64,000 nt of DNA, from contig WGMR01000005.1 of the NCBI GenBank assembly GCA_016124955.1, forward strand, positions 62,001-126,000. The letters are read 5' to 3'. This DNA is from Alphaproteobacteria bacterium. Its GTDB lineage: Bacteria; Pseudomonadota; Alphaproteobacteria; UBA9219; RFNS01. The position numbers were made by a program, and so were the translations under genes. This document shows positions 1 to 64,000 of this stretch, in pieces (the stretch's first letter is position 1; every line of letters starts with the position of its first letter). The notes under the pieces were generated by a model that searched no databases, had not been told where the DNA came from, and saw nothing but the letters and a program-made list of their open reading frames with translations.

Positions 1-1
1 C

Positions 2-229
2 GCGAACGGCTTCCGCTTCCGCGTGCCGTACGGCACGTTGCTGTGCGTTTCCGACAAGCCGATGCATGGCGAAATCAAGCTGCCCGGCATGGCCAACAAA
101 TTCTACAAGCAGCAGGTGGACCAGCATTTGCAGATCGGGCTGAAATCGATCGAGCTTCTGCGCGCCGGGGGCCGCGAAGCGCTGCACAGCCGCAAGCTGC
201 GCGGCTTTGTCGAAACCGCGTTCCAATAG
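2..229 (+). CDS. amn: AMP nucleosidase, C-terminal part (truncated by window edge)
   Basis: This is the C-terminal fragment of AMP nucleosidase, which hydrolyses AMP to adenine and ribose 5-phosphate. The frame is already open at the left edge, so the start and most of the protein lie outside the window. The visible 75 residues carry the conserved tail of the enterobacterial enzyme: FRVPYGTLLCVSDKP, then HGEIKLPGMAN, VDQHLQIG and a closing HSRKLR. The next gene starts 9 bases after the stop on the same strand. No sign of damage is seen. Confidence 0.9.
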   Translation, partial: ANGFRFRVPYGTLLCVSDKPMHGEIKLPGMANKFYKQQVDQHLQIGLKSIELLRAGGREALHSRKLRGFVETAFQ

Positions 230-238
230 GCGGGCGGC

Positions 239-541
239 ATGCGCGAACGATTGACCGACCGGGAGCGCGAAGCGGCATTGGCGACGTTGGACGGCTGGCA
301 AATGGCGCAGGGCCGCGAGGCGATCAGCAAAACCTTCAGGTTCAGGAATTTCAGCGAGGCGTGGGGGTTTATGTGCCGCGCCGCGCTGGCAGCCGAACAG
401 CTGGACCATCACCCCGAATGGTTCAACGTTTACAACCGCGTTGATGTAACGCTTGCCACGCATGATGCGGGCGGGCTAACCCAGCTTGATATCAAATTGG
501 CGAAGAAGATGGACGCCATCGCGGCGCCCGGCGCGGCCTAG
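239..541 (+). CDS. phhB: 4a-hydroxytetrahydrobiopterin dehydratase (pterin-4-alpha-carbinolamine dehydratase)
   Basis: This is a 100-residue protein of the PCD/DCoH family, which dehydrates 4a-hydroxytetrahydropterin formed by aromatic amino acid hydroxylases. The hallmark LDHHPEW motif (two active-site His) and the following V-x-V-x-L-x-T-H segment are present, and the length is normal. It starts 9 bases after amn, so the two may be cotranscribed. No aromatic amino acid hydroxylase is visible in the window; in many alphaproteobacteria this enzyme is encoded away from its partner. Confidence 0.9.
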
Positions 542-984
542 ACCGCGAAGCTGAACAGGCTGTCGGCGGCGATGGGAGAGTGTTGTTCCGCCGCGCTGTA
601 GCGGTCGGCGGCATTGTTGTTCCTGACATAGGCGGGCTTGGATGCATCCGCTTCGTTTTTCAAAGACAGAAGCTGGCTTAAAACATCGGACGAAAGCGCG
701 CCGCGCAGACCTTGTTTGGGCGGCGGTTCGGCTGCAGTCGCTTGCACGCCAAGCGAAGCGGGATTGAATTCGACCACAAGGCGCAACTCGGCACGGCCGG
801 TTTGCTGGCCTGGCTGGTTGTAGGAAGATTTGTTCGATTGAATTGCTTGCAGCTGAAGATATTCGGATGCGTTTTGCGGGCCGTATCCGCGGTTCGGGCT
901 CGCGGGATTGACGCGTGCGATCTCCCTGCCGGGAAGGGGCAGCGTTTTTTGCGGAATCACAAGCTCTACAGAATGTGGCTGCAT
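538..984 (-). CDS. hypothetical protein, 148 residues
   Basis: I do not recognise this gene. The open frame extends further upstream, but the Met at 984 is the first start giving a compositionally sensible protein ([12 protein letters not shown]...); no good ribosome binding site distinguishes the starts. The protein is polar, rich in Gln, Asn, Ser and Ala, with no membrane segment or signal peptide. It contains one likely beta-strand stretch ([12 protein letters not shown]). It overlaps the stop of phhB by 4 bases, tail to tail. The divergent intergenic region it shares with the next gene holds a perfect CtrA-type box. Confidence 0.5.
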
Positions 985-1298
985 CAAACTCGGGTCTGTT
1001 GTGTGATTAATGAACGGGTAAGGAAATGGAGACCACGACCAGCAAGCATGACCATACAGGCTGAATCGTATCAAATGGGTAAAGACAATACGCGGCAAAT
1101 CCAAGCGATTTGTCTTTTTTCCAGCTTTTCTGCGGTTTGTTGCGGTATCGGCGCCGCGCCGTTAAGCCCCGCTTAAACTGTGTTGATTCTTTCTTGCTAT
1201 ATCCTCAAAAAACCGTTGCCATGGCCGCAGTTGTGGCGCGGCTTATCCTATTGTATGAAAAAGGTTATTCATTTCTTGATTCGCGCGAGGTTGTCGTG
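985..1298. other. divergent intergenic region, 314 bases
   Basis: No convincing gene lies here. The region separates the minus-strand hypothetical gene from the plus-strand exported protein. It contains the TTAA-N7-TTAA palindrome at 1162-1176 and, downstream of it, a TATATC hexamer at 1198-1203 that could be the -10 element of a promoter reading toward 1299. Confidence 0.6.
1162..1176. promoter_or_regulatory. candidate CtrA box, TTAAGCCCCGCTTAA
   Basis: This is an exact TTAA-N7-TTAA match, also a perfect inverted repeat (TTAAGC, 3-base spacer, GCTTAA). The second half-site sits where the -35 element would be for the TATATC hexamer at 1198-1203, the usual arrangement at CtrA-activated promoters. 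CckA, which feeds phosphate to CtrA, is encoded in this window. The function is inferred from the motif only. Confidence 0.55.
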
Positions 1299-2789
1299 AT
1301 GCGTGCTTGCCTGACCGCGGTTCTCTGCTGGCTTGTCGTCGTGCCATTGTTGCCTGCGCATGCGCGCGCCGCAGATTTGCCGCGCGCGGCTGAATCGCCG
1401 CTGTCGGGATTGGTGTTCGACGATAAACCGATTACCTTGCCGCTTGCGCGCAATTTTGAAATCGCAATGACGGCCGTAAGCCGTGAACTGGGCCGCAGCT
1501 GCAGCGCGGTCGAATCCTATGGCTGGCGTTTGGGGGCGGGCGAGCAAGGCAGGGTGAACCAGATCTTCGCGCAGACGGTGGACAGGCTTCGCGCTCTTGG
1601 CTATGCGGTCAAGCCGCAGGCGCCGCGCTCGGTTTCAAGCGATGTAACGGTTTTCACGGCCGCGCGGCCCGACCGTGATTTGATGTTTGTTTGGTCGGCG
1701 GGCGAGCTTGGGCTCGTGCTGCTGGTATGCGATGCGCAGCCGCCGGCACCCGCGAAAGACAAGGCCGTAAAGGCCGCCGGTGGCAAGAAGGGCGCGCTTA
1801 CGGCTGCGACCGTGCCGCTGCCCGAAGCCAAGGAAAAGGCCGCGAAGAAGGATTTCGTCGATCCCTATCCCAAATTTTCGCCCAAGGGCCGCTGGATCGG
1901 CGGTTATAGCTGTGCGCAAGGTTATACGGGCGGCACGCTGACGATCAGCAGCGTTTCCGGAGAATCGTTCAAGGGCGTGTTCCGTTTCTACCCCACGCCG
2001 CAAAACCAGAGCGTGCCCGCCGGAAGCTATTACGTCAGCGGCCAGTATGACAAGGAAACCAAGCGCATTTTGATCGAGCCCGGCGCGTGGATCCATCACC
2101 CGGATGATTTCTACACAGCCATTATGATCGGCACGTTCAACCCGGAACGCAAAAAGTTCAGCGGCGTGTTTCAAGGCGTGAACGGGTGCACCAGTTTCGA
2201 GGCCAAATATTCCGACGGCAATGTGGCGGCCGAGCTTGATAAGGCCAAGGGCAAGAAGGCGGCAAAGAAGAAGGCCAAGAAGACCGCTTTCAAGAAAAAG
2301 ACCGAGAAGGCCGCAGCGGCGGAAGAAACAGATAACGGCGAAAAGGCGCCCGCCGGGAAGGCCAAGAGCGAGGCTGCGCCGAATGATGCGATCAGGCTGG
2401 ATGAGGCGGGGGAAGCCGATCTGCCCAAGCCGCCGGACGAGCTGCCCGAACCGCCGGATGCGCCCGGCGTAGAGACCGGCAAGCCTGCCGCAGCCCCCGC
2501 ACCTGAGCCTGCTGCTGAGCCTGCGCCCAAGGTGGAGGAAAAGGTAGAAACGAAGGTTGAGGTAAAAACGCCGGAAAAAGTGAAACCGGAACCGGCGGAA
2601 GCTGCTGCTCCGGCCCCGGAAAAGGCCGCCGCACCGCAGGAAGATACGATCCCGCTGCCCTTTATGTTGCCCGCCGCGCCGGATGAAACGCCGCCCGCAA
2701 CCGAAGCCGCGCCGGAAGAAAACAAGGCCGAAAGCAAACCGCAAACCGATGCGCTGCCCGGCGCTGAACCGCCGCCGGCTAAGGAATAA
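1299..2789 (+). CDS. exported protein with a Lys-rich linker and Ala/Pro/Glu-rich tail
   Basis: The start at 1299 is chosen because it follows a GCGAGG ribosome binding site and opens a clear signal peptide (MRACLTAVLCWLVVVPLLPAHARA). The mature protein has a globular part to about residue 180. A compact domain of about 110 residues follows, starting GRWIGGYSCAQGYTGG and ending VNGCTSFEA, with one Cys near each end that could pair. After that comes a Lys/Ala-rich stretch, then about 130 residues of Ala, Pro and Glu with PAPEPA- and VETKVEVK-type runs, TonB-like in composition. It probably spans or lines the periplasm. I do not know a function. A CtrA-type box lies 123 bases upstream. Confidence 0.7.
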   Translation: MRACLTAVLCWLVVVPLLPAHARAADLPRAAESPLSGLVFDDKPITLPLARNFEIAMTAVSRELGRSCSAVESYGWRLGAGEQGRVNQIFAQTVDRLRALGYAVKPQAPRSVSSDVTVFTAARPDRDLMFVWSAGELGLVLLVCDAQPPAPAKDKAVKAAGGKKGALTAATVPLPEAKEKAAKKDFVDPYPKFSPKGRWIGGYSCAQGYTGGTLTISSVSGESFKGVFRFYPTPQNQSVPAGSYYVSGQYDKETKRILIEPGAWIHHPDDFYTAIMIGTFNPERKKFSGVFQGVNGCTSFEAKYSDGNVAAELDKAKGKKAAKKKAKKTAFKKKTEKAAAAEETDNGEKAPAGKAKSEAAPNDAIRLDEAGEADLPKPPDELPEPPDAPGVETGKPAAAPAPEPAAEPAPKVEEKVETKVEVKTPEKVKPEPAEAAAPAPEKAAAPQEDTIPLPFMLPAAPDETPPATEAAPEENKAESKPQTDALPGAEPPPAKE

Positions 2790-2798
2790 AAACGCTGC

Positions 2799-2813
2799 GG
2801 GCCTGACCGGCCC
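2799..2813. terminator. short hairpin between convergent genes
   Basis: GGGCC, loop TGACC, GGCCC forms a 5-bp G+C stem just after the stop of the exported protein and up against the stop of phaZ. No T-run follows on either strand, so any termination would be weak. Confidence 0.3.
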
Positions 2814-4111
2814 TAGTTATGCTGCTTGATGAAGCTGCGCACGATCGGGTAGATGGCGTTGCGCCACGTGCCGCCGTTGAAGATGCCGTAATGGCCGACC
2901 TTTTCCTGCAAATGATGCTGCTTTTTGTCTTCAGGGAGGCCCGAACACATCGCGTGTGCCGCCACAGTCTGGCCGGGGGCAGAGATGTCATCAAGCTCGC
3001 CTTCAATAGTCAGCAGCGCGGTTTTCGTGATTGCGGCGGGGTCAACGGTCATGTGTCGCCATTTGAACGTGCCGTTCGGCAATGATTTTTCGATGAACAC
3101 GCGATCGACCGTTTGCAGGTAGAATTCGCCCGTGACATCCATGACCGCAAGATATTCATCGTAGAACGTACGGTGGCGTTCGGCGCTCTCGCCGTCACCG
3201 CGGATCAGGTGCTGGAAGTATTCTTCGTGCGCCTTCATATGGCGGCCGAGATTCATGAGCATGAAGCTGCTGAGCTGGATATAGCCGGGATAAACTTCGC
3301 GCGTCGCACCGGGGTAGTTGACCGGCACGCGGGAGACCAGATGGTCGCGGAACCATTCGATCGGATGCTTATCGGCGAGCTGCGTCACTTCGGTTTCGGC
3401 GGCGCTGGCATCAATCGGGCCGCCCATCAGCGTCATGCTGCGGGGCTGGTGGGGGTCGTTCATCTGCGCCAGCAGCGCGGCGGCGCACAGCACCGGCACG
3501 GCGGGCTGGCACACGGCCACGACATGCACATCGGGACCGAGCAGGCGGATATAGTCCATCACATAGGTTATGTAATCTTCGAGATCGAACTTGCCGCGGA
3601 ATACGGGCACGGTGTTGGCATTGACCCAATCGGTGATGAATACATCATGGTCCGGCAGCATGGCTTCAACCGTGCCGCGCAGAAGCGTGGCATAGTGGCC
3701 GGACATCGGCGCCACGATCAGTACGCGCGGATCGTTGCGCTCAACAAGCCTTTGGAAATGAAGGAGGCGGCAGAAAGGTTTGTTACGATCGGTCAGGACA
3801 TCTTCGACGATTTCGACCGTTTCGCCATCGACCTCGGTGGTCTTGAGGCCGAATTCCGGTTTGCGGTACTGGCGCGTGACGCGCTCGAATATCTCAAGCC
3901 CCGCCGCCCAGCTGCGGCCCATGCGCGTGTATGACGAGGGCAGCATGGGGTGGTTGAGCATATATTGGCCGGCTTCGGCCGCCATGCGCCACGGTGCGAT
4001 CAGTGCGCGCATGTTTTCGTACATCTGATAGGAAAGCGGCTGCAGCCATTTGCGAAACGGCTGGTTGGCCACCAAAGGCTTCACAAGTTCCGCATAGTTA
4101 ATGTCAGCCAT
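2813..4111 (-). CDS. phaZ: intracellular polyhydroxyalkanoate depolymerase
   Basis: This 432-residue alpha/beta hydrolase degrades intracellular polyhydroxybutyrate granules to hydroxybutyrate. The nucleophile motif is the cysteine lipase-box variant of this family (VCQPAVP, Cys201). The acid lies in GELDDIS (Asp374 or Asp375) and the histidine in KVGHYGIFNG (His407). The N-terminal MADINYAELVKPL and the PMSGHYATLLRGTV oxyanion region also match the family. Length is normal. No PHA synthase, phasin or phaR lies next to it, so the gene stands apart from the rest of the PHA pathway. It is transcribed toward the convergent exported protein. Confidence 0.9.
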   Translation of the reverse strand: MADINYAELVKPLVANQPFRKWLQPLSYQMYENMRALIAPWRMAAEAGQYMLNHPMLPSSYTRMGRSWAAGLEIFERVTRQYRKPEFGLKTTEVDGETVEIVEDVLTDRNKPFCRLLHFQRLVERNDPRVLIVAPMSGHYATLLRGTVEAMLPDHDVFITDWVNANTVPVFRGKFDLEDYITYVMDYIRLLGPDVHVVAVCQPAVPVLCAAALLAQMNDPHQPRSMTLMGGPIDASAAETEVTQLADKHPIEWFRDHLVSRVPVNYPGATREVYPGYIQLSSFMLMNLGRHMKAHEEYFQHLIRGDGESAERHRTFYDEYLAVMDVTGEFYLQTVDRVFIEKSLPNGTFKWRHMTVDPAAITKTALLTIEGELDDISAPGQTVAAHAMCSGLPEDKKQHHLQEKVGHYGIFNGGTWRNAIYPIVRSFIKQHN

Positions 4112-4177
4112 AACCCCTACCTAACCGGTTTGATAATTATTTCAAGGCCATAATATCAGGGGCGCTGTAAGATAAGG

Positions 4178-4594
4178 TTAAGGGCGGGGACGATTTGAAG
4201 GACTGAGCAGCAAGATAAAAAGCAGGAACCAGAACCACTTGCCGAAGAAACTTTCTTCGGGTTCCGGTTCGCCCATCGCAACAATTTCCTGTTTGCGCTT
4301 AGGATCTTTGCGCAATTCATCCGCATCGACGCGGCGCAGGTGTTTCTTGTGGCGCTGCAGCCTGTGCTTTTCCTCCGCTTCGACAATGCGGTTGAAGGCG
4401 CGGCGTTCGTCGGCTTCGGCTGCGCCAATTTCGCCTACCAGGCTGGCGAATCTGGCGTGGCCGGCGGTGTCGAGTCCGCTGCCGCCAAGACCTGCCAGCA
4501 TTCCGCGCAGGCTAAGCAACTTGATGTTGCGGTGTTTCCACGACTGCACGAGGCGGGGGATGCGGTATTCCGCCCAGCGAATGTTAAATGCCAT
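4178..4594 (-). CDS. hypothetical tail-anchored membrane protein
   Basis: I do not recognise this 138-residue protein. I prefer the Met at 4594 (MAFNIRWAEYRIP) because AAAGGG lies upstream of it; an in-frame Met at 4645 has no ribosome binding site. The middle is highly charged and probably helical (about residues 60-110, rich in Arg, Lys, Glu and His). The C-terminus is a single hydrophobic segment, FFGKWFWFLLFILLL, followed by a short Pro/Arg tail. This suggests a cytoplasmic coiled domain anchored at its C-terminus. It is flanked by phaZ and the SYLF lipoprotein on the same strand, with gaps of about 66 and 91 bases. Confidence 0.55.
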   Translation of the reverse strand: MAFNIRWAEYRIPRLVQSWKHRNIKLLSLRGMLAGLGGSGLDTAGHARFASLVGEIGAAEADERRAFNRIVEAEEKHRLQRHKKHLRRVDADELRKDPKRKQEIVAMGEPEPEESFFGKWFWFLLFILLLSPSNRPRP

Positions 4595-4685
4595 GCCTAA
4601 CCCTTTGATGTTCCCATCAAAAGGTAATACAAAAGCATCAAGCAAGTATTTATTTTGGACTTACGGAATTAGTTTCACAAAGGAA

Positions 4686-5378
4686 TCAAGGCATTGCGTT
4701 TGTGAGCCGCGCAGCTTTATCCGAGGTGAAAAGCCGGTCGATCAGGATGCCCTGCGGCGTTGCGCCTGGCCCGTAAAGCTGTTCGTTCCATTCATGGCGG
4801 GGCCATATCACGGAACCGTCAAGCGAAACGCCGATATAAAGGCCGGCAGTTTTTGCGAAGGCGTACATATCGGAGTTGATACCGACACCGGTCGAGGCTT
4901 GCACGCCCTTGCCAACCTCGCCTGCCGCGACGCTGGCATCGGCGCCAAGCGTGGCGCGCCGGTCGATCACGGCATTCAGGCCGCGCTCCGTCATGATGGC
5001 GACGATGATTTCCTGTTGCTGTCCGCCGAATTGCAGACCCCAATTGATGCCGCCGATGGTGTAGAAGGCGGGCGCGCTCCAGCTGCCCGTGGTGGCGTCA
5101 CGCGTGATCAGCACGCCGTTGCCGCCGCGCCCGCCGAAAATGAATGCTGCGCGCAGCATGTTGGGGAAGATCAAGAGCGCTTTGGCCCGCGTCGATAGAT
5201 CGAGCAGAGTTGTAAATTCCGGATCGGAATACATGCGCTCCGCCGTCGTGGCGGAATTGTTGATGATGCGCTCGGGCTCGGTGCTGAGATCGTCGCTGTT
5301 GTAGCAGGCCGCGAGCGGCAGGGCTGCGAGCAGTACGGCGAACGTAAACAGACGGGAAAGAAAGCGAATCGGGCGCAT
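4686..5378 (-). CDS. SYLF (Ysc84) domain lipoprotein
   Basis: The start at 5378 is preceded by a strong GGAGG and opens a lipoprotein signal peptide ending PLAAC, with the lipidated Cys at residue 25. The remaining 200 residues form a lipid-binding SYLF domain: the FGGRGGNGVLI segment, VIDRRATLGADASVAAGEVG and the closing ISLDG-type strand (GVSLDGSVIWP). Bacterial members are exported proteins of uncertain role; the eukaryotic relatives bind phosphoinositides. The gene is 41 bases downstream of the PmtA-like methyltransferase and reads in the same direction, consistent with a link to envelope lipids. Confidence 0.8.
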   Translation of the reverse strand: MRPIRFLSRLFTFAVLLAALPLAACYNSDDLSTEPERIINNSATTAERMYSDPEFTTLLDLSTRAKALLIFPNMLRAAFIFGGRGGNGVLITRDATTGSWSAPAFYTIGGINWGLQFGGQQQEIIVAIMTERGLNAVIDRRATLGADASVAAGEVGKGVQASTGVGINSDMYAFAKTAGLYIGVSLDGSVIWPRHEWNEQLYGPGATPQGILIDRLFTSDKAARLTNAMP

Positions 5379-5419
5379 GGAAACCTCCGGGTTCATTCCC
5401 GGATAAAGCTGGAACAGCT

Positions 5420-5995
5420 TTATGTCAATTTTTCGAAGCGCCATATGGCGCTTGGCGGGAAGTTCAGCCACACCCGGCGGATAATCCGGGCCCTGAGCCC
5501 GAGCTTTTTCAGGATTGCGGTCGGTACCGGGCAGAACAGGCCATAGGTGAATTGTATGAAAGCGCCGCCCGGCACGAGGCAGGAAAACGCCTCTGCGAGG
5601 ATGCGGGCGCGCATGGCAGGGCGCATGTTAAGCAGGGGCAGCCCGGAAATGACCGCCTTGACCGGCGGTACTTGCCCGCCGTGCCCAAGCAGGGAGCGCA
5701 GCGATGCGGCGTGCCCGCGCAAAATTTTTCCTACCTGCGGGAACGTATCTTTCAGATAGGCGTGCAGGTGCCTGTCCCGCTCAATGATAACGAGGTTGCT
5801 TGCTTCCACGCCTTGCGCAAGCAGCGTGCGCGTGATGCCGCCGGTGCCGCCGCCAAGCTCGACAACCAATCCCGGCAACGCCGGATCAATCTCCCGCGCC
5901 ATAAAGCGGCCGAGCACGGGGCCGCTGGGTGCGATCGCGCCTATGCGGTCGGGCCGCCGCGACAGCCGCGAGAGAAAAACAAGCGCATCCTGCAT
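5420..5995 (-). CDS. pmtA: PmtA-like phospholipid N-methyltransferase
   Basis: This 191-residue class I SAM-dependent methyltransferase resembles the Rhodobacter/Sinorhizobium PmtA family, which methylates phosphatidylethanolamine toward phosphatidylcholine. It has an N-terminal DRIGAIAPSGP segment, the SAM-binding LVVELGGGTGGIT loop (about residues 43-54), an acidic IIERD after strand 2, and the ISGLPLLN motif typical of PmtA and of rRNA adenine dimethylase relatives. The start at 5995 is 4 bases after the stop of the CobS-like gene, so the two are translationally close. A small rRNA methyltransferase is the main alternative, but the length and ISGLPLLN favour PmtA. Confidence 0.75.
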   Translation of the reverse strand: MQDALVFLSRLSRRPDRIGAIAPSGPVLGRFMAREIDPALPGLVVELGGGTGGITRTLLAQGVEASNLVIIERDRHLHAYLKDTFPQVGKILRGHAASLRSLLGHGGQVPPVKAVISGLPLLNMRPAMRARILAEAFSCLVPGGAFIQFTYGLFCPVPTAILKKLGLRARIIRRVWLNFPPSAIWRFEKLT

Positions 5996-5999
5996 AGGG

Positions 6000-6827
6000 T
6001 TATTGCACCGCCACGATCGTGCAGATGACGATAAGTTCGACAAGTTGCTGAAGGCCGCCGAGCAGGGGGCCGTTATAGCCGCCCATCAGCTTGCCGCCGA
6101 GCAAGATGACACAGATCGCGGCAAGGATGCCGATGCCGAGCGGGATGCCCGCCGCAGGCCCGAGCGCACCGAACACAATCGCGCCGCCAAGCATCACGGC
6201 CATCAGCACGCGCAGCCCCGGCGGCTGGCCAAAATGGTCGGACACGGGATCGTTCGGCAGCGGGTGCAGCCATGCGGCCGCGACCGACATGACGGCGTGT
6301 GACCAGGCGCAGGAAGCGATCAGGGTTATGAACACAAGTTCACTGTTGTTGATGCTGCCGATCGCGAACACCTTGAGCAGGATGGCAAGGATCACGGCAA
6401 AGGTGCCGTAGCGGATCGAGCGGTCTTCCTTCAGCCAGCCAACGCGGCGCGATTTATCGCCCGCATCGCCATACTGGTTCGCCAGCGTGGCGAGCTCTTC
6501 TTCATGCAGCGCGCGCGTCAGCCACATCATGGCGGATACCGCGAGCGCGGCCGTGATAGTGGAAGGCATGCCGAGCCAGCCGGTGACGGTTTCAACCGTC
6601 GCGCCGAAAGCGCCGATCACGGCCCCGATCACAGGGAACCACGCCATCGAGCGGGCGATCAGCGCCTTTTCCGGCGTACGGCGCAACGGAATGCGGATGC
6701 GGGTGAGGTATTTGGTGGCGATGATCAGCTCGGCCACCCAGCTTACGGCATTCAGCCTGCCGACCGCTTGCGGCAGCTGTGTTGTTCCGGCGTTACCGGT
6801 GGGGTCGCTATCGGGCTGGGTATCCAT
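6000..6827 (-). CDS. CobS-like membrane protein with altered active-site motifs
   Basis: This 275-residue polytopic membrane protein has the fold pattern of adenosylcobinamide-GDP ribazoletransferase: the TRIRIPL region near residue 42, FPVIGAVIGAFG, and a KEDRSIRYGTFAVILAILLK block equivalent to the KDSRIGTYG region. The metal-binding HEDGLADTADG-type motif is changed to H108-EEELATLANQ: the conserved acidic pair becomes Thr114 and Asn117, and the glycines are lost. No cobalamin gene lies nearby. It may be a paralogue with another substrate or an inactive form. The start at 6827 follows CAGGG; the pmtA-like gene starts 4 bases after its stop. Confidence 0.65.
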   Translation of the reverse strand: MDTQPDSDPTGNAGTTQLPQAVGRLNAVSWVAELIIATKYLTRIRIPLRRTPEKALIARSMAWFPVIGAVIGAFGATVETVTGWLGMPSTITAALAVSAMMWLTRALHEEELATLANQYGDAGDKSRRVGWLKEDRSIRYGTFAVILAILLKVFAIGSINNSELVFITLIASCAWSHAVMSVAAAWLHPLPNDPVSDHFGQPPGLRVLMAVMLGGAIVFGALGPAAGIPLGIGILAAICVILLGGKLMGGYNGPLLGGLQQLVELIVICTIVAVQ

Positions 6828-6946
6828 GAGCCCTGTTATAGCAAGCCGCGCGGGGGAAGCAATTGGGGCCTGCAAAGGCTTGCGGCGCTGTACTGGCGGG
6901 AAAATCGTGATAGTGTGCCGCCCGTCAGAAATTGCCGGAGTTCGAT

Positions 6947-7903
6947 GTGGCAGCGCCACGCGTCTTATATATTGCATCCAACCGTATCGGTGACGGGATT
7001 TTATCGACCGGCGTGCTGCAGCGCATGGCCGAAACCATGCCGGATGCGCGTTTTACAGTGGCTTGCGGGCCGCTATGCGTATCGCTTTTCGAAAAGGCGC
7101 CGCGTATCGATGCCGTGATCAGCCTTAAAAAGCAACGCTACAACATGCACTGGGTGAAGTTGTGGCGTTTGTGCGCGGCGACACACTGGGATCTGATTGT
7201 CGATTTGCGCAACAGCATCGTCACGCGTTTGTTGCGCGCGCGGCGCAAGGCATACCGTGCGGGCGGCGGCGAGGAACACAAGGTTGTGCAAAACGCGGCC
7301 GTCGCCGGTTTCGACCCACCGCCCTCGCCGCATATCTGGCTGACGACCGACGACCGGTTGCGCGCACACCATATGATGCCGCCGCATGCGGCGACCGTTG
7401 CGCTCGGCCCCGCCGCCAATTGGGCGGCCAAGCAATGGCCGGCGGAAAAGTTTGCAGAACTTGTCGCGCGCTTGCGCGCGCCGGGCGGGCTTTTTCCGGA
7501 TGCCCATGTGTTGATCCTTGCCGCGGCATCGGAACGCGAACAGATCAAGACGGTTTGTGAAGCCGTGCCGGACGACAGGCGCATCGAGCTGATCGGCGGC
7601 GAATTGCGCGTCGCTGCCGCCTGCCTGCAGGCGTGCAAGCTTTTTATCGGCAACGATTCTGGCTTGATGCATCTGGCGGCTGCCATTGGCACGCCGACGC
7701 TGGGGCTTTTCGGGCCCGGCTATGAAAAAATGTACGGGCCATGGGGCAAACATACGGCCGTTGTGCGCACGCCGGAAAGCGCGGCCGAGCTTTGGGCGCG
7801 TTTGCCATACCCCGGCGCTTCCGAACCCAACTTGATGAACAGCCTTGCCGTGGAAACCGTGGAACAGGCCACAAAGCATCTTTTGTTAAAGATACGTCAA
7901 TGA
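6947..7903 (+). CDS. glycosyltransferase family 9 (heptosyltransferase-like)
   Basis: This 318-residue GT-B enzyme is of the family that adds ADP-heptose to lipopolysaccharide core. The N-terminus VLYIASNRIGDGILSTGVLQ matches the acceptor-side GDxxLSTPV-type motif, and the C-terminal domain has the donor-site signature NDSGLMHLAAAIGTPTLGLFGP. I prefer the GTG at 6947, preceded by CCGGAG at proper spacing, over the TTG at 6932. The gene is divergent from the CobS-like gene. The exact sugar and acceptor cannot be told from sequence, and no other LPS gene is adjacent. Confidence 0.8.
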   Translation: MAAPRVLYIASNRIGDGILSTGVLQRMAETMPDARFTVACGPLCVSLFEKAPRIDAVISLKKQRYNMHWVKLWRLCAATHWDLIVDLRNSIVTRLLRARRKAYRAGGGEEHKVVQNAAVAGFDPPPSPHIWLTTDDRLRAHHMMPPHAATVALGPAANWAAKQWPAEKFAELVARLRAPGGLFPDAHVLILAAASEREQIKTVCEAVPDDRRIELIGGELRVAAACLQACKLFIGNDSGLMHLAAAIGTPTLGLFGPGYEKMYGPWGKHTAVVRTPESAAELWARLPYPGASEPNLMNSLAVETVEQATKHLLLKIRQ

Positions 7904-8017
7904 TCATAGGCTAAAAAGGCATGTTGCCCCTTGTGGCCAAGAGGCATGGACACACGCAGTTTTTGTATCTACCATCTTGATTCAACACGGATTCTTGCCA
8001 ATCACCTTCGCCCGGTC

Positions 8018-9253
8018 ATGACCCAGCGCCTTGCCATAACCCGGATTGTTGCCTACGGCGTCTGCCCGCTTTTGCTTGCGGTTGGCGGTGTCGGGCTTTG
8101 GCGCCTGTTCGCTTGGGTATCCTTGCAAGAACAGCTCGATCGGTTTGAGCTGGTCAGCAACCTTGCTTGGGCCGTGGCGCCGCTGGCGCTTTTTGCGCTG
8201 ATCGCTGCGTTCTGCGGTGTCGCGCTCGGCAGCATGCGCGCGACGGGCGACTATCAGGCCCGCATCGACGGGCTGCAGCAGCGGCTGCGCTACCACGAAG
8301 ACCTTGTGCGGCTGGTGGCCGATAGCCGGCCGGGCGCGACCGCAATCATCGATGTCGAAGGGCGCTACTGGTTCGTGAACACGGTTTCCGCCGCCCGGCA
8401 TGGCATGAACCCGAAGGAAATGGTCGGCCGAAATATCGATAAGGTGCTTGGCCAGCAGGAAAGCCAGAAATTGCGCGCGCGGTTGCAGCAGGTACGCGAC
8501 AGCAAAATGCCGCTCGATACCATCGACCGCATCAAAGGGCAGGGCAGCGAACATTACGTACGCTCCAGCATCATTTCCCTGCCGGATGTCACGGGCCTTT
8601 CCGGCGCCGTGCTCGTGAACGAAGATGACGTTACTTCGCTGATGGTCGAGCGCGAAGCGCGCGAACGCATGTTCCGTCAGGTGATCGATACGCTGGTCGC
8701 GGTGGTTGACCGGCGCGATCCGTATGCGGCCGGGCATTCCGCCCGCGTAGGCCAGATCGCGCGCGCAATCGCCGAGGAAATGCGCTTGCCGACCGAGCAG
8801 ATCGAAACCGCCGAGATTGCGGGGCTGTTGATGAATTTCGGCAAGGTTCTGGTGCCGCGCGATATTCTGACCAAAACCGCCGCGCTTTCGGGCGACGAGC
8901 TGAAGCAGGTGCGGGACAGTATTTTGACATCGGCCGATATTCTCGCGCTGATCGGCTTTTCCCAGCCGGTGGTGCCGACGTTACGGCAAGTGCTGGAGCG
9001 CTATGACGGTACCGGCGTGCCGGAAGGCCGCCAGGGTGAAAACATCCTGCTGACCGCGCGTATTGTGATGGTCGCCAACGCATTTGTGGCACTCGTGAGC
9101 CCGCGCGCCCACCGCCCCGGTATTGGCCCGCAGGGCGCGCTTGAGAGCATGCACGGCGAGGCCGGTTCCGCTTTTGACCCGGGTATTGTCGATGCGCTGC
9201 GCGCATACATCAAGAACAGCAAGCATAAGCTGGAATGGTTGGCGGTCGCCTGA
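8018..9253 (+). CDS. membrane PAS protein with a degenerate HD-GYP domain
   Basis: The protein has two membrane segments (about residues 8-33 and 46-71), a PAS domain (about 95-205) and a C-terminal domain clearly related to HD-GYP cyclic di-GMP phosphodiesterases (about 215-395: GHSARVGQIARAIAEEM, then FDPGIVDAL). The catalytic residues are gone. LLHDIGK is LLMNFGK (Met272, Asn273), the HHExWDGTGYP motif is VLERYDGTGVP, and the late Asp is Asn354. Only the early His240 remains. It is probably a sensor or scaffold rather than a phosphodiesterase. The start is uncertain; an ATG at 7946 is also possible, and neither has a good ribosome binding site. Confidence 0.75.
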   Translation: MTQRLAITRIVAYGVCPLLLAVGGVGLWRLFAWVSLQEQLDRFELVSNLAWAVAPLALFALIAAFCGVALGSMRATGDYQARIDGLQQRLRYHEDLVRLVADSRPGATAIIDVEGRYWFVNTVSAARHGMNPKEMVGRNIDKVLGQQESQKLRARLQQVRDSKMPLDTIDRIKGQGSEHYVRSSIISLPDVTGLSGAVLVNEDDVTSLMVEREARERMFRQVIDTLVAVVDRRDPYAAGHSARVGQIARAIAEEMRLPTEQIETAEIAGLLMNFGKVLVPRDILTKTAALSGDELKQVRDSILTSADILALIGFSQPVVPTLRQVLERYDGTGVPEGRQGENILLTARIVMVANAFVALVSPRAHRPGIGPQGALESMHGEAGSAFDPGIVDALRAYIKNSKHKLEWLAVA

Positions 9254-9306
9254 ATTTGCGCTAGATAGTGGGCGACTTCATCCAAGATTGCCCCGGACCC
9301 AGCCAG

Positions 9307-10110
9307 ATGCCCCCTCAACAACCCGCCCCCGTACGCTTTGAGCGCGATGCCAACTGGCTCGGACTCTATACGCTGATCGAGAAGGAAATCGGTCGCTTCA
9401 TCAAGGTCCATACCCAGACCATCACCGCGCCGGTCATGACTGCGCTGCTGTACTATCTGATTTTCGCGGTCGCGCTTGGCGGCGATTTGCGGACCATGGG
9501 CGATGTCGGTTACCTGCAATTCCTTGCGCCCGGCCTGATCATGATGAGCGTGGCGCAAAACGCCTTCGCCAACACATCAAGCTCGCTGGTCATATCAAAG
9601 ATACAAGGCAACATCGTCGATCTTTTGATGCCGCCGCTTTCGCCGGGCGAGCTGATCACCGGTTTCGCGGTCGGCGGGATCGCGCGCGGTATCGTTGTCG
9701 GCACCGTCAGCGCCATTACCATGGCCATTCTTGTGGATCTGCCGCTCCATTCGATCGCGGCCGTGTTGTTCTATGGCGTCATGGGCTCGCTGATGCTGGC
9801 GCTGCTTGGGGTCGTGGGCGGCATATGGGCCGACAAGTTCGATCACCTTGCGGCGATCCAGAACTTCATCATCATGCCCGCCACGTTCCTGTCCGGCACC
9901 TTTTATTCCATTGACCGCATGCCGCAGGATTGGCATTTCATCCTGCACCTCAATCCGTTCTTCTACATGATCGACGGTTTCCGCTATGGCTTCATCGGCG
10001 TTTCCGATGGCACGCTGGGCACGGGGGCGGCGGTGCTGACCGGGGTTAATCTTATCCTGCTTGGCATATCTTATGGCATGCTCAGAACCGGGTATAAGCT
10101 CAAGGCCTAA
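9307..10110 (+). CDS. ABC-2 family transporter permease
   Basis: This 267-residue integral membrane protein with about six hydrophobic segments is the permease half of an ABC-2 exporter (YadH/NodJ type). The family signature near the C-terminus is visible: FLSGTFYSIDRMPQDWHFILHLNPFFYMIDGFR is interrupted only by normal substitutions, so I quote only FLSGTFYSIDRMP and LNPFFYMIDGFR. The expected ATPase gene is not adjacent: the upstream gene is the PAS/HD-GYP-like protein and the downstream one is argD. I chose the ATG at 9307; an upstream GTG at 9268 would add 13 residues. Confidence 0.8.
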   Translation: MPPQQPAPVRFERDANWLGLYTLIEKEIGRFIKVHTQTITAPVMTALLYYLIFAVALGGDLRTMGDVGYLQFLAPGLIMMSVAQNAFANTSSSLVISKIQGNIVDLLMPPLSPGELITGFAVGGIARGIVVGTVSAITMAILVDLPLHSIAAVLFYGVMGSLMLALLGVVGGIWADKFDHLAAIQNFIIMPATFLSGTFYSIDRMPQDWHFILHLNPFFYMIDGFRYGFIGVSDGTLGTGAAVLTGVNLILLGISYGMLRTGYKLKA

Positions 10111-10358
10111 GCCCTAAAAATAATTACAAAATTACTGGACAGGCCCGCGCGGCCTATGGCAATGTTCCGGCACCATGACGAAGACAGATTCCCCCTGCCG
10201 GGCCCTGAAGGCCCTGGCCCCGCGCTTTCTCGCACGACGACCGTGAATCTGCCCGGCCGTCCCGCCGCCCTTGTGCCGTTTGCAAGGTTGCGCAGGGACC
10301 CCGCCATAAGGCAGAAAATAAAACCCCGTCGGTTCTTTTTTGGTAGCGAGTAATCATC
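10111..10358. other. argD leader region, 248 bases
   Basis: No supported gene lies here. A 65-codon frame (10156-10353) ends 5 bases before argD but has Pro/Arg-rich composition typical of chance frames in GC-rich DNA. Just before argD, a weak stem (AACC, loop CCGTC, GGTT) is followed by a run of T at about 10336-10341. It could act as an attenuator, but the stem is only 4 bp. I saw no recognisable riboswitch. Confidence 0.4.
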
Positions 10359-11549
10359 ATGGCTGAACAATCTGCGACTGTGCCCCCCGTTTTCCCCGTC
10401 TATGCGCGGCAGGACGTATTCTTTGAGCGCGGCGAGGGCTGCAACATATACGACGACAAGGGGCAGCGTTACCTCGATATGGTCGCGGGCATCGCCGTGT
10501 GCGCCTTCGGCCACGCGCACCCGAAGCTGGTGGAATCGTTGCACAAGCAGGCGCAAAAGCTTTGGATCGCGTCCAACTATTATAAATCGCACGCGATGGA
10601 AAAGCTGGCGCAGCGTTTCGTGGACGCCACTTTCGCCGACAGCGTGTTTTTCCAGAATTCCGGCGTCGAGGCGTGGGAGCTTTGCATCAAGGTCGCGCGC
10701 AAATACCAAAGCAGCGTAGGCCAGCCGCAACGTTACCGGGTCATTACCTTTCAGGGGTGCTTCCATGGCCGGACGCTTGCCGCGATCGCCGCCGCGAAAA
10801 GCGAGAAGATGTCGAAGGGCTTCGGCCCCATGACCGACGGTTTCGACCAGGTCGCGTGGAACAACCTGAACGAACTGCGCGCCGCGATTACGCCGGAAAC
10901 CGGCGCGATCATGCTCGAGCCCATTATCGGCGAGGGCGGCGTGCGGGTCGCTTCGCCCGAATTCCTGCGCGAGATTCGCAAGATTTGCGACGAATTCGGC
11001 CTGTTGCTTTTGTTCGATGAAATTCAGTGCGGCATGGGCCGCACCGGCAAGCTGTTCGCGCATGAATGGTCGGGCGTGACGCCCGACGTGATGTGCATCG
11101 CCAAGGCGATGGGCAACGGCTTCCCGATCAGCGCCTGTCTCGCGACCGCCAAGGCGATGCAGGGCATGACGGCGGGCACGCACGGCACGACATACGGCGG
11201 CAACCCGCTCGGGATCGCGGTTGCCGATACCGTGCTCGATATGTTGCTGGCGCCCGGCCTTCTGGCCGAGGTGGAGCGCAAGGGTAAGTACCTTGCCAAG
11301 GGTTTCGATGAGCTTGTCCGCAAGCATCCGAAGGTGTTCACCGAGCGACGAGGCGTCGGCCTGATGCAGGGGCTGAAATGCGCCCCGCCGAACATGGAGA
11401 TCACCAATATGCTCCGTGACGAAAAGATGCTGGTGGCCTATGCGGGCGACAACCTTATTCGTCTGCTGCCGCCGTTGATCATTACCGAAAAGGAAATCGA
11501 CGAAGCGATCGATATCCTCGACCGGGTAGCAAGGAAAGTGACGGGTTAA
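10359..11549 (+). CDS. argD: acetylornithine aminotransferase
   Basis: This 396-residue class III PLP aminotransferase converts N-acetylglutamate 5-semialdehyde to N-acetylornithine in arginine synthesis, and may also serve in lysine synthesis. Recognisable elements are the pyrophosphate-site NSGVEAWE (about 100-107), the FHGRTLAA segment, [17 protein letters not shown] with the PLP-pyridine Asp220, and the Schiff-base lysine in [11 protein letters not shown] (Lys249). Pairing with argF directly downstream (1 base apart) supports the arginine assignment over other omega-aminotransferases. Confidence 0.92.
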
Positions 11550-11550
11550 A

Positions 11551-12465
11551 ATGAGTATGAGACATTTTCTGGACCTCAACCAGATCGACAAGGCCGATTT
11601 ACGGGCCATGATCGATCAGGCGAAGGCGATAAAGAAGAAGCCGCAGGATTACCGGCGGCTGGAAGGCAAGGTTCTGGCGCTGGTGTTCGAAAAGCCATCG
11701 ACCCGGACCCGCGTTTCGTTCGAAGTTGGCATGCTTGAGCTCGGCGGCGATGTTGTCGCGCTCACGGGCGCGGAAATGCAGCTCGGGCACGGCGAAACGC
11801 TGGGCGATACCGCGCGCGTGATGTCCCGTTTCGTGCATGTGATGATGGTGCGGACCTTCGAGCCGACCAAGCTGACGGAAATGGCCAAGGCCGCTTCGAT
11901 CCCCATTATCAACGGGCTGACGAACGATTCCCACCCGTGTCAGGTGATGGCGGATATCATGACGTTCGAAGAACGGGTCGGCCCCATTACCGGGCGTCGC
12001 ATCACCTGGGTGGGCGATGGCAACAACAACATCCTTGCCAGCCTGATCCATGCCAGCGCGGCCTTCGGCTTCAAGATAACGATCGCGAGCCCGGCGGATC
12101 TTGCGCCTTTGGCGGAGCTGGTCGCGTGGGCCAATTCCAACGGCGGCCATGTCGCGGCGGGCGAAGACCCGTTCGAGGCGGCCGAGGGCAGCGACGCGAT
12201 CGTGACCGACACGTGGGTTTCCATGCACGACAAGGATGTCGCGCGGCGGCACAGCCTGCTCGAACCCTATCGGGTGACAAGCAAGCTGATGAGCGCGGCG
12301 GCGCCGGGCGCCATCTTTATGCATTGTTTGCCCGCGCATCGCGGCGAGGAAGTGACCGACGATGTGATCGACGGCCCGCAATCTGTCGTATGGGATGAGG
12401 CCGAAAACCGCAAGCACGCCCAAAAAGCCGTTTTGCTATGGTGTCTTGGACGGGAGAAAGCATGA
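11551..12465 (+). CDS. argF: ornithine carbamoyltransferase
   Basis: This 304-residue transcarbamylase makes citrulline from ornithine and carbamoyl phosphate. The carbamoyl-phosphate loop STRTR (residues 50-54) and the ornithine-binding HCLPAHRG (258-265, with catalytic Cys259) are both intact, and HPCQVMAD is present in the middle. The gene begins one base after the argD stop. Its own stop overlaps the ATG of the following lipoprotein gene (ATGA at 12462-12465), so translational coupling is likely. Confidence 0.95.
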
Positions 12466-13025
12466 ACCGATATCGAACCGCCGCCCTGCCGCTTGCGATT
12501 TTGGCCGTTGCCACCCTTGCGGGCTGTTCTTCGGACAAGGATAAGGTGCGCCTTCCGTGCCCGCAGGTTGCCGTGGTGCGCGAGCTGGCGCGTTACATCG
12601 ACCATGGCCGCGCCGACGTGCAGAACAGCGACACGCTCGTGGCCGAAGCGGTGATGACCGGGATCGAAGGCGATTGCGGTTTCGAGGATGACGGTATCGA
12701 TATCGATTTCAACCTCAATGTCATCGCCCGGCGCGGGCCCGGCCTTGGCGGCGACCGTGTGTCGCTGCCTTATTTCATCGCCGTGCTTGGCCCCGGCGAC
12801 CAGATTATCGAAAAAAAGCAGGTTTCGCTTGAAATCAAACTGGACGAGGGCAAGCCGACCGAGAAAAAGGAAAAGCTGGACGTTTACATTCCGTATGGTC
12901 AGGATAAGGACCCGGGCCAATATCGCGTCTGGCTCGGGTTCCAGTTAAGTGAACAGCAGGTGGCGCGCCTGCGCGGCACGACAGAAAGTGCCGCCGGGGA
13001 AGCGACGGGGAATGCCAATGAGTGA
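12462..13025 (+). CDS. hypothetical lipoprotein between argF and gcvT
   Basis: This 187-residue protein has a lipoprotein signal peptide ([22 protein letters not shown], quoted in parts [10 protein letters not shown] and TLAGC) with the lipidated Cys at 22 and a GGGAGA ribosome binding site. The rest looks like a soluble beta-rich domain with alternating hydrophobic strands and many acidic residues. I do not recognise a named family. Both ends overlap neighbours (argF by 4 bases, gcvT by 8), placing it inside one transcription unit with arginine and glycine-cleavage genes, although an envelope lipoprotein has no obvious role there. Confidence 0.75.
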
Positions 13026-14166
13026 AGCGGCCGTGAAGCAACCTTACCCTACACCCACAAGGCGTACGGCGCTTTATGACCTTCATGTTTCGCTTGGCGG
13101 TAAAATGGTCCCGTTCGCCGGCTACGAAATGCCGGTGCAATACCCCGCCGGGATCATGCAGGAACATTTGCATACCCGCAAAGCCGCGGGTCTGTTCGAT
13201 GTTTCACACATGGGGCAGGTTTTTCTGCAGGGCGAAAGCAACATTCGCGAACAGTGCGAGATGATCGTGCCCGGCGATGTGCGCGATCTCGTGCCCGGCG
13301 CGATGCGCTATTCTTTCTTGCTTGATGAGCATGGCGGAATTCTGGATGATCTCATGATCACGCGGCCCGTTGAAGGCGCGGACAACACCTTGTTCCTTGT
13401 CGTCAATGCCGGTTGCAAGGAACACGATCTTATCCATATCAAGAACCATTTGCCCGGCGTGGAAACGACGATGCTGGACGATCGTTCGCTGCTCGCGCTG
13501 CAAGGGCCTTATGCCGCCAGCGTGCTGGCGCGCTTCTGCGATGCGCCCGCGAAACTGAAATTTATGCGCGCGGGCAAGTTTGAAGTGAAGGAAGCCGGCA
13601 CCTGTTACATCAGCCGCTCCGGTTACACCGGCGAGGACGGCTTCGAGATTTCGGTGCCCAGTGACGCGGCGGAGCAGTTTGCGCGCCGGTTGCTTGAGCA
13701 ACCCGAAGTGATGCCGGTCGGGCTTGGCGCGCGGGATTCCCTCAGGCTTGAAGCCGGGCTTTGCCTGTACGGGCACGATCTCGATACCAACACTTCGCCG
13801 GTCGATGCCGATCTGATGTGGGCGGTTGCCAAGCGCCGCCGCAGCGAAGGCGGCTTTATCGGCGCCGCGCATGTTCAAGGCCAGCTTGCCAGCGGCGCGA
13901 CCCGCAAGCGCGTGGGCATCAAGCCCGCCGGCAAGGCGATTGCCCGCGAACAGACCGAGATATTCGATCAACGTCAGGGGCGAATCGGCGTTGTCACAAG
14001 CGGCGGCTTTGGCCCGAGCGTGAACGGCCCGATTTGCATGGGCTATGTGCAAACCGCTTTCGCAAAGCCCGGCACCGAAGTGTTTTTGAAGGTACGTGGA
14101 AATGACTTGCCCGCGCGCGTCGTTGCGCTACCTTTTGTCCAGCATCGTTATTTCAGGGGGACCTAA
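13018..14166 (+). CDS. gcvT: glycine cleavage system T protein (aminomethyltransferase)
   Basis: This 382-residue tetrahydrofolate-dependent aminomethyltransferase releases ammonia from the aminomethyl group on lipoyl-GcvH and makes methylene-THF. Motifs are the FDVSHMGQ segment, MRYSFLLDEHGGILDDL, and SGYTGEDGFEI near the middle. I chose the ATG at 13018 because the GGGGAA at 13007-13012 is then properly spaced; an ATG at 13012 would sit on it. The start overlaps the upstream lipoprotein gene, and gcvH follows after 3 bases. Confidence 0.93.
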   Translation: MSEAAVKQPYPTPTRRTALYDLHVSLGGKMVPFAGYEMPVQYPAGIMQEHLHTRKAAGLFDVSHMGQVFLQGESNIREQCEMIVPGDVRDLVPGAMRYSFLLDEHGGILDDLMITRPVEGADNTLFLVVNAGCKEHDLIHIKNHLPGVETTMLDDRSLLALQGPYAASVLARFCDAPAKLKFMRAGKFEVKEAGTCYISRSGYTGEDGFEISVPSDAAEQFARRLLEQPEVMPVGLGARDSLRLEAGLCLYGHDLDTNTSPVDADLMWAVAKRRRSEGGFIGAAHVQGQLASGATRKRVGIKPAGKAIAREQTEIFDQRQGRIGVVTSGGFGPSVNGPICMGYVQTAFAKPGTEVFLKVRGNDLPARVVALPFVQHRYFRGT

Positions 14167-14169
14167 TAT

Positions 14170-14550
14170 ATGAGCACGCTGCGTTTTACCAAAGACCATG
14201 AATGGGTGAGGATCGAGGGCGATGTCGCCGTATGCGGTATCACCGATTACGCGCAGAAGGCGCTCGGGGATGTCGTGTATGTGGAATTGCCGGCGGTAGG
14301 CAAACAGGTGAAACAGGGCGATCAGGCGGCGGTTGTGGAATCGGTCAAGGCCGCGAGCGAGGTTTATGCGCCCGTTGCGGGTGAGGTCGTTGGCGTGAAC
14401 GACAACCTTTCCGGCGAGCCGGCCAAGGTCAACGCCGCGCCGACGGGCGATGGCTGGTTCTTCAAGATCAAGCCCGCGAGCGCCGGGCAGGCCGATGGTT
14501 TGATGGATGAAGCCGCCTACCAGGATTACGTGAAGGGATTGGCTTCCTAG
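14170..14550 (+). CDS. gcvH: glycine cleavage system H protein
   Basis: This 126-residue lipoyl carrier shuttles the aminomethyl group between the P, T and L proteins. The lipoylation site is Lys60 in [14 protein letters not shown], and FTKDHEWV at the N-terminus is the usual opening. Length is typical. It lies between gcvT (3-base gap) and gcvPA (15-base gap). The L protein (dihydrolipoamide dehydrogenase) is not encoded here and is normally shared with other complexes. Confidence 0.95.
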
Positions 14551-14565
14551 CAAGGATATTGGGGT

Positions 14566-15915
14566 ATGCGTTATTTACCGCTGACGGATGACGACCGCCG
14601 CGCCATGCTGGCGAAAATCGGCGCCGGTTCCGTCGATGACCTGTTCCGCGATGTGCCCGAAGCCGCCCGTTTGCAGGGTGCGGTGCATGACTTGCCGTTG
14701 CATCAATCGGAATATGCGGTCGAACGCCATGTCGGCGCGCTTGCGGCGCGCAATGTGGCGGCGGGTTCATGCCCTTCCTTCCTTGGCGCGGGCGCTTATC
14801 GTCACCATGTGCCCGCGAGCGTCGATCATATTTTGCTGCGCGGCGAATTCCTGACTTCCTATACGCCCTACCAGCCCGAAGTGAGCCAGGGCACGCTGCA
14901 ATATCTGTTCGAATTCCAGACGCAGGTTGCGATGCTGACGGCGATGGATGTCGCCAACGCTTCGATGTATGACGGGCCGACCGCATGTGCCGAAGCGGTG
15001 ATGATGGCAAACCGCGTGACGCGGCGAAGCAAGGCGGTGATTTCCGGCAACCTGCACCCGCATTACCGCGAAGTGACGGAAATGATGGCGCGCACCACCG
15101 GCTTTTCGCTGCAAGCGTTGCCGCCCGCGCCGCGCGGAGTGGAAGATATCGCCGCGCAGATCGACGATAAAACATCCTGCGTCGTGGTCCAGAATCCGGA
15201 CTTTTTCGGCAATCTGCACGATTACACCGCGCTTGCCGGCGCCTGCGCCGCCAAGGGCGCGCTGCTGATCGTGGCGGTAACCGAAATCGTTTCGCTCGGC
15301 CTCGTCAAGCCGCCGGGCGCGATGGGCGCCGATATCGTGGTGGCCGAAGGGCAGGGGATCGGCAACGGCTTGAACTTCGGCGGGCCTTATGTGGGCCTGT
15401 TCGCCTGCAAGGAAAAATACATCCGCCAGATGCCCGGCCGCGTGTGCGGGGAAACGGTGGATGCGGAAGGCAAGCGCGGGTTTGTGCTTACGCTTTCAAC
15501 CCGCGAACAACATATTCGCCGCGAAAAAGCGACCAGCAATATATGTACAAATTCAGGCCTTTGTGCGCTTGCCTTCACGATCCATCTTAGCCTGATGGGG
15601 GAGGCGGGGCTGACCAAGCTGGCCGATCTGAACCACGCCCATGCCTGCCTGCTGGCCGAACGGCTTGATAAAGTGCCGGGCTGCAAGGTTTTGAACGACA
15701 GCTTCTTTAACGAATTCACGGTGCAGCTGCCCCGGCCAGCCGCCGCGGCAGTGGATGCGCTGGCTAAGCGGCCGCTTCTGGCCGGCGTGCCGGCCAGCCG
15801 CCTGTATCCGGGCAACAAGGATATGGAAAATCTTTTGCTGGTGACGGCGACGGAGCTGACCAGCGAAGCGGACATGGACGCGCTCGCGGCCGCGCTGCGG
15901 GAAGTGTGCGCATGA
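14566..15915 (+). CDS. gcvPA: glycine dehydrogenase (decarboxylating) subunit 1
   Basis: This 449-residue N-terminal half of the split P protein pairs with subunit 2 to decarboxylate glycine. Family features are the MRYLPLT start, [31 protein letters not shown] (quoted as [13 protein letters not shown]) and [12 protein letters not shown]. It has no PLP lysine, as expected, since that lies in subunit 2. Its stop overlaps the gcvPB start by 4 bases (ATGA at 15912), an arrangement that favours equal production of the two subunits. Confidence 0.94.
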
Positions 15916-17477
15916 CCGGCATGAACAGCACCGGCCGCCCTTCCAGCCCCGCCGCTCTTGCGGCGGCGGAAGGCAACCGCGGGCTGCATCTGGAAGAACC
16001 CTTGATCTTTGAGCGCGGCGCCGAAGGCCGTTGCGGCATTGATCTGCCGCCCGTGCCGAAGCACAAGCCGCGGCTCGGGTCCGTACGGCGCGAAGGTAAA
16101 ATCGGCCTGCCCGGCCTTTCCGAACCGCAGGTGGTGCGGCATTTTACGCGGCTCAGCCAGAAAAATTTCGGGATCGACAGCGTTTTCTACCCGCTCGGCT
16201 CCTGCACCATGAAACACAATCCGCGCCTGAATGAAAAAATGGCGCGGCTGCCCGGCTTTGCCGATCTGCACCCGCTGCAACCGCAAGCGACGGTGCAGGG
16301 CGCGCTCGAACTGATCGATCAGCTGGCGGATTGGCTTATGAAGCTGACGGGGCTTCCCGCCGTGGCGATGTCACCCGGTGCCGGGGCGCACGGCGAATTT
16401 TGCGGCATGGCCGCGATCAAATCCGCGCTCGATGCGCGCGGCGAAAAGCGCACGCGCGTGCTGGTGCCGGAATCGGCACACGGCACCAACCCGGCCACGG
16501 CCGCCGCGCTCGGTTTTACGGTCGATCCCATCCCCGCCACTGCGCAGGGGCGCGTGGATCTTGCCGCGCTTGAAACGAAGCTGGGGGATGATGTCGCTGC
16601 GATCATGCTGACCAACCCCAACACCTGCGGCCTGTTCGAACCGGATGTGATCAAAATCGCGGACATGGTGCACAAGGCGGGCGGTTATTTCTATTGCGAC
16701 GGCGCGAACTTCAACGCCATCGTCGGGCGCGTGCGCCCGGCCGATCTGGGCATCGATGTGATGCATATCAATTTGCACAAAACATTTTCCACGCCGCATG
16801 GCGGCGGCGGGCCGGGTTCGGGCCCTGTTGTGCTTGCCGAAAGCCTCGCGCCTTATGTTCCTCTGCCTTACGTCGTGCGGCAGGGCGATGCGTACGGCCT
16901 TGTCGAACATGCGGCAGACGCGAAAGGCAAAAAGCCGTTCGGCCGCATGAAGGGTTTCCATGGGCAGATGGGCATGTTCGTGCGCGCGTTGACCTATATG
17001 CTTAGCCACGGCGCGGACGGGTTGCTGCAGGTCGCGAGCGATGCGGTTTTGAACGCCAACTATATCCTTGCGAGCCTGCAGGATGTTATGAGCGCGCCGT
17101 TCAAGGGCCCGTGCATGCACGAAGCGCTGTTCGACGACAGGTTCTTGAAAGATACGGGCGTGACCACGCTTGATATCGCCAAGGCGCTGATCGATCGCGG
17201 CTTCCACCCGATGACGATGTATTTCCCGCTTGTGGTGCACGGCGCGTTCCTGATCGAGCCGACGGAAACCGAAAGCCGCGAAACGCTCGATACCTTCATT
17301 GCCGCGTTGCGCGATCTTGCGGCGCAGGCGCACGCGGGCAAGGTGGATATGTTCAAGCAATCGCCGCACTATACGCCGCGCCGCCGTTTGGACGAAACCC
17401 GCGCCGCGCGCCAGCCTGTGCTGAAGTGGACACCGGAAAAAGACAGCGAAAACAGCATCCCGCACGCAGCGGAATAG
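15912..17477 (+). CDS. gcvPB: glycine dehydrogenase (decarboxylating) subunit 2
   Basis: This 521-residue PLP-bearing half of the split P protein is complete. The cofactor lysine is Lys290 in [19 protein letters not shown]. Other hallmarks are [13 protein letters not shown], the AGAHGEFCG segment, and the [16 protein letters not shown] loop. I chose the ATG at 15912, overlapping the gcvPA stop; a Met at 15921 is also possible. It is the last gene of the forward run that begins with argD. No strong terminator follows. Confidence 0.94.
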
Positions 17478-17528
17478 CATTTAGCTCAAATCCAATCTTT
17501 CCTTCACGGTTTCTTTGCTGCGCCGCAA

Positions 17529-17534
17529 TATAAT
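17529..17534 (+). promoter_or_regulatory. candidate -10 element (TATAAT) for the 40-residue small gene
   Basis: A perfect TATAAT lies 36 bases before the small gene at 17570. The best -35-like hexamer, TTCACG at 17503-17508, is 20 bases away, longer than ideal. The promoter call therefore rests mainly on the -10 match and its position. Confidence 0.35.
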
Positions 17535-17569
17535 GATGGCTGATTCCTTCAAAGGAGGAGAATCGAGCC

Positions 17570-17692
17570 ATGCAAACCCTACCGCAACCGCATAACGAGC
17601 TGCACGCTATCTGGGCCAAGGTCGCACGTCTTTATGAAAGCGCCGAAGATGCGTTGCGCCGCTTCATCGAGAGCGAAGAAGGCAAGCATTAA
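17570..17692 (+). CDS. small protein, 40 residues
   Basis: This is a 40-codon frame (MQTLPQPHNELHAIWAKVARL, continuing to a stop at 17690-17692, shown here only in part) with a near-perfect ribosome binding site, AAAGGAGGAG at 17551-17560, well spaced from the ATG. The sequence is amphipathic and probably helical, with an acidic C-terminus ending EEGKH. It lies alone between gcvPB and the end of fliP, which is on the other strand, and has its own TATAAT upstream. I know no family for it. The strength of the translation signal is the main argument that it is real. Confidence 0.55.
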   Translation: MQTLPQPHNELHAIWAKVARLYESAEDALRRFIESEEGKH

Positions 17693-17701
17693 CGCGGGCG
17701 G

Positions 17702-18469
17702 TCACCCGTAGCTTTGCACGAGGCTGCCGGCGACAAGGTACCAGCCGTCAACCAGCACGAAAAATATGATCTTGAACGGCAGCGAGATGGTAGGCGGCGG
17801 CAGCATCATCATGCCCATCGACATCAGGATCGACGCGATCACCATATCGATAATAAGGAACGGCAGGAACAGAAGGAAGCCGATTTCGAACGCGCGCCTT
17901 AGTTCCGATATCATGAAGGACGGGATCAGCACGCGCAGCGGCGTTTCCTTGGCTTCCTTTACATCCGCCACCTTGCCGAGATCCATGAAGAGTTGAAGGT
18001 CGCGCGGGCGCGTGTGCTGCAGCATGAAGGCCTGAAACGGTTCGACTGATTTCTCAAACGCCGTTTTTTCGTTGATCTGGTCGTCCATCAGCGGTTGCAC
18101 GCCGTTGTTCCATGCCTGTTCGAACACCGGTTGCATGATAAAGAGCGTCAGGAACAGCGCAAGGCTGACCATCACGACGTTTGGCGGCGTTTGTTGCACG
18201 CCGAGCGCGCTGCGCAGCAGCGAAAGCACGACGACGATGCGGGTGAAGGACGTAACCATCACGAGGATGGACGGCGCCAGCGACAGGACCGTCACCAGCA
18301 GGATCATTTGAACGATGCGCGCGGTGGCAGTGGCGCCGCCGCCTAGATCGATGTTCAGTGTCTGGGCGATGGCGTCTGCGCTGTAGAAACCGATCAGGAG
18401 CGCGAGCCCGGCCCCGGCGACGATGCCGAGAAGGCGGGCTGTGGAAAATCTGGATTTGCCGGGTTTCAT
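17702..18469 (-). CDS. fliP: flagellar type III export protein FliP
   Basis: This 255-residue core membrane protein of the flagellar export gate assembles with FliQ and FliR. It has an N-terminal signal-like hydrophobic segment (GAGLALLIGFYSADAIA). The conserved ILVMVTSFTRIVVVLSLLRSA block and the C-terminal LIPSFMISELRRAFEIGF and MVIASILMSMGMMMLPP follow. The start overlaps the fliO stop by 4 bases. It is the last gene of the minus-strand flagellar group. Confidence 0.95.
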   Translation of the reverse strand: MKPGKSRFSTARLLGIVAGAGLALLIGFYSADAIAQTLNIDLGGGATATARIVQMILLVTVLSLAPSILVMVTSFTRIVVVLSLLRSALGVQQTPPNVVMVSLALFLTLFIMQPVFEQAWNNGVQPLMDDQINEKTAFEKSVEPFQAFMLQHTRPRDLQLFMDLGKVADVKEAKETPLRVLIPSFMISELRRAFEIGFLLFLPFLIIDMVIASILMSMGMMMLPPPTISLPFKIIFFVLVDGWYLVAGSLVQSYG

Positions 18470-18774
18470 GACGGTTGTGTGGGGCTTTCCTTGCTTGCGG
18501 TTGCGGCGGGCGGCGGCGTGATGCCGCTTTCGATCACGATATCGTTGCCGCCGCCGATAAGAATAAGGTGTTCGCGGTCATCGCGGCGGATCAGCACGGC
18601 GCGGCGGCGCGTATCGACAGGCATAACCTCGATCACCCGGACGCGGCGGTTGTTCTGGCGGAAAATCGGCAGGCCCCTTTCTTGCCAGCGCCGTGCCGCG
18701 ATGGCGAGGAACCATATCAGGCACAGGACGAACGTAAGCGCCAGAGCGAATTGTATGTAGCTGGACATGTCCAT
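18466..18774 (-). CDS. fliO: flagellar export assembly protein FliO
   Basis: This 102-residue membrane protein has one N-terminal transmembrane segment (YIQFALALTFVLCLIWFLA). A cytoplasmic domain follows with the family pattern VIEVMPVDTRRRAVLIRRDDREHLILIGG, abbreviated here as VDTRRRAVLIRRD and LILIGG. FliO helps FliP assemble. The location directly before fliP supports the call. Its 15-base gap to the upstream gene suggests cotranscription. Confidence 0.88.
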   Translation of the reverse strand: MDMSSYIQFALALTFVLCLIWFLAIAARRWQERGLPIFRQNNRRVRVIEVMPVDTRRRAVLIRRDDREHLILIGGGNDIVIESGITPPPAATASKESPTQPS

Positions 18775-18788
18775 GCGGGTCGCTTGCG

Positions 18789-19124
18789 TTATTTGTTGTC
18801 TTTGTCGTCGGGTTCCGCGCCGGGCGCGTTGCCGTAAGCGCCCGCGGCGCGGCTGCGTTCGAACGTATCCTGCGCGCGGCGCAGCTGGTTTTCAAGCTGT
18901 TCAAGTTCGACCAACATAGAGGAAAGGCCGGGCAGCAGGCCTTGCTTGGTCGCATCGTCACTGCCCATCAACCGTTCGCAAAAGCTGTTGATGCGCTCGT
19001 CCAGACCCGATAGATCTACCTGCTGGCCTTGCCGGAGCAAATCGCGGGTTTCACGGAACGCATCGGAAAGCGTGCTTAGCTCTTCCTCAAACTCCTCGCG
19101 GGTGGCCTTGGCCGGTTCTGTCAT
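18789..19124 (-). CDS. uncharacterised coiled-coil protein in flagellar operon
   Basis: I do not recognise this 111-residue protein. It is hydrophilic and strongly acidic. The first half is predicted helical with heptad-like spacing (EEFEEELSTLSDAFRETRDLL), then comes LERLM-type amphipathic sequence and a second helix (MLVELEQLENQLRRAQDTFE), ending in a disordered charged tail. Its start overlaps the stop of the FlhB-like gene by 4 bases, and it is 15 bases before fliO. The size, helices and context would suit an export chaperone or a FliJ/FlgN/FliT-like protein, but no signature proves it. Confidence 0.65.
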   Translation of the reverse strand: MTEPAKATREEFEEELSTLSDAFRETRDLLRQGQQVDLSGLDERINSFCERLMGSDDATKQGLLPGLSSMLVELEQLENQLRRAQDTFERSRAAGAYGNAPGAEPDDKDNK

Positions 19125-19483
19125 GGATCGTTCCTGCCGGGTGAATCGCTATCCGGAGTTTGCTCCAGCGGGCGCACGTTGTCACGTGCGGCCATCGCCG
19201 CGTTGGCTTCGTAAACCCTGGTGAGAATTTCGGCGACCGCGACGATGGCCTCGCTCGGGATGTCGCTGTCGATATCAAGCGTGGCGAGGATTTCGGCAAG
19301 ATCGGCATCTTCGCGCACCTTCACGCCGTGCTCGAAAGCGAGCTCGAGGATCTGTTCGGCCAGCAAACCGCGGCCGCTGGCGGCAATTTTGGGCAACGAT
19401 TCGGCGCTGCCGCTTTGCTTGATGGCGACCGCAACTTGTTGCGGGGCGGGCTTTGCCTTGGGATTTTCCGGGTTATTGGCCAT
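19121..19483 (-). CDS. FlhB C-terminal-domain-like protein
   Basis: This 120-residue cytoplasmic protein resembles the isolated C-terminal domain of FlhB (FhlB/YlqH type). The core reads VAVAIKQSG, then PKIAASGRGLLAEQILELA and FEHGVKVREDADLAEIL, then IPSEAIVAVAEILTRVYE. It lacks the NPTH autocleavage motif and membrane part of full FlhB, as these small proteins do. In some bacteria they can partly stand in for the FlhB C-terminal domain in export substrate switching. The ATG at 19483 has AAGAG upstream. It is the first gene of the minus-strand flagellar group, divergent from flgB. Confidence 0.8.
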   Translation of the reverse strand: MANNPENPKAKPAPQQVAVAIKQSGSAESLPKIAASGRGLLAEQILELAFEHGVKVREDADLAEILATLDIDSDIPSEAIVAVAEILTRVYEANAAMAARDNVRPLEQTPDSDSPGRNDP

Positions 19484-19621
19484 CTGCAAACTCTTGATGA
19501 ATCACATTTATTTAAAATTTTAGACGTTTTTACGCTTTCTTAAAACCGGAAAGCGGAAAATGGGTCTGTGGGAAGAAAACCGCCTGTAAAAGCAGGGGGT
19601 TGATATTTAGGGGAACGGGTA
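19484..19621. other. divergent flagellar intergenic region
   Basis: This is a 138-base, A+T-richer stretch between the FlhB-like gene and flgB. It must hold both promoters. I see an AT-rich palindromic core (TTTAAAATTTTA) around 19508-19520, but no clear sigma-54, sigma-28 or TTAA-N7-TTAA element. Confidence 0.4.
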
Positions 19622-20017
19622 ATGGATGCAGAAAAAGGCATTGTAGGCCTTATGGCCAACCGGATGACCTGGCTGAACGAGCGGCAGCGGGTGCTGGCCG
19701 AAAACGTGTCCAACGCCGATACGCCCAATTACAAGGCGCGCGACCTTGTGGAGCCCGATTTCAAGACCACCTTGCAGCAAGTTATGGTGGCGCCGAAGCT
19801 GACCAACGCCAGACATATCCAGACCCGGGCCGAACTGGCGCCGGGCATTGTCGAGAAGGTTGTTGGCTCTACGGAGACCAGCCTTTCGGGCAATGCGGTC
19901 GATCTTGAAACGGAAATGACCAAGATTTCATCCACGGCCGTGGAATATCAGGCCATGACGGGCCTTTTGAAAAAGTGGCACGGGATGTTCCGTCTTGCCA
20001 TGGGCAAGCAGCAGTAG
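19622..20017 (+). CDS. flgB: flagellar proximal rod protein FlgB
   Basis: This 131-residue protein of the proximal rod connects to FliE and the MS ring. The N-terminal rod motif NVSNADTPNYKARDL is present, as is the C-terminal amphipathic helix (NAVDLETEMTKISSTAVEYQ, quoted in part). Length is normal. It starts the forward flagellar operon flgB-flgC-fliE-fliQ-fliR-flhB. Confidence 0.94.
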   Translation: MDAEKGIVGLMANRMTWLNERQRVLAENVSNADTPNYKARDLVEPDFKTTLQQVMVAPKLTNARHIQTRAELAPGIVEKVVGSTETSLSGNAVDLETEMTKISSTAVEYQAMTGLLKKWHGMFRLAMGKQQ

Positions 20018-20032
20018 GAAGGATGAAGCAGC

Positions 20033-20449
20033 ATGAGCGGCGATCTTGATACGGTAATGGGCATTGCGGCTTCCGGTCTGCAAACACAGGGCCAGCGCAT
20101 GCGCGTCATCGCCCAGAACATGGCCAACGCGAACACAACGGCGGACGCGCCGGGCGCAGACCCATACCGCCGCCAGGTCGTGACCTTCCGCCAGGTGTTC
20201 GACAAGGAAATGAACGCCAACAAGGTTACGGTTTCCGGCGTCAAACCCGATATGAGCGATTTTACTCGCCGTTTCGACCCCAGCCACCCGGCCGCCGACA
20301 AAGATGGCTATGTGTTGCTGCCGAACGTGAAGCCGCTGGTAGAAGTCATGGATATGCGCGACGCGCAACGTTCCTATGAAGCGAACCTGAACGTGATCGA
20401 AGCTTCGCGCGGCATGATGCTGCGCACGATCGATCTGCTGAGAAACTAA
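20033..20449 (+). CDS. flgC: flagellar proximal rod protein FlgC
   Basis: This 138-residue rod protein has the N-terminal ASGLQTQGQRMRVIAQNMANAN motif (quoted as QRMRVIAQNMANAN), the Pro/Tyr-rich DPYRRQVVTF segment, and the C-terminal VMDMRDAQRSYEANLNV. AGGA precedes the start with good spacing. There are 15 bases from flgB and 12 to fliE. Confidence 0.95.
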   Translation: MSGDLDTVMGIAASGLQTQGQRMRVIAQNMANANTTADAPGADPYRRQVVTFRQVFDKEMNANKVTVSGVKPDMSDFTRRFDPSHPAADKDGYVLLPNVKPLVEVMDMRDAQRSYEANLNVIEASRGMMLRTIDLLRN

Positions 20450-20461
20450 GGGGGATAGACC

Positions 20462-20773
20462 ATGGTCATGAACGTATCTGACGCGCTGAGCGCTTACCGC
20501 CAGGTCAACGGCATTTCCGGTATTGCCGGGGCCAAGCCGGCCGCCAGCAAGGAAAGCGGCGGTTTCGGAGAGCTGCTTGAGAAGCTTTCGAACGAAACGA
20601 TAGACTCGCTGAAACAGGCGGAACAAACCACGGCCGCCGGTGCGGTCGGCAAGGCCAACCTGACAGACGTGGTGATGGCCGTGAATAAGGCGGAAATGAC
20701 GCTTCAGACGGTCGTTTCGATCCGCGATCGCGTGGTTTCGGCCTATCAGGAAATCATCCGTATGGGCGTATAG
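20462..20773 (+). CDS. fliE: flagellar hook-basal body protein FliE
   Basis: This 103-residue protein joins the MS ring to the rod. The C-terminal half has the typical FliE run: VVMAVNKAEMTLQTVVSIRD followed by VVSAYQEIIRMGV. A GGGGGA precedes the ATG at 20462; a second in-frame ATG is at 20468. The last codons are followed by a small hairpin before fliQ. Confidence 0.93.
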   Translation: MVMNVSDALSAYRQVNGISGIAGAKPAASKESGGFGELLEKLSNETIDSLKQAEQTTAAGAVGKANLTDVVMAVNKAEMTLQTVVSIRDRVVSAYQEIIRMGV

Positions 20774-20777
20774 CTGC

Positions 20778-20794
20778 GGGCCTGATAAAGGCCC
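20778..20794 (+). terminator. weak hairpin after fliE
   Basis: GGGCC, loop TGATAAA, GGCCC gives a 5-bp G+C stem followed by only two T. It lies in the 94-base gap between fliE and fliQ, where a second promoter for the export-gate genes may start. At best it is partial termination. Confidence 0.3.
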
Positions 20795-20867
20795 TTCAAG
20801 CTATCGGGCGCGGCTTTTTGTGTTATATTGATTCGCTTTACCGACCCCGGATTTCTGGCGCCCGCAC

Positions 20868-21140
20868 ATGACCGAAACAGAAGTCATAGAAATTTGCCGT
20901 GACGCGATCATGGTGATGTTCAAGGTATCAGGCCCGATCCTGATGGCTTCGCTTATCATGGGCGTCGTCATCTCGCTGGTTCAGGCGATCACACACATTC
21001 AGGAAATGACGGTCACGTTCGTTCCGAAGATTGTCGTGACCTTCACGCTTACAATCTGGCTATTGCCGTTCATGTTTTCGACGCTGACCAGCTTTACCCA
21101 TATGCTGACGGATAAGATCGTTCATGGCGGCGGAGGCTGA
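20868..21140 (+). CDS. fliQ: flagellar export gate protein FliQ
   Basis: This 90-residue protein has two transmembrane segments: MASLIMGVVISLVQAITHIQE, quoted as LIMGVVISLVQAITHIQ, and FTLTIWLLPFMFSTL. The connecting MTVTFVPKI segment is conserved. Four copies of FliQ surround the FliP-FliR gate. Gene order with fliR and flhB is the common one. Confidence 0.94.
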   Translation: MTETEVIEICRDAIMVMFKVSGPILMASLIMGVVISLVQAITHIQEMTVTFVPKIVVTFTLTIWLLPFMFSTLTSFTHMLTDKIVHGGGG

Positions 21141-21159
21141 TACATGAACGGGGCGCGCA

Positions 21160-21927
21160 ATGTCGCTTGATATTGGCCAGCTCCTTTCGGGCCAGGTTTT
21201 CGCATTCCTGCTGATCTTCACGCGCGTCGGCGTGATCATGATGCTGTTCCCCGGTATCGGTGAAGCGTTCGTCAATACCCGCGTGCGGCTTTTGTTTTCG
21301 CTTGTGTTTACATTTGTATGTTTGCCGCTTGTGGCCGATATGCTGCCGCCGCAACCCGAACAGCCGGCGCAGTTTGCTTTATTGGTCATGCATGAAGTGC
21401 TGATCGGCCTGTTTTTCGGGACCATTCTGCGGCTGATGATGAGCGCGCTCGAGATCGGCGGTACGTTCATATCGATGCAAATGTCGCTGTCGAACGCCAG
21501 TATCTTTAACCCGACATTGGCGACGCAGGGCACCTTTTCCGGCGCATTTCTAAGTATTGCGGCCGTGGCGTTTCTGTTTGCGACCGGGCTTGAAAGCACG
21601 TTGCTGCGCGGCGTTATCGGTACATATGACGTGTTCATGCCGGGAAAAGAAATTGTGATGGACGACATCTATGCCACGATTATCCGGGTCGTAAACCGTT
21701 CCTTTGCGCTGGGCGCGGAAATGGCCGCACCTTTCATTATCGTAGGCACTTTGGTTTCGGTCGCATTCGGTGTCGTGGCGCGATTGATGCCGCAGATACA
21801 AATTTTCACACTTTCGATGCCGCTTCACATCGGGGTCGGGATATCGCTTTTCGGCGTCACGATTGGCGGCGTGCTTTTATACTGGTTGCAGCAATTCATG
21901 GATGAATTACGCCAGCTTGGCTGGTAG
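21160..21927 (+). CDS. fliR: flagellar export gate protein FliR
   Basis: This 255-residue protein with about six transmembrane segments is the single-copy component that closes the FliP5-FliQ4-FliR1 gate. Visible features are FTRVGVIMMLFPGIGEAFVNTRVR (quoted as MMLFPGIGEAFVNTRVR), FISMQMSLSNASIFNP, and the C-terminal hydrophobic hairpin. The ATG at 21160 follows GGGGCGCGCA; an earlier ATG at 21144 is out of frame. flhB starts 15 bases after its stop. Confidence 0.93.
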   Translation: MSLDIGQLLSGQVFAFLLIFTRVGVIMMLFPGIGEAFVNTRVRLLFSLVFTFVCLPLVADMLPPQPEQPAQFALLVMHEVLIGLFFGTILRLMMSALEIGGTFISMQMSLSNASIFNPTLATQGTFSGAFLSIAAVAFLFATGLESTLLRGVIGTYDVFMPGKEIVMDDIYATIIRVVNRSFALGAEMAAPFIIVGTLVSVAFGVVARLMPQIQIFTLSMPLHIGVGISLFGVTIGGVLLYWLQQFMDELRQLGW

Positions 21928-21942
21928 CGGGGGCAGGGAGCC

Positions 21943-23013
21943 ATGGCAGAAGACCAGGACCAAGACCAAAAAACCGAAGAGCCTACCGGTAAACGGCTTA
22001 GAGAAGCGCGCGACAAAGGGCAGCTTGCGGTCAGCCGTGAGGTTGGCAACTGGTTCCAGTTTGCCGGTATCATCGTCACGCTTACCGTGATTATGCCGAT
22101 GGTCGGGCAAAAGATATTGATGGCGTTGCGCGTGTTCTTCGAACTGCCGCACCAGATCCGTGTCGGCGATCAGGGCTTGCAGAATGTTCTTGGCGCCGTT
22201 GCGCTCGAAGTCGGCCTTGCCGTGTTGTTGATCTTTTTTGTGCTGTTGGTCGCTTCTGTGACTGGCACAATCATACAGACCGGGTTTTTCGCATCGCTTG
22301 ATCCGATCAAACCATCGCTTGGCGCCTTATCTCCCGCCAAGGGCTTTAAGCAGATATTTTCCGCGGCCGCCTTGTTCGAGCTGTTCAAGGGCATCATAAA
22401 ACTGTTCGTGGTTGGCGGCGCGGCATACATGCTGCTGCGGCCATTCTTCGACCAAATGGCGCTTTATGTCGGCAAAGACATGCTGGGCGTTCTGGAGGCC
22501 ATCACGCATGAATCGTTCAAGCTCCTGCTTCTCATTATGGTTATCGTCACAATCATTGCCGTCACCGATCTGATCTACCAACGCTATACGCACCACAAGA
22601 GCCTTCGCATGACCAAGTCGGAGGTGAAGGACGAATACAAGCAATCGGAAGGCGATCCGATGATCAAACGCCGCCTCGCGCGCCTTCGCATGGAAAAGGC
22701 CCGCAAGCGCATGATGTCGCAGGTGCCCAAGGCCGATGTGGTCATCACCAACCCAACCCATTATGCCATTGCCATGAAATATGACGTGGGCCGTATGAAT
22801 GCGCCGATGGTGCTGGCCAAGGGGGTCGATGCGGTAGCAGAACGTATTCGCAAGCTGGCAAGCGAACACAATATTCCGCTGGTGGCCAACCCGCCGCTGG
22901 CGCGCGCGCTCTATAAAACGGTCGAGGTTGACCAGGAAATACCGGCGCAGCATTATCGGGCTGTGGCGGAGATTATTTCCTATGTTTACAAGATCAAGCG
23001 CAAAAAAACCTAG
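21943..23013 (+). CDS. flhB: flagellar export switch protein FlhB
   Basis: This 356-residue protein has four membrane segments and a cytoplasmic C-terminal domain with the autocleavage motif NPTH (residues 270-273). FlhB switches export from hook to filament substrates after self-cleavage between Asn and Pro. The opening EEPTGKRLREARDKGQLAVS is a family hallmark. It is followed after 3 bases by cckA. The separate FlhB-like small protein at 19121-19483 is encoded in the divergent operon. Confidence 0.95.
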   Translation: MAEDQDQDQKTEEPTGKRLREARDKGQLAVSREVGNWFQFAGIIVTLTVIMPMVGQKILMALRVFFELPHQIRVGDQGLQNVLGAVALEVGLAVLLIFFVLLVASVTGTIIQTGFFASLDPIKPSLGALSPAKGFKQIFSAAALFELFKGIIKLFVVGGAAYMLLRPFFDQMALYVGKDMLGVLEAITHESFKLLLLIMVIVTIIAVTDLIYQRYTHHKSLRMTKSEVKDEYKQSEGDPMIKRRLARLRMEKARKRMMSQVPKADVVITNPTHYAIAMKYDVGRMNAPMVLAKGVDAVAERIRKLASEHNIPLVANPPLARALYKTVEVDQEIPAQHYRAVAEIISYVYKIKRKKT

Positions 23014-23016
23014 CGA

Positions 23017-25584
23017 ATGCTGGATATGAAGCCGCAACTGCAAAAACAGCCTTCGGTGCAGGAATTATCGCTTGCGGCCGCGACCGCCGTGCCATCGATA
23101 CGCTGGATCACGCGCGGCCTGCTCGCCTGCGGCATCCTTGCGGTCGTGGGTATCTTTACCGTCTTTCTTTCGCTGGTCGCGCCCGAGATAACCTCGCCGC
23201 TGGTCTATGGGCCGCTGTTCGTGCTTGCGGTGACATCGGCCGGCAGCGCGCTATGGATTTTGATACAGGCGCGCAACCATGCGCAGCAGGAAATTTTGCT
23301 GCGTGAAGCGTTCCATAGCGTGCTGATCCCGCAGGCAATCACGGACGAATCCGGTAACGCCGTTCTGGCCAATCGCGCCTTCATCGGCTGGATCGATATC
23401 AGCGACCAGAACGCGGAAGATGCGCTGGCGGGCCGCTTCGCCGACAACCAGGCGGCGGCGGCGGAATTCAAGCAATTGCAAAAAACCGCCCGCGCCGGCC
23501 AGATGGCGGTGGCCGAATTGCCGGTGATGCGCAACGGCAGGATGGTGGAATGGCGCCGCATCACCGTGCGCCAGCTGACCGGCTGGCCCAATTACCTGCA
23601 ATGGCGGCTTGAAGATGTGAGCGAGCGCCGCCGTATGGAACGCGCGATGCGCGAAGAGCAAGCCAAGCTGGTGGACTTCATGGCCAACGCGCCTGTTGGT
23701 ATCTATTCGGTCGATCAGCACGGGCGTTTCCGTTTCGTCAACCGCACGCTGGCGGAATGGCTTGGCAGTTCGGCGGAAGAATTGATCAGTAATAATGTGC
23801 GGCTGCACGATGTGATCAACGCGCCATCGAAGGAAATCGCGCCGCACGCGATTGTGCCCGGCATGGAAGGCGAGCGCCGCGGCGAAGTCGTGATGACCAG
23901 CAAGGACGGACGCTTGTTGCCGGTCGCGATCACGCAAACCGTGGTGACGAACGACGACGGCAAAATGCTGCGTACCCGCTCGATCGTCCGCGATTTGACG
24001 CCGGAACGCGAATGGCAAGAAGCGCTGCTGCAATCGGAACAGCGTTTTCAGCGTTTGTTCGCGCAGGCGCCCATCGGCGTCGCGCTGGTGGATATGAATT
24101 TGAACGTGATGGAATGCAACCAGGCGCTTGTTAGCCTGCTGCGCCGCACGCGCGAGGCGCTGATCAATCTGCCGCTGACCGAACTGATCAGAAGCGATAG
24201 CCGTGATGCTGCGGAAACGCAGCTGCGCGACGTGCTGGGCGGCCGCGATTTCGTCAAGCCGCTTGAAGTGCATCTGATCGCCGACCGCGACGTGGCGGTG
24301 CTTATATATGTGAAACGCTTCGATGCCCCGGCGCTGACCCGGCAGGGTACCGACCCGAACGTGACCGAAGGCGGCTTGGTGCTTTATTTCATCGACACGA
24401 CCGAGCAAAAACGGCTCGAGGTGCAGTTCGCGCAATCGCAGAAAATGCAGGCCATCGGCCAGCTCGCGGGGGGTATCGCGCACGATTTCAACAATCTGCT
24501 GACCGCCATGATCGGCTTCTGCGATCTTTTGCTGCAGCGGCACAAGCCGGGCGACCAGAGCTTCGCCGACATCATGCAGATCAAACAGAACGGCAGCCGC
24601 GCCGCCAATCTTGTGCGGCAATTGCTGGCCTTTTCGCGCCAGCAAACCTTGCAGCCCAAGGTGCTTAGTATGGTCGATGTGCTGGCCGAGCTTTCCAACC
24701 TGCTGCGCCGCCTGATCGGCCCCACCATCAGGCTGGAGATGGTTCACGGCCGCGATCTCGCGCCCGTGAAGGTCGATCAGATGCAGCTCGAACAGGTGAT
24801 CGTCAATCTTGTGGTCAATGCGCGCGACGCGATGCCGCAGGGCGGCGCCATCACGGTAAAAACCAGCAACCACAAGCAGGCTGTGGGGATTCTGCGCAGG
24901 CAGGACGAAATGCCGGCGGGGCAGTATGTGTTGATCGAAGTGAGCGATACCGGCACCGGCATCCCCAAGGAAATCCAGCAACGTATCTTCGAACCGTTTT
25001 TTTCGACCAAGGAAGTCGGCCACGGCACCGGGCTCGGGCTTTCGACCGTGTACGGCATTGTCCGCCAGACCGGCGGCTTTATTAATCTTGAGAGCGAGGT
25101 TGGCCGCGGCACCAAATTCATGGTTTACCTGCCCGCGCATATTCGTGACGGCAAGGCGGTTGAGGAAGCGGCGGTCGAGGAAGCGCCCGAAAAGGCCGCC
25201 GACCTTACGGGTTCCGGCAACATTTTGCTGGTCGAGGACGAAGATGCGGTGCGCATTTTCTCCTCTCGTGCGCTGCGCAACAAGGGTTACAACGTGATTG
25301 AGGCGCGTAACGGCGAGGAAGCGCTCGCGGTGATCGAGAAGGAAGGCAAAACGCTTGAGCTCATGATCAGCGACGTCGTTATGCCGCAGATGGACGGGCC
25401 GACGTTGTATAGCAAGATCAAGGACGATTGGCCGAAGCTGAAGGTGATCTTCATTTCCGGTTATGCGGAAGATAAATTCCGCGACCAGCTAAAGGCAGGC
25501 GAGGTGGTTTACTTTCTCGGCAAGCCCTTTACGCTCAAGCAGCTGGCCAGCAAGGTGAAGGATGTGCTCGATGGCAACGAATAA
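23017..25584 (+). CDS. cckA: cell-cycle hybrid histidine kinase CckA
   Basis: This 855-residue membrane hybrid kinase has two transmembrane segments (about 32-56 and 62-84), PAS regions (about 95-200, 215-330 and 340-460), a dimerisation domain with phospho-acceptor His489 in GGIAHDFNNLLTAMIG, a HATPase domain (VNARDAMPQGG, GTGIP, GTGLGLSTVYG), and a C-terminal receiver with Asp786 in ISDVVMPQMDGPT. The receiver's KVIFISGYAEDKF matches CckA closely. In the class, CckA sends phosphate through ChpT to CtrA and CpdR and controls cell cycle and motility. It starts 3 bases after flhB, so it may be expressed with flagellar genes. Neither chpT nor ctrA is in the window. Confidence 0.9.
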   Translation: MLDMKPQLQKQPSVQELSLAAATAVPSIRWITRGLLACGILAVVGIFTVFLSLVAPEITSPLVYGPLFVLAVTSAGSALWILIQARNHAQQEILLREAFHSVLIPQAITDESGNAVLANRAFIGWIDISDQNAEDALAGRFADNQAAAAEFKQLQKTARAGQMAVAELPVMRNGRMVEWRRITVRQLTGWPNYLQWRLEDVSERRRMERAMREEQAKLVDFMANAPVGIYSVDQHGRFRFVNRTLAEWLGSSAEELISNNVRLHDVINAPSKEIAPHAIVPGMEGERRGEVVMTSKDGRLLPVAITQTVVTNDDGKMLRTRSIVRDLTPEREWQEALLQSEQRFQRLFAQAPIGVALVDMNLNVMECNQALVSLLRRTREALINLPLTELIRSDSRDAAETQLRDVLGGRDFVKPLEVHLIADRDVAVLIYVKRFDAPALTRQGTDPNVTEGGLVLYFIDTTEQKRLEVQFAQSQKMQAIGQLAGGIAHDFNNLLTAMIGFCDLLLQRHKPGDQSFADIMQIKQNGSRAANLVRQLLAFSRQQTLQPKVLSMVDVLAELSNLLRRLIGPTIRLEMVHGRDLAPVKVDQMQLEQVIVNLVVNARDAMPQGGAITVKTSNHKQAVGILRRQDEMPAGQYVLIEVSDTGTGIPKEIQQRIFEPFFSTKEVGHGTGLGLSTVYGIVRQTGGFINLESEVGRGTKFMVYLPAHIRDGKAVEEAAVEEAPEKAADLTGSGNILLVEDEDAVRIFSSRALRNKGYNVIEARNGEEALAVIEKEGKTLELMISDVVMPQMDGPTLYSKIKDDWPKLKVIFISGYAEDKFRDQLKAGEVVYFLGKPFTLKQLASKVKDVLDGNE

Positions 25585-27010
25585 CCTGCAACATACGGAC
25601 CGGATCTTTTTCGGTTCAACCGGATTCGATATTGATACGGCGCAGCGCACCGTTAAGCAGGCGCTTGCGGGTTGCGACGATGGCGAATTGTTTCTTGAAT
25701 ATCATCAATCGGAAAGTTTCGTATGGGATGACGGCAAGCTGAAGAACGCAAGCTTCGATACGGCGCAGGGTTTTGGGCTGCGCGCTGTGGCGGGCGAGGC
25801 GACCGGCTACGCCCATGCCGCCGCGCTGGACGCAAAGGCGCTGCGGCGCGCGGCCGACAGTGTGCGCGCGGTCAGCAAGGGGTATAGCGGCACGCTGGCG
25901 GCACAGCCCGTCGGCACCAACCGGCATTTGTATGACGACCAGAACCCGTTGCAGAGCAAGGCGTTCGAGGAAAAAATTAAATTGTTGCAGGAAATAGACG
26001 CCTATGCGCGCGCCCGCGACCCGCGCGTGCATCAGGTCAGCATCTCGTTGCTTGCCAGCTGGCAAGCGGTCCAGATCATGCGCGCCGACGGCTGGCGCGG
26101 GGCCGATATCCGCCCGCTCGTGCGCCTGAACCTTTCGATCGTGACCAAGAACGGCGACCGGCTTGAGGCCGGTTCCGACGGTGCGGGCGGCCGCACCGGC
26201 TATGAACGTTATTTTGCGCCAGAACATTGGCAAAAGCAGGTGGATGAAGCGCTTCGTCAATCGCTGGTCAATCAGGAGGCGGTCGAGGCAAAGGCGGGCG
26301 AGATGACGGTCGTGCTTGGCCCCGGCTGGCCCGGCGTTTTGTTGCACGAAGCAATCGGCCACGGGCTTGAGGGCGATTTCAACCGCCAGAAAACATCCGC
26401 CTTTGCCGGGCTGATGGGGCAGCAAGTGGCGGCCAAGGGCGTCACGGTGGTGGATGACGGCACGCTCGATCAGCGCCGCGGTTCGCTCACGATCGACGAC
26501 GAAGGCACGCCCACGCAATGCACCACCTTGATCGAGGACGGCAAGCTGGTCGGCTATTTGCAGGACAGGTTGAACGCAAGGCTGATGGGCGTGAAGCCCA
26601 CCGGCAACGGGCGGCGCGAAAGCTTCGCGCACAAACCCATGCCGCGCATGACCAACACGATCATGCGTTCAGGTACGCAGGACCCGGCCGAGATCCTCGC
26701 TTCGGTGAAGAAGGGGCTTTATGCCGTGAATTTCGGCGGCGGGCAGGTGGATATTACATCCGGCAAGTTCGTGTTTTCCGCTTCGGAAGCGTATGAAATT
26801 GAGAACGGTAAAATCGGTCGCCCCGTAAAGGGGCCGACGTTGATCGGCACCGGGTTCGAGGCGCTGAAAAAGATCAGCATGGTCGGCAATGACAGCGCGC
26901 TCGATGCCGGTATCGGCACTTGCGGCAAGGAAGGGCAAAGCGTGCCCGTGGGCGTCGGCCAGCCGACCATGCGGCTCGAGGCAATGACCGTGGGCGGCGC
27001 GGGGGTTTAG
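25571..27010 (+). CDS. tldD: metalloprotease TldD
   Basis: This 479-residue TldD subunit of the TldD/TldE zinc protease processes small peptides such as microcins and antitoxins. The metal site HEAIGHGLEGDF is intact, and the central ATGYAHAAALD and C-terminal GICGKEGQSVPVGVGQPT-like segment (here GTCGKEGQSVPVG) agree with the family. I chose the ATG at 25571, which overlaps the cckA end by 14 bases. The partner tldE (pmbA) is not in the window. Confidence 0.93.
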   Translation: MATNNLQHTDRIFFGSTGFDIDTAQRTVKQALAGCDDGELFLEYHQSESFVWDDGKLKNASFDTAQGFGLRAVAGEATGYAHAAALDAKALRRAADSVRAVSKGYSGTLAAQPVGTNRHLYDDQNPLQSKAFEEKIKLLQEIDAYARARDPRVHQVSISLLASWQAVQIMRADGWRGADIRPLVRLNLSIVTKNGDRLEAGSDGAGGRTGYERYFAPEHWQKQVDEALRQSLVNQEAVEAKAGEMTVVLGPGWPGVLLHEAIGHGLEGDFNRQKTSAFAGLMGQQVAAKGVTVVDDGTLDQRRGSLTIDDEGTPTQCTTLIEDGKLVGYLQDRLNARLMGVKPTGNGRRESFAHKPMPRMTNTIMRSGTQDPAEILASVKKGLYAVNFGGGQVDITSGKFVFSASEAYEIENGKIGRPVKGPTLIGTGFEALKKISMVGNDSALDAGIGTCGKEGQSVPVGVGQPTMRLEAMTVGGAGV

Positions 27011-28434
27011 GGCGCCGATTTTTTCTGCGCAAGCCCAAATAGCACGGAGACGATCAGGCTGATTGAAATGGTGGTCAGGGAGGCTATCATGACAAGCATG
27101 CCATCGTCCTTGATATTGGCGTAAATTGAGAATGGCAGGCCTATAAGCAGTGCGGAGCCAACGGCGAATGCCAACCCCTTGCCATTCATGCGCTTCCAGT
27201 ACAGTGAAAGCACGATGGGAAAGAACATTGTCGCGGTAATAACGCCGTTCAACATAAACACCCAAAGTATTTTTGGATTGGTCAGCGCAATAAGAATGCT
27301 TAGTACGCCGACGGTCAGCATGGTCATGCGTGACGCCATCAATAGTTTCTTGTCCCCTGCTTCTGGCGCTATATAGCGCTTATATATGTCAATGCCGCCA
27401 ATAGAGCTCATGGCACACAAGGCGGAATCCAGCGTCGAGCACAAGCCTGCAAAAGCCATGAGAACGAATGCATACAGTGCTGCCCGTGGTAGAAGGTGAT
27501 TGATCACGACCGGGGCAACCATTTCAGGATTATCGACCGTGATGTGCCCTTGCGCAGCCAATGTGGCGCCTATGAAGCCGAGGGCGGATAGGGCTATGGG
27601 AACCAGCCCGAACAACAAGCCGCCATACATGAAAGTGGGTTTTATATTTTCTTTCTTCACGGCAAAGGCGCGTTGCACAAACATCTGGTCGGCAATAGGG
27701 GCGGTCATCAAGGTAATTGTTGCCGGAATGCCAAAAGTCAACGCGACATCAAGGTCAAACAAATTCTTATGGGTTCCGTCCGCCCCACCTAGCCCCTCAA
27801 GATAAACGGATAAACCGCCCGCTTCAAAGAAAACCATGGGAACAATGATTAGTGCGAGCCCAAGCACCATGATCATTTGCAGAACGTCGGTGAATATGGA
27901 GGCCTTAAGGCCGCTTAACAGGGAGTATGACAGGGCTATGACGCCCATGCCGATAATTGCCGTACGGGTGTCGATCCCGCTCACTGCGTTCAACAGTATG
28001 CCGCCAGCATTGGCATTGGCAACAATCGCGCTGCCGAGATACAAGAAATTACCGATGATGAATATTATATGTCCCGCCTTGCCGTTCTTGTATTTCTCGG
28101 CAACGTATTCGGGGATCGTATATCCCTTTGGCATAACATTTCTCAGCCGTATGGCTAGAAAGGCAAACAGGAAAAAGCAGGCGATATTGGGTGCGATAAA
28201 CCAAAAAACGCCGGGCAAGCCGAGATTATAAGCCTGTAGGGAGCAGACAAAAATTGCCGGGGCCCAAACCCACGTTACGGCTATGCTAAAGGAGCCCTGC
28301 CATATGCCTACTTTCCTGTCGGCTACGAGGAAGCCATCGGCGTGCCGTTCTGTATGAGTCTTTATCCATGTTAAGCCAATCATGGCTATGCCAAAAACGG
28401 CCAGTATGATGAGTCCCTCTATTTGGGAAAGCAT
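27007..28434 (-). CDS. sodium:solute symporter (SSS family)
   Basis: This 475-residue membrane protein with about 13 hydrophobic segments is of the SSS/LeuT-fold family. It has the N-terminal ADRKVGIWQGSFSIAVTWVWAP region where the sodium site lies, and the sodium-binding helix 8 with CSTLDSALCAMSSI. The substrate cannot be told; proline, pantothenate, urea or carboxylates are all known in the family. Base composition is clearly lower in G+C than its neighbours and codon use is less biased, which suggests transfer from elsewhere. It is the last gene of the rsmE-gshA unit, 18 bases after the small gene. Its stop overlaps the tldD stop tail to tail. Confidence 0.88.
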   Translation of the reverse strand: MLSQIEGLIILAVFGIAMIGLTWIKTHTERHADGFLVADRKVGIWQGSFSIAVTWVWAPAIFVCSLQAYNLGLPGVFWFIAPNIACFFLFAFLAIRLRNVMPKGYTIPEYVAEKYKNGKAGHIIFIIGNFLYLGSAIVANANAGGILLNAVSGIDTRTAIIGMGVIALSYSLLSGLKASIFTDVLQMIMVLGLALIIVPMVFFEAGGLSVYLEGLGGADGTHKNLFDLDVALTFGIPATITLMTAPIADQMFVQRAFAVKKENIKPTFMYGGLLFGLVPIALSALGFIGATLAAQGHITVDNPEMVAPVVINHLLPRAALYAFVLMAFAGLCSTLDSALCAMSSIGGIDIYKRYIAPEAGDKKLLMASRMTMLTVGVLSILIALTNPKILWVFMLNGVITATMFFPIVLSLYWKRMNGKGLAFAVGSALLIGLPFSIYANIKDDGMLVMIASLTTISISLIVSVLFGLAQKKSAP

Positions 28435-28452
28435 TGCGCGTCTCCTGCCGAC

Positions 28453-28680
28453 CTAGCTGTTCTTTTCCTTGTTCGCGTCCTGCGCGGCCTTGAAGGCGCG
28501 TTTGCGTTCCGCGATGTTTTGCGCCGTGTTGGTGACCGCAAGGCCGGGGTTTTTCAAACTGGCGACGCCGCCGCCCCAATGCACGCGATCCGGCCGGTAA
28601 CCTTCAAACACATCGCTGGGAATCAGCATGCTGTTCAGGTTTTTACGCATTTCCAGTTGTTTGACGGGTTCGTCGGCCAT
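28453..28680 (-). CDS. small conserved-looking protein downstream of gshA
   Basis: This 75-residue soluble protein starts 12 bases after the gshA stop and ends 18 bases before the symporter start. Sequence features are MRKNLNSMLIPSDVFEG, a WGGGVASLKNPGLAV stretch and a charged helical C-terminus. It has no membrane segment. I do not recognise the family. Tight spacing argues that it is a real gene and possibly an accessory to glutathione synthesis or to the symporter. Confidence 0.6.
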   Translation of the reverse strand: MADEPVKQLEMRKNLNSMLIPSDVFEGYRPDRVHWGGGVASLKNPGLAVTNTAQNIAERKRAFKAAQDANKEKNS

Positions 28681-28692
28681 GGTGCTTCTCCG

Positions 28693-30057
28693 TTACAAAC
28701 GGCAATCTTCGAACACCTTGCTTATATCACCTTTCCAGAAGTGCTCAAAGCGCATCAACAGATCGTCCGCGTAGCTCATTTCGCCTTCGGTGATCATGAA
28801 AAGCCGGTCGAGGTAGCGGGTTTCGTCGGCCATGCCGTGCAGCCGCACGGCGCGGCGGCGCAAGCCCTGCTGCGCCAGCTTGACGGCTTCGTTCGCGTAC
28901 CATGCCGCCGTTTTGCCCGCGACCGGCGTTTTGAGGCCGCGCTTCGGCACATCGCGGTGCAGCGCGGCGCGGTCTTCCGCCGACCAGACCTTTATAAGCT
29001 GCCATGCGGCATCGAGCGCGATGCTGTCATACATAATGCCGGTCCAGAAACTTGGCAGCGCGAGGATGCTTTCGACCGTGCCGGCATCGGCCCCGCGCAT
29101 TTCCATAAAACTTTTCAGCCGCACATCGGGATAGAGAACACCGAGATGGTTAAGCCAATCGCCGATATACGGCGTTTCTCCGGGCAGGGCAGGCAGCTTG
29201 CCGGCCATGAAATCGGCGAAGCTCTGGCCGCTTGCATCGATGAAGCCGCCGCCGCGACGCACATAATACATGGGCACGGAAAGCGCGTAATCGGCATAGC
29301 GTTCAAAACCGAAACCGTCTTCGAACACGAATTCCGGCATGCCGCAGCGCGCGGCATCGGTGTCCTGCCATATGTGCATGCGGTAGCTGGCGTAACCGTT
29401 CGGTTGGCCTTCGGTGAAGGGCGAGGCGGCAAAAAGTGCAGTGGCGATGGGTTGCAGTGCCGTCGCCACGCGCATTTTCAAAACCATGTCGGCTTCGTCG
29501 GCGTAATCGAGGTTCACTTGCGTGGTGCAGGTTTGTTGCATCATGTCGTGCCCGAGCGTGCCGACGCTTGGCATGTATTTGCGCATGATCGCGTAATGGC
29601 CCTTCGGTATCCACGGTATGTCTTCGCGCTTCGCGGTCGGGTGAAAGCCGAGCCCGAGGAACCCGAGCCCGAGTTCCGCCGCTGCCTGCCGTGCCTCGGT
29701 GAAATGCTGGTCGATCTCGGCCGCGGTTTCATGCAGGTTCGCGAGCGGCGCGCCCGCCAGTTCAAACTGCCCGCCCGGTTCGGGTGAAATGGTTGTTTGG
29801 CCGCGCTTCATGGCGACAAGGTTTTTGCCTTCGAACACTTCTTGCCAGCCGAATGCCTTCATCCCAAGCATGAGCGCGCGGATGCCGGCGGGGCCGTCAT
29901 AGCCCGTGGGTGCAAACGTAGCCGTGTTGAAGACGAATTTTTCATGCTCCGTGCCGATGCGCCATTCGGCCTTCGGCTTGCAGCCGTCAGCGATATAGGC
30001 GGTAAGCTGGCGGCGGTCGGTCACCGGATCGCCAAGGAAATCGTTAGACAGCGCCAT
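28693..30057 (-). CDS. gshA: glutamate-cysteine ligase, class II (plant/alphaproteobacterial type)
   Basis: This 454-residue ligase makes gamma-glutamylcysteine, the first step of glutathione synthesis. Family markers are WRIGTEHEKFVF near the N-terminus (metal and substrate site), GGQFELAGAPL, GLGFHPTAKREDIPWIPK (quoted as HPTAKREDIPWIPK), MQQTCTTQVNLDY and MEMRGADAG. Length and order match the redox-regulated class found in alphaproteobacteria and plants, not the E. coli type. It lies 11 bases after rsmE. gshB is not in the window. Confidence 0.93.
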   Translation of the reverse strand: MALSNDFLGDPVTDRRQLTAYIADGCKPKAEWRIGTEHEKFVFNTATFAPTGYDGPAGIRALMLGMKAFGWQEVFEGKNLVAMKRGQTTISPEPGGQFELAGAPLANLHETAAEIDQHFTEARQAAAELGLGFLGLGFHPTAKREDIPWIPKGHYAIMRKYMPSVGTLGHDMMQQTCTTQVNLDYADEADMVLKMRVATALQPIATALFAASPFTEGQPNGYASYRMHIWQDTDAARCGMPEFVFEDGFGFERYADYALSVPMYYVRRGGGFIDASGQSFADFMAGKLPALPGETPYIGDWLNHLGVLYPDVRLKSFMEMRGADAGTVESILALPSFWTGIMYDSIALDAAWQLIKVWSAEDRAALHRDVPKRGLKTPVAGKTAAWYANEAVKLAQQGLRRRAVRLHGMADETRYLDRLFMITEGEMSYADDLLMRFEHFWKGDISKVFEDCRL

Positions 30058-30068
30058 ATGTGCGGTTA

Positions 30069-30857
30069 TCAGGAATAGGTTGGCCGGGCGGCGGTGGCTT
30101 GCGGCCAGTCACCGTGAAACGATTGCCAGCAGCTTAGCGCACTGATGGCGGCGGTGTCTGCCCGTAAAATGCGCGGCCCGAGGCTTACGGCGACCGTGCC
30201 ACGCAAGGCACGTGCGGCCTGCAGTTCCTGCTCGTTGAAGCCGCCTTCGGGGCCGATCAGGATCGCGGCCTTGCGCCATGTAAGCCCGGCGGGCGCAAGT
30301 TTGCGCAACGCTTCGCCGATGGGCATGACGGCGCCCGCTTCGGCGCAAAACAGCAATACGCGGTCGGGCGGGAAATTTTTTATCATGGCGTCGAACGTCA
30401 CGGGTTCGGCAACTTCCGGGATGCTCAGGCGTTCGCATTGTTCCGCCGCTTCGATGGCGATGACGCGCAGGCGGTCGGTGTTCACGCGTTCGGCATTCGT
30501 GTGCGCCGTCATCACCGGGCAAAGCCGCGCCGCGCCCAGCTCGCTTGCTTTCTCGATCATGAAATCGGTATGAGCGCGCTTGAGCGGCGCGAAGAACAGC
30601 CACACATCGGGTTCGTGCGCCTGCTTGCGGGTTTGTTCGATCAGCCCGAAAAAGGCGCGGTCCTTGCTGAGCGATTTGATCGAGGCGTGCCATTCGCCAT
30701 CCTGCCCGTTAAAGAGCAGGACTTCGTCGCCGATTTCACGGCGCATAACGTTTTTAAGGTAGTGCAGTTGCTCTTCCGATGAGGCGACCTCGGGCCCCGG
30801 CGCCAGCGGCGTTTCTATATAAAGCCTTGGCAGGCGGTGCAGGGGTGTTTTGGCCAT
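30069..30857 (-). CDS. rsmE: 16S rRNA (uracil1498-N3)-methyltransferase
   Basis: This 262-residue SPOUT-class enzyme methylates U1498 of 16S rRNA. Knotted-domain motifs are ILIGPEGGFNEQE and VSLGPRILRADTAAI. EKASELGAARLCPVMT and the ERLSIPEV segment also match. The start at 30857 has AAGGA four bases upstream. It appears to be the first gene of rsmE-gshA-small protein-symporter. Confidence 0.92.
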   Translation of the reverse strand: MAKTPLHRLPRLYIETPLAPGPEVASSEEQLHYLKNVMRREIGDEVLLFNGQDGEWHASIKSLSKDRAFFGLIEQTRKQAHEPDVWLFFAPLKRAHTDFMIEKASELGAARLCPVMTAHTNAERVNTDRLRVIAIEAAEQCERLSIPEVAEPVTFDAMIKNFPPDRVLLFCAEAGAVMPIGEALRKLAPAGLTWRKAAILIGPEGGFNEQELQAARALRGTVAVSLGPRILRADTAAISALSCWQSFHGDWPQATAARPTYS

Positions 30858-30935
30858 CAGTCCTTCGTGTCTGTGATTCCGTGTGCAAACAAGGCGGGTG
30901 TGAATGTAATTTTGCCGTACAGACAGGGTAGCATT

Positions 30936-31547
30936 TTATGCCCGGGGGGTAAAATCCGGCGGCTGTGTATTGCCCCGTGGCGGCGGGTTCGTATCCTTGC
31001 CGCCAAATACGGTCGTGATTGTTTTCCACACAATCCACATATTCAGGCAGAAGTTGCCAGCCCTTGCGACATACATAAGGTCGTATTGTAGCCGGCGTTC
31101 GGGGTTTGCCTTCATCGAATAGCGGCCTCGTTCTTGTACCTGCGCAAGCCCGGTTAGCCCGGGCTTGGCCCGGTAACGATCTTTGAAGCCGGGAATATCG
31201 TGTTCCACGGGCATCGGGCGCGGCCCGATCAATGTCATATCGCCTTTAACGATGTTCCAGAGCTGGGGCAGCTCGTCGATACTCCATCGGCGCAGGAATT
31301 TTCCCGTTGGCGTTAACCTATCCTGATCGGGGAGCAGAGAGCCTGCGGCATCCACATCGTTCGTCATCGAACGAATCTTGTATATTGTGAAAGGCTTGCC
31401 ATGCAGCCCGTAGCGCGTTTGCCGGAATAGACCGGGGCCAGGCGTTGTCATTCTGGTGGCGGCTATGCCGAATAATATAAGCGGAGCCGAGAGCACGAGT
31501 GCCGGCGCGGCAACCCCTATATCTATGGTTCTGCGGACCAAGCCCAT
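30936..31547 (-). CDS. sugar transferase (small PglC/WcaJ-core type)
   Basis: This 203-residue phosphoglycosyl transferase consists of the catalytic core only: one N-terminal hydrophobic re-entrant helix (IGVAAPALVLSAPLILFGIA), then the KIRSM segment, LRRWSIDELPQLWNIVKGDM and the LIGPRPMP signature, ending LTGLAQV. Enzymes of this kind start exopolysaccharide or O-antigen synthesis by moving a sugar phosphate to undecaprenyl phosphate. No other polysaccharide gene is adjacent. An AT-rich palindrome lies upstream of it. Confidence 0.88.
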   Translation of the reverse strand: MGLVRRTIDIGVAAPALVLSAPLILFGIAATRMTTPGPGLFRQTRYGLHGKPFTIYKIRSMTNDVDAAGSLLPDQDRLTPTGKFLRRWSIDELPQLWNIVKGDMTLIGPRPMPVEHDIPGFKDRYRAKPGLTGLAQVQERGRYSMKANPERRLQYDLMYVARAGNFCLNMWIVWKTITTVFGGKDTNPPPRGNTQPPDFTPRA

Positions 31548-31580
31548 CTTAAAAAACCTTATAACATATTGATTTATATA

Positions 31581-31596
31581 TTTAATTTTTATTAAA
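31581..31596. repeat. AT-rich inverted repeat upstream of sugar transferase
   Basis: TTTAAT, 4-base spacer, ATTAAA is a perfect 6-bp inverted repeat, 34 bases upstream of the sugar transferase start. It could be an operator. It also reads as TTAA-N6-TTAA, one base short of a CtrA box. Confidence 0.4.
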
Positions 31597-31706
31597 TAAT
31601 CTCTTGATCGGAAAAGATAGTAATACTGGCGCTAAATCTGGCAAGGAAATATTGAAACAAGTGCGTGCCTTGCGGCGCAAGAAAGTTAAAATCCCTTAAT
31701 CTTCGC

Positions 31707-31736
31707 TTGACGTGCCCTAGGCATATCCCCTAGAAA
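31707..31736 (+). promoter_or_regulatory. candidate str operon promoter
   Basis: TTGACG (31707-31712) is followed after 18 bases by TAGAAA (31731-31736). The predicted transcript would have a leader of about 230 bases before rpsL. The -10 match is moderate (4 of 6). Confidence 0.4.
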
Positions 31737-31974
31737 GCGCGTGCCTTTTGGGACCGGTGGTAGCCCCAGTTTTACTTCGTGAAATGCCAGGCTAGACGCG
31801 GATCCGGATGTTGCAAACGAGAACATAGCCGATGGCGATGAACGGCGGCCGGAAGTTTCGGTCTGCAGGTCGCGCGGTGTTAGAAGTTTACCCTGCACGA
31901 AGCGGCAAATGATGTCGCCTCGCTGTGGGTTTTGTCTTTGTGAAATGTACTGAACCGGTTGAGGGACAGGGAAT

Positions 31975-32346
31975 ATGGCAACGGTAAATCAGCTGGTCCG
32001 CAAGGGCCGCAAAGCATACGCGATGAAGAGCAAAGCGCCGGCGATGAAGCGCTGCCCGCAGAAGCGCGGCGTTTGCACGCGCGTTTATACGACCACGCCG
32101 AAGAAGCCGAACTCGGCGCTTCGCAAGGTTGCGCGCATTCGCCTTACCAACGGATTCGAAGTGATCGCCTACATTCCGGGTGAAGGCCACAATCTTCAGG
32201 AACACTCGGTCGTTATGATCCGCGGCGGCCGCGTCAAGGATTTGCCCGGTGTCCGTTACCACATCATCCGCGGCACGCTCGATACGCAGGGCGTGAAAGA
32301 CCGCAAGCAGCGCCGTTCGAAGTACGGCGCCAAGCGTCCGAAGTAA
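31975..32346 (+). CDS. rpsL: 30S ribosomal protein S12
   Basis: This 123-residue decoding-centre protein is the first gene of the str operon. The [12 protein letters not shown] loop has the ordinary Lys at position 43, and [14 protein letters not shown] has the ordinary Lys of the second classical streptomycin-resistance site, so the allele looks wild type for both. AGGGA precedes the start. rpsG follows after 15 bases. Confidence 0.97.
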
Positions 32347-32832
<486 letters not shown>

Positions 32833-32847
32833 GAAAGACAGAGAGCA

Positions 32848-34938
32848 ATGCCCCGCCAGACACCCATCAACCTGTATCGCAACTTCGGCATCATGGCGCA
32901 TATCGACGCCGGTAAAACGACGACGACCGAGCGCGTGCTTTACTACACCGGCAAATCCTACAAGATCGGCGAAGTGCACGAAGGCACCGCCACGATGGAT
33001 TGGATGGAGCAGGAACAGGAACGCGGCATCACCATTACGTCTGCGGCCACCACCTGTTTCTGGACCCGCAGCGATCAACAGCACCGCTTCAACATCATCG
33101 ACACCCCCGGCCACGTTGACTTCACGATCGAAGTCGAACGCTCGCTGCGTGTGCTTGACGGCGCGATTGCGGTCTATGACAGCGTCGCCGGCGTGGAGCC
33201 GCAGTCCGAAACCGTTTGGCGCCAGGCCGACAAGTACCATGTTCCGCGCATCTGCTTCGTGAACAAGATGGACCGTACCGGCGCGAACTTTTACCGCACG
33301 GTCGATATGATCAAGAGCCGCCTTGGCGCAACCCCGCTGGTCGTGCAGCTGCCGATCGGTTCGGAAACCGAATTCCAGGGCGTTGTCGATCTGCAGAAAA
33401 TGAAGGCGCTGATCTGGTCGGGTGAAGAGCTGGGCGCGAAGTTCGAAGAAGTCGAGATTCCTGCCGACATGAAGGAAAAGGCGGCCGAATACCGGCACGC
33501 GCTTCTGGAAACCGCCGTGGAAATGGACGATACGGCGATGGCCGAATACCTTGACGGCAAGGAGCCTTCGGTTGAAACCCTGCGCGCCTGCATCCGCAAG
33601 GGCACGCTTTCACGCAAGTTCTTCCCGATTTTCTGCGGTTCCGCCTTCAAGAACAAGGGCGTGCAGCCGTTGCTGGACGGCGTCGTTGACTTCCTGCCTT
33701 CGCCGCCGGATGTGGGCAGCGTGAAGGGCTTCAAGCCCGGTACGGAAGAGGAAGATTCGCGTCCCCCCACCGATGAAGCGCCGTTCTCCGGCCTCGCGTT
33801 CAAGATCATGGACGATCCCTTCGTCGGTTCGTTGACCTTCGTGCGTATCTATTCGGGTACGCTGCAGGCCGGCAGCTATGTCCAGAACTCGATCAAAGAG
33901 AGCCGCGAACGCGTAGGCCGCATGCTGTTGATGCATGCCAATTCGCGCGAAGAGGCAAAGGAAGCTTTCGCAGGCGATATCGTCGCACTGGCTTCACTGA
34001 AGGATGTCCGCACCGGCGACACGCTGTGCGACTCCGCCAAGCCGATCGTGCTGGAAAAGATGGAATTCCCGGACCCGGTCATCGAAATGGCGCTGGAGCC
34101 GAAAACCAAGGCCGATCAGGAAAAGATGGTCACGGCTTTGCTGCGCCTGGCGCAGGAAGATCCTTCGTTCCGTATCAGCACGGACCAGGAAACCGGCCAG
34201 ACCATCATCAAGGGCATGGGCGAACTCCACCTCGACATCAAGATCGACATTCTGCGCCGCAACTTCAAGGTCGATGCCAATGTGGGCGCGCCGCAGGTTG
34301 CGTATCGTGAAACCATTTCGCGCAAGAAGACGGTCGATTACACGCACAAGAAGCAGTCCGGCGGTTCGGGCCAGTTCGCGCGCGTGATCCTCGATTTCGA
34401 GCCGCTGCCCCCGGGTTCCGGCTACCTGTTCGAGAGCAAGGTTGTCGGTGGTTCGGTGCCGAAGGAATACATCCCCGGCGTCGAAAAGGGTCTGGCGTCT
34501 GCCAAGGATAACGGCGTGATTGCCGGCTTCCCGACCATCGATTTCAAGGTGACGCTGACGGACGGCGCTTACCACGATGTCGACTCGTCGGCGCTGGCGT
34601 TCGAAATCGCCGCGCGCGCGGCTTTCCGCGAAGGCATGCCGCAGGCGGGCCCGACGCTGCTCGAGCCGGTTATGAAGGTTGAGGTTGTCACGCCCGAAGA
34701 TTTCATGGGCGACGTGATCGGCGATTTGAACAGCCGTCGCGGGCAGGTAACGGGCATGGATCAGCGCGGCAATGCGCGCACGATCGATTCCATTGTGCCG
34801 CTGGCGAACATGTTCGGTTATGTGAACACACTGCGTTCGATGACGCAGGGCCGCGCCTCGTTCTCGATGGTGTTCGATCATTACGAGCCGGTGCCCCAGG
34901 CGATTGCCGCCGAGGTCAAGGCGAAGTTGGCTGGTTAA
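32848..34938 (+). CDS. fusA: elongation factor G
   Basis: This 696-residue translocation GTPase is complete. The P-loop AHIDAGKTT (residues 17-25), switch region [14 protein letters not shown] (quoted in part), DTPGHVDF and NKMD are all present, with the domain IV and V segments ending [14 protein letters not shown]. It is 15 bases after rpsG; 49 bases without a terminator separate it from tuf. Confidence 0.97.
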
Positions 34939-34987
34939 GTCTGGTGAGTGTTAAGTTTCCAAATCCTTCAACTGATGGAGAAAGAGT

Positions 34988-36175
34988 ATGACGAAGGAAA
35001 AGTTTAATCGTAACAAGCCGCACTGCAACATCGGCACGATTGGTCACGTTGACCACGGCAAGACGTCGCTGACGGCTGCGATCACCAAGGTTCTGGCCAA
35101 GTCCGGCGGTGCTTCGTTTACCGCCTATGACCAGATCGACAAGGCGCCGGAAGAAAAGGCGCGCGGTATCACGATTTCGACCGCGCACGTCGAATATGAA
35201 ACCGGCAAGCGCCACTATGCGCACGTCGATTGCCCCGGCCACGCGGACTACGTGAAGAACATGATCACCGGCGCGGCGCAGATGGACGGCGCTATCCTGG
35301 TCGTGTCGGCCGCTGACGGCCCGATGCCGCAGACGCGCGAGCACATCCTGCTTGCCCGCCAGGTCGGCGTTCCGGCGATCGTCGTGTTCATGAACAAGAT
35401 GGACATGGCAGACCCCGAACTGGCCGATCTCGTGGAAATGGAAATCCGTGAATTGCTGACCAAGTACCAGTTCCCCGGCGACAAAACCCCGATCATCAAG
35501 GGTTCGGCTCTTTGCGCGCTCGAGGACAAGAACCCCGAGCTGGGCGACGAAGCGGTCAAGAAGCTGATGGATGCGGTTGACGAATTCATCCCGCAGCCCG
35601 AACGCCCGAAGGACAAGCCGTTCCTGATGCCGGTCGAAGACGTGTTCTCGATCTCCGGTCGCGGCACCGTGGTCACCGGCCGTGTCGAACGCGGCATTAT
35701 CAAGGTGGGCGAGGAAGTCGAAATCGTCGGCCTGCGCGCGACCACCAAGACGGTCGTCACCGGCGTCGAAATGTTCCGCAAGCTGCTTGATGAAGGCGAA
35801 GCGGGCGACAACATCGGCGCGCTGCTGCGCGGCACGAAGCGTGAAGAAGTCGAGCGCGGCCAGGTTCTGGCCAAGCCCGGCTCGATCACGCCGCACACCA
35901 AGTTCAAGGCGGAATGCTACATTCTGACCAAGGACGAAGGTGGCCGTCACACCCCGTTCTTCACCAACTATCGTCCCCAGTTCTACTTCCGCACGACGGA
36001 CGTAACGGGCGAAGTGATCCTGCCGCAGGGCACGGAAATGGTGATGCCGGGCGACAACATCTCGGTCGAAGTGCATTTGATTGCGCCAATCGCGATGGAC
36101 GAAGGCCTGCGTTTTGCTATCCGCGAAGGCGGCCGCACTGTCGGCGCCGGCGTGGTGGCGAAGATCATCGAGTAA
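34988..36175 (+). CDS. tuf: elongation factor Tu
   Basis: This 395-residue GTPase delivers aminoacyl-tRNA to the ribosome. [11 protein letters not shown] (19-29), [19 protein letters not shown] and the C-terminal [14 protein letters not shown] are intact. A GGAGAAAGAG ribosome binding site precedes the start. Only this copy is in the window; a second tuf elsewhere would be usual for the class. A strong terminator follows directly. Confidence 0.97.
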
Positions 36176-36186
36176 GGTGTTTAAAC

Positions 36187-36225
36187 GGGCCGCCGCCCGC
36201 AAAAACAGGCGGCGGCCCATTTTTT
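36187..36225 (+). terminator. intrinsic terminator between tuf and rpsJ
   Basis: This is a perfect 11-bp G+C stem: GGGCCGCCGCC at 36187-36197 and its complement GGCGGCGGCCC at 36208-36218, with a 10-base A-rich loop and a run ATTTTTT. It starts 11 bases after the tuf stop and ends 17 bases before the rpsJ start, so it should end the str transcript. Confidence 0.9.
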
Positions 36226-36242
36226 GGATGTGAGAAAAACAG

Positions 36243-36551
36243 ATGGATACGCAAACGATCCGCATACGCCTGAGAGCGTTTGACCATCGCGTGCTTGACA
36301 CCTCGGTCGGGGAAATTGTCAACACAGCGAAACGTACCGGCGCGCAAGTGCGCGGGCCAATCCCGCTGCCGACGCGGATCGAACGCTTTACGGTGAACCG
36401 TAGCCCGCACGTCGATAAAAAGTCGCGCGAGCAGTTTGAAATCCGGACGCATAAGCGTCTTCTGGATATTGAAGACCCGACCCCGCAGACGATCGACGCG
36501 CTGATGAAGCTCGATCTGCCTGCCGGCGTCGATGTCGAGATCAAGGTTTAA
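36243..36551 (+). CDS. rpsJ: 30S ribosomal protein S10
   Basis: This 102-residue protein of the 30S head is also the NusE transcription factor. Typical segments are [43 protein letters not shown] (quoted as [13 protein letters not shown]) and RLLDI. It is the first gene of the S10 operon here. There is almost no room for a promoter after the terminator, so transcription must start inside tuf or read through. Its stop shares a base with the rplC start. Confidence 0.96.
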
Positions 36552-37270
36552 TGGTGGATGTCATGGCTCTGAAGCAACGTACCGGCGTATTGACAGAAAA
36601 ACTGGGCATGACCCGTATCTTCACCGATGCGGGCCAGCATGTGCCCGTGACGGTCCTGAAGCTGGATAGCTGCCAGGTCGTTGCCGTGCGCAGCCAGGAA
36701 AAGAACGGCTACACTGCGCTGCAGATCGGCGTTGGTGCTTGCAAGGCCAAGCATCTGACCAAGGCCCAGCGCGGCCACTTCGCCAAGGCGAAGGTCGAGC
36801 CCAAGAAGCAGATGGCCGAATTTCGCGTTTCGCCCGATGCCGTGCTTGATGTCGGCGCCGAGATTCTGGTTACGCATTTTGTGCCGGGCCAGTTCGTGGA
36901 CGTAAGCGCGACCACGATCGGCAAGGGTTTTCAGGGCGTCATGAAGCGCCACAACTTTTCCGGTCTGCGCGCCTCGCACGGCGTGTCGGTTTCCCATCGC
37001 AGCCACGGTTCGACCGGGCAGCGCCAGGATCCGGGCAAGGTCTTCAAGAACAAGAAGATGGCCGGCCATATGGGCGCGGTGCGCACCACGATCCAGAATC
37101 TGGAAGTGATTGCGGTGGACGCGGAAGAAGGTTTGATCATGGTGCGGGGCGCGGTGCCCGGTGCCGAAGGTTCGGTCGTGACAGTGCGCGATGCGGTCAA
37201 GCGCGCGCTGCCCAAGGACGCACCGTTTCCGGCAGGCATTAAGGCTGCCGGTGAACAGTCCGCAGCATAA
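36551..37270 (+). CDS. rplC: 50S ribosomal protein L3
   Basis: This 239-residue protein has the family start [19 protein letters not shown] (quoted as [13 protein letters not shown]) and the central [23 protein letters not shown] loop (quoted as [17 protein letters not shown]), where Gln is the methylated residue. It is about 30 residues longer than the E. coli protein, mainly at the C-terminus. The start is either 36551, overlapping the rpsJ stop by one base, or the Met at 36563. Confidence 0.95.
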
Positions 37271-37284
37271 ATCGGGGATGTGCC

Positions 37285-37938
37285 ATGAAGGCTAGTGTCG
37301 TAAATCTGGAAAACAAGAAGGTCGGTGAAGTCGAGCTGGCCGATGCCGTGTTCGGCGTCGAGGCCCGCGAAGACATTCTTGCCCGCATGATCCACTGGCA
37401 GCTTGCCAAGCGCCGGTCCGGCACGCATTCGACCAAGGAAATCTGGGCGGTTCAGGGCACCACGAAGAAGCCGCATTCCCAAAAAGGCACCGGCAGCGCC
37501 CGTCAGGGCAGCAAGCGTTCGCCGCAGTTCCGCGGCGGCGCCGTGATCTTCGGGCCGCATCCGCGCAGCCACGCCTACAACATGCCCAAGAAGGTGCGTG
37601 TGCAGGCCCTTTGCATGGCGCTGGCCGCCAAGCAGAAGGAAGGCAAGCTGATCGTGCTTGAAGCTGCGAAGGTGGACGCGCCCAAGACCAAGCAGCTCGC
37701 GCAACAGCTGACCAAGATCGGCGCCATGAACGCGCTGATCGTTGACGGTGCCAACCTCGATCTCGCTTTCGCACGCGCCGCGCGCAATCTGCCGTTTGTG
37801 GATGTGCTGCCGGAGCAGGGCGTGAACGTTTATGACATCGTGCGCCACGATACGCTGGTGTTGACCAAGAACGCTGTCGAACAGCTGCAGGCCCGCTTGC
37901 AGAAGGCCGGCAAGCCGGCGGCGAAGAAGGCTGCCTAA
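37285..37938 (+). CDS. rplD: 50S ribosomal protein L4
   Basis: This 217-residue protein lines the exit tunnel. [25 protein letters not shown] is the tunnel loop (quoted as [19 protein letters not shown]). In E. coli L4 represses the S10 operon; the leader needed for that would lie before rpsJ, where only 17 bases follow the terminator. The C-terminus ends in an Ala/Lys run (KPAAKKAA). Confidence 0.95.
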
Positions 37939-37945
37939 GCGGAGA

Positions 37946-38326
37946 ATGATGATGAGCGAAGAAGCAAAAACCACCAAGCCCGCGGCCAAGAAGGCCGCCA
38001 AGGCATCCAAGCCCCCGGTCGCCGCCGGCGCCGAGGAAATGGCGCGCCACTATGACGTGATTGTCGCGCCGTGGGTGACGGAAAAGGCGACCAACGGTTC
38101 GCAATTCAACCAGATCACCTTCAAGGTGGCGTTGGATGCAACCAAGCCGCAGATCAAGGCGGCGGTTGAAGCGCTGTTCAAGGTCGAGGTTACCGGTGTG
38201 AACACCAGCATCCTTGGCGGCAAGGTTAAGCGTTTCCGCGGCCAGCCCGGCACGCGCAGCGACGTGAAGAAAGCGGTCGTGACCCTGAAAGAGGGCCAGT
38301 CGATCGATGTGGCGACAGGAGTTTGA
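37946..38326 (+). CDS. rplW: 50S ribosomal protein L23
   Basis: This 126-residue protein sits at the tunnel exit and is the docking site for trigger factor and SRP. The core starts at [14 protein letters not shown] and ends [15 protein letters not shown]. About 25-30 extra N-terminal residues, rich in Lys, Ala and Pro, precede the core. Three ATG codons in a row (37946, 37949, 37952) follow GGAG; the third has the most usual spacing. Confidence 0.93.
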
Positions 38327-38334
38327 GGTAGGTC

Positions 38335-39174
38335 ATGGCACTCAAGAAATATAACCCGACTTCCGCAGGCATGCGCCACGTCGTGGCGATCGACCGCAGC
38401 GAGCTGTGGGATGGCAAGCCCGTCAAGGTTTTGACGCAGGGTCTTAGCAAGTCCGGCGGCCGCAACAACAAGGGCCGTATCACCAGCCGCCATCGTGGTG
38501 GCGGCCATGCGCGCCGTTATCGCCTGGTCGATTTCGCGCGCCGCAAGTTCGATATGCCCGCGACGGTGGAACGCCTGGAATACGATCCGAACCGCACCGC
38601 CTTCATCGCGCTGATCAAGTATAAGGACGGCACGCTGTCCTACATCATTGCGCCGCAGCGCCTGCAAAAGGGCGATGTGGTCGAAAGCGGCAAGCGCGTT
38701 GACGTGAAGACGGGCAACGCCATGATGCTCAAGAACATCCCTGTCGGCACCATTGTCCACAATGTGGAAATGAAGCCGGGTAAGGGCGGTCAGCTGGCGC
38801 GCTCGGCCGGTGCTTATGTGCAGCTGGTGGGCCGCGACGCGGGCTATGCGCAGATCAAGCTGAACTCCGGCGAGCTTCGCAAGGTGCCGCAGGATTGCAT
38901 GGCCACGATCGGCGCGGTTTCGAACCCCGATCACGGCAACACCGAAATGGGCAAGGCGGGCCGTGCGCGCTGGAAGGGCATTCGCCCGCAGACGCGCAGT
39001 ATCGCCATGAACCCGGTCGATCACCCGAACGGCGGCCGCACCAAGGGCGGCAAGCATTGGATGACGCCGTGGGGCAAACCGACCAAGGGTAAGAAGACCC
39101 GGCACAACAAGCGTACCGACGGCATGATCATCCGCCGCGCCAACAAGCGCAAGGATGCGCAGGGCGCACGGTAG
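38335..39174 (+). CDS. rplB: 50S ribosomal protein L2
   Basis: This 279-residue peptidyl-transferase-centre protein is complete. Conserved parts are [23 protein letters not shown] (quoted as [18 protein letters not shown]), the [13 protein letters not shown] segment and [22 protein letters not shown] (quoted as [15 protein letters not shown]), which holds the essential His. It is 8 bases after rplW and 19 before rpsS. Confidence 0.97.
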
Positions 39175-39193
39175 GGAATAGGGAGAAGAGAAA

Positions 39194-39475
39194 ATGGCAC
39201 GTTCAGTCTGGAAGGGTCCGTTCGTCGATAGCTATCTGCTGGATAAGGCAGAGAAGTCGCGTTCCAGTGGCCGCAACGAGATTATCAAGATCTGGTCGCG
39301 CCGTTCGACGATCCTGCCGCAATTCGTCGGCCTTACGTTCGGCGTCTATAACGGCAACAAGTTTCTGCCTGTGGCAGTGACGGAAAACATGATCGGCCAC
39401 AAGTTCGGCGAATTCGCGCCGACGCGGTTATTCAAGGGCCACACGGCGGCCGACAAGAAATCCGTGAAGGCCTAA
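39194..39475 (+). CDS. rpsS: 30S ribosomal protein S19
   Basis: This 93-residue 30S head protein forms a heterodimer with S13. Hallmarks are [10 protein letters not shown] at the start, TWSRRSTI-type sequence (here [14 protein letters not shown]), and [22 protein letters not shown] precedes the ATG. Confidence 0.96.
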
Positions 39476-39489
39476 GGGGAGCAGGGAAG

Positions 39490-39969
39490 ATGGGTAAGCC
39501 AAAGACAGAACGCAGGCTGGGCGACGATACCGCGGAAGCGCGCGGCCGCGTCATCCGCACTTCGGCGCGCAAGTTGAACCTTGTGGCGGCGAGCATTCGC
39601 GGCCTGAGCGCCTCCGATGCGATCACTGCGCTCAACTTCACCAAGCGCCGCATCGCCATCGACGTGAAGAAGGTTTTGCAGGCTGCGATCGCGAACGCCG
39701 AAAACAACCACAATCTTGATGTGGACAAGCTTTATGTCGCGGAAGCCAGTGTGGGCCGCAGCTTCGTTATGCATCGTTTTCACACGCGCGGCCGTGGCCG
39801 CAGCGCCGCGATCCAGAAGCCGTTCAGCAACCTGACGGTGATCGTGCGCGAGCGCAAGGAAGAGGAAAAGAAGAAAAAGACCGCTTCAGCCAAGGGTAAA
39901 GCAAGCGGCAAGGCCAAAACCCCGGCGGCGGAAGCCAAGCCGGCAGAAACAGAACAGGCGGGAACGTAA
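39490..39969 (+). CDS. rplV: 50S ribosomal protein L22
   Basis: This 159-residue protein has the L22 core: [18 protein letters not shown], then [18 protein letters not shown], then the tunnel-hairpin tail [20 protein letters not shown]. The C-terminus carries about 40 extra residues rich in Lys, Ala, Glu and Pro, a tail seen in several alphaproteobacteria. rpsC follows after 2 bases. Confidence 0.94.
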
Positions 39970-39971
39970 TC

Positions 39972-40655
39972 ATGGGTCAGAAAACCAATCCGGTCGGCTT
40001 CAGGCTCGGCATCAACCGCACGTGGGATAGCCGCTGGTATGCCGGCGCCGACTACGCGACCTTGCTGCATGAAGATGTGCGCTTGCGCGAATATCTGACG
40101 GAAAAGCTGGCGCAGGCCGGTATCGCCCGCATCGTGATCGAACGCCCGGCCAAGAAGGCGCGCATCACCATCCATTCCGCGCGCCCCGGCGTCGTGATCG
40201 GCAAGAAAGGCGCCGATATCGAAAAGCTGCGCAGCGATTTGGCGAAGATGACGAATGCCGAGGTCAGCCTCAACATCCTCGAGATCCGCAAGCCGGAGCT
40301 CGATGCCAAGCTGGCGGCCGATAACATCGCGCAGCAGCTTGAGCGCCGCGTCGCCTTCCGCCGCGCCATGAAGCGCGCCGTGCAATCGGCTATGCGTTTG
40401 GGCGCCCAGGGTATTCGTATCAACTGCGCCGGCCGTCTCGGCGGCGCGGAAATCGCGCGCACGGAATGGTACCGCGAAGGCCGCGTGCCGTTGCACACGC
40501 TGCGTGCCGATGTCGATTTCGGCACATCGACCGCTTACACGACCATGGGTGCCTGCGGCGTGAAGGTCTGGATTTTCAAGGGTGAAATTCTCGACCATGA
40601 CCCGATGGCGCAAGACAAGCGCGCCGCGGAACAATCGCCGCAGCGCCAGCAATAA
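39972..40655 (+). CDS. rpsC: 30S ribosomal protein S3
   Basis: This 227-residue protein at the mRNA entry has a KH domain with the GxxG loop in [36 protein letters not shown] opens the protein (quoted as [17 protein letters not shown]). C-terminal [20 protein letters not shown] (quoted as [17 protein letters not shown]) is family-typical. A short Gln/Arg tail ends the protein. Confidence 0.96.
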
Positions 40656-40687
40656 GGTTTGGGATACAAGGATCAGGGTGACGTAAC

Positions 40688-41101
40688 ATGATGCAACCGA
40701 AGCGCACAAAGTACCGCAAGGCTCACAAGGGCCGGATTCACGGTGCCGCCAAGGGCAGGACGCGGTTGACGTTCGGCGCCTTCGGCCTCAAGGCCCTGGA
40801 ACCCGATCGCGTGACCGCGCGCCAAATCGAAGCCGCGCGCCGCACGATCGCACGTTCGATCAAGCGCCAGGGTCGCCTGTGGATCATGATTTTCCCGGAT
40901 GTACCGGTTTCGAAGAAGCCGACCGAAGTCCGCATGGGTTCGGGCAAGGGTTCGCCGGAATTCTGGGCATGCCGCGTTCACCGTGGCCGGATCATGTTTG
41001 AGCTGGATGGCGTGCCGGAAGCCGTGGCACGCGAAGCCTTTACGCTGGCGGCCGCGAAGCTGCCGATCAAGACCAAGTTCATCCAGCGTATTGCGGCTTG
41101 A
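40688..41101 (+). CDS. rplP: 50S ribosomal protein L16
   Basis: This 137-residue protein sits near the A-site tRNA elbow. The opening [14 protein letters not shown], the [20 protein letters not shown] segment (quoted as [17 protein letters not shown]), and the [14 protein letters not shown] loop with the hydroxylated-Arg region are present. Two adjacent ATG codons (40688, 40691) are possible starts. Confidence 0.96.
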
Positions 41102-41112
41102 TGGAGGGAATG

Positions 41113-41319
41113 ATGCCACAGGGTAAGACAAAAGATATGCGCCTTAAGACGGAAAAAGAGCTCGAAGAACAGCTCGCGAGCCTGCGTAAGGAAAAGTTCA
41201 ACCTTCGCTTCCAGCGCGCAACGGGCCAGCAGAAGAACACCGCCCGCGGAAACGCGGTGCGCAAGGAGATCGCGAAGATCTTGACGATTATGAATGAACG
41301 CAAGCGGAAAGCCGCGTAA
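41113..41319 (+). CDS. rpmC: 50S ribosomal protein L29
   Basis: This 68-residue helical-hairpin protein sits at the tunnel exit. The core [18 protein letters not shown] and [19 protein letters not shown] (quoted as [16 protein letters not shown]) is clear. The upstream GGAGGGA at 41103-41109 spaces best to the ATG at 41113, not to the one at 41110 or to a TTG at 41098 that overlaps rplP. Confidence 0.93.
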
Positions 41320-41339
41320 GAGGAAGAGGAAACAGGAAA

Positions 41340-41606
41340 ATGCCGCGTCGTGTATTGCAGGGAACGGTTGTGAGTGACAAGGGCGACAAGACCATCACGG
41401 TCAAGGTCGAACGCCGCCTCATGCACCCGTTGTACAAGAAATTTATTCGTCGTTCGAAGAAGTACGCCGCGCATGACGAAACCAACAAGTGCCGCGTCGG
41501 CGACAAGGTTTCGATCATCGAATGCCCGCCGATCAGCAAGCGCAAGCGCTGGACGGTGATCGATGGCGCCGCTGCGGCGCCCGCGGGCAAGAAGAAGGCA
41601 TCATAA
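41340..41606 (+). CDS. rpsQ: 30S ribosomal protein S17
   Basis: This 88-residue OB-fold protein starts [19 protein letters not shown]. It contains [20 protein letters not shown] and [19 protein letters not shown], the rRNA-binding face (each quoted as [16 protein letters not shown] and [11 protein letters not shown]). It ends with an Ala/Lys tail. It closes the S10 group; 34 bases follow before rplN without a terminator. Confidence 0.95.
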
Positions 41607-41640
41607 GGCTGCAAAGGTTTGAAGGAAGAAGGTTAGTGTC

Positions 41641-42009
41641 ATGATCCAGATGGAATCGACCCTCGAGGTCGCGGACAACAGCGGTGCGAAGAAGGTTGCC
41701 TGCATCAAGGTGCTGGGCGGCTCCAAGCGCAAGTTCGCTTCCGTGGGCGACGTGATCGTCGTCAGCGTGAAGAACGCGATCCCGCGCGGCCGCGTCAAGA
41801 AGGGCGACGTGCACAAGGCCGTGATCGTCCGCACCCGCAAGGAAGTGCGCCGCGACGATGGTTCGTTGATCCGCTTCGACAGCAACGCCGCTGTTTTGAT
41901 CAACAAGGACAAGGAGCCGATCGGCACCCGTATTTTTGGCCCGGTGACGCGCGAGCTGCGTAACCTTGGCTTCATGAAGATTATTTCGCTCGCTGAAGAG
42001 GTGCTGTAA
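41641..42009 (+). CDS. rplN: 50S ribosomal protein L14
   Basis: This 122-residue inter-subunit bridge protein starts [19 protein letters not shown]. It contains the [20 protein letters not shown] strand (quoted as [18 protein letters not shown]) and ends with [12 protein letters not shown]. Its stop overlaps the rplX start by one base. It begins the spc group. Confidence 0.97.
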
Positions 42010-42335
42010 TGGCCGCGAAACTGAAGATCAAAAAGAAGGACCGCGTGATCGTGCTTGCCGGCAAGGACAAGGGCAAGACCGGCGAGGTCATCCGCGTGCT
42101 GCCGGCCGAAGGCCGCGTGGTGGTGCAGGGTATCAACATGGTGGCGCGTCATGCCCGCGCCTCGCAGCAGAATCCGGGCGGGATTATCCGCAAGGAAGCC
42201 TCGATCCACATTTCGAACGTGGCGCACGTAGATCCCAAGGACAGCAAGAAGCCGACCCGTATCGGCTTCAAGCTTCTGAAGGATGGCCGCAAGGCGCGCT
42301 ATGCCAAGCGTTCGGGCGAACTGATCGACGCATAA
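42009..42335 (+). CDS. rplX: 50S ribosomal protein L24
   Basis: This 108-residue assembly-initiator protein has an N-terminal KOW motif ([20 protein letters not shown], quoted as [15 protein letters not shown]) and the [19 protein letters not shown] segment (quoted as [17 protein letters not shown]). Coupling to rplN by a one-base overlap is the usual arrangement. Confidence 0.96.
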
Positions 42336-42354
42336 GGTTTGAAAGAGAAGAGCG

Positions 42355-42921
42355 ATGAACACGACAGCAGCAAAATTAAAGCCCCGGCTTAAGGACCGTT
42401 ACGAAACCACCGTGGTTCCGGCCCTTGTTAAGCAGTTCGGCTACAAGAACAAGATGGAAGTTCCGCGTCTTGACAAGATCGTGCTCAACATGTCGCCGGG
42501 CCGCGATGCGGTCAACGACAGCAAGATCATGAAGATCGCGGCCGAGCAGATGGCGCTGATCGCCGGGCAGAAGCCCGTTATCAGCAAATCGCGCAAGGCT
42601 ATCGCGACCTTCAAGCTGAAGGAAGAACAGAGCATCGGCTGCAAGGTCACGCTGCGCAAGGAACGCATGTACGAATTCCTCGACCGGCTCGTGAACATTG
42701 CGCTGCCGCGCGTGCGCGATTTCCGCGGCGTTTCGGGCAAGAGCTTTGACGGCCGCGGCAACTATGCGCTCGGGCTCAAGGAACAGATCGTGTTTCCGGA
42801 AATCGAATTCGACAAGATCGACAAGGTCCGTGGCATGGACATCATTATTTGCACAACGGCCAAGACGGATGCCGAAGCGAAGGCCTTGCTGGCCGGCTTT
42901 GACATGCCGTTCACGAAGTAA
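42355..42921 (+). CDS. rplE: 50S ribosomal protein L5
   Basis: This 188-residue 5S rRNA-binding protein has the segments [17 protein letters not shown] (usually VLNMGVGEA), [18 protein letters not shown] (quoted as [16 protein letters not shown]), [19 protein letters not shown] (quoted as [16 protein letters not shown]) and [20 protein letters not shown] (quoted as [16 protein letters not shown]). About 10 extra N-terminal residues come before the usual start region. Confidence 0.96.
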
Positions 42922-42933
42922 GCGGGGGAGAAA

Positions 42934-43239
42934 ATGGCCAAACAGAGCATGATCAACAAGAACAAGCGCCGCGCCAAGCTGTCGGGCAGCAAGTCCGCCC
43001 GCCGCAAGGAACTGAAGGCGATCATTATGAACAAAGCGAACACGATGGAAGATCGTTTCGCGGCCGTGCAAAAGCTTGCCAAGATGCCGCGTAATTCTTC
43101 CAAGGTGCGCGTGCGCAACCGCTGCGAGCTTTCGGGCCGTCCGCGCGGTACGTACCGCAAGTTTAAATTGTCCCGTATCGCCCTGCGCCTGATGGCGCTT
43201 CAGGGTCTGATCCCGGGCATGGTCAAATCGAGCTGGTAA
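42934..43239 (+). CDS. rpsN: 30S ribosomal protein S14 (long, zinc-free form)
   Basis: This 101-residue protein of the long S14 type lacks the CXXC zinc pairs of the short form; the single Cys is in RNRCELSGRPRGTYRKFKLSR (quoted as RNRCELSGRPRGTYRKF). It ends with the typical LIPGMVKSSW. No zinc-regulated second copy is visible here. Confidence 0.96.
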   Translation: MAKQSMINKNKRRAKLSGSKSARRKELKAIIMNKANTMEDRFAAVQKLAKMPRNSSKVRVRNRCELSGRPRGTYRKFKLSRIALRLMALQGLIPGMVKSSW

Positions 43240-43251
43240 GGGGAGTTTTGC

Positions 43252-43650
43252 ATGGCACTCAGTGATCCAATTGGCGATATGCTGACACGCATTCGTAACG
43301 GCCAGCACGCAAGGCTGGCTGTAATCGAATGCCCCGCGTCGGCGTTCCGTAAGCGCGTGCTCGATGTGTTGCAGCGCGAAGGCTATATCCGCGGCTTCAG
43401 CGAGCTGCAGAAAACCGGCGGCCAGCCGCTTTTGCAAATCGAGCTGAAGTACCACGAAGGCGATGCGGTGATCCGCAAGATCGACCGGGTTTCCAAGCCC
43501 GGCCGCCGCGTCTATGCGCGGATCAAGGATCTGGGCCGCGTGTATAACGGCCTCGGTATCTCTATTTTGTCGACGCCGCGCGGCGTGATGTCGGACAATG
43601 AAGCACGGGCTGCCAATGTCGGCGGCGAAGTGCTGTGCCGCGTGTTCTAA
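43252..43650 (+). CDS. rpsH: 30S ribosomal protein S8
   Basis: This 132-residue protein starts with SDPIGDMLTRIRNGQHAR. The C-terminal half has YNGLGISILSTPRGVMSDNEAR (quoted as GISILSTPRGVMSDNEAR), with the STxxG motif. In E. coli S8 represses the spc operon by binding a site at the L5 gene; whether this occurs here is unknown. It ends GGEVLCRVF, 13 bases before rplF. Confidence 0.96.
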   Translation: MALSDPIGDMLTRIRNGQHARLAVIECPASAFRKRVLDVLQREGYIRGFSELQKTGGQPLLQIELKYHEGDAVIRKIDRVSKPGRRVYARIKDLGRVYNGLGISILSTPRGVMSDNEARAANVGGEVLCRVF

Positions 43651-43663
43651 GGGAGTTTTTGTC

Positions 43664-44197
43664 ATGTCACGCGTAGGTAAACATGCCGTTCAGGTGCCGC
43701 AGGGTGTTACGGTCGAGGTTAAGGACCGGATCGTTTCCGTCAAGGGCAAGCTGGGCAATCTCAACACCTCTTTCTCGCACGATGTGACGGTGAAGGTGGA
43801 AGACGGCAAGGTTGTTGTTGCCCCCAGGGACGACAGCAAGCGCTCCCGCGCCATGTGGGGCACGGTCCGCCAGAACGTCAGCGGCATGATCAAGGGCGTG
43901 ACCGACGGCTTCAAAAAGACGCTGGAAATCGACGGCGTCGGTTTCCGCGCCGCCGTGCAGGGTAAGGACCTTGTGTTGCAGCTCGGTTTCAGCCACGAAG
44001 TGAAATATCATCCGCCGGAAGGCGTGACGCTGAAGGCCGAAAAGCCGACCTTGGTTTCGATCACCGGCACCGACAAGCAACAGGTTGGCCAGGTGGCCGC
44101 CGAAATCCGCGCTTTCAGAAAGCCGGAACCGTATAAGGGCAAGGGCATCAAATACACAGGCGAATGGATCCTGCGTAAAGAAGGAAAGAAGAAGTAA
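43664..44197 (+). CDS. rplF: 50S ribosomal protein L6
   Basis: This 177-residue two-domain protein starts [15 protein letters not shown]. It holds [25 protein letters not shown] (quoted as [19 protein letters not shown]) and the C-terminal [18 protein letters not shown] (L6 signature [10 protein letters not shown]). The frame is open upstream into rpsH, but the ATG at 43664 after GGGAG is the family start. Confidence 0.96.
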
Positions 44198-44205
44198 GGT
44201 CAGAC

Positions 44206-44577
44206 ATGAGAAAGACAAAGCAAATCAACGCCCTCAAGCACCGTCGCACCAAGCGTCTGCGCCGCAAGATCGCGCGCGTAGCGGCCGACAGGGTGCGCCT
44301 TTCGGTGTTCCGTTCGGGCAAGAACATCTACGCGCAGGTGATCGACGATCGCGCCGGCCGTACCCTTGTGCAGGCTTCGAGCATCGACAAGGAATTGCGC
44401 GGCAAGCTCAAGGCGGGCGCCGACAAGAACGCGGCCAGCGAAGTTGGCAAGCTGGTGGCCGAGCGCGCGCTCAAGGCCGGCGTGAAGGAGGTCGTGTTCG
44501 ACCGCGCCGGTTACATGTTCCACGGCCGGGTCAAGGCGCTGGCGGATGCAGCGCGCGAAGCGGGCCTGTCGTTTTAA
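44206..44577 (+). CDS. rplR: 50S ribosomal protein L18
   Basis: This 123-residue 5S rRNA-binding protein has [31 protein letters not shown], and the closing [25 protein letters not shown] (quoted as [20 protein letters not shown]). It starts 8 bases after rplF and ends 24 before rpsE. Confidence 0.96.
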
Positions 44578-44601
44578 CGGGAATGCAGAAAAGGAAGATC
44601 A

Positions 44602-45255
44602 ATGACGCAGGCTGAAGCAACCACCGAAAAGACCGCAGCGCCCACGGACGACGCGACCCAGGGTCGTCGTCGCAAGCGTCGCAACCCCAACCGTGAAGAG
44701 CGGCAGGGCGGCGAAGGCAATGCCGAGGGCGGTCGCGAAGGCGGCGAGATGATCGACAAGCTGGTCGCCATCAACCGCGTCGCGAAGGTGGTCAAGGGCG
44801 GTAAGCGTTTCGGTTTTGCCGCCATCGTCGTTATGGGTGATGGCCGTGGCCGCGTCGGTTACGGCACGGGCAAGGCCCGCGAAGTTCCCGAAGCGATCCG
44901 CAAGGCGACGGAAGACGCGAAGCGCCACATGGTGCGCGTGCCGTTGCGCGAAGGCCGTACGTTGCACCACGATGTGCGCGGCGTTTTCGGTGCGGGGCAG
45001 GTGGTCGTGCGCGCCGCGCCGGCCGGTACCGGTATTATCGCCGGCGGCCCGATGCGCGCCGTGTTCGAAGCGCTGGGGATTCAGGATGTTGTCGCCAAGT
45101 CGGTCGGCACTTCGAACCCGCACAACATGATCAAGGCGACCTTTGCGGCGCTGCAATCGATTTCGAGCCCGCGCAGCGTGGCCAACCGCCGCGGCAAGAA
45201 GGTGAACGAAATTTTCGGCCGCAAGGCGGATCAGGAAAAGGCGGCGGAAGCGTAA
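44602..45255 (+). CDS. rpsE: 30S ribosomal protein S5
   Basis: This 217-residue protein is about 50 residues longer than the E. coli one. The additional N-terminal part is polar and rich in Thr, Ala, Asp and Arg, and looks disordered. The core begins near [24 protein letters not shown] (quoted as [19 protein letters not shown]) and contains [17 protein letters not shown] and the [13 protein letters not shown] loop. Gly/Arg-rich spectinomycin-loop residues look ordinary. Confidence 0.95.
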
Positions 45256-45280
45256 AGCCGCGAATTGAGGGAGTTTGGGT

Positions 45281-45475
45281 ATGAGCAAGGCATCGAAGAC
45301 CATCGTCGTAACGCAGCTTGGCAGCGCATTCCGCCGCAAGCCCGGCCAGCGTGAAACGCTGATCGGCCTCGGCCTCGGCAAGCGCCATGCGGTTCGCGAA
45401 CTGGAAGATACGCCTGCGGTGCGCGGTATGATCCGCAAGGTGCAACATCTTATTCAAGTCAAAGAGAAGGCCTAA
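45281..45475 (+). CDS. rpmD: 50S ribosomal protein L30
   Basis: This 64-residue protein has the family core [23 protein letters not shown] (quoted as [19 protein letters not shown]) and [11 protein letters not shown]. The ATG at 45281 is preceded by GAGGGAG; the TTG at 45275 would add two residues without a good site. rplO starts 3 bases after the stop. Confidence 0.94.
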
Positions 45476-45478
45476 GCC

Positions 45479-45973
45479 ATGAAGCTGAACAAATTGCGTG
45501 ATAACCCGGGCGCCCGCAAAAGCGCCATGTGCGTTGGCCGGGGCATTGGTTCCGGCAAGGGAAAGACTTGTGGCCGCGGCGTGAAGGGGCAGAAGTCCCG
45601 CAGCGGCGTGACGGGCATTCGCCGTTTCGAAGGCGGCCAGATGCCGATGATTCGCCGTATCCCGAAGCGCGGCTTCAACAATATTTTCGCCAAGCAATAT
45701 GCGGTGATCAATCTTGATGCGCTGCAGAAGGCGATCGATGCCGGCCAGCTTGACGCAAAAAAGCCGATCACGGGTGAAATGCTGACGCAATCCGGCCTGG
45801 CCAAAAAGGCTGCCGATGGCATCCGCCTGCTCGGCAAGGGTGCGTTGAAGGCAAAGGTCGAAATTTCGGTTGCCGGCGCCTCCAAATCGGCCGTTGAAGC
45901 AGTCGAAAAGGCGGGCGGCAAGGTGACGATTCTGGAAGCCGGGAACAAGAAGCAAAAGGCCGAGAAGGCGTAA
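45479..45973 (+). CDS. rplO: 50S ribosomal protein L15
   Basis: This 164-residue protein starts [14 protein letters not shown]. The Gly-rich rRNA-binding stretch [25 protein letters not shown] (quoted as [19 protein letters not shown]) and [17 protein letters not shown] are typical, and the C-terminal [16 protein letters not shown] adds a short Lys/Ala tail. A palindromic hairpin follows the stop. Confidence 0.95.
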
Positions 45974-45987
45974 AACCCTTTTCTGAC

Positions 45988-46001
45988 GGGCTTTAAAGCC
46001 C
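45988..46001 (+). terminator. hairpin between rplO and secY
   Basis: GGGCTTTAAAGCCC is a perfect 14-base palindrome in the 77-base gap, 15 bases after the rplO stop, followed by TGTTT. The loop would be the central A/T bases and the T-run is short. It may be a partial terminator or a processing site reducing secY relative to the ribosomal genes. Confidence 0.45.
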
Positions 46002-46050
46002 TGTTTCCCGCCCCCTTGCTTCTTTCCCCATCCTTCCTAAAATCCCGCAC

Positions 46051-47391
46051 ATGGCCTCACCCGCAGAAAATCTGGCATCCAACCTCAATCTCGGCGCACT
46101 TTCCAAGGCGACGGAGCTGAAGCAGCGCATCTGGTTTACGCTTGGCGCGCTGATCATCTACCGGCTTGGCACGCATATCCCCATTCCGGGGATCGATCCG
46201 CATATGCTGGCCAGCATCTTTTCGCAGCATCGCGGCGGCATCCTCGACATGTTCGATATGTTTACCGGCGGCGCGCTGATGCGCATGACCATCTTTGCGC
46301 TGAACGTGATGCCTTACATCACCGCATCGATCATCGTGCAGCTGATGACGGCGATGATTCCGGCGCTTGAATCCCTGAAGAAGGAAGGCGAGGCGGGGCG
46401 CCAGAAAATCAACCAGTATTCGCGCTATCTCACCGTGGCTTTCGCGGTCGTGCAATCCTATGCGCTGGCCATCGGGCTTGAAAACATGGCGGGCCCTTCC
46501 GGCAGCGCCGTGATCGATCCCGGCTTTTTCTTCCGCATCAGCACCGTGGTGACGCTGACGGGCGGCACCATGTTCCTTTTGTGGCTGGGCGAACAGATCA
46601 GCGCGCGCGGCATCGGCAACGGCGTTTCGCTTATTATCTATGCCGGTATCGTCGCCTCCTTGCCAAGCGCGTTCGGACAGGCTCTGGAGCTTGGCCGCAC
46701 CGGCGCGCTTTCCACCTGGGTCATCATTATGCTGATCGTGCTGGTGTTTGCCGTGCTCGGTTTCTGTGTTTTCTGTGAACGTGCGCAGCGGCGTATCCTT
46801 GTGCAATATCCGAAGCGGCAAGTGGGCAACAAGATGTTCGGCGGCGAAGCTTCGCATTTGCCGCTCAAGATCAATACCTCGGGCGTGATCCCGCCGATTT
46901 TCGCCAGTTCCGTTTTGTTGTTTCCGCTGACGGCAGCCAGCTTCATGGGCGGCGAAAGCGGCTGGCTGGGCGATCTTGCCGCGATCATGGGGCATGGGCA
47001 GCCGCTCTTCATGGCGTTGTATGCGGCGCTGATCGCCTTTTTTGCCTTTTTCTATACCGCCGTGGTGTTTAATCCGGAAGAAACCGCCGATAATCTTAAG
47101 AAATATAGCGGCTTTATCCCGGGAATCAGGCCCGGTAAGAATACGGCCGATTACCTCGATTTCGTGCTGACCCGGCTAACGGTGCTTGGCGCCGCCTATC
47201 TGGTGCTGGTGTGCCTGTTGCCGGAATTTCTGACATCGAGGGCCTCGATCCCCTTTTATCTTGGCGGGACGTCGCTTCTGATTGTAGTATCGGTGACAAT
47301 CGATACGGTGGGCCGTGTTCACGCTCACCTGCTTGCACATCAATATGAAGGGCTCATCAAGAAGTCCAAATTGCGAGGAAGGAACGCCTAG
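46051..47391 (+). CDS. secY: protein translocase subunit SecY
   Basis: This 446-residue channel protein has ten transmembrane segments. Characteristic parts are RLGTHIPIPGIDP in the first periplasmic loop, GGALMRMTIFALNVMPYITASII (plug and TM2 region, quoted as GGALMRMTIFALNVMPYI), GIGNGVSLIIY, and the cytoplasmic ERAQRRILVQYPKRQVG. Its C-terminal LIKKSKLRGRNA is also usual. adk starts 1 base after the stop. Confidence 0.96.
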   Translation: MASPAENLASNLNLGALSKATELKQRIWFTLGALIIYRLGTHIPIPGIDPHMLASIFSQHRGGILDMFDMFTGGALMRMTIFALNVMPYITASIIVQLMTAMIPALESLKKEGEAGRQKINQYSRYLTVAFAVVQSYALAIGLENMAGPSGSAVIDPGFFFRISTVVTLTGGTMFLLWLGEQISARGIGNGVSLIIYAGIVASLPSAFGQALELGRTGALSTWVIIMLIVLVFAVLGFCVFCERAQRRILVQYPKRQVGNKMFGGEASHLPLKINTSGVIPPIFASSVLLFPLTAASFMGGESGWLGDLAAIMGHGQPLFMALYAALIAFFAFFYTAVVFNPEETADNLKKYSGFIPGIRPGKNTADYLDFVLTRLTVLGAAYLVLVCLLPEFLTSRASIPFYLGGTSLLIVVSVTIDTVGRVHAHLLAHQYEGLIKKSKLRGRNA

Positions 47392-47392
47392 A

Positions 47393-48037
47393 ATGAATAT
47401 CATTCTGCTTGGGCCACCCGGCGCAGGGAAGGGGACGCAGGCAAAACGATTGGAAGACCACAAGCACATGACCCAGATAGCGACCGGGGATATGTTGCGG
47501 TCTTCGATCAAGCGCAGCGAGCCGCTCGGCCTTGAAGCCAAAGCGATCATGGATGCCGGGAAGCTTGTTCCGGACGATCTGATGATCCGCATGATCAACC
47601 AGCGCATCAGCCGCCCCGATTGCGCCCATGGTTTTATCCTCGATGGGTTTCCGCGCACCGTGCCGCAGGCCGAGGCGCTCGATAAGATGCTGGAAGAAAA
47701 GAAAATGAAGCTCGATGCCGTGATCGAGCTGAAGGTTGACGAAGCCGCCTTGATCGAGCGGGTGCAGGGCCGTATCGCGTGTGCGCAGTGCGGCGCCGGC
47801 TACCACGAAAAATTCAACCTGCCAGAGCAGGAAGGCGTTTGCGACAAGTGCGGCGGCACCGAATTTACCCACCGCGCCGACGATAACGCTGAAACCCTGA
47901 AGATCCGCTTGGCCACCTACCGTGACCAGACCGCCCCGATTCTTCCCTATTATAAGGGCAAGGGCATCCTTCACACCGTCAACGGCATGGCCCCCATGGC
48001 CGAAGTCGAGGCGGCTATTGAGAAGGCAATGGGTTAG
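47393..48037 (+). CDS. adk: adenylate kinase, zinc-lid type
   Basis: This 214-residue nucleotide kinase equilibrates ATP, ADP and AMP. P-loop GPPGAGKGT spans residues 7-15, and DGFPRT is in the middle. The LID carries four cysteines (130, 133, 150, 153) in a zinc-binding arrangement, as in Gram-positive and some Gram-negative enzymes. The ATG at 47393 is the family start. It is the last gene of the spc group here; normally rpsM would follow, but a signalling module does. Confidence 0.96.
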   Translation: MNIILLGPPGAGKGTQAKRLEDHKHMTQIATGDMLRSSIKRSEPLGLEAKAIMDAGKLVPDDLMIRMINQRISRPDCAHGFILDGFPRTVPQAEALDKMLEEKKMKLDAVIELKVDEAALIERVQGRIACAQCGAGYHEKFNLPEQEGVCDKCGGTEFTHRADDNAETLKIRLATYRDQTAPILPYYKGKGILHTVNGMAPMAEVEAAIEKAMG

Positions 48038-48101
48038 CAGGGCCTGTTATTTCGCCTCCGTATTGAAATATTTGTGTTTATTGCCAAAAAAGGCTGTGGT
48101 G

Positions 48102-48115
48102 TTAACCATCCTTAA
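48102..48115 (+). promoter_or_regulatory. candidate CtrA site upstream of the signalling triad
   Basis: TTAACCATCCTTAA lies 114 bases before the response regulator start. It contains TTAACCAT, a known CtrA half-site form, and a second TTAA, but the spacer is 6 rather than the usual 7 bases. The remaining 191-base gap between adk and the regulator is A+T richer than its surroundings and shows no clear terminator. Confidence 0.4.
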
Positions 48116-48228
48116 CCTTGCGGCAAGGATTTTGTGCGAATTTTACTAGCCTAGGATTCTGCTAATTTAGGTGTTCCCGCCTTGTTCAACCTTGCCGGAC
48201 GAAGGTGCCCAGCACCAGGAGAGTATGC

Positions 48229-48666
48229 GTGAGCCAGCTAGCGAACCTCAAGATTCTGATCGCCGATGACCATTTCCTGATCCGGCAGTTCGTCCGCAAT
48301 ACGTTGCAGGATGCCAAGGTCACGAATGTGCATACGGCGGGTGACGGCAACGAAGCGATTGAGCAGATCCAGAAAGCGCGCGACGTCAACCAGCCCTTCG
48401 ACATCGTTTTTCTTGATTGGAATATGCCGACCATATCCGGCCTTGAGGTGCTCAGCTATTTCCGCGCCAAGCCCGAATTTTCCGATACCGCCTTCGTGAT
48501 GCTGACGGCGGAATCCGAACAGCAGAACATCATGAAGGCGATCAAGGCCGGGGCGACATCTTACATTATCAAGCCTGTGTCGCCGGCCGATCTCAGCAAG
48601 AAGCTGTTCGAGATCAATGAATGGATTAAACGCAAGCGCGCGAACATGCAGCAGATGGCCCGCTGA
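48229..48666 (+). CDS. single-domain response regulator (CheY-like)
   Basis: This 145-residue receiver has no output domain. Conserved residues are Asp13/Asp14 (LIADDH), phospho-acceptor Asp63 (FLDWNMP), Thr93 (MLTAES) and Lys115 (IIKPVSP). The C-terminal end is a basic helix, EWIKRKRANMQQMAR. I chose the GTG at 48229, since AGGAGAG lies at ideal distance; the frame is open to 48205. CheY itself binds FliM, but single receivers also act as phosphate carriers, and the partner here is unknown. It is the first gene of a three-gene module with a CheX phosphatase and a CheA-like kinase, 40 bases upstream of the second gene. Confidence 0.88.
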   Translation: MSQLANLKILIADDHFLIRQFVRNTLQDAKVTNVHTAGDGNEAIEQIQKARDVNQPFDIVFLDWNMPTISGLEVLSYFRAKPEFSDTAFVMLTAESEQQNIMKAIKAGATSYIIKPVSPADLSKKLFEINEWIKRKRANMQQMAR

Positions 48667-48705
48667 AACCGGTTCGCGCCTGCCTGCTAACCTAGGGAGA
48701 TATGA

Positions 48706-49224
48706 ATGACCACCGCGCAGAACCTGCAGCTTGCCCTGGATGAACAGCTTTCCGGCGAAATCAGCAAGGCTGTATGCACGGCAATGCGCGATACGTTCGA
48801 CGCCGATGTTAAGCCGGGTAAATACGAAATCGGCGAAGGGCCTGTCGCGCTGATCGGCGACGTTTCCGGCATCATCGGCATGGTGCAGAACGATCTGGAA
48901 GGCACGCTGACGCTTTGCCTGACCTACGATACCATGCGGGATATTTTGCCCAAGGTGGTGGGCTCCGAAATTGCCATCACCCATGAAATGGCGCTCGATG
49001 CGGTGGGCGAGATCACCAACATGATCTTTGGCACCATCAAGACCAGCCTGAACGGTCGCGGCTTCGCGCTCAAGCTCGGTATCCCGAGCGTCATTACCGG
49101 GCGCGGGCATTTTCTCAGCCATTTTCACCGCGGGCGCTACATGATCGTGCCCTTCTATCTGGGCGGGCAACTGTTCCAGGTGCATATAGCGATCCACAAC
49201 ATGCGTAGCGCAAACCAGCACTAG
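48706..49224 (+). CDS. cheX: CheX/CheC-type chemotaxis phosphatase
   Basis: This 172-residue protein belongs to the CheC/CheX/FliY family that removes phosphate from CheY-P. The catalytic signature D/S-x3-E-x2-N-x22-P is exact: Asp98, Glu102, Asn105 and Pro127 in LDAVGEITNMI and LGIPSVI. One active-site copy is present, as in CheX; CheC has two. AGGGAG precedes the start. It sits between the response regulator and the kinase, and the receiver encoded upstream is the natural substrate. Confidence 0.85.
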   Translation: MTTAQNLQLALDEQLSGEISKAVCTAMRDTFDADVKPGKYEIGEGPVALIGDVSGIIGMVQNDLEGTLTLCLTYDTMRDILPKVVGSEIAITHEMALDAVGEITNMIFGTIKTSLNGRGFALKLGIPSVITGRGHFLSHFHRGRYMIVPFYLGGQLFQVHIAIHNMRSANQH

Positions 49225-49245
49225 CCGCAGGAGGCAGGAAAGCCC

Positions 49246-50994
49246 ATGCCTGAGGCACCCAACCAGGAACCCGCGCAACACGAAGGCGGCGATATCGGCA
49301 AGGCGGTGCTGACCGACGCGGTCAAGCAGTTCGACCTTGTGCATACGACGCTTCTGGGCATGGTCGGTATCGTGCTGCTGTTGTACGGCGCGGCGCTTTT
49401 GCCTGTGTTTGGCTATCAACCGGTCGAATCCGCTGCCGCGGCGGTGATTATGGGGCTTGCCGCCGCGATCGGTATCGCCGGGCTGTATATTATGAATTTC
49501 CGCGTGCACAAGCACGTGACCGAGCAAGCGCAGCTGACCGAGGTGCTGGTCAACAGCCTTGGGCAGGCGTTCCTGACCTTCGATAACCAGGGCGTGTGCG
49601 GCAAAGTTTATTCGCAGGTCTGTATGGATTTGCTGGAAGGCTCGCCTTCCGGCCGGCCTATCCACCAGGTGCTGCGGGTCCCGGAGGGCAATAAAGAAGA
49701 TTTCTATAGCTGGATCGAAGTGCTGTTTGATGCGACCCACGCGCTCGGGTTTGATGACGCCGTTAAATTTCTGCCCGACAGCTATCCGCACAGCGCGGGC
49801 AAGAATGTGAACCTGTTATACCGGCCGATCCGCGACAGGGCGGAACGGCTTGTGAGCGTGGTCGTTATCGCGACCGATCGAAGTGAAGAAGTGGCGGCGC
49901 AGGAACGTGCCCGCAAGCAGCAGCAATTCGCTTCCATGATCTGCAAGATTTTCCAGGAACGGAACCAGTTCATCACCACGATCGCGCATATCCGGGAATT
50001 CATGGCCCAGATTACCAAACCCGGCCTTACGCGCGATAATCTCTCCGACGTTTTGCGCCAGCTTCACACAATGAAAGGCGCCGTGCGCCATTTTAACCTG
50101 ATCGAATTCGGCGACACGGTGCATGATCTTGAGGATCGTGTTCGCAGCGACGGCGCGGAAACGGATGAAAAGATGCGCGCCGTGCTCAAGGAAGTGCACG
50201 CCCGCATTGAAAAAGAACTGCAGGATGTTTTGTCGCAGGTGAAGGATATCATCAGCGACGACGAAGAGCACCGCGGCAACGTCTATCAGATCAACGAAGA
50301 TGCGATATATGATTTTGCGCACCACCTTCAGCAAAGCGGGGTGGACCACAAAATTGTCCGTGCCTACCTTGATCGTATTGCGACCGTGCCGGTGCGGGAA
50401 TGTTTCAAAGGTTTCGACCGCGAGTTGCATGAACTGGCGCAACAGATCGAAAAGCAGATCAAGCCGCTGATGTTCACCGGCAGCAACCCCAAAATACTCG
50501 CGCAGCCGCTGAGCGAGCTTCTGTTCTCGCTTACGCATATTTGCCGCAACATCATTGATCACGGTATCGAAGCGCCGGTAACCCGGCTTGCGCGCGGCAA
50601 GGATGCTGCCGGGACCGTGGTTGTGCACACCGATGTCATGACGGATGTCGATGGCAAACGGTGGCTGCACATTTCGATCAGCGATGACGGGGCGGGTATA
50701 GACCCTTCGCGCGTGCGGCAAAAGCTTTCGACCATGGACCCGGAAGGCGATTGGCGCTTCGAAGACGACAGTGCCGTGATCCAGCGCATCTTCAGCTGGG
50801 GGTTATCGACAAGCGAGGCGGTCAGCGATTTTTCTGGCCGTGGTGTTGGTATGGAGGTCGTGGAGCGGGAGGTTAAGCTGCTTGGGGGTACGATCAAGGT
50901 CAGTTCCGAGATATATCAGGGCGCGCATTTTGATATCCGGGTGCCCTACATCATTGACCTTCCAGAAGTTGAGGCGAGCCGAAAGGCCGTCTAA
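49246..50994 (+). CDS. membrane-bound CheA-like histidine kinase without CheW domain
   Basis: This is a 582-residue protein. Two transmembrane segments (about 33-53 and 62-85) have a very short periplasmic turn. A PAS-like sensor region (about 95-212) follows, then an HPt-type domain with His274 in QLHTMKGAVRHF. The ATPase domain is of CheA class: N-box HICRNIIDHGIE (431-442), ISDDGAGID, and FSGRGVGMEVVEREVKLLGG (quoted as FSGRGVGMEVV). It ends at 582 with no CheW-binding domain, so it should not join classical receptor arrays. A coiled linker (about 305-345) lies between HPt and the rest. It is 21 bases after cheX. Which signal it reads is unknown. Confidence 0.85.
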   Translation: MPEAPNQEPAQHEGGDIGKAVLTDAVKQFDLVHTTLLGMVGIVLLLYGAALLPVFGYQPVESAAAAVIMGLAAAIGIAGLYIMNFRVHKHVTEQAQLTEVLVNSLGQAFLTFDNQGVCGKVYSQVCMDLLEGSPSGRPIHQVLRVPEGNKEDFYSWIEVLFDATHALGFDDAVKFLPDSYPHSAGKNVNLLYRPIRDRAERLVSVVVIATDRSEEVAAQERARKQQQFASMICKIFQERNQFITTIAHIREFMAQITKPGLTRDNLSDVLRQLHTMKGAVRHFNLIEFGDTVHDLEDRVRSDGAETDEKMRAVLKEVHARIEKELQDVLSQVKDIISDDEEHRGNVYQINEDAIYDFAHHLQQSGVDHKIVRAYLDRIATVPVRECFKGFDRELHELAQQIEKQIKPLMFTGSNPKILAQPLSELLFSLTHICRNIIDHGIEAPVTRLARGKDAAGTVVVHTDVMTDVDGKRWLHISISDDGAGIDPSRVRQKLSTMDPEGDWRFEDDSAVIQRIFSWGLSTSEAVSDFSGRGVGMEVVEREVKLLGGTIKVSSEIYQGAHFDIRVPYIIDLPEVEASRKAV

Positions 50995-51044
50995 TATATT
51001 GATATAAAATACATTTTTACGTCCAAAAAGCCCATTCGGCTTGC

Positions 51045-51072
51045 TTGACTCAGTGGCGTCGATGACTATACT
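51045..51072 (+). promoter_or_regulatory. promoter of the rpsM-rpsK-rpoA-rplQ operon
   Basis: TTGACT (51045-51050), a 16-base spacer, then TATACT (51067-51072) is one of the best sigma-70-type matches in the window. It reads into rpsM, leaving a leader of about 145 bases. It is needed because the three-gene insertion separates the alpha operon from spc transcription. Confidence 0.75.
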
Positions 51073-51082
51073 GCGCGCTCTT

Positions 51083-51172
51083 GGCCCAAGCTGGATTGGG
51101 CCGGGTTCCTTTTTGCGTCTTTTAAAAGCAAAAAGCCACGCAGGTTTTCGAACCGGGGCGCGGTTTTTTTGC
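51083..51172 (+). promoter_or_regulatory. structured leader of the alpha operon (hairpins and terminator-like element)
   Basis: Three potential stems follow the promoter. The first is GGCCCAA-loop of 6-TTGGGCC (51083-51102). The second is TTTTTGC paired with GCAAAAA (about 51111-51134). The third, AACCG-GGGCG-CGGTT (51151-51165), runs into a stretch of T at 51166-51170, like a terminator. The element lies between promoter and rpsM, so attenuation or binding of a ribosomal protein such as S4 are both possible. Confidence 0.5.
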
Positions 51173-51225
51173 TTTTTTGGTCAAGACGATAAAGCGAACC
51201 CTTGGCAGATTAAAGGAGAAGGCGC

Positions 51226-51603
51226 GTGGCGCGTATCGCAGGTGTTAACATTCCGACTGGCAAGCGCGTTCTGATCGCGCTGCAGTACATTCACGGCATT
51301 GGTCAGAAAAACGCAAAAGACATTTGCACGGCGCTGAACATTGCGCCGGCAAAGCGCGTCAACGAACTCGCGGAAGCAGAGGTTCTGCAGATCCGCGAAT
51401 TCATCGACGGTCATTACCGCGTTGAGGGCGATCTGCGCCGCGAAGTTTCGATGAACATCAAGCGCCTGATGGATCTGGCTTGCTACCGCGGGCTGCGCCA
51501 TCGCAAGGGGCTTCCTGTTCGCGGCCAGCGCACGCACACCAACGCCCGCACGCGCAAGGGCCCGGCCAAGCCGATTGCCGGCAAGAAAATGGCCACCAAG
51601 TAA
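51226..51603 (+). CDS. rpsM: 30S ribosomal protein S13
   Basis: This 125-residue head protein contacts the P-site tRNA. The start is GTG at 51226 ([15 protein letters not shown]) after [36 protein letters not shown] is the conserved C-terminal part (quoted as [18 protein letters not shown]). It begins the alpha operon, transcribed from its own promoter in this genome. Confidence 0.96.
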
Positions 51604-51625
51604 TTAGGGAAAGATCAGATCAGTC

Positions 51626-52048
51626 ATGGCAAAGCAAGCAACACAGGTAGCGGCAGAGCGCGCAGCTTCGGGCGGCGGTCGCAAGAAGAAAGAAAAGAAG
51701 AACATCGTCAACGCCGTCGCGCACGTTAACGCATCGTTCAACAACACCATCATCACCATCACCGACGCGCAAGGCAACACGGTTGCCTGGGCATCCGCCG
51801 GCAGCCTCGGCTTCAAGGGTTCGCGCAAGTCCACGCCCTACGCGGCGCAGGTCGCGGCCGAAGATGCGGGCCGCAAGGCGATCGAACATGGCGTGCGTAC
51901 GGTCGAGGTTGAGGTCAAGGGCCCCGGTTCGGGCCGCGAATCCGCGCTGCGTGCTTTGCAGGCCGTCGGGTTCCAGGTTACGTCAATCCGCGACGTGACG
52001 CCGATCCCGCACAACGGCGTGCGCCCGCCCAAGAAACGCCGCGTCTAA
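51626..52048 (+). CDS. rpsK: 30S ribosomal protein S11
   Basis: This 140-residue platform protein has [36 protein letters not shown] (quoted as [16 protein letters not shown] and [14 protein letters not shown]). It ends [18 protein letters not shown], the usual tail. The N-terminal 25 residues are an Ala/Lys-rich extension (KKKEKKN). It is 22 bases after rpsM. Confidence 0.96.
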
Positions 52049-52095
52049 TCGCTGGCCGAATTCATAATTTCGTTTTAGCAGGAGCAACGGAAATC

Positions 52096-53130
52096 ATGCT
52101 GCAGAAGAACTGGAAAGAGCTGATCCAAGGCAATAAGCAGGTCAATGTTGGCGACGAGCCGAACCGCCTCGCGACCGTTGTCGTGGAACCGCTGGAGCGT
52201 GGTTTCGGCATGACACTCGGCAACGCGCTGCGCCGCATTCTTCTGTCGTCGCTGCAGGGCGCGGCCGTCACCTCCGTCCAGATTGACGGCGTTTTGCACG
52301 AATTCTCGTCCGTCCCCGGCGTGCGCGAAGACGTGACCGACATGATTTTGAACATCAAGGCGCTGGCGCTGCGCATGCACGCCGAAGGCCCCAAGCGCAT
52401 GCATCTGCGTGCCGAAGGCCCGGGCGAAGTGACCGCCAAGCAGATTCAGGCCAGCAGTGATATCGAGATCATGAACCCCGATCTGGTGATCTGCACGCTC
52501 GATAACGGCGCCAAGCTCAACATGGAGCTGACCGTCAATATCGGCAAGGGCTACATCCCCGCCGCGGTTTCGCGCAAGGAAGATTCGCCCATCGGCCTGA
52601 TCCCGATCGATGCATTGTACAGCCCGGTCCGCAAGGCCGCGTACAAGGTGGAAAACAGCCGCGTCGGCCAGGTGACCGATTATGACAAGCTGTCGTTGAC
52701 CGTGGAAACCAACGGCGCGATGAGCCCCGAAGATGCCGTGGCCGTAGCCGCGCGCATTCTGCAAGATCAGTTCCAGATCTTCATCAACTTCGAAGAGCCG
52801 CGCCAGGGTGTGCAGGAAGAAGTGGTTGCGGGCGCCGGCGGCGTTGCGACCGACCTTCCGTTCAACCGCAACCTGCTGCGCAAGGTGGACGAACTCGAAC
52901 TTTCGGTGCGCTCGGCCAACTGCCTCAAGAACGACAATATCGTTTACATCGGCGATCTGGTGCAGAAATCGGAAGCGGAAATGCTCCGCACCCCGAATTT
53001 CGGCCGCAAGAGCCTGAACGAAATCAAGGAAGTCCTGTCCCAGATGGGCCTGAACCTTGGCATGGCGGTGACCAATTGGCCGCCTGAAAACATTGAAGAC
53101 CTTGCGAAGAAGCTCGAAGAGCCGTTCTGA
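52096..53130 (+). CDS. rpoA: DNA-directed RNA polymerase subunit alpha
   Basis: This 344-residue alpha subunit is complete. The N-terminal domain has [25 protein letters not shown] (quoted as [19 protein letters not shown]) and the assembly loops. The C-terminal domain has [17 protein letters not shown] and [16 protein letters not shown], the helix-hairpin-helix that binds UP elements and activators. The opening [10 protein letters not shown] is usual for alphaproteobacteria. Confidence 0.97.
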
Positions 53131-53156
53131 GGTTTTCTGATCCCCCGTACTGTCAT

Positions 53157-53170
53157 GGCCGCTTGCGGCC
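53157..53170 (+). repeat. palindrome between rpoA and rplQ
   Basis: GGCCGCTTGCGGCC is a perfect 14-base palindrome (5-bp stem with loop CTTG) in the 106-base gap between rpoA and rplQ. There is no T-run. It may be a processing or translational control site for rplQ. Confidence 0.4.
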
Positions 53171-53236
53171 AACGGGCGAGGGGAATTGTGCAACCGGGAT
53201 GCGTGCGCGCGCCCATGTTTGAGAAGGAGTACCGTT

Positions 53237-53677
53237 ATGCGTCATAAAGTAGGCGGCCGTAAACTCGGCAGAACCACATCGCACCGTCGTGCACTGTTTG
53301 CCAACATGGCAACGGCCCTGATCAAGCATGAGCAGATCAAGACCACGCTGCCCAAGGCCAAGGAACTGCGTTCCGTGGCTGAAAAGCTTATCACGCTTGG
53401 CAAGCGCGGGGGCATCGCCAACCGCCGCCGTGTTTTTGCCGTCGTGCGCGACGATGCCACGGTGACCAAGCTGTTCGACGAACTTTCCAAGCGCTATGCC
53501 AACCGTCAGGGCGGCTATACCCGCGTGCTGAAGGCCGGCTTTCGCTATGGTGACGCGGCCGCGATGGCTGTGATCGAACTGGTGGATCGCAACCCCGATG
53601 CCAAGGGCAAGGATAGCGGCCCGACCCAGGAAGCGGTCGAGCAGACTGAAACCGAAATGGCAAAGGCTGCCGTCTAG
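53237..53677 (+). CDS. rplQ: 50S ribosomal protein L17
   Basis: This 146-residue protein has the start [24 protein letters not shown] (quoted as [19 protein letters not shown]) and the [19 protein letters not shown] segment (quoted as [15 protein letters not shown]). It is about 20 residues longer than E. coli L17 because of an acidic C-terminal tail ending [19 protein letters not shown] precedes the ATG. It ends the ribosomal cluster. Confidence 0.96.
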
Positions 53678-53690
53678 AAAGGCTGTTGAG

Positions 53691-53978
53691 ATGAAAACAT
53701 CATGGCTTGCCGTTCTTGTGGTCGCGGCCATGATGCTTTCCGTCACCGCCTGTTCGCAACGATATCAGGGCATTACCTCCGGCTCTTCCTATGAAGCCGA
53801 CCCCGGCTCGCTGAGCGACCGGGAAGCCTGCATCAATGCCTGCAACAGCGCGCATGCCGTATGTATGGATAGCGGCGCGGCGCGGCGCGACCGTGACGAC
53901 GTGCCCGATCTGTTCGGCGCCGGCGCCAATTGCGATGCCCAGCTTCGCAGCTGCCTGCCCGGTTGCAAAGGGCGGTAA
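53691..53978 (+). CDS. small cysteine-rich lipoprotein
   Basis: This is a 95-residue protein. The signal peptide KTSWLAVLVVAAMMLSVTAC gives a lipidated Cys at position 21. The mature part carries further cysteines in CINACNSAHAVCMD, NCDAQLRSC and LPGC, enough for two or three disulfides. I know no family. It starts 13 bases after rplQ and 67 bases before the degP-like gene. Confidence 0.65.
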   Translation: MKTSWLAVLVVAAMMLSVTACSQRYQGITSGSSYEADPGSLSDREACINACNSAHAVCMDSGAARRDRDDVPDLFGAGANCDAQLRSCLPGCKGR

Positions 53979-54045
53979 TTCCGGCATTTCCGCCTTTATT
54001 CTGTCAAAAACATAGGCACAATCCTTTGCGGAAAGAGGAAAAGCC

Positions 54046-55452
54046 ATGACCAGACTTGCAGCAATCTTCATCGCTCTGCTCGGTTTCTTTGCCGCGCCCG
54101 CCTTGGCCCAAACGGTACCGCAAACGCGCGAGCAGGTTCAAATGACCTTTGCGCCGCTGGTGAAGCAAACCGCACCTGCGGTCGTTAACATTTTCGCCCG
54201 CAAGCTCGTGAAGCAGCGGACATTTTCCCCGTTTATGAACGACCCGCTGTTTCAGGAATTTTTCGGCGGCGGCATGCCGGGCATGACGCGGGAGCGGATG
54301 GAAAATTCGCTCGGTTCCGGCGTGATCGTGCGGGCCGATGGGCTTGTGGTCACCAACAACCATGTGATCAGCGGCGCCGATGAAATTCATGTCGTACTTT
54401 CCGACCGCCGCGAGTTTGAAGCGACGCTGGTGACGACCGACGAAAAGACCGATCTTGCCGTGCTTCGGCTCAAGACCAATGGCGAACAGATGCCGTTCCT
54501 TGAATTGCGCGATTCCGACAGCGTCGAGGTCGGCGATATGGTTCTGGCAATTGGAAACCCCTTCGGTGTCGGCCAAACGGTGACGGGCGGTATCATTTCC
54601 GCCGTTGCGCGCACGGGCCCGGCGGTGGACGATATGGGCTATTACATCCAGACCGATGCCGCGATCAATCCGGGCAATTCCGGCGGTGCGCTGGTATCGA
54701 CCGATGGCAGGATGGTGGGCATCAATTCAGCCATTTATTCGCGCACCGGCGGCAATATCGGGATCGGCTTTGCCATCCCTGCCAACATGGTGAGGGTTGT
54801 GATTGATGCCGTGGTAAGCGGCAAGAAAAACGTTGTGCGGCCGTGGCTCGGCGTTACGGGGCAGGAAGTGACATCCGACATCGCCCGTTCGCTCGGCCTC
54901 GTGAAACCTTCGGGCGTTCTGGTGAACGAGATCAATGCCATCAGCCCCGCCGGCAAGGCCGGGCTTAAGGTTGGCGATGTGATCATGGCGGTCAACGGGC
55001 GCGAGGTAGAAGGGCCGGAAGCGCTGGATTTCCGCATCGGCACTATGCAGGTCGGCGGGCTCGCGATCTTTCGCATCAAGCGGGCGGATAGCACCAAGGA
55101 TATTAATTTCACGCTGATCGCGCCGCCGGAAACACAGCCGCGCGACACAACCCGGCTTGCGGGCACCGGCCCGCTGGCGGGCGCCGTCGTGGTCAACATA
55201 TCGCCTGCGGTGGTGGCGGAATACGGCCTGCGCGACATGGATGAGAGCGAAAAAGGTGTCGTGGTTGTCGATGTGAAGGAAGGCAGCCCCGCCGCCGGCT
55301 TCGGTTTGCGCGACGGGGATATTCTTCTTTACGTGAACAAGACTGTGATCGGCAGCGTGGACGATGTGGTTGAGGCCACCCGAAGCGCCGCCGAAGGCTG
55401 GCGCATCCGGCTGCGGCGCGGCCGGCAGATCATGAACGTTTTCGTGCGCTGA
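54046..55452 (+). CDS. degP: DegP/HtrA-type periplasmic serine protease
   Basis: This 468-residue protease/chaperone has signal peptide (MTRLAAIFIALLGFFAAPALA, the first 21 residues). The trypsin-like domain has His106 (VTNNHVIS), Asp136 (KTDLAVLRL) and Ser212 (NPGNSGGAL). Two PDZ domains follow (about 270-365 and 380-465). It degrades misfolded envelope proteins. MgsA/RarA starts 1 base after its stop, although the functions are unrelated. Which of the DegP, DegQ or MucD subtypes it is cannot be fixed by eye. Confidence 0.92.
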   Translation: MTRLAAIFIALLGFFAAPALAQTVPQTREQVQMTFAPLVKQTAPAVVNIFARKLVKQRTFSPFMNDPLFQEFFGGGMPGMTRERMENSLGSGVIVRADGLVVTNNHVISGADEIHVVLSDRREFEATLVTTDEKTDLAVLRLKTNGEQMPFLELRDSDSVEVGDMVLAIGNPFGVGQTVTGGIISAVARTGPAVDDMGYYIQTDAAINPGNSGGALVSTDGRMVGINSAIYSRTGGNIGIGFAIPANMVRVVIDAVVSGKKNVVRPWLGVTGQEVTSDIARSLGLVKPSGVLVNEINAISPAGKAGLKVGDVIMAVNGREVEGPEALDFRIGTMQVGGLAIFRIKRADSTKDINFTLIAPPETQPRDTTRLAGTGPLAGAVVVNISPAVVAEYGLRDMDESEKGVVVVDVKEGSPAAGFGLRDGDILLYVNKTVIGSVDDVVEATRSAAEGWRIRLRRGRQIMNVFVR

Positions 55453-55453
55453 C

Positions 55454-56767
55454 ATGGCAAAACAGGCGGCAACGACGGGGCAAGGGCTTTTCAGTTCCGC
55501 CGCGCCGCGCCCGCTGCCCGACAGGTTGCGCCCGCAGAAACTGGCCGAGGTTGTGGGCCAAGGGCACATTCTGGGCCCTGGGGCGCAGCTCGGGCGCATG
55601 CTGGCGGCTGGCCGGCTGGCTTCAATCATCTTTTGGGGGCCGCCCGGCTGCGGCAAAACCACGATAGCGCGCCTGCTGGCGCAGGAAACCGCCCTGTATT
55701 TTGAACCCGTGTCCGCCGTGGCTTCCGGGGTTGCGGATTTGCGCAAGATATTCGATGCCGCTTCGGGCCGCCGCATGGGCGGGCAGGGAACGCTCCTGTT
55801 CATTGATGAAATTCACCGCTTCAACCGCGCGCAGCAAGATGTGCTTTTGCCTTATGTCGAAGATGGCACGGTCACGCTCGTTGGAGCCACGACCGAAAAC
55901 CCGTCGTTCGAGCTAAACGGCGCGTTGCTTTCCCGCTGCCAGGTGTTGGTGCTGAACCGGCTCGATGACGGCGCGGCCGAAATGCTCGTACAGCGGGCAG
56001 AGCAATCCGTCGGCCATGCCCTGCCGCTGGATACCGCGGCGCGGCAGGCTTTGAAGGCCATGGCGGACGGAGACGGGCGTTATTTATTGACCATGTGCGA
56101 AGAGCTGGCTTCTTTGCCCGCCGACAAAACGCTCGATACCGCGGCGCTAGCCGTGTTCGTGCAAAAACGTATGCCGCTTTACGACAAGGCGCAGGAAGGC
56201 CACTACAATCTGATCAGCGCCTTGCATAAATCGTTGCGCGGCTCCGATTGCGATGCGGCGCTTTATTGGCTTGCGCGCATGCTGGGGGGCGGCGAAGACC
56301 CGTGCTATATCGCAAGGCGGCTGACCCGTTTCGCCAACGAGGATATCGGCCTCGCGGACCCGCAGGCGATTGTGCAGACGCTGGCGGCATGGGAAACCTA
56401 TGAACGGCTGGGCAGCCCGGAAGGCGAACTTGCGCTGGCGCAGGCTGTCGTTTACCTCGCAACCGCGCCGAAATCGAACAGTCTTTATATGGCTTTGGGG
56501 GAGGCAAAGGCGGCGGCGGACAGGTACGGCTCGCTCATGCCACCCAAACACATACTCAATGCGCCGACTGCCATGATGAAGGATATGGGGTACGGCAAAG
56601 ACTATGCCTATGACCATGATACGCCCGAAGGTTTTTCAGGCCAGAATTATTTCCCCGAAGGCATGCAGCGGCAGGAATTTTACCGCCCTGCCGAGCGCGG
56701 TTTCGAGCGCGAAGTCAGGCAACGGCTCGATTACTGGAACAAGTTGCGCGAACGCAAGGCGGACTAG
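55454..56767 (+). CDS. rarA: replication-associated recombination ATPase RarA (MgsA)
   Basis: This 437-residue AAA+ ATPase acts at stalled replication forks. Walker [10 protein letters not shown] is at residues 62-70, Walker [13 protein letters not shown] at about 114-125, sensor [12 protein letters not shown], and the C-terminal tetramerisation domain ends [10 protein letters not shown]-like (here [16 protein letters not shown]). [16 protein letters not shown] is also a family mark. Its stop overlaps that of the chemoreceptor tail to tail. Confidence 0.93.
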
Positions 56768-58911
56768 CTGTTCCGGACCTTTGTCAGGAACTGGTCCATC
56801 TGCTGCTTCAGCATTTCCGATTGCTGCGACAATTCACGCGCCGCAGACAAAACCTCGTCTGATGCCGCGCGCGCTTCGCCCGCGCCCTGCGAAACTGCCG
56901 TGACGCTGCTGGAAACCTCGGCGGTGCCGGATGAAACCTGCTGCGTGCTGGCGGCGATTTCCCGCGTCGCGGCCGATTGCTCCTCGACCGCCGCCGCGAT
57001 GCCGCTGGCGACCTGATTGATGCGCTCGATGATTTTGCCGATGTTGCGGATGGCGTCAGCCGCCTGCTGGGTCGAGCCCTGCATGGCTTCGATGCGGCCC
57101 GATATTTCCTCGGTCGCTTTGCCGGTCTGGTTCGCGAGGTTCTTGACCTCGGACGCGACCACGGCAAAGCCTTTGCCTGCTTCACCCGCGCGGGCGGCTT
57201 CGATCGTGGCGTTCAGTGCCAGCAAATTGGTTTGTTCGGCGATATCCTTGATCAGGTTAACGACCTCGCCGATCTGGGCGGAAGATTCGACAAGCGTAGA
57301 AACGGTTGCGTCCGTCTGCTTGACCTGATTGACGGCATCGACGGTCATTTTGTTCGAATCCGCGACCTGGCGGCTGATTTCGTTGATCGATGAGGTGAGC
57401 TCTTCGGCCGAGCTCGCGACCGTCTGGATGCTGACGGAAGTTTCCTCGGTTGCCGAAGCGGCGGTCGTGGTTTGGTGGCTGGTTTGTTCCGCGATCGCGC
57501 TCAGGCTTTCGGCATTCGCCTGCAGTTCGGTCGAAGCGGCAGCGACAGCGCCGATGATCTGGCCCACACTGGCCTCGAAGCTGGAGGCAAGGTCTTCGAG
57601 CGCGCGTTTCTTTTCCTGTTTGGCCTGTTCTTCCATGCGGGTTTGTGATTCTTTTAGCTTTTTGGCCTCCAGCCCGTTTTCCTTGAAAACCTGTACCGAA
57701 CTGGCCATTTCGCCGATCTCGTCATGCCGTTCGACGCCGGGAATTTCGATATCGTACTTTTCCTTGGCGAGATCGCGCATGGTCGCGGTCATTTGCACGA
57801 TGGGTTGGGCAACTTTTCTGGCCGAAAAGAAAGAAATAAATGCAATAACCACGAGCGCGGCAAGCGTCGCCAATATGGCAAACAGTTTCATGTGGTTGAT
57901 GGGTTCCATAACCTCGGACTTATCGATTTCAGCCAGAATAGCCCAGCGGACGCCGTGGAAATCAATCGGCCCGTATGCCGATACCACAGGTATGCCGCGA
58001 TAATCATCGACAATGCCAAAACCTTCCTTGCCCTGCAGCGCAAGATCCACCGTTTCGCCGGTCACCTTGGTTTTCAGGATTGTCGACTCTTTGGAAAATC
58101 TGGAGTCGCTGCGCATGAAATAATCGCCGCCGACGATGTAAGTTTCGCCGGATTCGCCCATGCCGGCGGCCACCTGCATGACAGCGTTGATGCGCTTGAT
58201 TGGCATCTGGAAGGCGAGTACGCCGGCCAGCGTACCGTTATCGTTCAGGATCGGTTGTGCGATAAAGCTCGCGGGGGCGTCGTAACTGGGGGCATAGGGT
58301 TTGAAATCGAAGAATGCCTGATAATCTTCCTTCGGGTTGTCTCGTGCGGCGCGGAATGCGTTGCCGAGATCGGTATCCTTCCATTCGCCGGAATTCAGAT
58401 TGGTGGCAAAATCGAGTTCCTTGAAGACGGTATAGACAAGGTCGCCGTTTGGCGCGAACAGGAAGATATCATAGTAATCGCGCTGGCGCAGAAAATGCCG
58501 GAACCATGGGTGGTATTTTTTGTGCAGCTGGCTGTAGTAGGAGCCATCGGAGGCGTAATTCAGCTCTTCCTTCGATCCGGTCGGATGAGGGTTGTTGGTG
58601 ATGTAGAGCGCGTGCAGGCGCTGTGTCTGGTTGTAGCCCAGTTCGTTCCATGCCGCCGTGTAATCCAGAAGTGCCTGACGCACATATTCGTTGTGGGATA
58701 GGGATGAAAGGTCCTGTTCGATCGAACCCAGATAGCTGCCGAGCGCGCTGGCGCGCGAAGCCTGAAGCGCGGCGAGCTTTTCTTCCGCCGCTTCCATGGC
58801 ATCGCTTGAAGCTTTTGTGAGCGCGATGGCGCCTGTGACAATTGACGAAAGCACGGCCAGGGTTGTGATCAGGATCGTGAGCTTTTGTGTCAGCTTGAGT
58901 TTATCGAGCAT
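56764..58911 (-). CDS. methyl-accepting chemotaxis protein with periplasmic Cache domain
   Basis: This 715-residue receptor starts at 58911, where AAGGAC is well placed. The first transmembrane segment is about residues 8-30. A large periplasmic sensor (about 40-350) of the dCache type has [18 protein letters not shown] and [18 protein letters not shown]2 (about 345-370) and a HAMP domain come next, then a signalling domain whose hairpin tip reads [23 protein letters not shown] (quoted as [18 protein letters not shown]). No C-terminal CheR-tether pentapeptide is seen. The ligand cannot be told. It is alone, without che genes next to it. Confidence 0.92.
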
Positions 58912-60437
<1,526 letters not shown>

Positions 60438-60439
60438 GG

Positions 60440-60468
60440 TTGCACGCTGCCGTCATATAGTTTAGAAT
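60440..60468 (+). promoter_or_regulatory. dps promoter
   Basis: TTGCAC (60440-60445), a 17-base spacer and TAGAAT (60463-60468, 5 of 6) make a good promoter reading into dps. The -10 element lies inside the palindrome at 60461-60477. Confidence 0.6.
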
Positions 60469-60477
60469 AGTTCTAAA
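60461..60477. promoter_or_regulatory. Irr-box (iron control element)-like operator upstream of dps
   Basis: TTTAGAATAGTTCTAAA is a perfect 7-bp inverted repeat with a 3-base centre. It agrees with the iron-responsive Irr motif of alphaproteobacteria (TTTAGAA-N3-TTCTAAA as I recall it). It overlaps the predicted -10 of the dps promoter, so a bound protein should block transcription. Confidence 0.65.
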
Positions 60478-60513
60478 TAATCGCCACGACATGCACCACG
60501 TAAGGAGAGAGTG

Positions 60514-60981
60514 ATGGCAGTAAAGAAGAAACAGGTAGCTTCCGGAGCCGCGATGGTGGCAACACTACGCCGTGTGCTGGCGGATACTTATGTCTTGGCC
60601 GTGAAAACACACGGCTATCATTGGAACGTGACCGGCAAACAGTTCGTGGAACTGCACACGCTGTTCGAAACGCATTACACCGCATTGTTCCTTGCCGCCG
60701 ATATGGTGGCCGAGCAAATTCGCGCCAAGGGCCAGATGGCCCCGACCGGCATGAAGCAGATGCTTGATGCCACGGCGGTGAAGGAAGCGCCTGCCAAGCC
60801 GCAGGACGCCAAGGGCATGATTAAAGATTTGATCGTCAGCCACACCAAGATGGTGGATGATCTGAAAGGCGGGATAGACCTTGCGGCGGAAACCGGCGAC
60901 AAGGCGAGCGAAGATTTACTAACGGGTCGCCTGCGCGATCATGATAAAACCGTGTGGATGCTGAAAAGCCTTTTGGCCTGA
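60514..60981 (+). CDS. dps: Dps-family ferritin-like DNA-protection protein
   Basis: This 155-residue miniferritin oxidises and stores iron with hydrogen peroxide and may protect DNA. The ferroxidase residues are all there: His36 (HGYHWNV), His48 (ELHTLFE), Glu52, Asp63 and Glu67 (DMVAEQ). The N-terminus has a Lys cluster (AVKKKQ) that could bind DNA. I chose the ATG at 60514 after AAGGAGAGA; a GTG at 60511 is too close. Iron control is suggested by the Irr-type palindrome over its promoter. Confidence 0.92.
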
Positions 60982-60994
60982 TACAAAGATTGCC

Positions 60995-62131
60995 ATGAAT
61001 TCCTTGGGGTTCGATAAGCCGCCCGCGGAAACGCGGGTGGTGGTTGCCATGTCCGGCGGGGTTGACAGTTCTGTCACCGCCGCGCTTTTGCGCGAGCAGG
61101 GCTATGATGTTGTAGGCATTACGTTGCAGCTTTATGACCATGGCATGGCGGTGGCGCGCAAGGGCGCGTGCTGCGCCGGGCAGGATATTTACGATGCCCG
61201 CCGCGTGGCCGAGCGTATCGGTATTCCGCACTATGTGCTGGATTACGAAAATGCTTTCAAACAAAGCGTGATCGACGATTTCGCCGACAGCTATCTGCGC
61301 GGCGAAACACCAATTCCCTGTGTCAAATGCAACCAGAGCGTGAAGTTCCGCGATTTGCTTGCGACCGCGCGCGAGCTGGGGGCCGAAGCGCTGGCCACCG
61401 GCCATTATGTGCAGCGCGTGATGGGTGAAGCGGGGCCCGAATTGCATGCGGCAACCGATGCCACGCGCGACCAGAGTTATTTTCTGTTCGCGACCACGCG
61501 CGACCAGCTCGGTTTCCTCCGCTTTCCGCTCGGCGGCATGCCGAAAAGCGAAGTGCGCGCACTGGCCGAACGGTTCGATCTGCCGGTCGCGGCCAAGCCG
61601 GATAGCCAGGATATCTGTTTCGTACCGAACGGCGATTACGCCAGCGTGGTCGGCAAGCTGCGCCCCGGCGCGATCGACCCCGGCGAGATTGTTGATATGC
61701 AGGGCAATGTGCTGGGCCGCCACGAAGGCATCATCAACTTTACGGTGGGGCAGCGCCGCGGGCTCGATATCCATGACCGCGCCGGGGAAAGCAACGAACC
61801 GCTTTACGTGCTCCGGCTCGATGCGGCGCGCAAGCGCGTAATCGTCGGGCCGCGCGAGGCACTCGGGCAAACCGAAATTCACTTGCGCGATCTCAATTGG
61901 CTCGGTGCGCCGGTGCCGGAAGGCGGCGCGCGCGTGCAGGTGCGGTTGCGTTCCACCCAGCCGCCGGCGGCGGCTACCATTGCCGCGCGCGGCGATACGG
62001 GTGCCGTGATCACGCTCGATGAGCCCGTGATGGGTGTGGCCCCGGGGCAGGCGGGTGTTATATATCAGGGCGCGCGGGTGCTTGGCGGGGGCTGGATCGC
62101 GGCGGCGAATGAGTATAGGCTTACGGCATAA
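60995..62131 (+). CDS. mnmA: tRNA-specific 2-thiouridylase
   Basis: This 378-residue enzyme makes 2-thiouridine at wobble U34 of Lys, Glu and Gln tRNAs. PP-loop motif SGGVDSS (residues 20-26), the catalytic Cys in [14 protein letters not shown], the second Cys in [13 protein letters not shown], and the GHYVQRV segment are present. It is 13 bases after dps, so it could share its promoter. Confidence 0.95.
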
Positions 62132-62152
62132 AGAATTTTTGGCGAGGAATTT

Positions 62153-62629
62153 ATGGTTGATGACGGATATTGCCGGATAACGGGTTTGGAAATTGTTGGC
62201 GCGAACGATGCGGGCACCGATCTTGAAAGATTGGTTTACCGCACAGACTTTCTTGACGATGGTGGCGTACGTATTGACGGCCTGAAGGCACAGGATTTGA
62301 AGCTTGTTGTCAGGAAGACCCAAAGCGACATCCGGTTCCAGTTTATCAACGTGGCCGACCATATTGTGGCAGAGAAAAAGATCCCCTTCACGGATATCAG
62401 AAAAGAGATGCGCGCGTATCGCGCTGTTGTCACGCAAACGCATCAGCTTGGCAGGGATACGCCGCCGTATGAAATTGAAGCCCTGCATGCAAGGCGCAGC
62501 CAAATTCATGTGGCCGGCACGGATCGTATGCTGGAACTGTTCGGGCCGGATGTGCAGTGGCGGCGCGGCAGCGAGAAAGGCTCGCCCGCCCGTTCGCTTT
62601 TCTATCTATGCACGCATGGGCTGACCTAG
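62153..62629 (+). CDS. UPF0262-like protein
   Basis: This 158-residue protein resembles the alphaproteobacterial UPF0262 family over most of its length. The second half is the clearest: FTDIRKEMRAYRAVV, then TPPYEIEALHARRSQIHVAG and a closing ARSLFYLCTHG. The family role is unknown. The match is distant, with the family IEAIDMGRRGLHNEG replaced by IEALHARRSQIHVAG. GCGAGGAA precedes the start. Base composition is slightly lower in G+C than mnmA. Confidence 0.6.
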   Translation: MVDDGYCRITGLEIVGANDAGTDLERLVYRTDFLDDGGVRIDGLKAQDLKLVVRKTQSDIRFQFINVADHIVAEKKIPFTDIRKEMRAYRAVVTQTHQLGRDTPPYEIEALHARRSQIHVAGTDRMLELFGPDVQWRRGSEKGSPARSLFYLCTHGLT

Positions 62630-62707
62630 CCCTTTTGGGTGGCCCCTGCCTGCGCACCGATGCGGAAACGGGCCCCTAGCGCGTTGAATTAGAAGAGAAA
62701 ACGCACC

Positions 62708-62736
62708 TTGACGCAACGGGCTCAACTCCTTATTCC
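62708..62736 (+). promoter_or_regulatory. candidate promoter for the tRNA gene
   Basis: TTGACG (62708-62713), a 17-base spacer and TATTCC (62731-62736) would start transcription about 18 bases before the tRNA. The -35 is the same hexamer as the candidate str promoter; the -10 is weak. Confidence 0.45.
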
Positions 62737-62760
62737 TACCCCTCTCGCGGATAACGGTAT

Positions 62761-62835
62761 GGCAGCGTAGCTCAGTGGTAGAGCAGGGGAATCATAATCC
62801 CTTGGTCGGGGGTTCAAATCCCTCCGCTGCTACCA
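62761..62835 (+). tRNA. tRNA with anticodon CAU (tRNA-Met, elongator)
   Basis: This is a full cloverleaf of 75 bases with encoded CCA. The acceptor stem is GGCAGCG with CGCTGCT (first pair G-U). The D arm is GCTC/GAGC, the anticodon stem GGGGA/TCCCT with loop ATCATAA, and the T arm GGGGG-TTCAAAT-CCCTC. The anticodon CAT is shared by elongator Met, initiator Met and lysidine-modified Ile tRNAs. A paired 1-72 position excludes the initiator; Met versus Ile2 is not decidable by eye. Confidence 0.93.
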
Positions 62836-62848
62836 ATCTTGGTTTCAT

Positions 62849-63838
62849 ATGACCCAATCAGCCTTGTCCCACGCTACCAAATCCTGCCGCATCTGCGGCA
62901 ATAAAATAGACGGCACGCCATGGCGTGTGCGGGAGATGTTGTGTGGTACACGCGACATGTTCGATTACGTGTTGTGCGGGCAATGCGGCTGCTTGCAGAT
63001 CGCGGCGGTGCCGGATGATTTGGGGCGCTATTACCCTCAAGACTATTATTCCTACCGCAGTTTTAAACGCCTTGCGGGCAACCGTTTACGCCGGTTTATT
63101 GACCGACAACGCGTGCAGGCCTATTTCGGACGGTGGAATATTATCGGCGCTTTGGCAAACCGGCTTGCGCGTCCGCTCGACTACGTTACATGGGCCAAGC
63201 GCGCGGGGCTTGATACCACGGCGCGTGTGCTTGATATTGGCTGCGGCAACGGCCGGGTGCTTTTGCGCATGAAGCTGGGCGGGTTCGCCGATGTTGCGGG
63301 CGGCGATCTGTTTATTCCGCAAACCCTTGTTTATCCAAACGGGGTTACAATCCACAAGATGAACCTTGAGGATTTTGCTGCGGCCAATCCGCAGCCTTTC
63401 GACCTTATTATGATGCATCATTCGCTTGAGCATGTCGTCGATCCCCTTACGACCTTGCAAACGGCGGCACGTCTGCTTTCCGCAAACGGCGCGCTGATTG
63501 TGGCCGTGCCGGTGGCGGATAGCGAGGCGTGCGAGCGTTACCGCGAACACTGGATCAGCCTCGATGCGCCGCGTCACATTCATCTATTGACGCGCAAAAG
63601 CATGGCGTTGCTGGCAGAGCGGTCGGGGCTTGCCATTGCGCATATCGAATCCTGTGGTCTTGTATCTCAATTCATCGGTAGCGAGTTTTACCGGCGCAAT
63701 TTAAGCGGTGAAATAAAACGCAAGCCGGAAGACATGTTCAACCGCAGCGAGATTATAGAATTTCAGCGCATGACCGAAAGCCTCAACCGCGATGGGCGCG
63801 GCGACCAGGCGATGTTTTTCATGCGCAAGGCCGCCTAG
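62849..63838 (+). CDS. zinc-ribbon class I SAM-dependent methyltransferase
   Basis: This 329-residue protein has two CXXC pairs near the N-terminus (Cys13/16 and Cys43/46), likely a zinc ribbon. A methyltransferase domain follows, with the SAM loop RVLDIGCGNGRVLL (126-139) and a MMHHSLEHVVDP segment after strand 4. The plan is like C-methyltransferases and other sugar-modifying enzymes of surface polysaccharide loci. It starts 13 bases after the tRNA, where it may share the promoter. The substrate is unknown. Confidence 0.8.
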   Translation: MTQSALSHATKSCRICGNKIDGTPWRVREMLCGTRDMFDYVLCGQCGCLQIAAVPDDLGRYYPQDYYSYRSFKRLAGNRLRRFIDRQRVQAYFGRWNIIGALANRLARPLDYVTWAKRAGLDTTARVLDIGCGNGRVLLRMKLGGFADVAGGDLFIPQTLVYPNGVTIHKMNLEDFAAANPQPFDLIMMHHSLEHVVDPLTTLQTAARLLSANGALIVAVPVADSEACERYREHWISLDAPRHIHLLTRKSMALLAERSGLAIAHIESCGLVSQFIGSEFYRRNLSGEIKRKPEDMFNRSEIIEFQRMTESLNRDGRGDQAMFFMRKAA

Positions 63839-63999
63839 CAGCGCGGCGCCTGCCGGCGCCCCGCCTGGCCTTGCCGGTAGCTAAGCGCGATGGCCTTGCG
63901 CAAGCGGCGCTGGAAATCATGCTTGCGGCCGAGCGCGAGGTCTATCTCGAGCATCAAGGCAAGGTCTTCCACATTCACGGGCGGGTGGCGCGGATTGAG
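63835..63999 (-). CDS. C-terminal end of an unknown protein (truncated by window edge)
   Basis: This is an open minus-strand frame of 54 codons entering from the right edge and stopping at 63835-63837, overlapping the methyltransferase stop tail to tail. It reads LNPRHPPVNVEDLALMLEID and then a basic, Arg- and Gln-rich end. A GGCGCC-TGCC-GGCGCC hairpin lies within it. It is too short to name; the missing N-terminal part is outside the window. Confidence 0.4.
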   Translation of the reverse strand, partial: LNPRHPPVNVEDLALMLEIDLALGRKHDFQRRLRKAIALSYRQGQAGRRQAPRC

Positions 64000-64000
64000 C

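Follow-up and report, generated by a model that had tools for sequence, protein, structure and literature searches.

The three genes that lie between adk and rpsM in this alphaproteobacterial DNA probably encode an autonomous and insulated CheA-type membrane phosphorelay, in which the kinase has a built-in sensor and CheX resets the signal, and which would be sited at the spc-alpha seam by chance. In the mechanism that we propose, the membrane-anchored kinase would sense via a transmembrane hairpin and a PAS domain, and its CheA-type ATPase would phosphorylate His274 on the kinase's own HPt domain. The CheY-like protein of the adjoining gene would then receive the phosphoryl group from His274 on its Asp63 and, once phosphorylated, would act by binding a protein target, and CheX would hydrolyse the phosphoryl group on the triad CheY. 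Autophosphorylation, transfer and hydrolysis, the last with this CheY as the substrate of CheX, are steps that we infer from sequence. The triad would carry its own transcription signal and merely happen to sit at the seam. The features of the window, i.e. the whole 64,000-nucleotide stretch of DNA that was analysed, are the following.

47393-48037, + strand: adk, upstream neighbour, assigned from the open reading frame and order-wide synteny
48112-48136, + strand: 25-bp conserved sequence TTAACCWTNCRGCAANNNNTTTNTG, candidate promoter/operator for the triad, 0 mismatches
48229-48666, + strand: cheY-like single-domain receiver, GTG start, phosphoacceptor predicted at Asp63
48706-49224, + strand: cheX phosphatase, ExxN motif E102/N105
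49246-50994, + strand: membrane PAS-HPt-CheA-type ATPase kinase, 582 aa, without a CheW domain
49342-49500, + strand: two transmembrane helices with a very short loop, aa 33-85, predicted from sequence and AlphaFold2
49558-49881, + strand: predicted PAS-fold sensor region, aa 105-212 (AlphaFold2 and Foldseek)
49960-50253, + strand: HPt domain, aa 239-336 (Pfam Hpt, 5.3e-8)
50065-50067, + strand: phospho-histidine His274 of the HPt domain, invariant
50380-50955, + strand: CheA P4-type ATPase, aa 379-570 (phmmer and hhalign)
51045-51072, + strand: sigma-70-type promoter TTGACT-16-TATACT before rpsM
51164-51258, + strand: RNA resembling the alpha-operon S4 leader (RF00140, Alpha_RBS), below the gathering score
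51226-51603, + strand: rpsM, downstream neighbour

A preliminary description of this DNA had placed a CheY/CheX/kinase set between adk and rpsM, and our analysis confirmed that all the open reading frames are real and lie on the + strand. The description had also regarded the adk-rpsM junction as opened here, in agreement with the comparison of this interval over the alphaproteobacteria: the triad occurs in none of the 27 loci outside the order that have both genes, and in other alphaproteobacteria adk is followed by rpsM at a distance of 97-934 bp. The three genes travel together, as had been proposed, since all 28 loci carrying the complete set show the order CheY-CheX-kinase on one strand, with median gaps of 16.5 and 20.5 bp. 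An assembly artefact at the junction was ruled out, because the adk-triad-rpsM arrangement recurs in independently assembled relatives.

The kinase and its two partners

The kinase was matched by Pfam HATPase_c with an E value of 1.3e-15, and phmmer against the PDB retrieved solved CheA structures (E 2.6e-27) over the ATPase part only. Alignment with CheA by hhalign returned a probability of 99.9, the aligned columns (379-575) corresponding to the P4 ATPase only. The protein thus has both the P4 ATPase and an HPt (P1) domain with a phospho-histidine, as in CheA and as the preliminary description had read it. Residues H274, N435, D480, D481, G482, G484, G533 and G535 were invariant over 25 kinase orthologs, and so were T275 and K277 of the HPt domain. 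The absence of a CheW-binding (P5) domain was upheld in Pfam, in the phmmer search of the PDB and in the hhalign comparison with CheA; as the reading frame ends at aa 582 and neither Pfam nor hhalign returned a match, a CheW domain hidden elsewhere in the gene was discarded. A P3 dimerisation domain was not detected by Pfam or hhalign, P3 being poorly conserved in CheA generally (PMC10782961).

The full-length AlphaFold2 model of the kinase (mean pLDDT 80, pTM only 0.44) shows two long N-terminal helices (17-55 and 63-104), after which come a domain of mixed structure, the helical bundle of the HPt and then the ATPase. When region 92-242 was modelled alone (pLDDT 83), Foldseek retrieved solved PAS domains, and the two transmembrane segments and the PAS-like region of the preliminary description are in line with the predicted structures. 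The cassette encodes neither CheW nor a receptor, the features of a canonical array, as checked on its open reading frames and by Pfam. With a sensor fused to a CheA core that lacks CheW, no separate receptor or CheW would therefore be needed.

The CheY-like protein was recognised by Pfam Response_reg (E 8.2e-28), its top NCBIfam match was CheY, with a score below that model's cut-off, and its closest solved relatives are CheY proteins. It consists of a single receiver domain in which D13, D14, D63, T93 and K115 are present and are invariant in 27 sequences, consistent with the earlier assignment of Asp63 as the putative phosphoacceptor. A GTG start was found in 26 of the 27 cheY loci with a start; the remaining gene was called from an upstream ATG, and a V occupies the equivalent position two codons further on. 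CheX scored 60.6 bits with Pfam CheX (cut-off 27, E 1.6e-16) and matched solved CheX structures with an E value of 3e-18. It thus belongs to the CheX fold family and carries the ExxN motif, E102 and N105 being kept in 28 sequences.

Inheritance, position and control signals

CheX was found in 29 of the 33 genomes of the order, including all 21 good ones, and the kinase gave high-score matches in relatives of the same order. In the other 63 genomes of the class that were sampled no kinase ortholog was found, the searches returning CheA-type or other partial matches or nothing, and neither the CheX search of viral contigs nor a search of genome contigs with the kinase alone gave matches. The order, which is related to the predatory bacterium Micavibrio, is inferred to be Micavibrionales from one relative named Micavibrio sp. 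(L045); most of the relatives compared are draft assemblies, and the named ones other than L045 are MAGs. A horizontal insert private to the source genome was ruled out by the order-wide occurrence of the triad, and the presence of the triad in every good genome suggests a central role in the order. The triad kinases formed one group in the ATPase tree (support 86/84, a moderate value that falls short of the tool's star threshold), in which family f2 was recovered and the f3 members fell in one group, while the f1 members did not form one clade; the tree of these sequences can be reconciled with inheritance inside the order. In one genome (G009, 99% complete) the triad genes and FliM are present and CheW gave no match. 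Its kinase gene (L052, 10526-12284) is read in two frames that overlap, which may point to a frameshift, and the gene may therefore be broken there.

Position was surveyed in the loci with 10-kb flanks. The triad lies between adk and rpsM with nothing in between in the window and in L035, L037-L040, L042, L043 and L055, whereas one gene separates adk from cheY in L056 and a gap of about 1.5 kb does so in L058. The rpsM neighbour alone is retained in five loci (L044, L047, L048, L050 and L054) and the adk neighbour alone in two (L045 and L049). Neither gene occurs within roughly 7-10 kb per side in L046 and L057, and both are absent nearby in L052, where an ftsZ gene adjoins the triad (Pfam). 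The triads of L051 and L053, which are on short contigs, and that of L057 lie near an SMC-type gene (Pfam for L053 and L057). As the adk-triad-rpsM arrangement spans several genera of families f1, f2 and f3, it is probably ancestral, and has probably often been lost while the triad stayed whole. Since the neighbours have been lost in several members whose triad is intact, the position is not maintained although the triad is.

A conserved 25-bp element, TTAACCNTNCRGCAANNNNTTTNTG, ends 52-178 bp 5' of cheY in most members. It was found in 24 of the 33 genomes of the order when up to 2 mismatches were allowed, and all matches with 0-1 mismatches lie just 5' of the triad cheY, with the exception of a second copy in G003; its placement was judged from the position next to triad genes. 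The second G003 copy is exact and lies at a contig end (C18, 94-118), and may be an assembly duplicate. The scan of the source genome, which was nearly complete and covered overlapping stretches amounting to 1.92 Mb as well as the window, returned a single perfect copy, before the triad cheY, the next best having 3 mismatches. The element is the putative promoter of the triad, and whatever binds to it need not be an activator. A signal shared by a regulon was discarded, as the source genome has no second close copy. As for rpsM, the promoter score reached at least 10 of 12 in 13 of 21 loci of the order and in 19 of 28 others, and the Alpha_RBS match had an E value of 1.6e-4 and 31 bits, against a gathering score of 38.

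These data bear on the remark in the preliminary description that the triad is placed where it could be co-expressed with the ribosome genes, and on the further reading that this is the purpose of the position and couples signalling to growth. The genes of this region of the window are indeed all on one strand, and the arrangement is shared by several genera of the three families and is thus probably ancestral. However, the triad has its upstream element even where adk is gone, rpsM is served by a promoter of its own and has an S4-leader match, and triads such as those of L046 and L057 have neither neighbour in their flanks, nor do those by smc or ftsZ. Co-expression is therefore not supported as the purpose of the position, and we consider it very unlikely. 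What stands of the earlier reading is that receptor and kinase are probably combined in one protein, linked with its own receiver and phosphatase; the ribosomal purpose is not supported, nor is the unit alone of its kind.

Related cassettes and the output of the relay

Six divergent kinases of the order adjoin receivers and mostly also CheX. The paralogous cassettes comprise CheY, CheX, FIST and kinase in L091, CheX, FIST and kinase in L090, and CheY, CheX and kinase in L092 and L094, the CheX match of L094 being below the cut-off; in L090 and L091 the FIST gene stands between cheX and the kinase. The divergent kinase of L095 has CheY and CheX nearby and that of L093 CheY only. Outside the class, L137 holds CheX, CheY and a PAS-HPt-ATPase kinase whose Hpt match is weak (E 0.0057); in the ATPase tree it is on a long branch next to CheA, and its place is therefore unsure. 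Given the divergent paralogous cassettes and the one distant cassette, the triad belongs to a wider type. In four further loci (L096-L099) a FIST gene lies next to a hybrid kinase that matches the sensor of the triad kinase in its N-terminal region, the FIST domain of L096 being confirmed by Pfam.

NosP proteins, which are sensors of the FIST type, regulate a kinase partner (PMC12570481). The match between the sensor region of the triad kinase and the input region of the FIST-linked hybrid kinases, and the FIST genes within the cassettes L090 and L091, would fit a pathway like NosP-NosK that responds to nitric oxide or haem. However, no FIST gene, and hence no FIST partner elsewhere in the source genome, was found there with a profile able to retrieve the six FIST loci from which it had been built, and the transmembrane hairpin of the triad kinase is unmatched in L090 and L091, whose hits start at profile position 91-93. 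A FIST gene is encoded with the kinase in L090 and L091 and not in the triad, and NosK uses a DHp domain (PMC12570481), whereas the triad kinase has an HPt and a CheA ATPase. A pathway of this type is thus improbable here, and in the absence of a FIST gene from its genome the triad kinase presumably senses by itself.

The genome has further signalling genes apart from the triad, namely a cheA-cheW-cheY cluster (L100), a CheY of the motor type accompanied by a CheZ gene (L168) and a single-domain receiver beside a PleD-like gene (L169), the last being probably DivK. Given the motor-type CheY/CheZ and the cheA-cheW-cheY cluster, the CheY/CheX pair of the triad is an additional one, and its CheY may also receive phosphoryl groups from the canonical CheA. 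As the likeliest target we tentatively consider the flagellar motor, with phosphorylated CheY binding the motor switch and CheX balancing this extra input. With 82 bits, the triad CheY ranks second among the receivers compared in closeness to Salmonella CheY, after the CheY of the flagellar cluster (139 bits) and ahead of that of the che cluster (67 bits), and it has retained the DWNMP motif; FliM was found in 20 of the 21 good genomes of the order. Still, the genome already has a dedicated motor-type CheY with CheZ, and G010, a fragmented assembly, has the triad and no FliM match, so that this target is possible rather than established.

An action on cell-cycle or polarity proteins, as for DivK, appears unlikely. 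Of the three proteins, CheY shows the strongest conservation (its mean column identity is 78%, and those of the other two are 64% and 57%), and the element starts with TTAACC, which we take to resemble a CtrA half-site. The probable DivK is nonetheless the separate receiver beside the PleD-like gene, and the element stands alone in the genome, with no other close copy, which is not the pattern of a shared CtrA regulon. We also regard as quite unlikely the wider reading in which these kinases are a distinct CheA-derived class of receptor-kinases, with their own CheY/CheX and a single-use element, that is retained throughout an order of Micavibrio-like Alphaproteobacteria and governs a decision at the centre of this lifestyle, such as searching versus attached growth.

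Known systems and other genes of the window

The insulated phosphorelay proposed here shares the P4 ATPase, HPt, CheY and CheX motifs with the CheA-CheY-CheX chemotaxis pathways of Thermotoga and spirochaetes. It differs from them in that it has no CheW domain, detected P3 or cassette-encoded receptor and fuses a sensor and transmembrane helices to the kinase; in a survey of CheA proteins, P1, P3, P4 and P5 were core to all, and CheW was present in every CheA collected (PMC10782961). The likeness to NosP-NosK lies in the sensor region shared with the FIST-linked hybrid kinases of the order and in the FIST genes beside the kinases of two paralogous cassettes. In the Che3 system of Rhodospirillum centenum, chemotaxis-like kinases likewise signal to a single-domain CheY outside chemotaxis, but these are the hybrid kinases CheA3 and CheS3, and word-search counts of the paper's text give none for CheX (PMC3868531). 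HmrABCX of Caulobacter is also an alphaproteobacterial phosphorelay and is tied to motile-sessile switching; it differs in having a hybrid kinase and separate HPt proteins, and its text makes no mention of CheX (PMC11481889). No description of such a cassette was found in the open-access literature, subscription journals being outside the scope of the search. A CheA-type ATPase with its own sensor, without CheW and with a private CheY/CheX pair would represent chemotaxis chemistry without receptor arrays, and its three genes could lend themselves to reconstitution in vitro.

Other genes of the window were also noted. On the - strand, a 751-aa open reading frame (56764-59019) carries the MCP signalling motif LALNA..EAA and is one of three MCP-like frames recognised by motif in the genome. 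On the + strand, 54046-55452 encodes an HtrA/DegP-like protease with a trypsin-like domain and PDZ domains, and an 855-aa frame (23017-25584), with a weak kinase-profile match and a receiver near its end, is probably a hybrid kinase.
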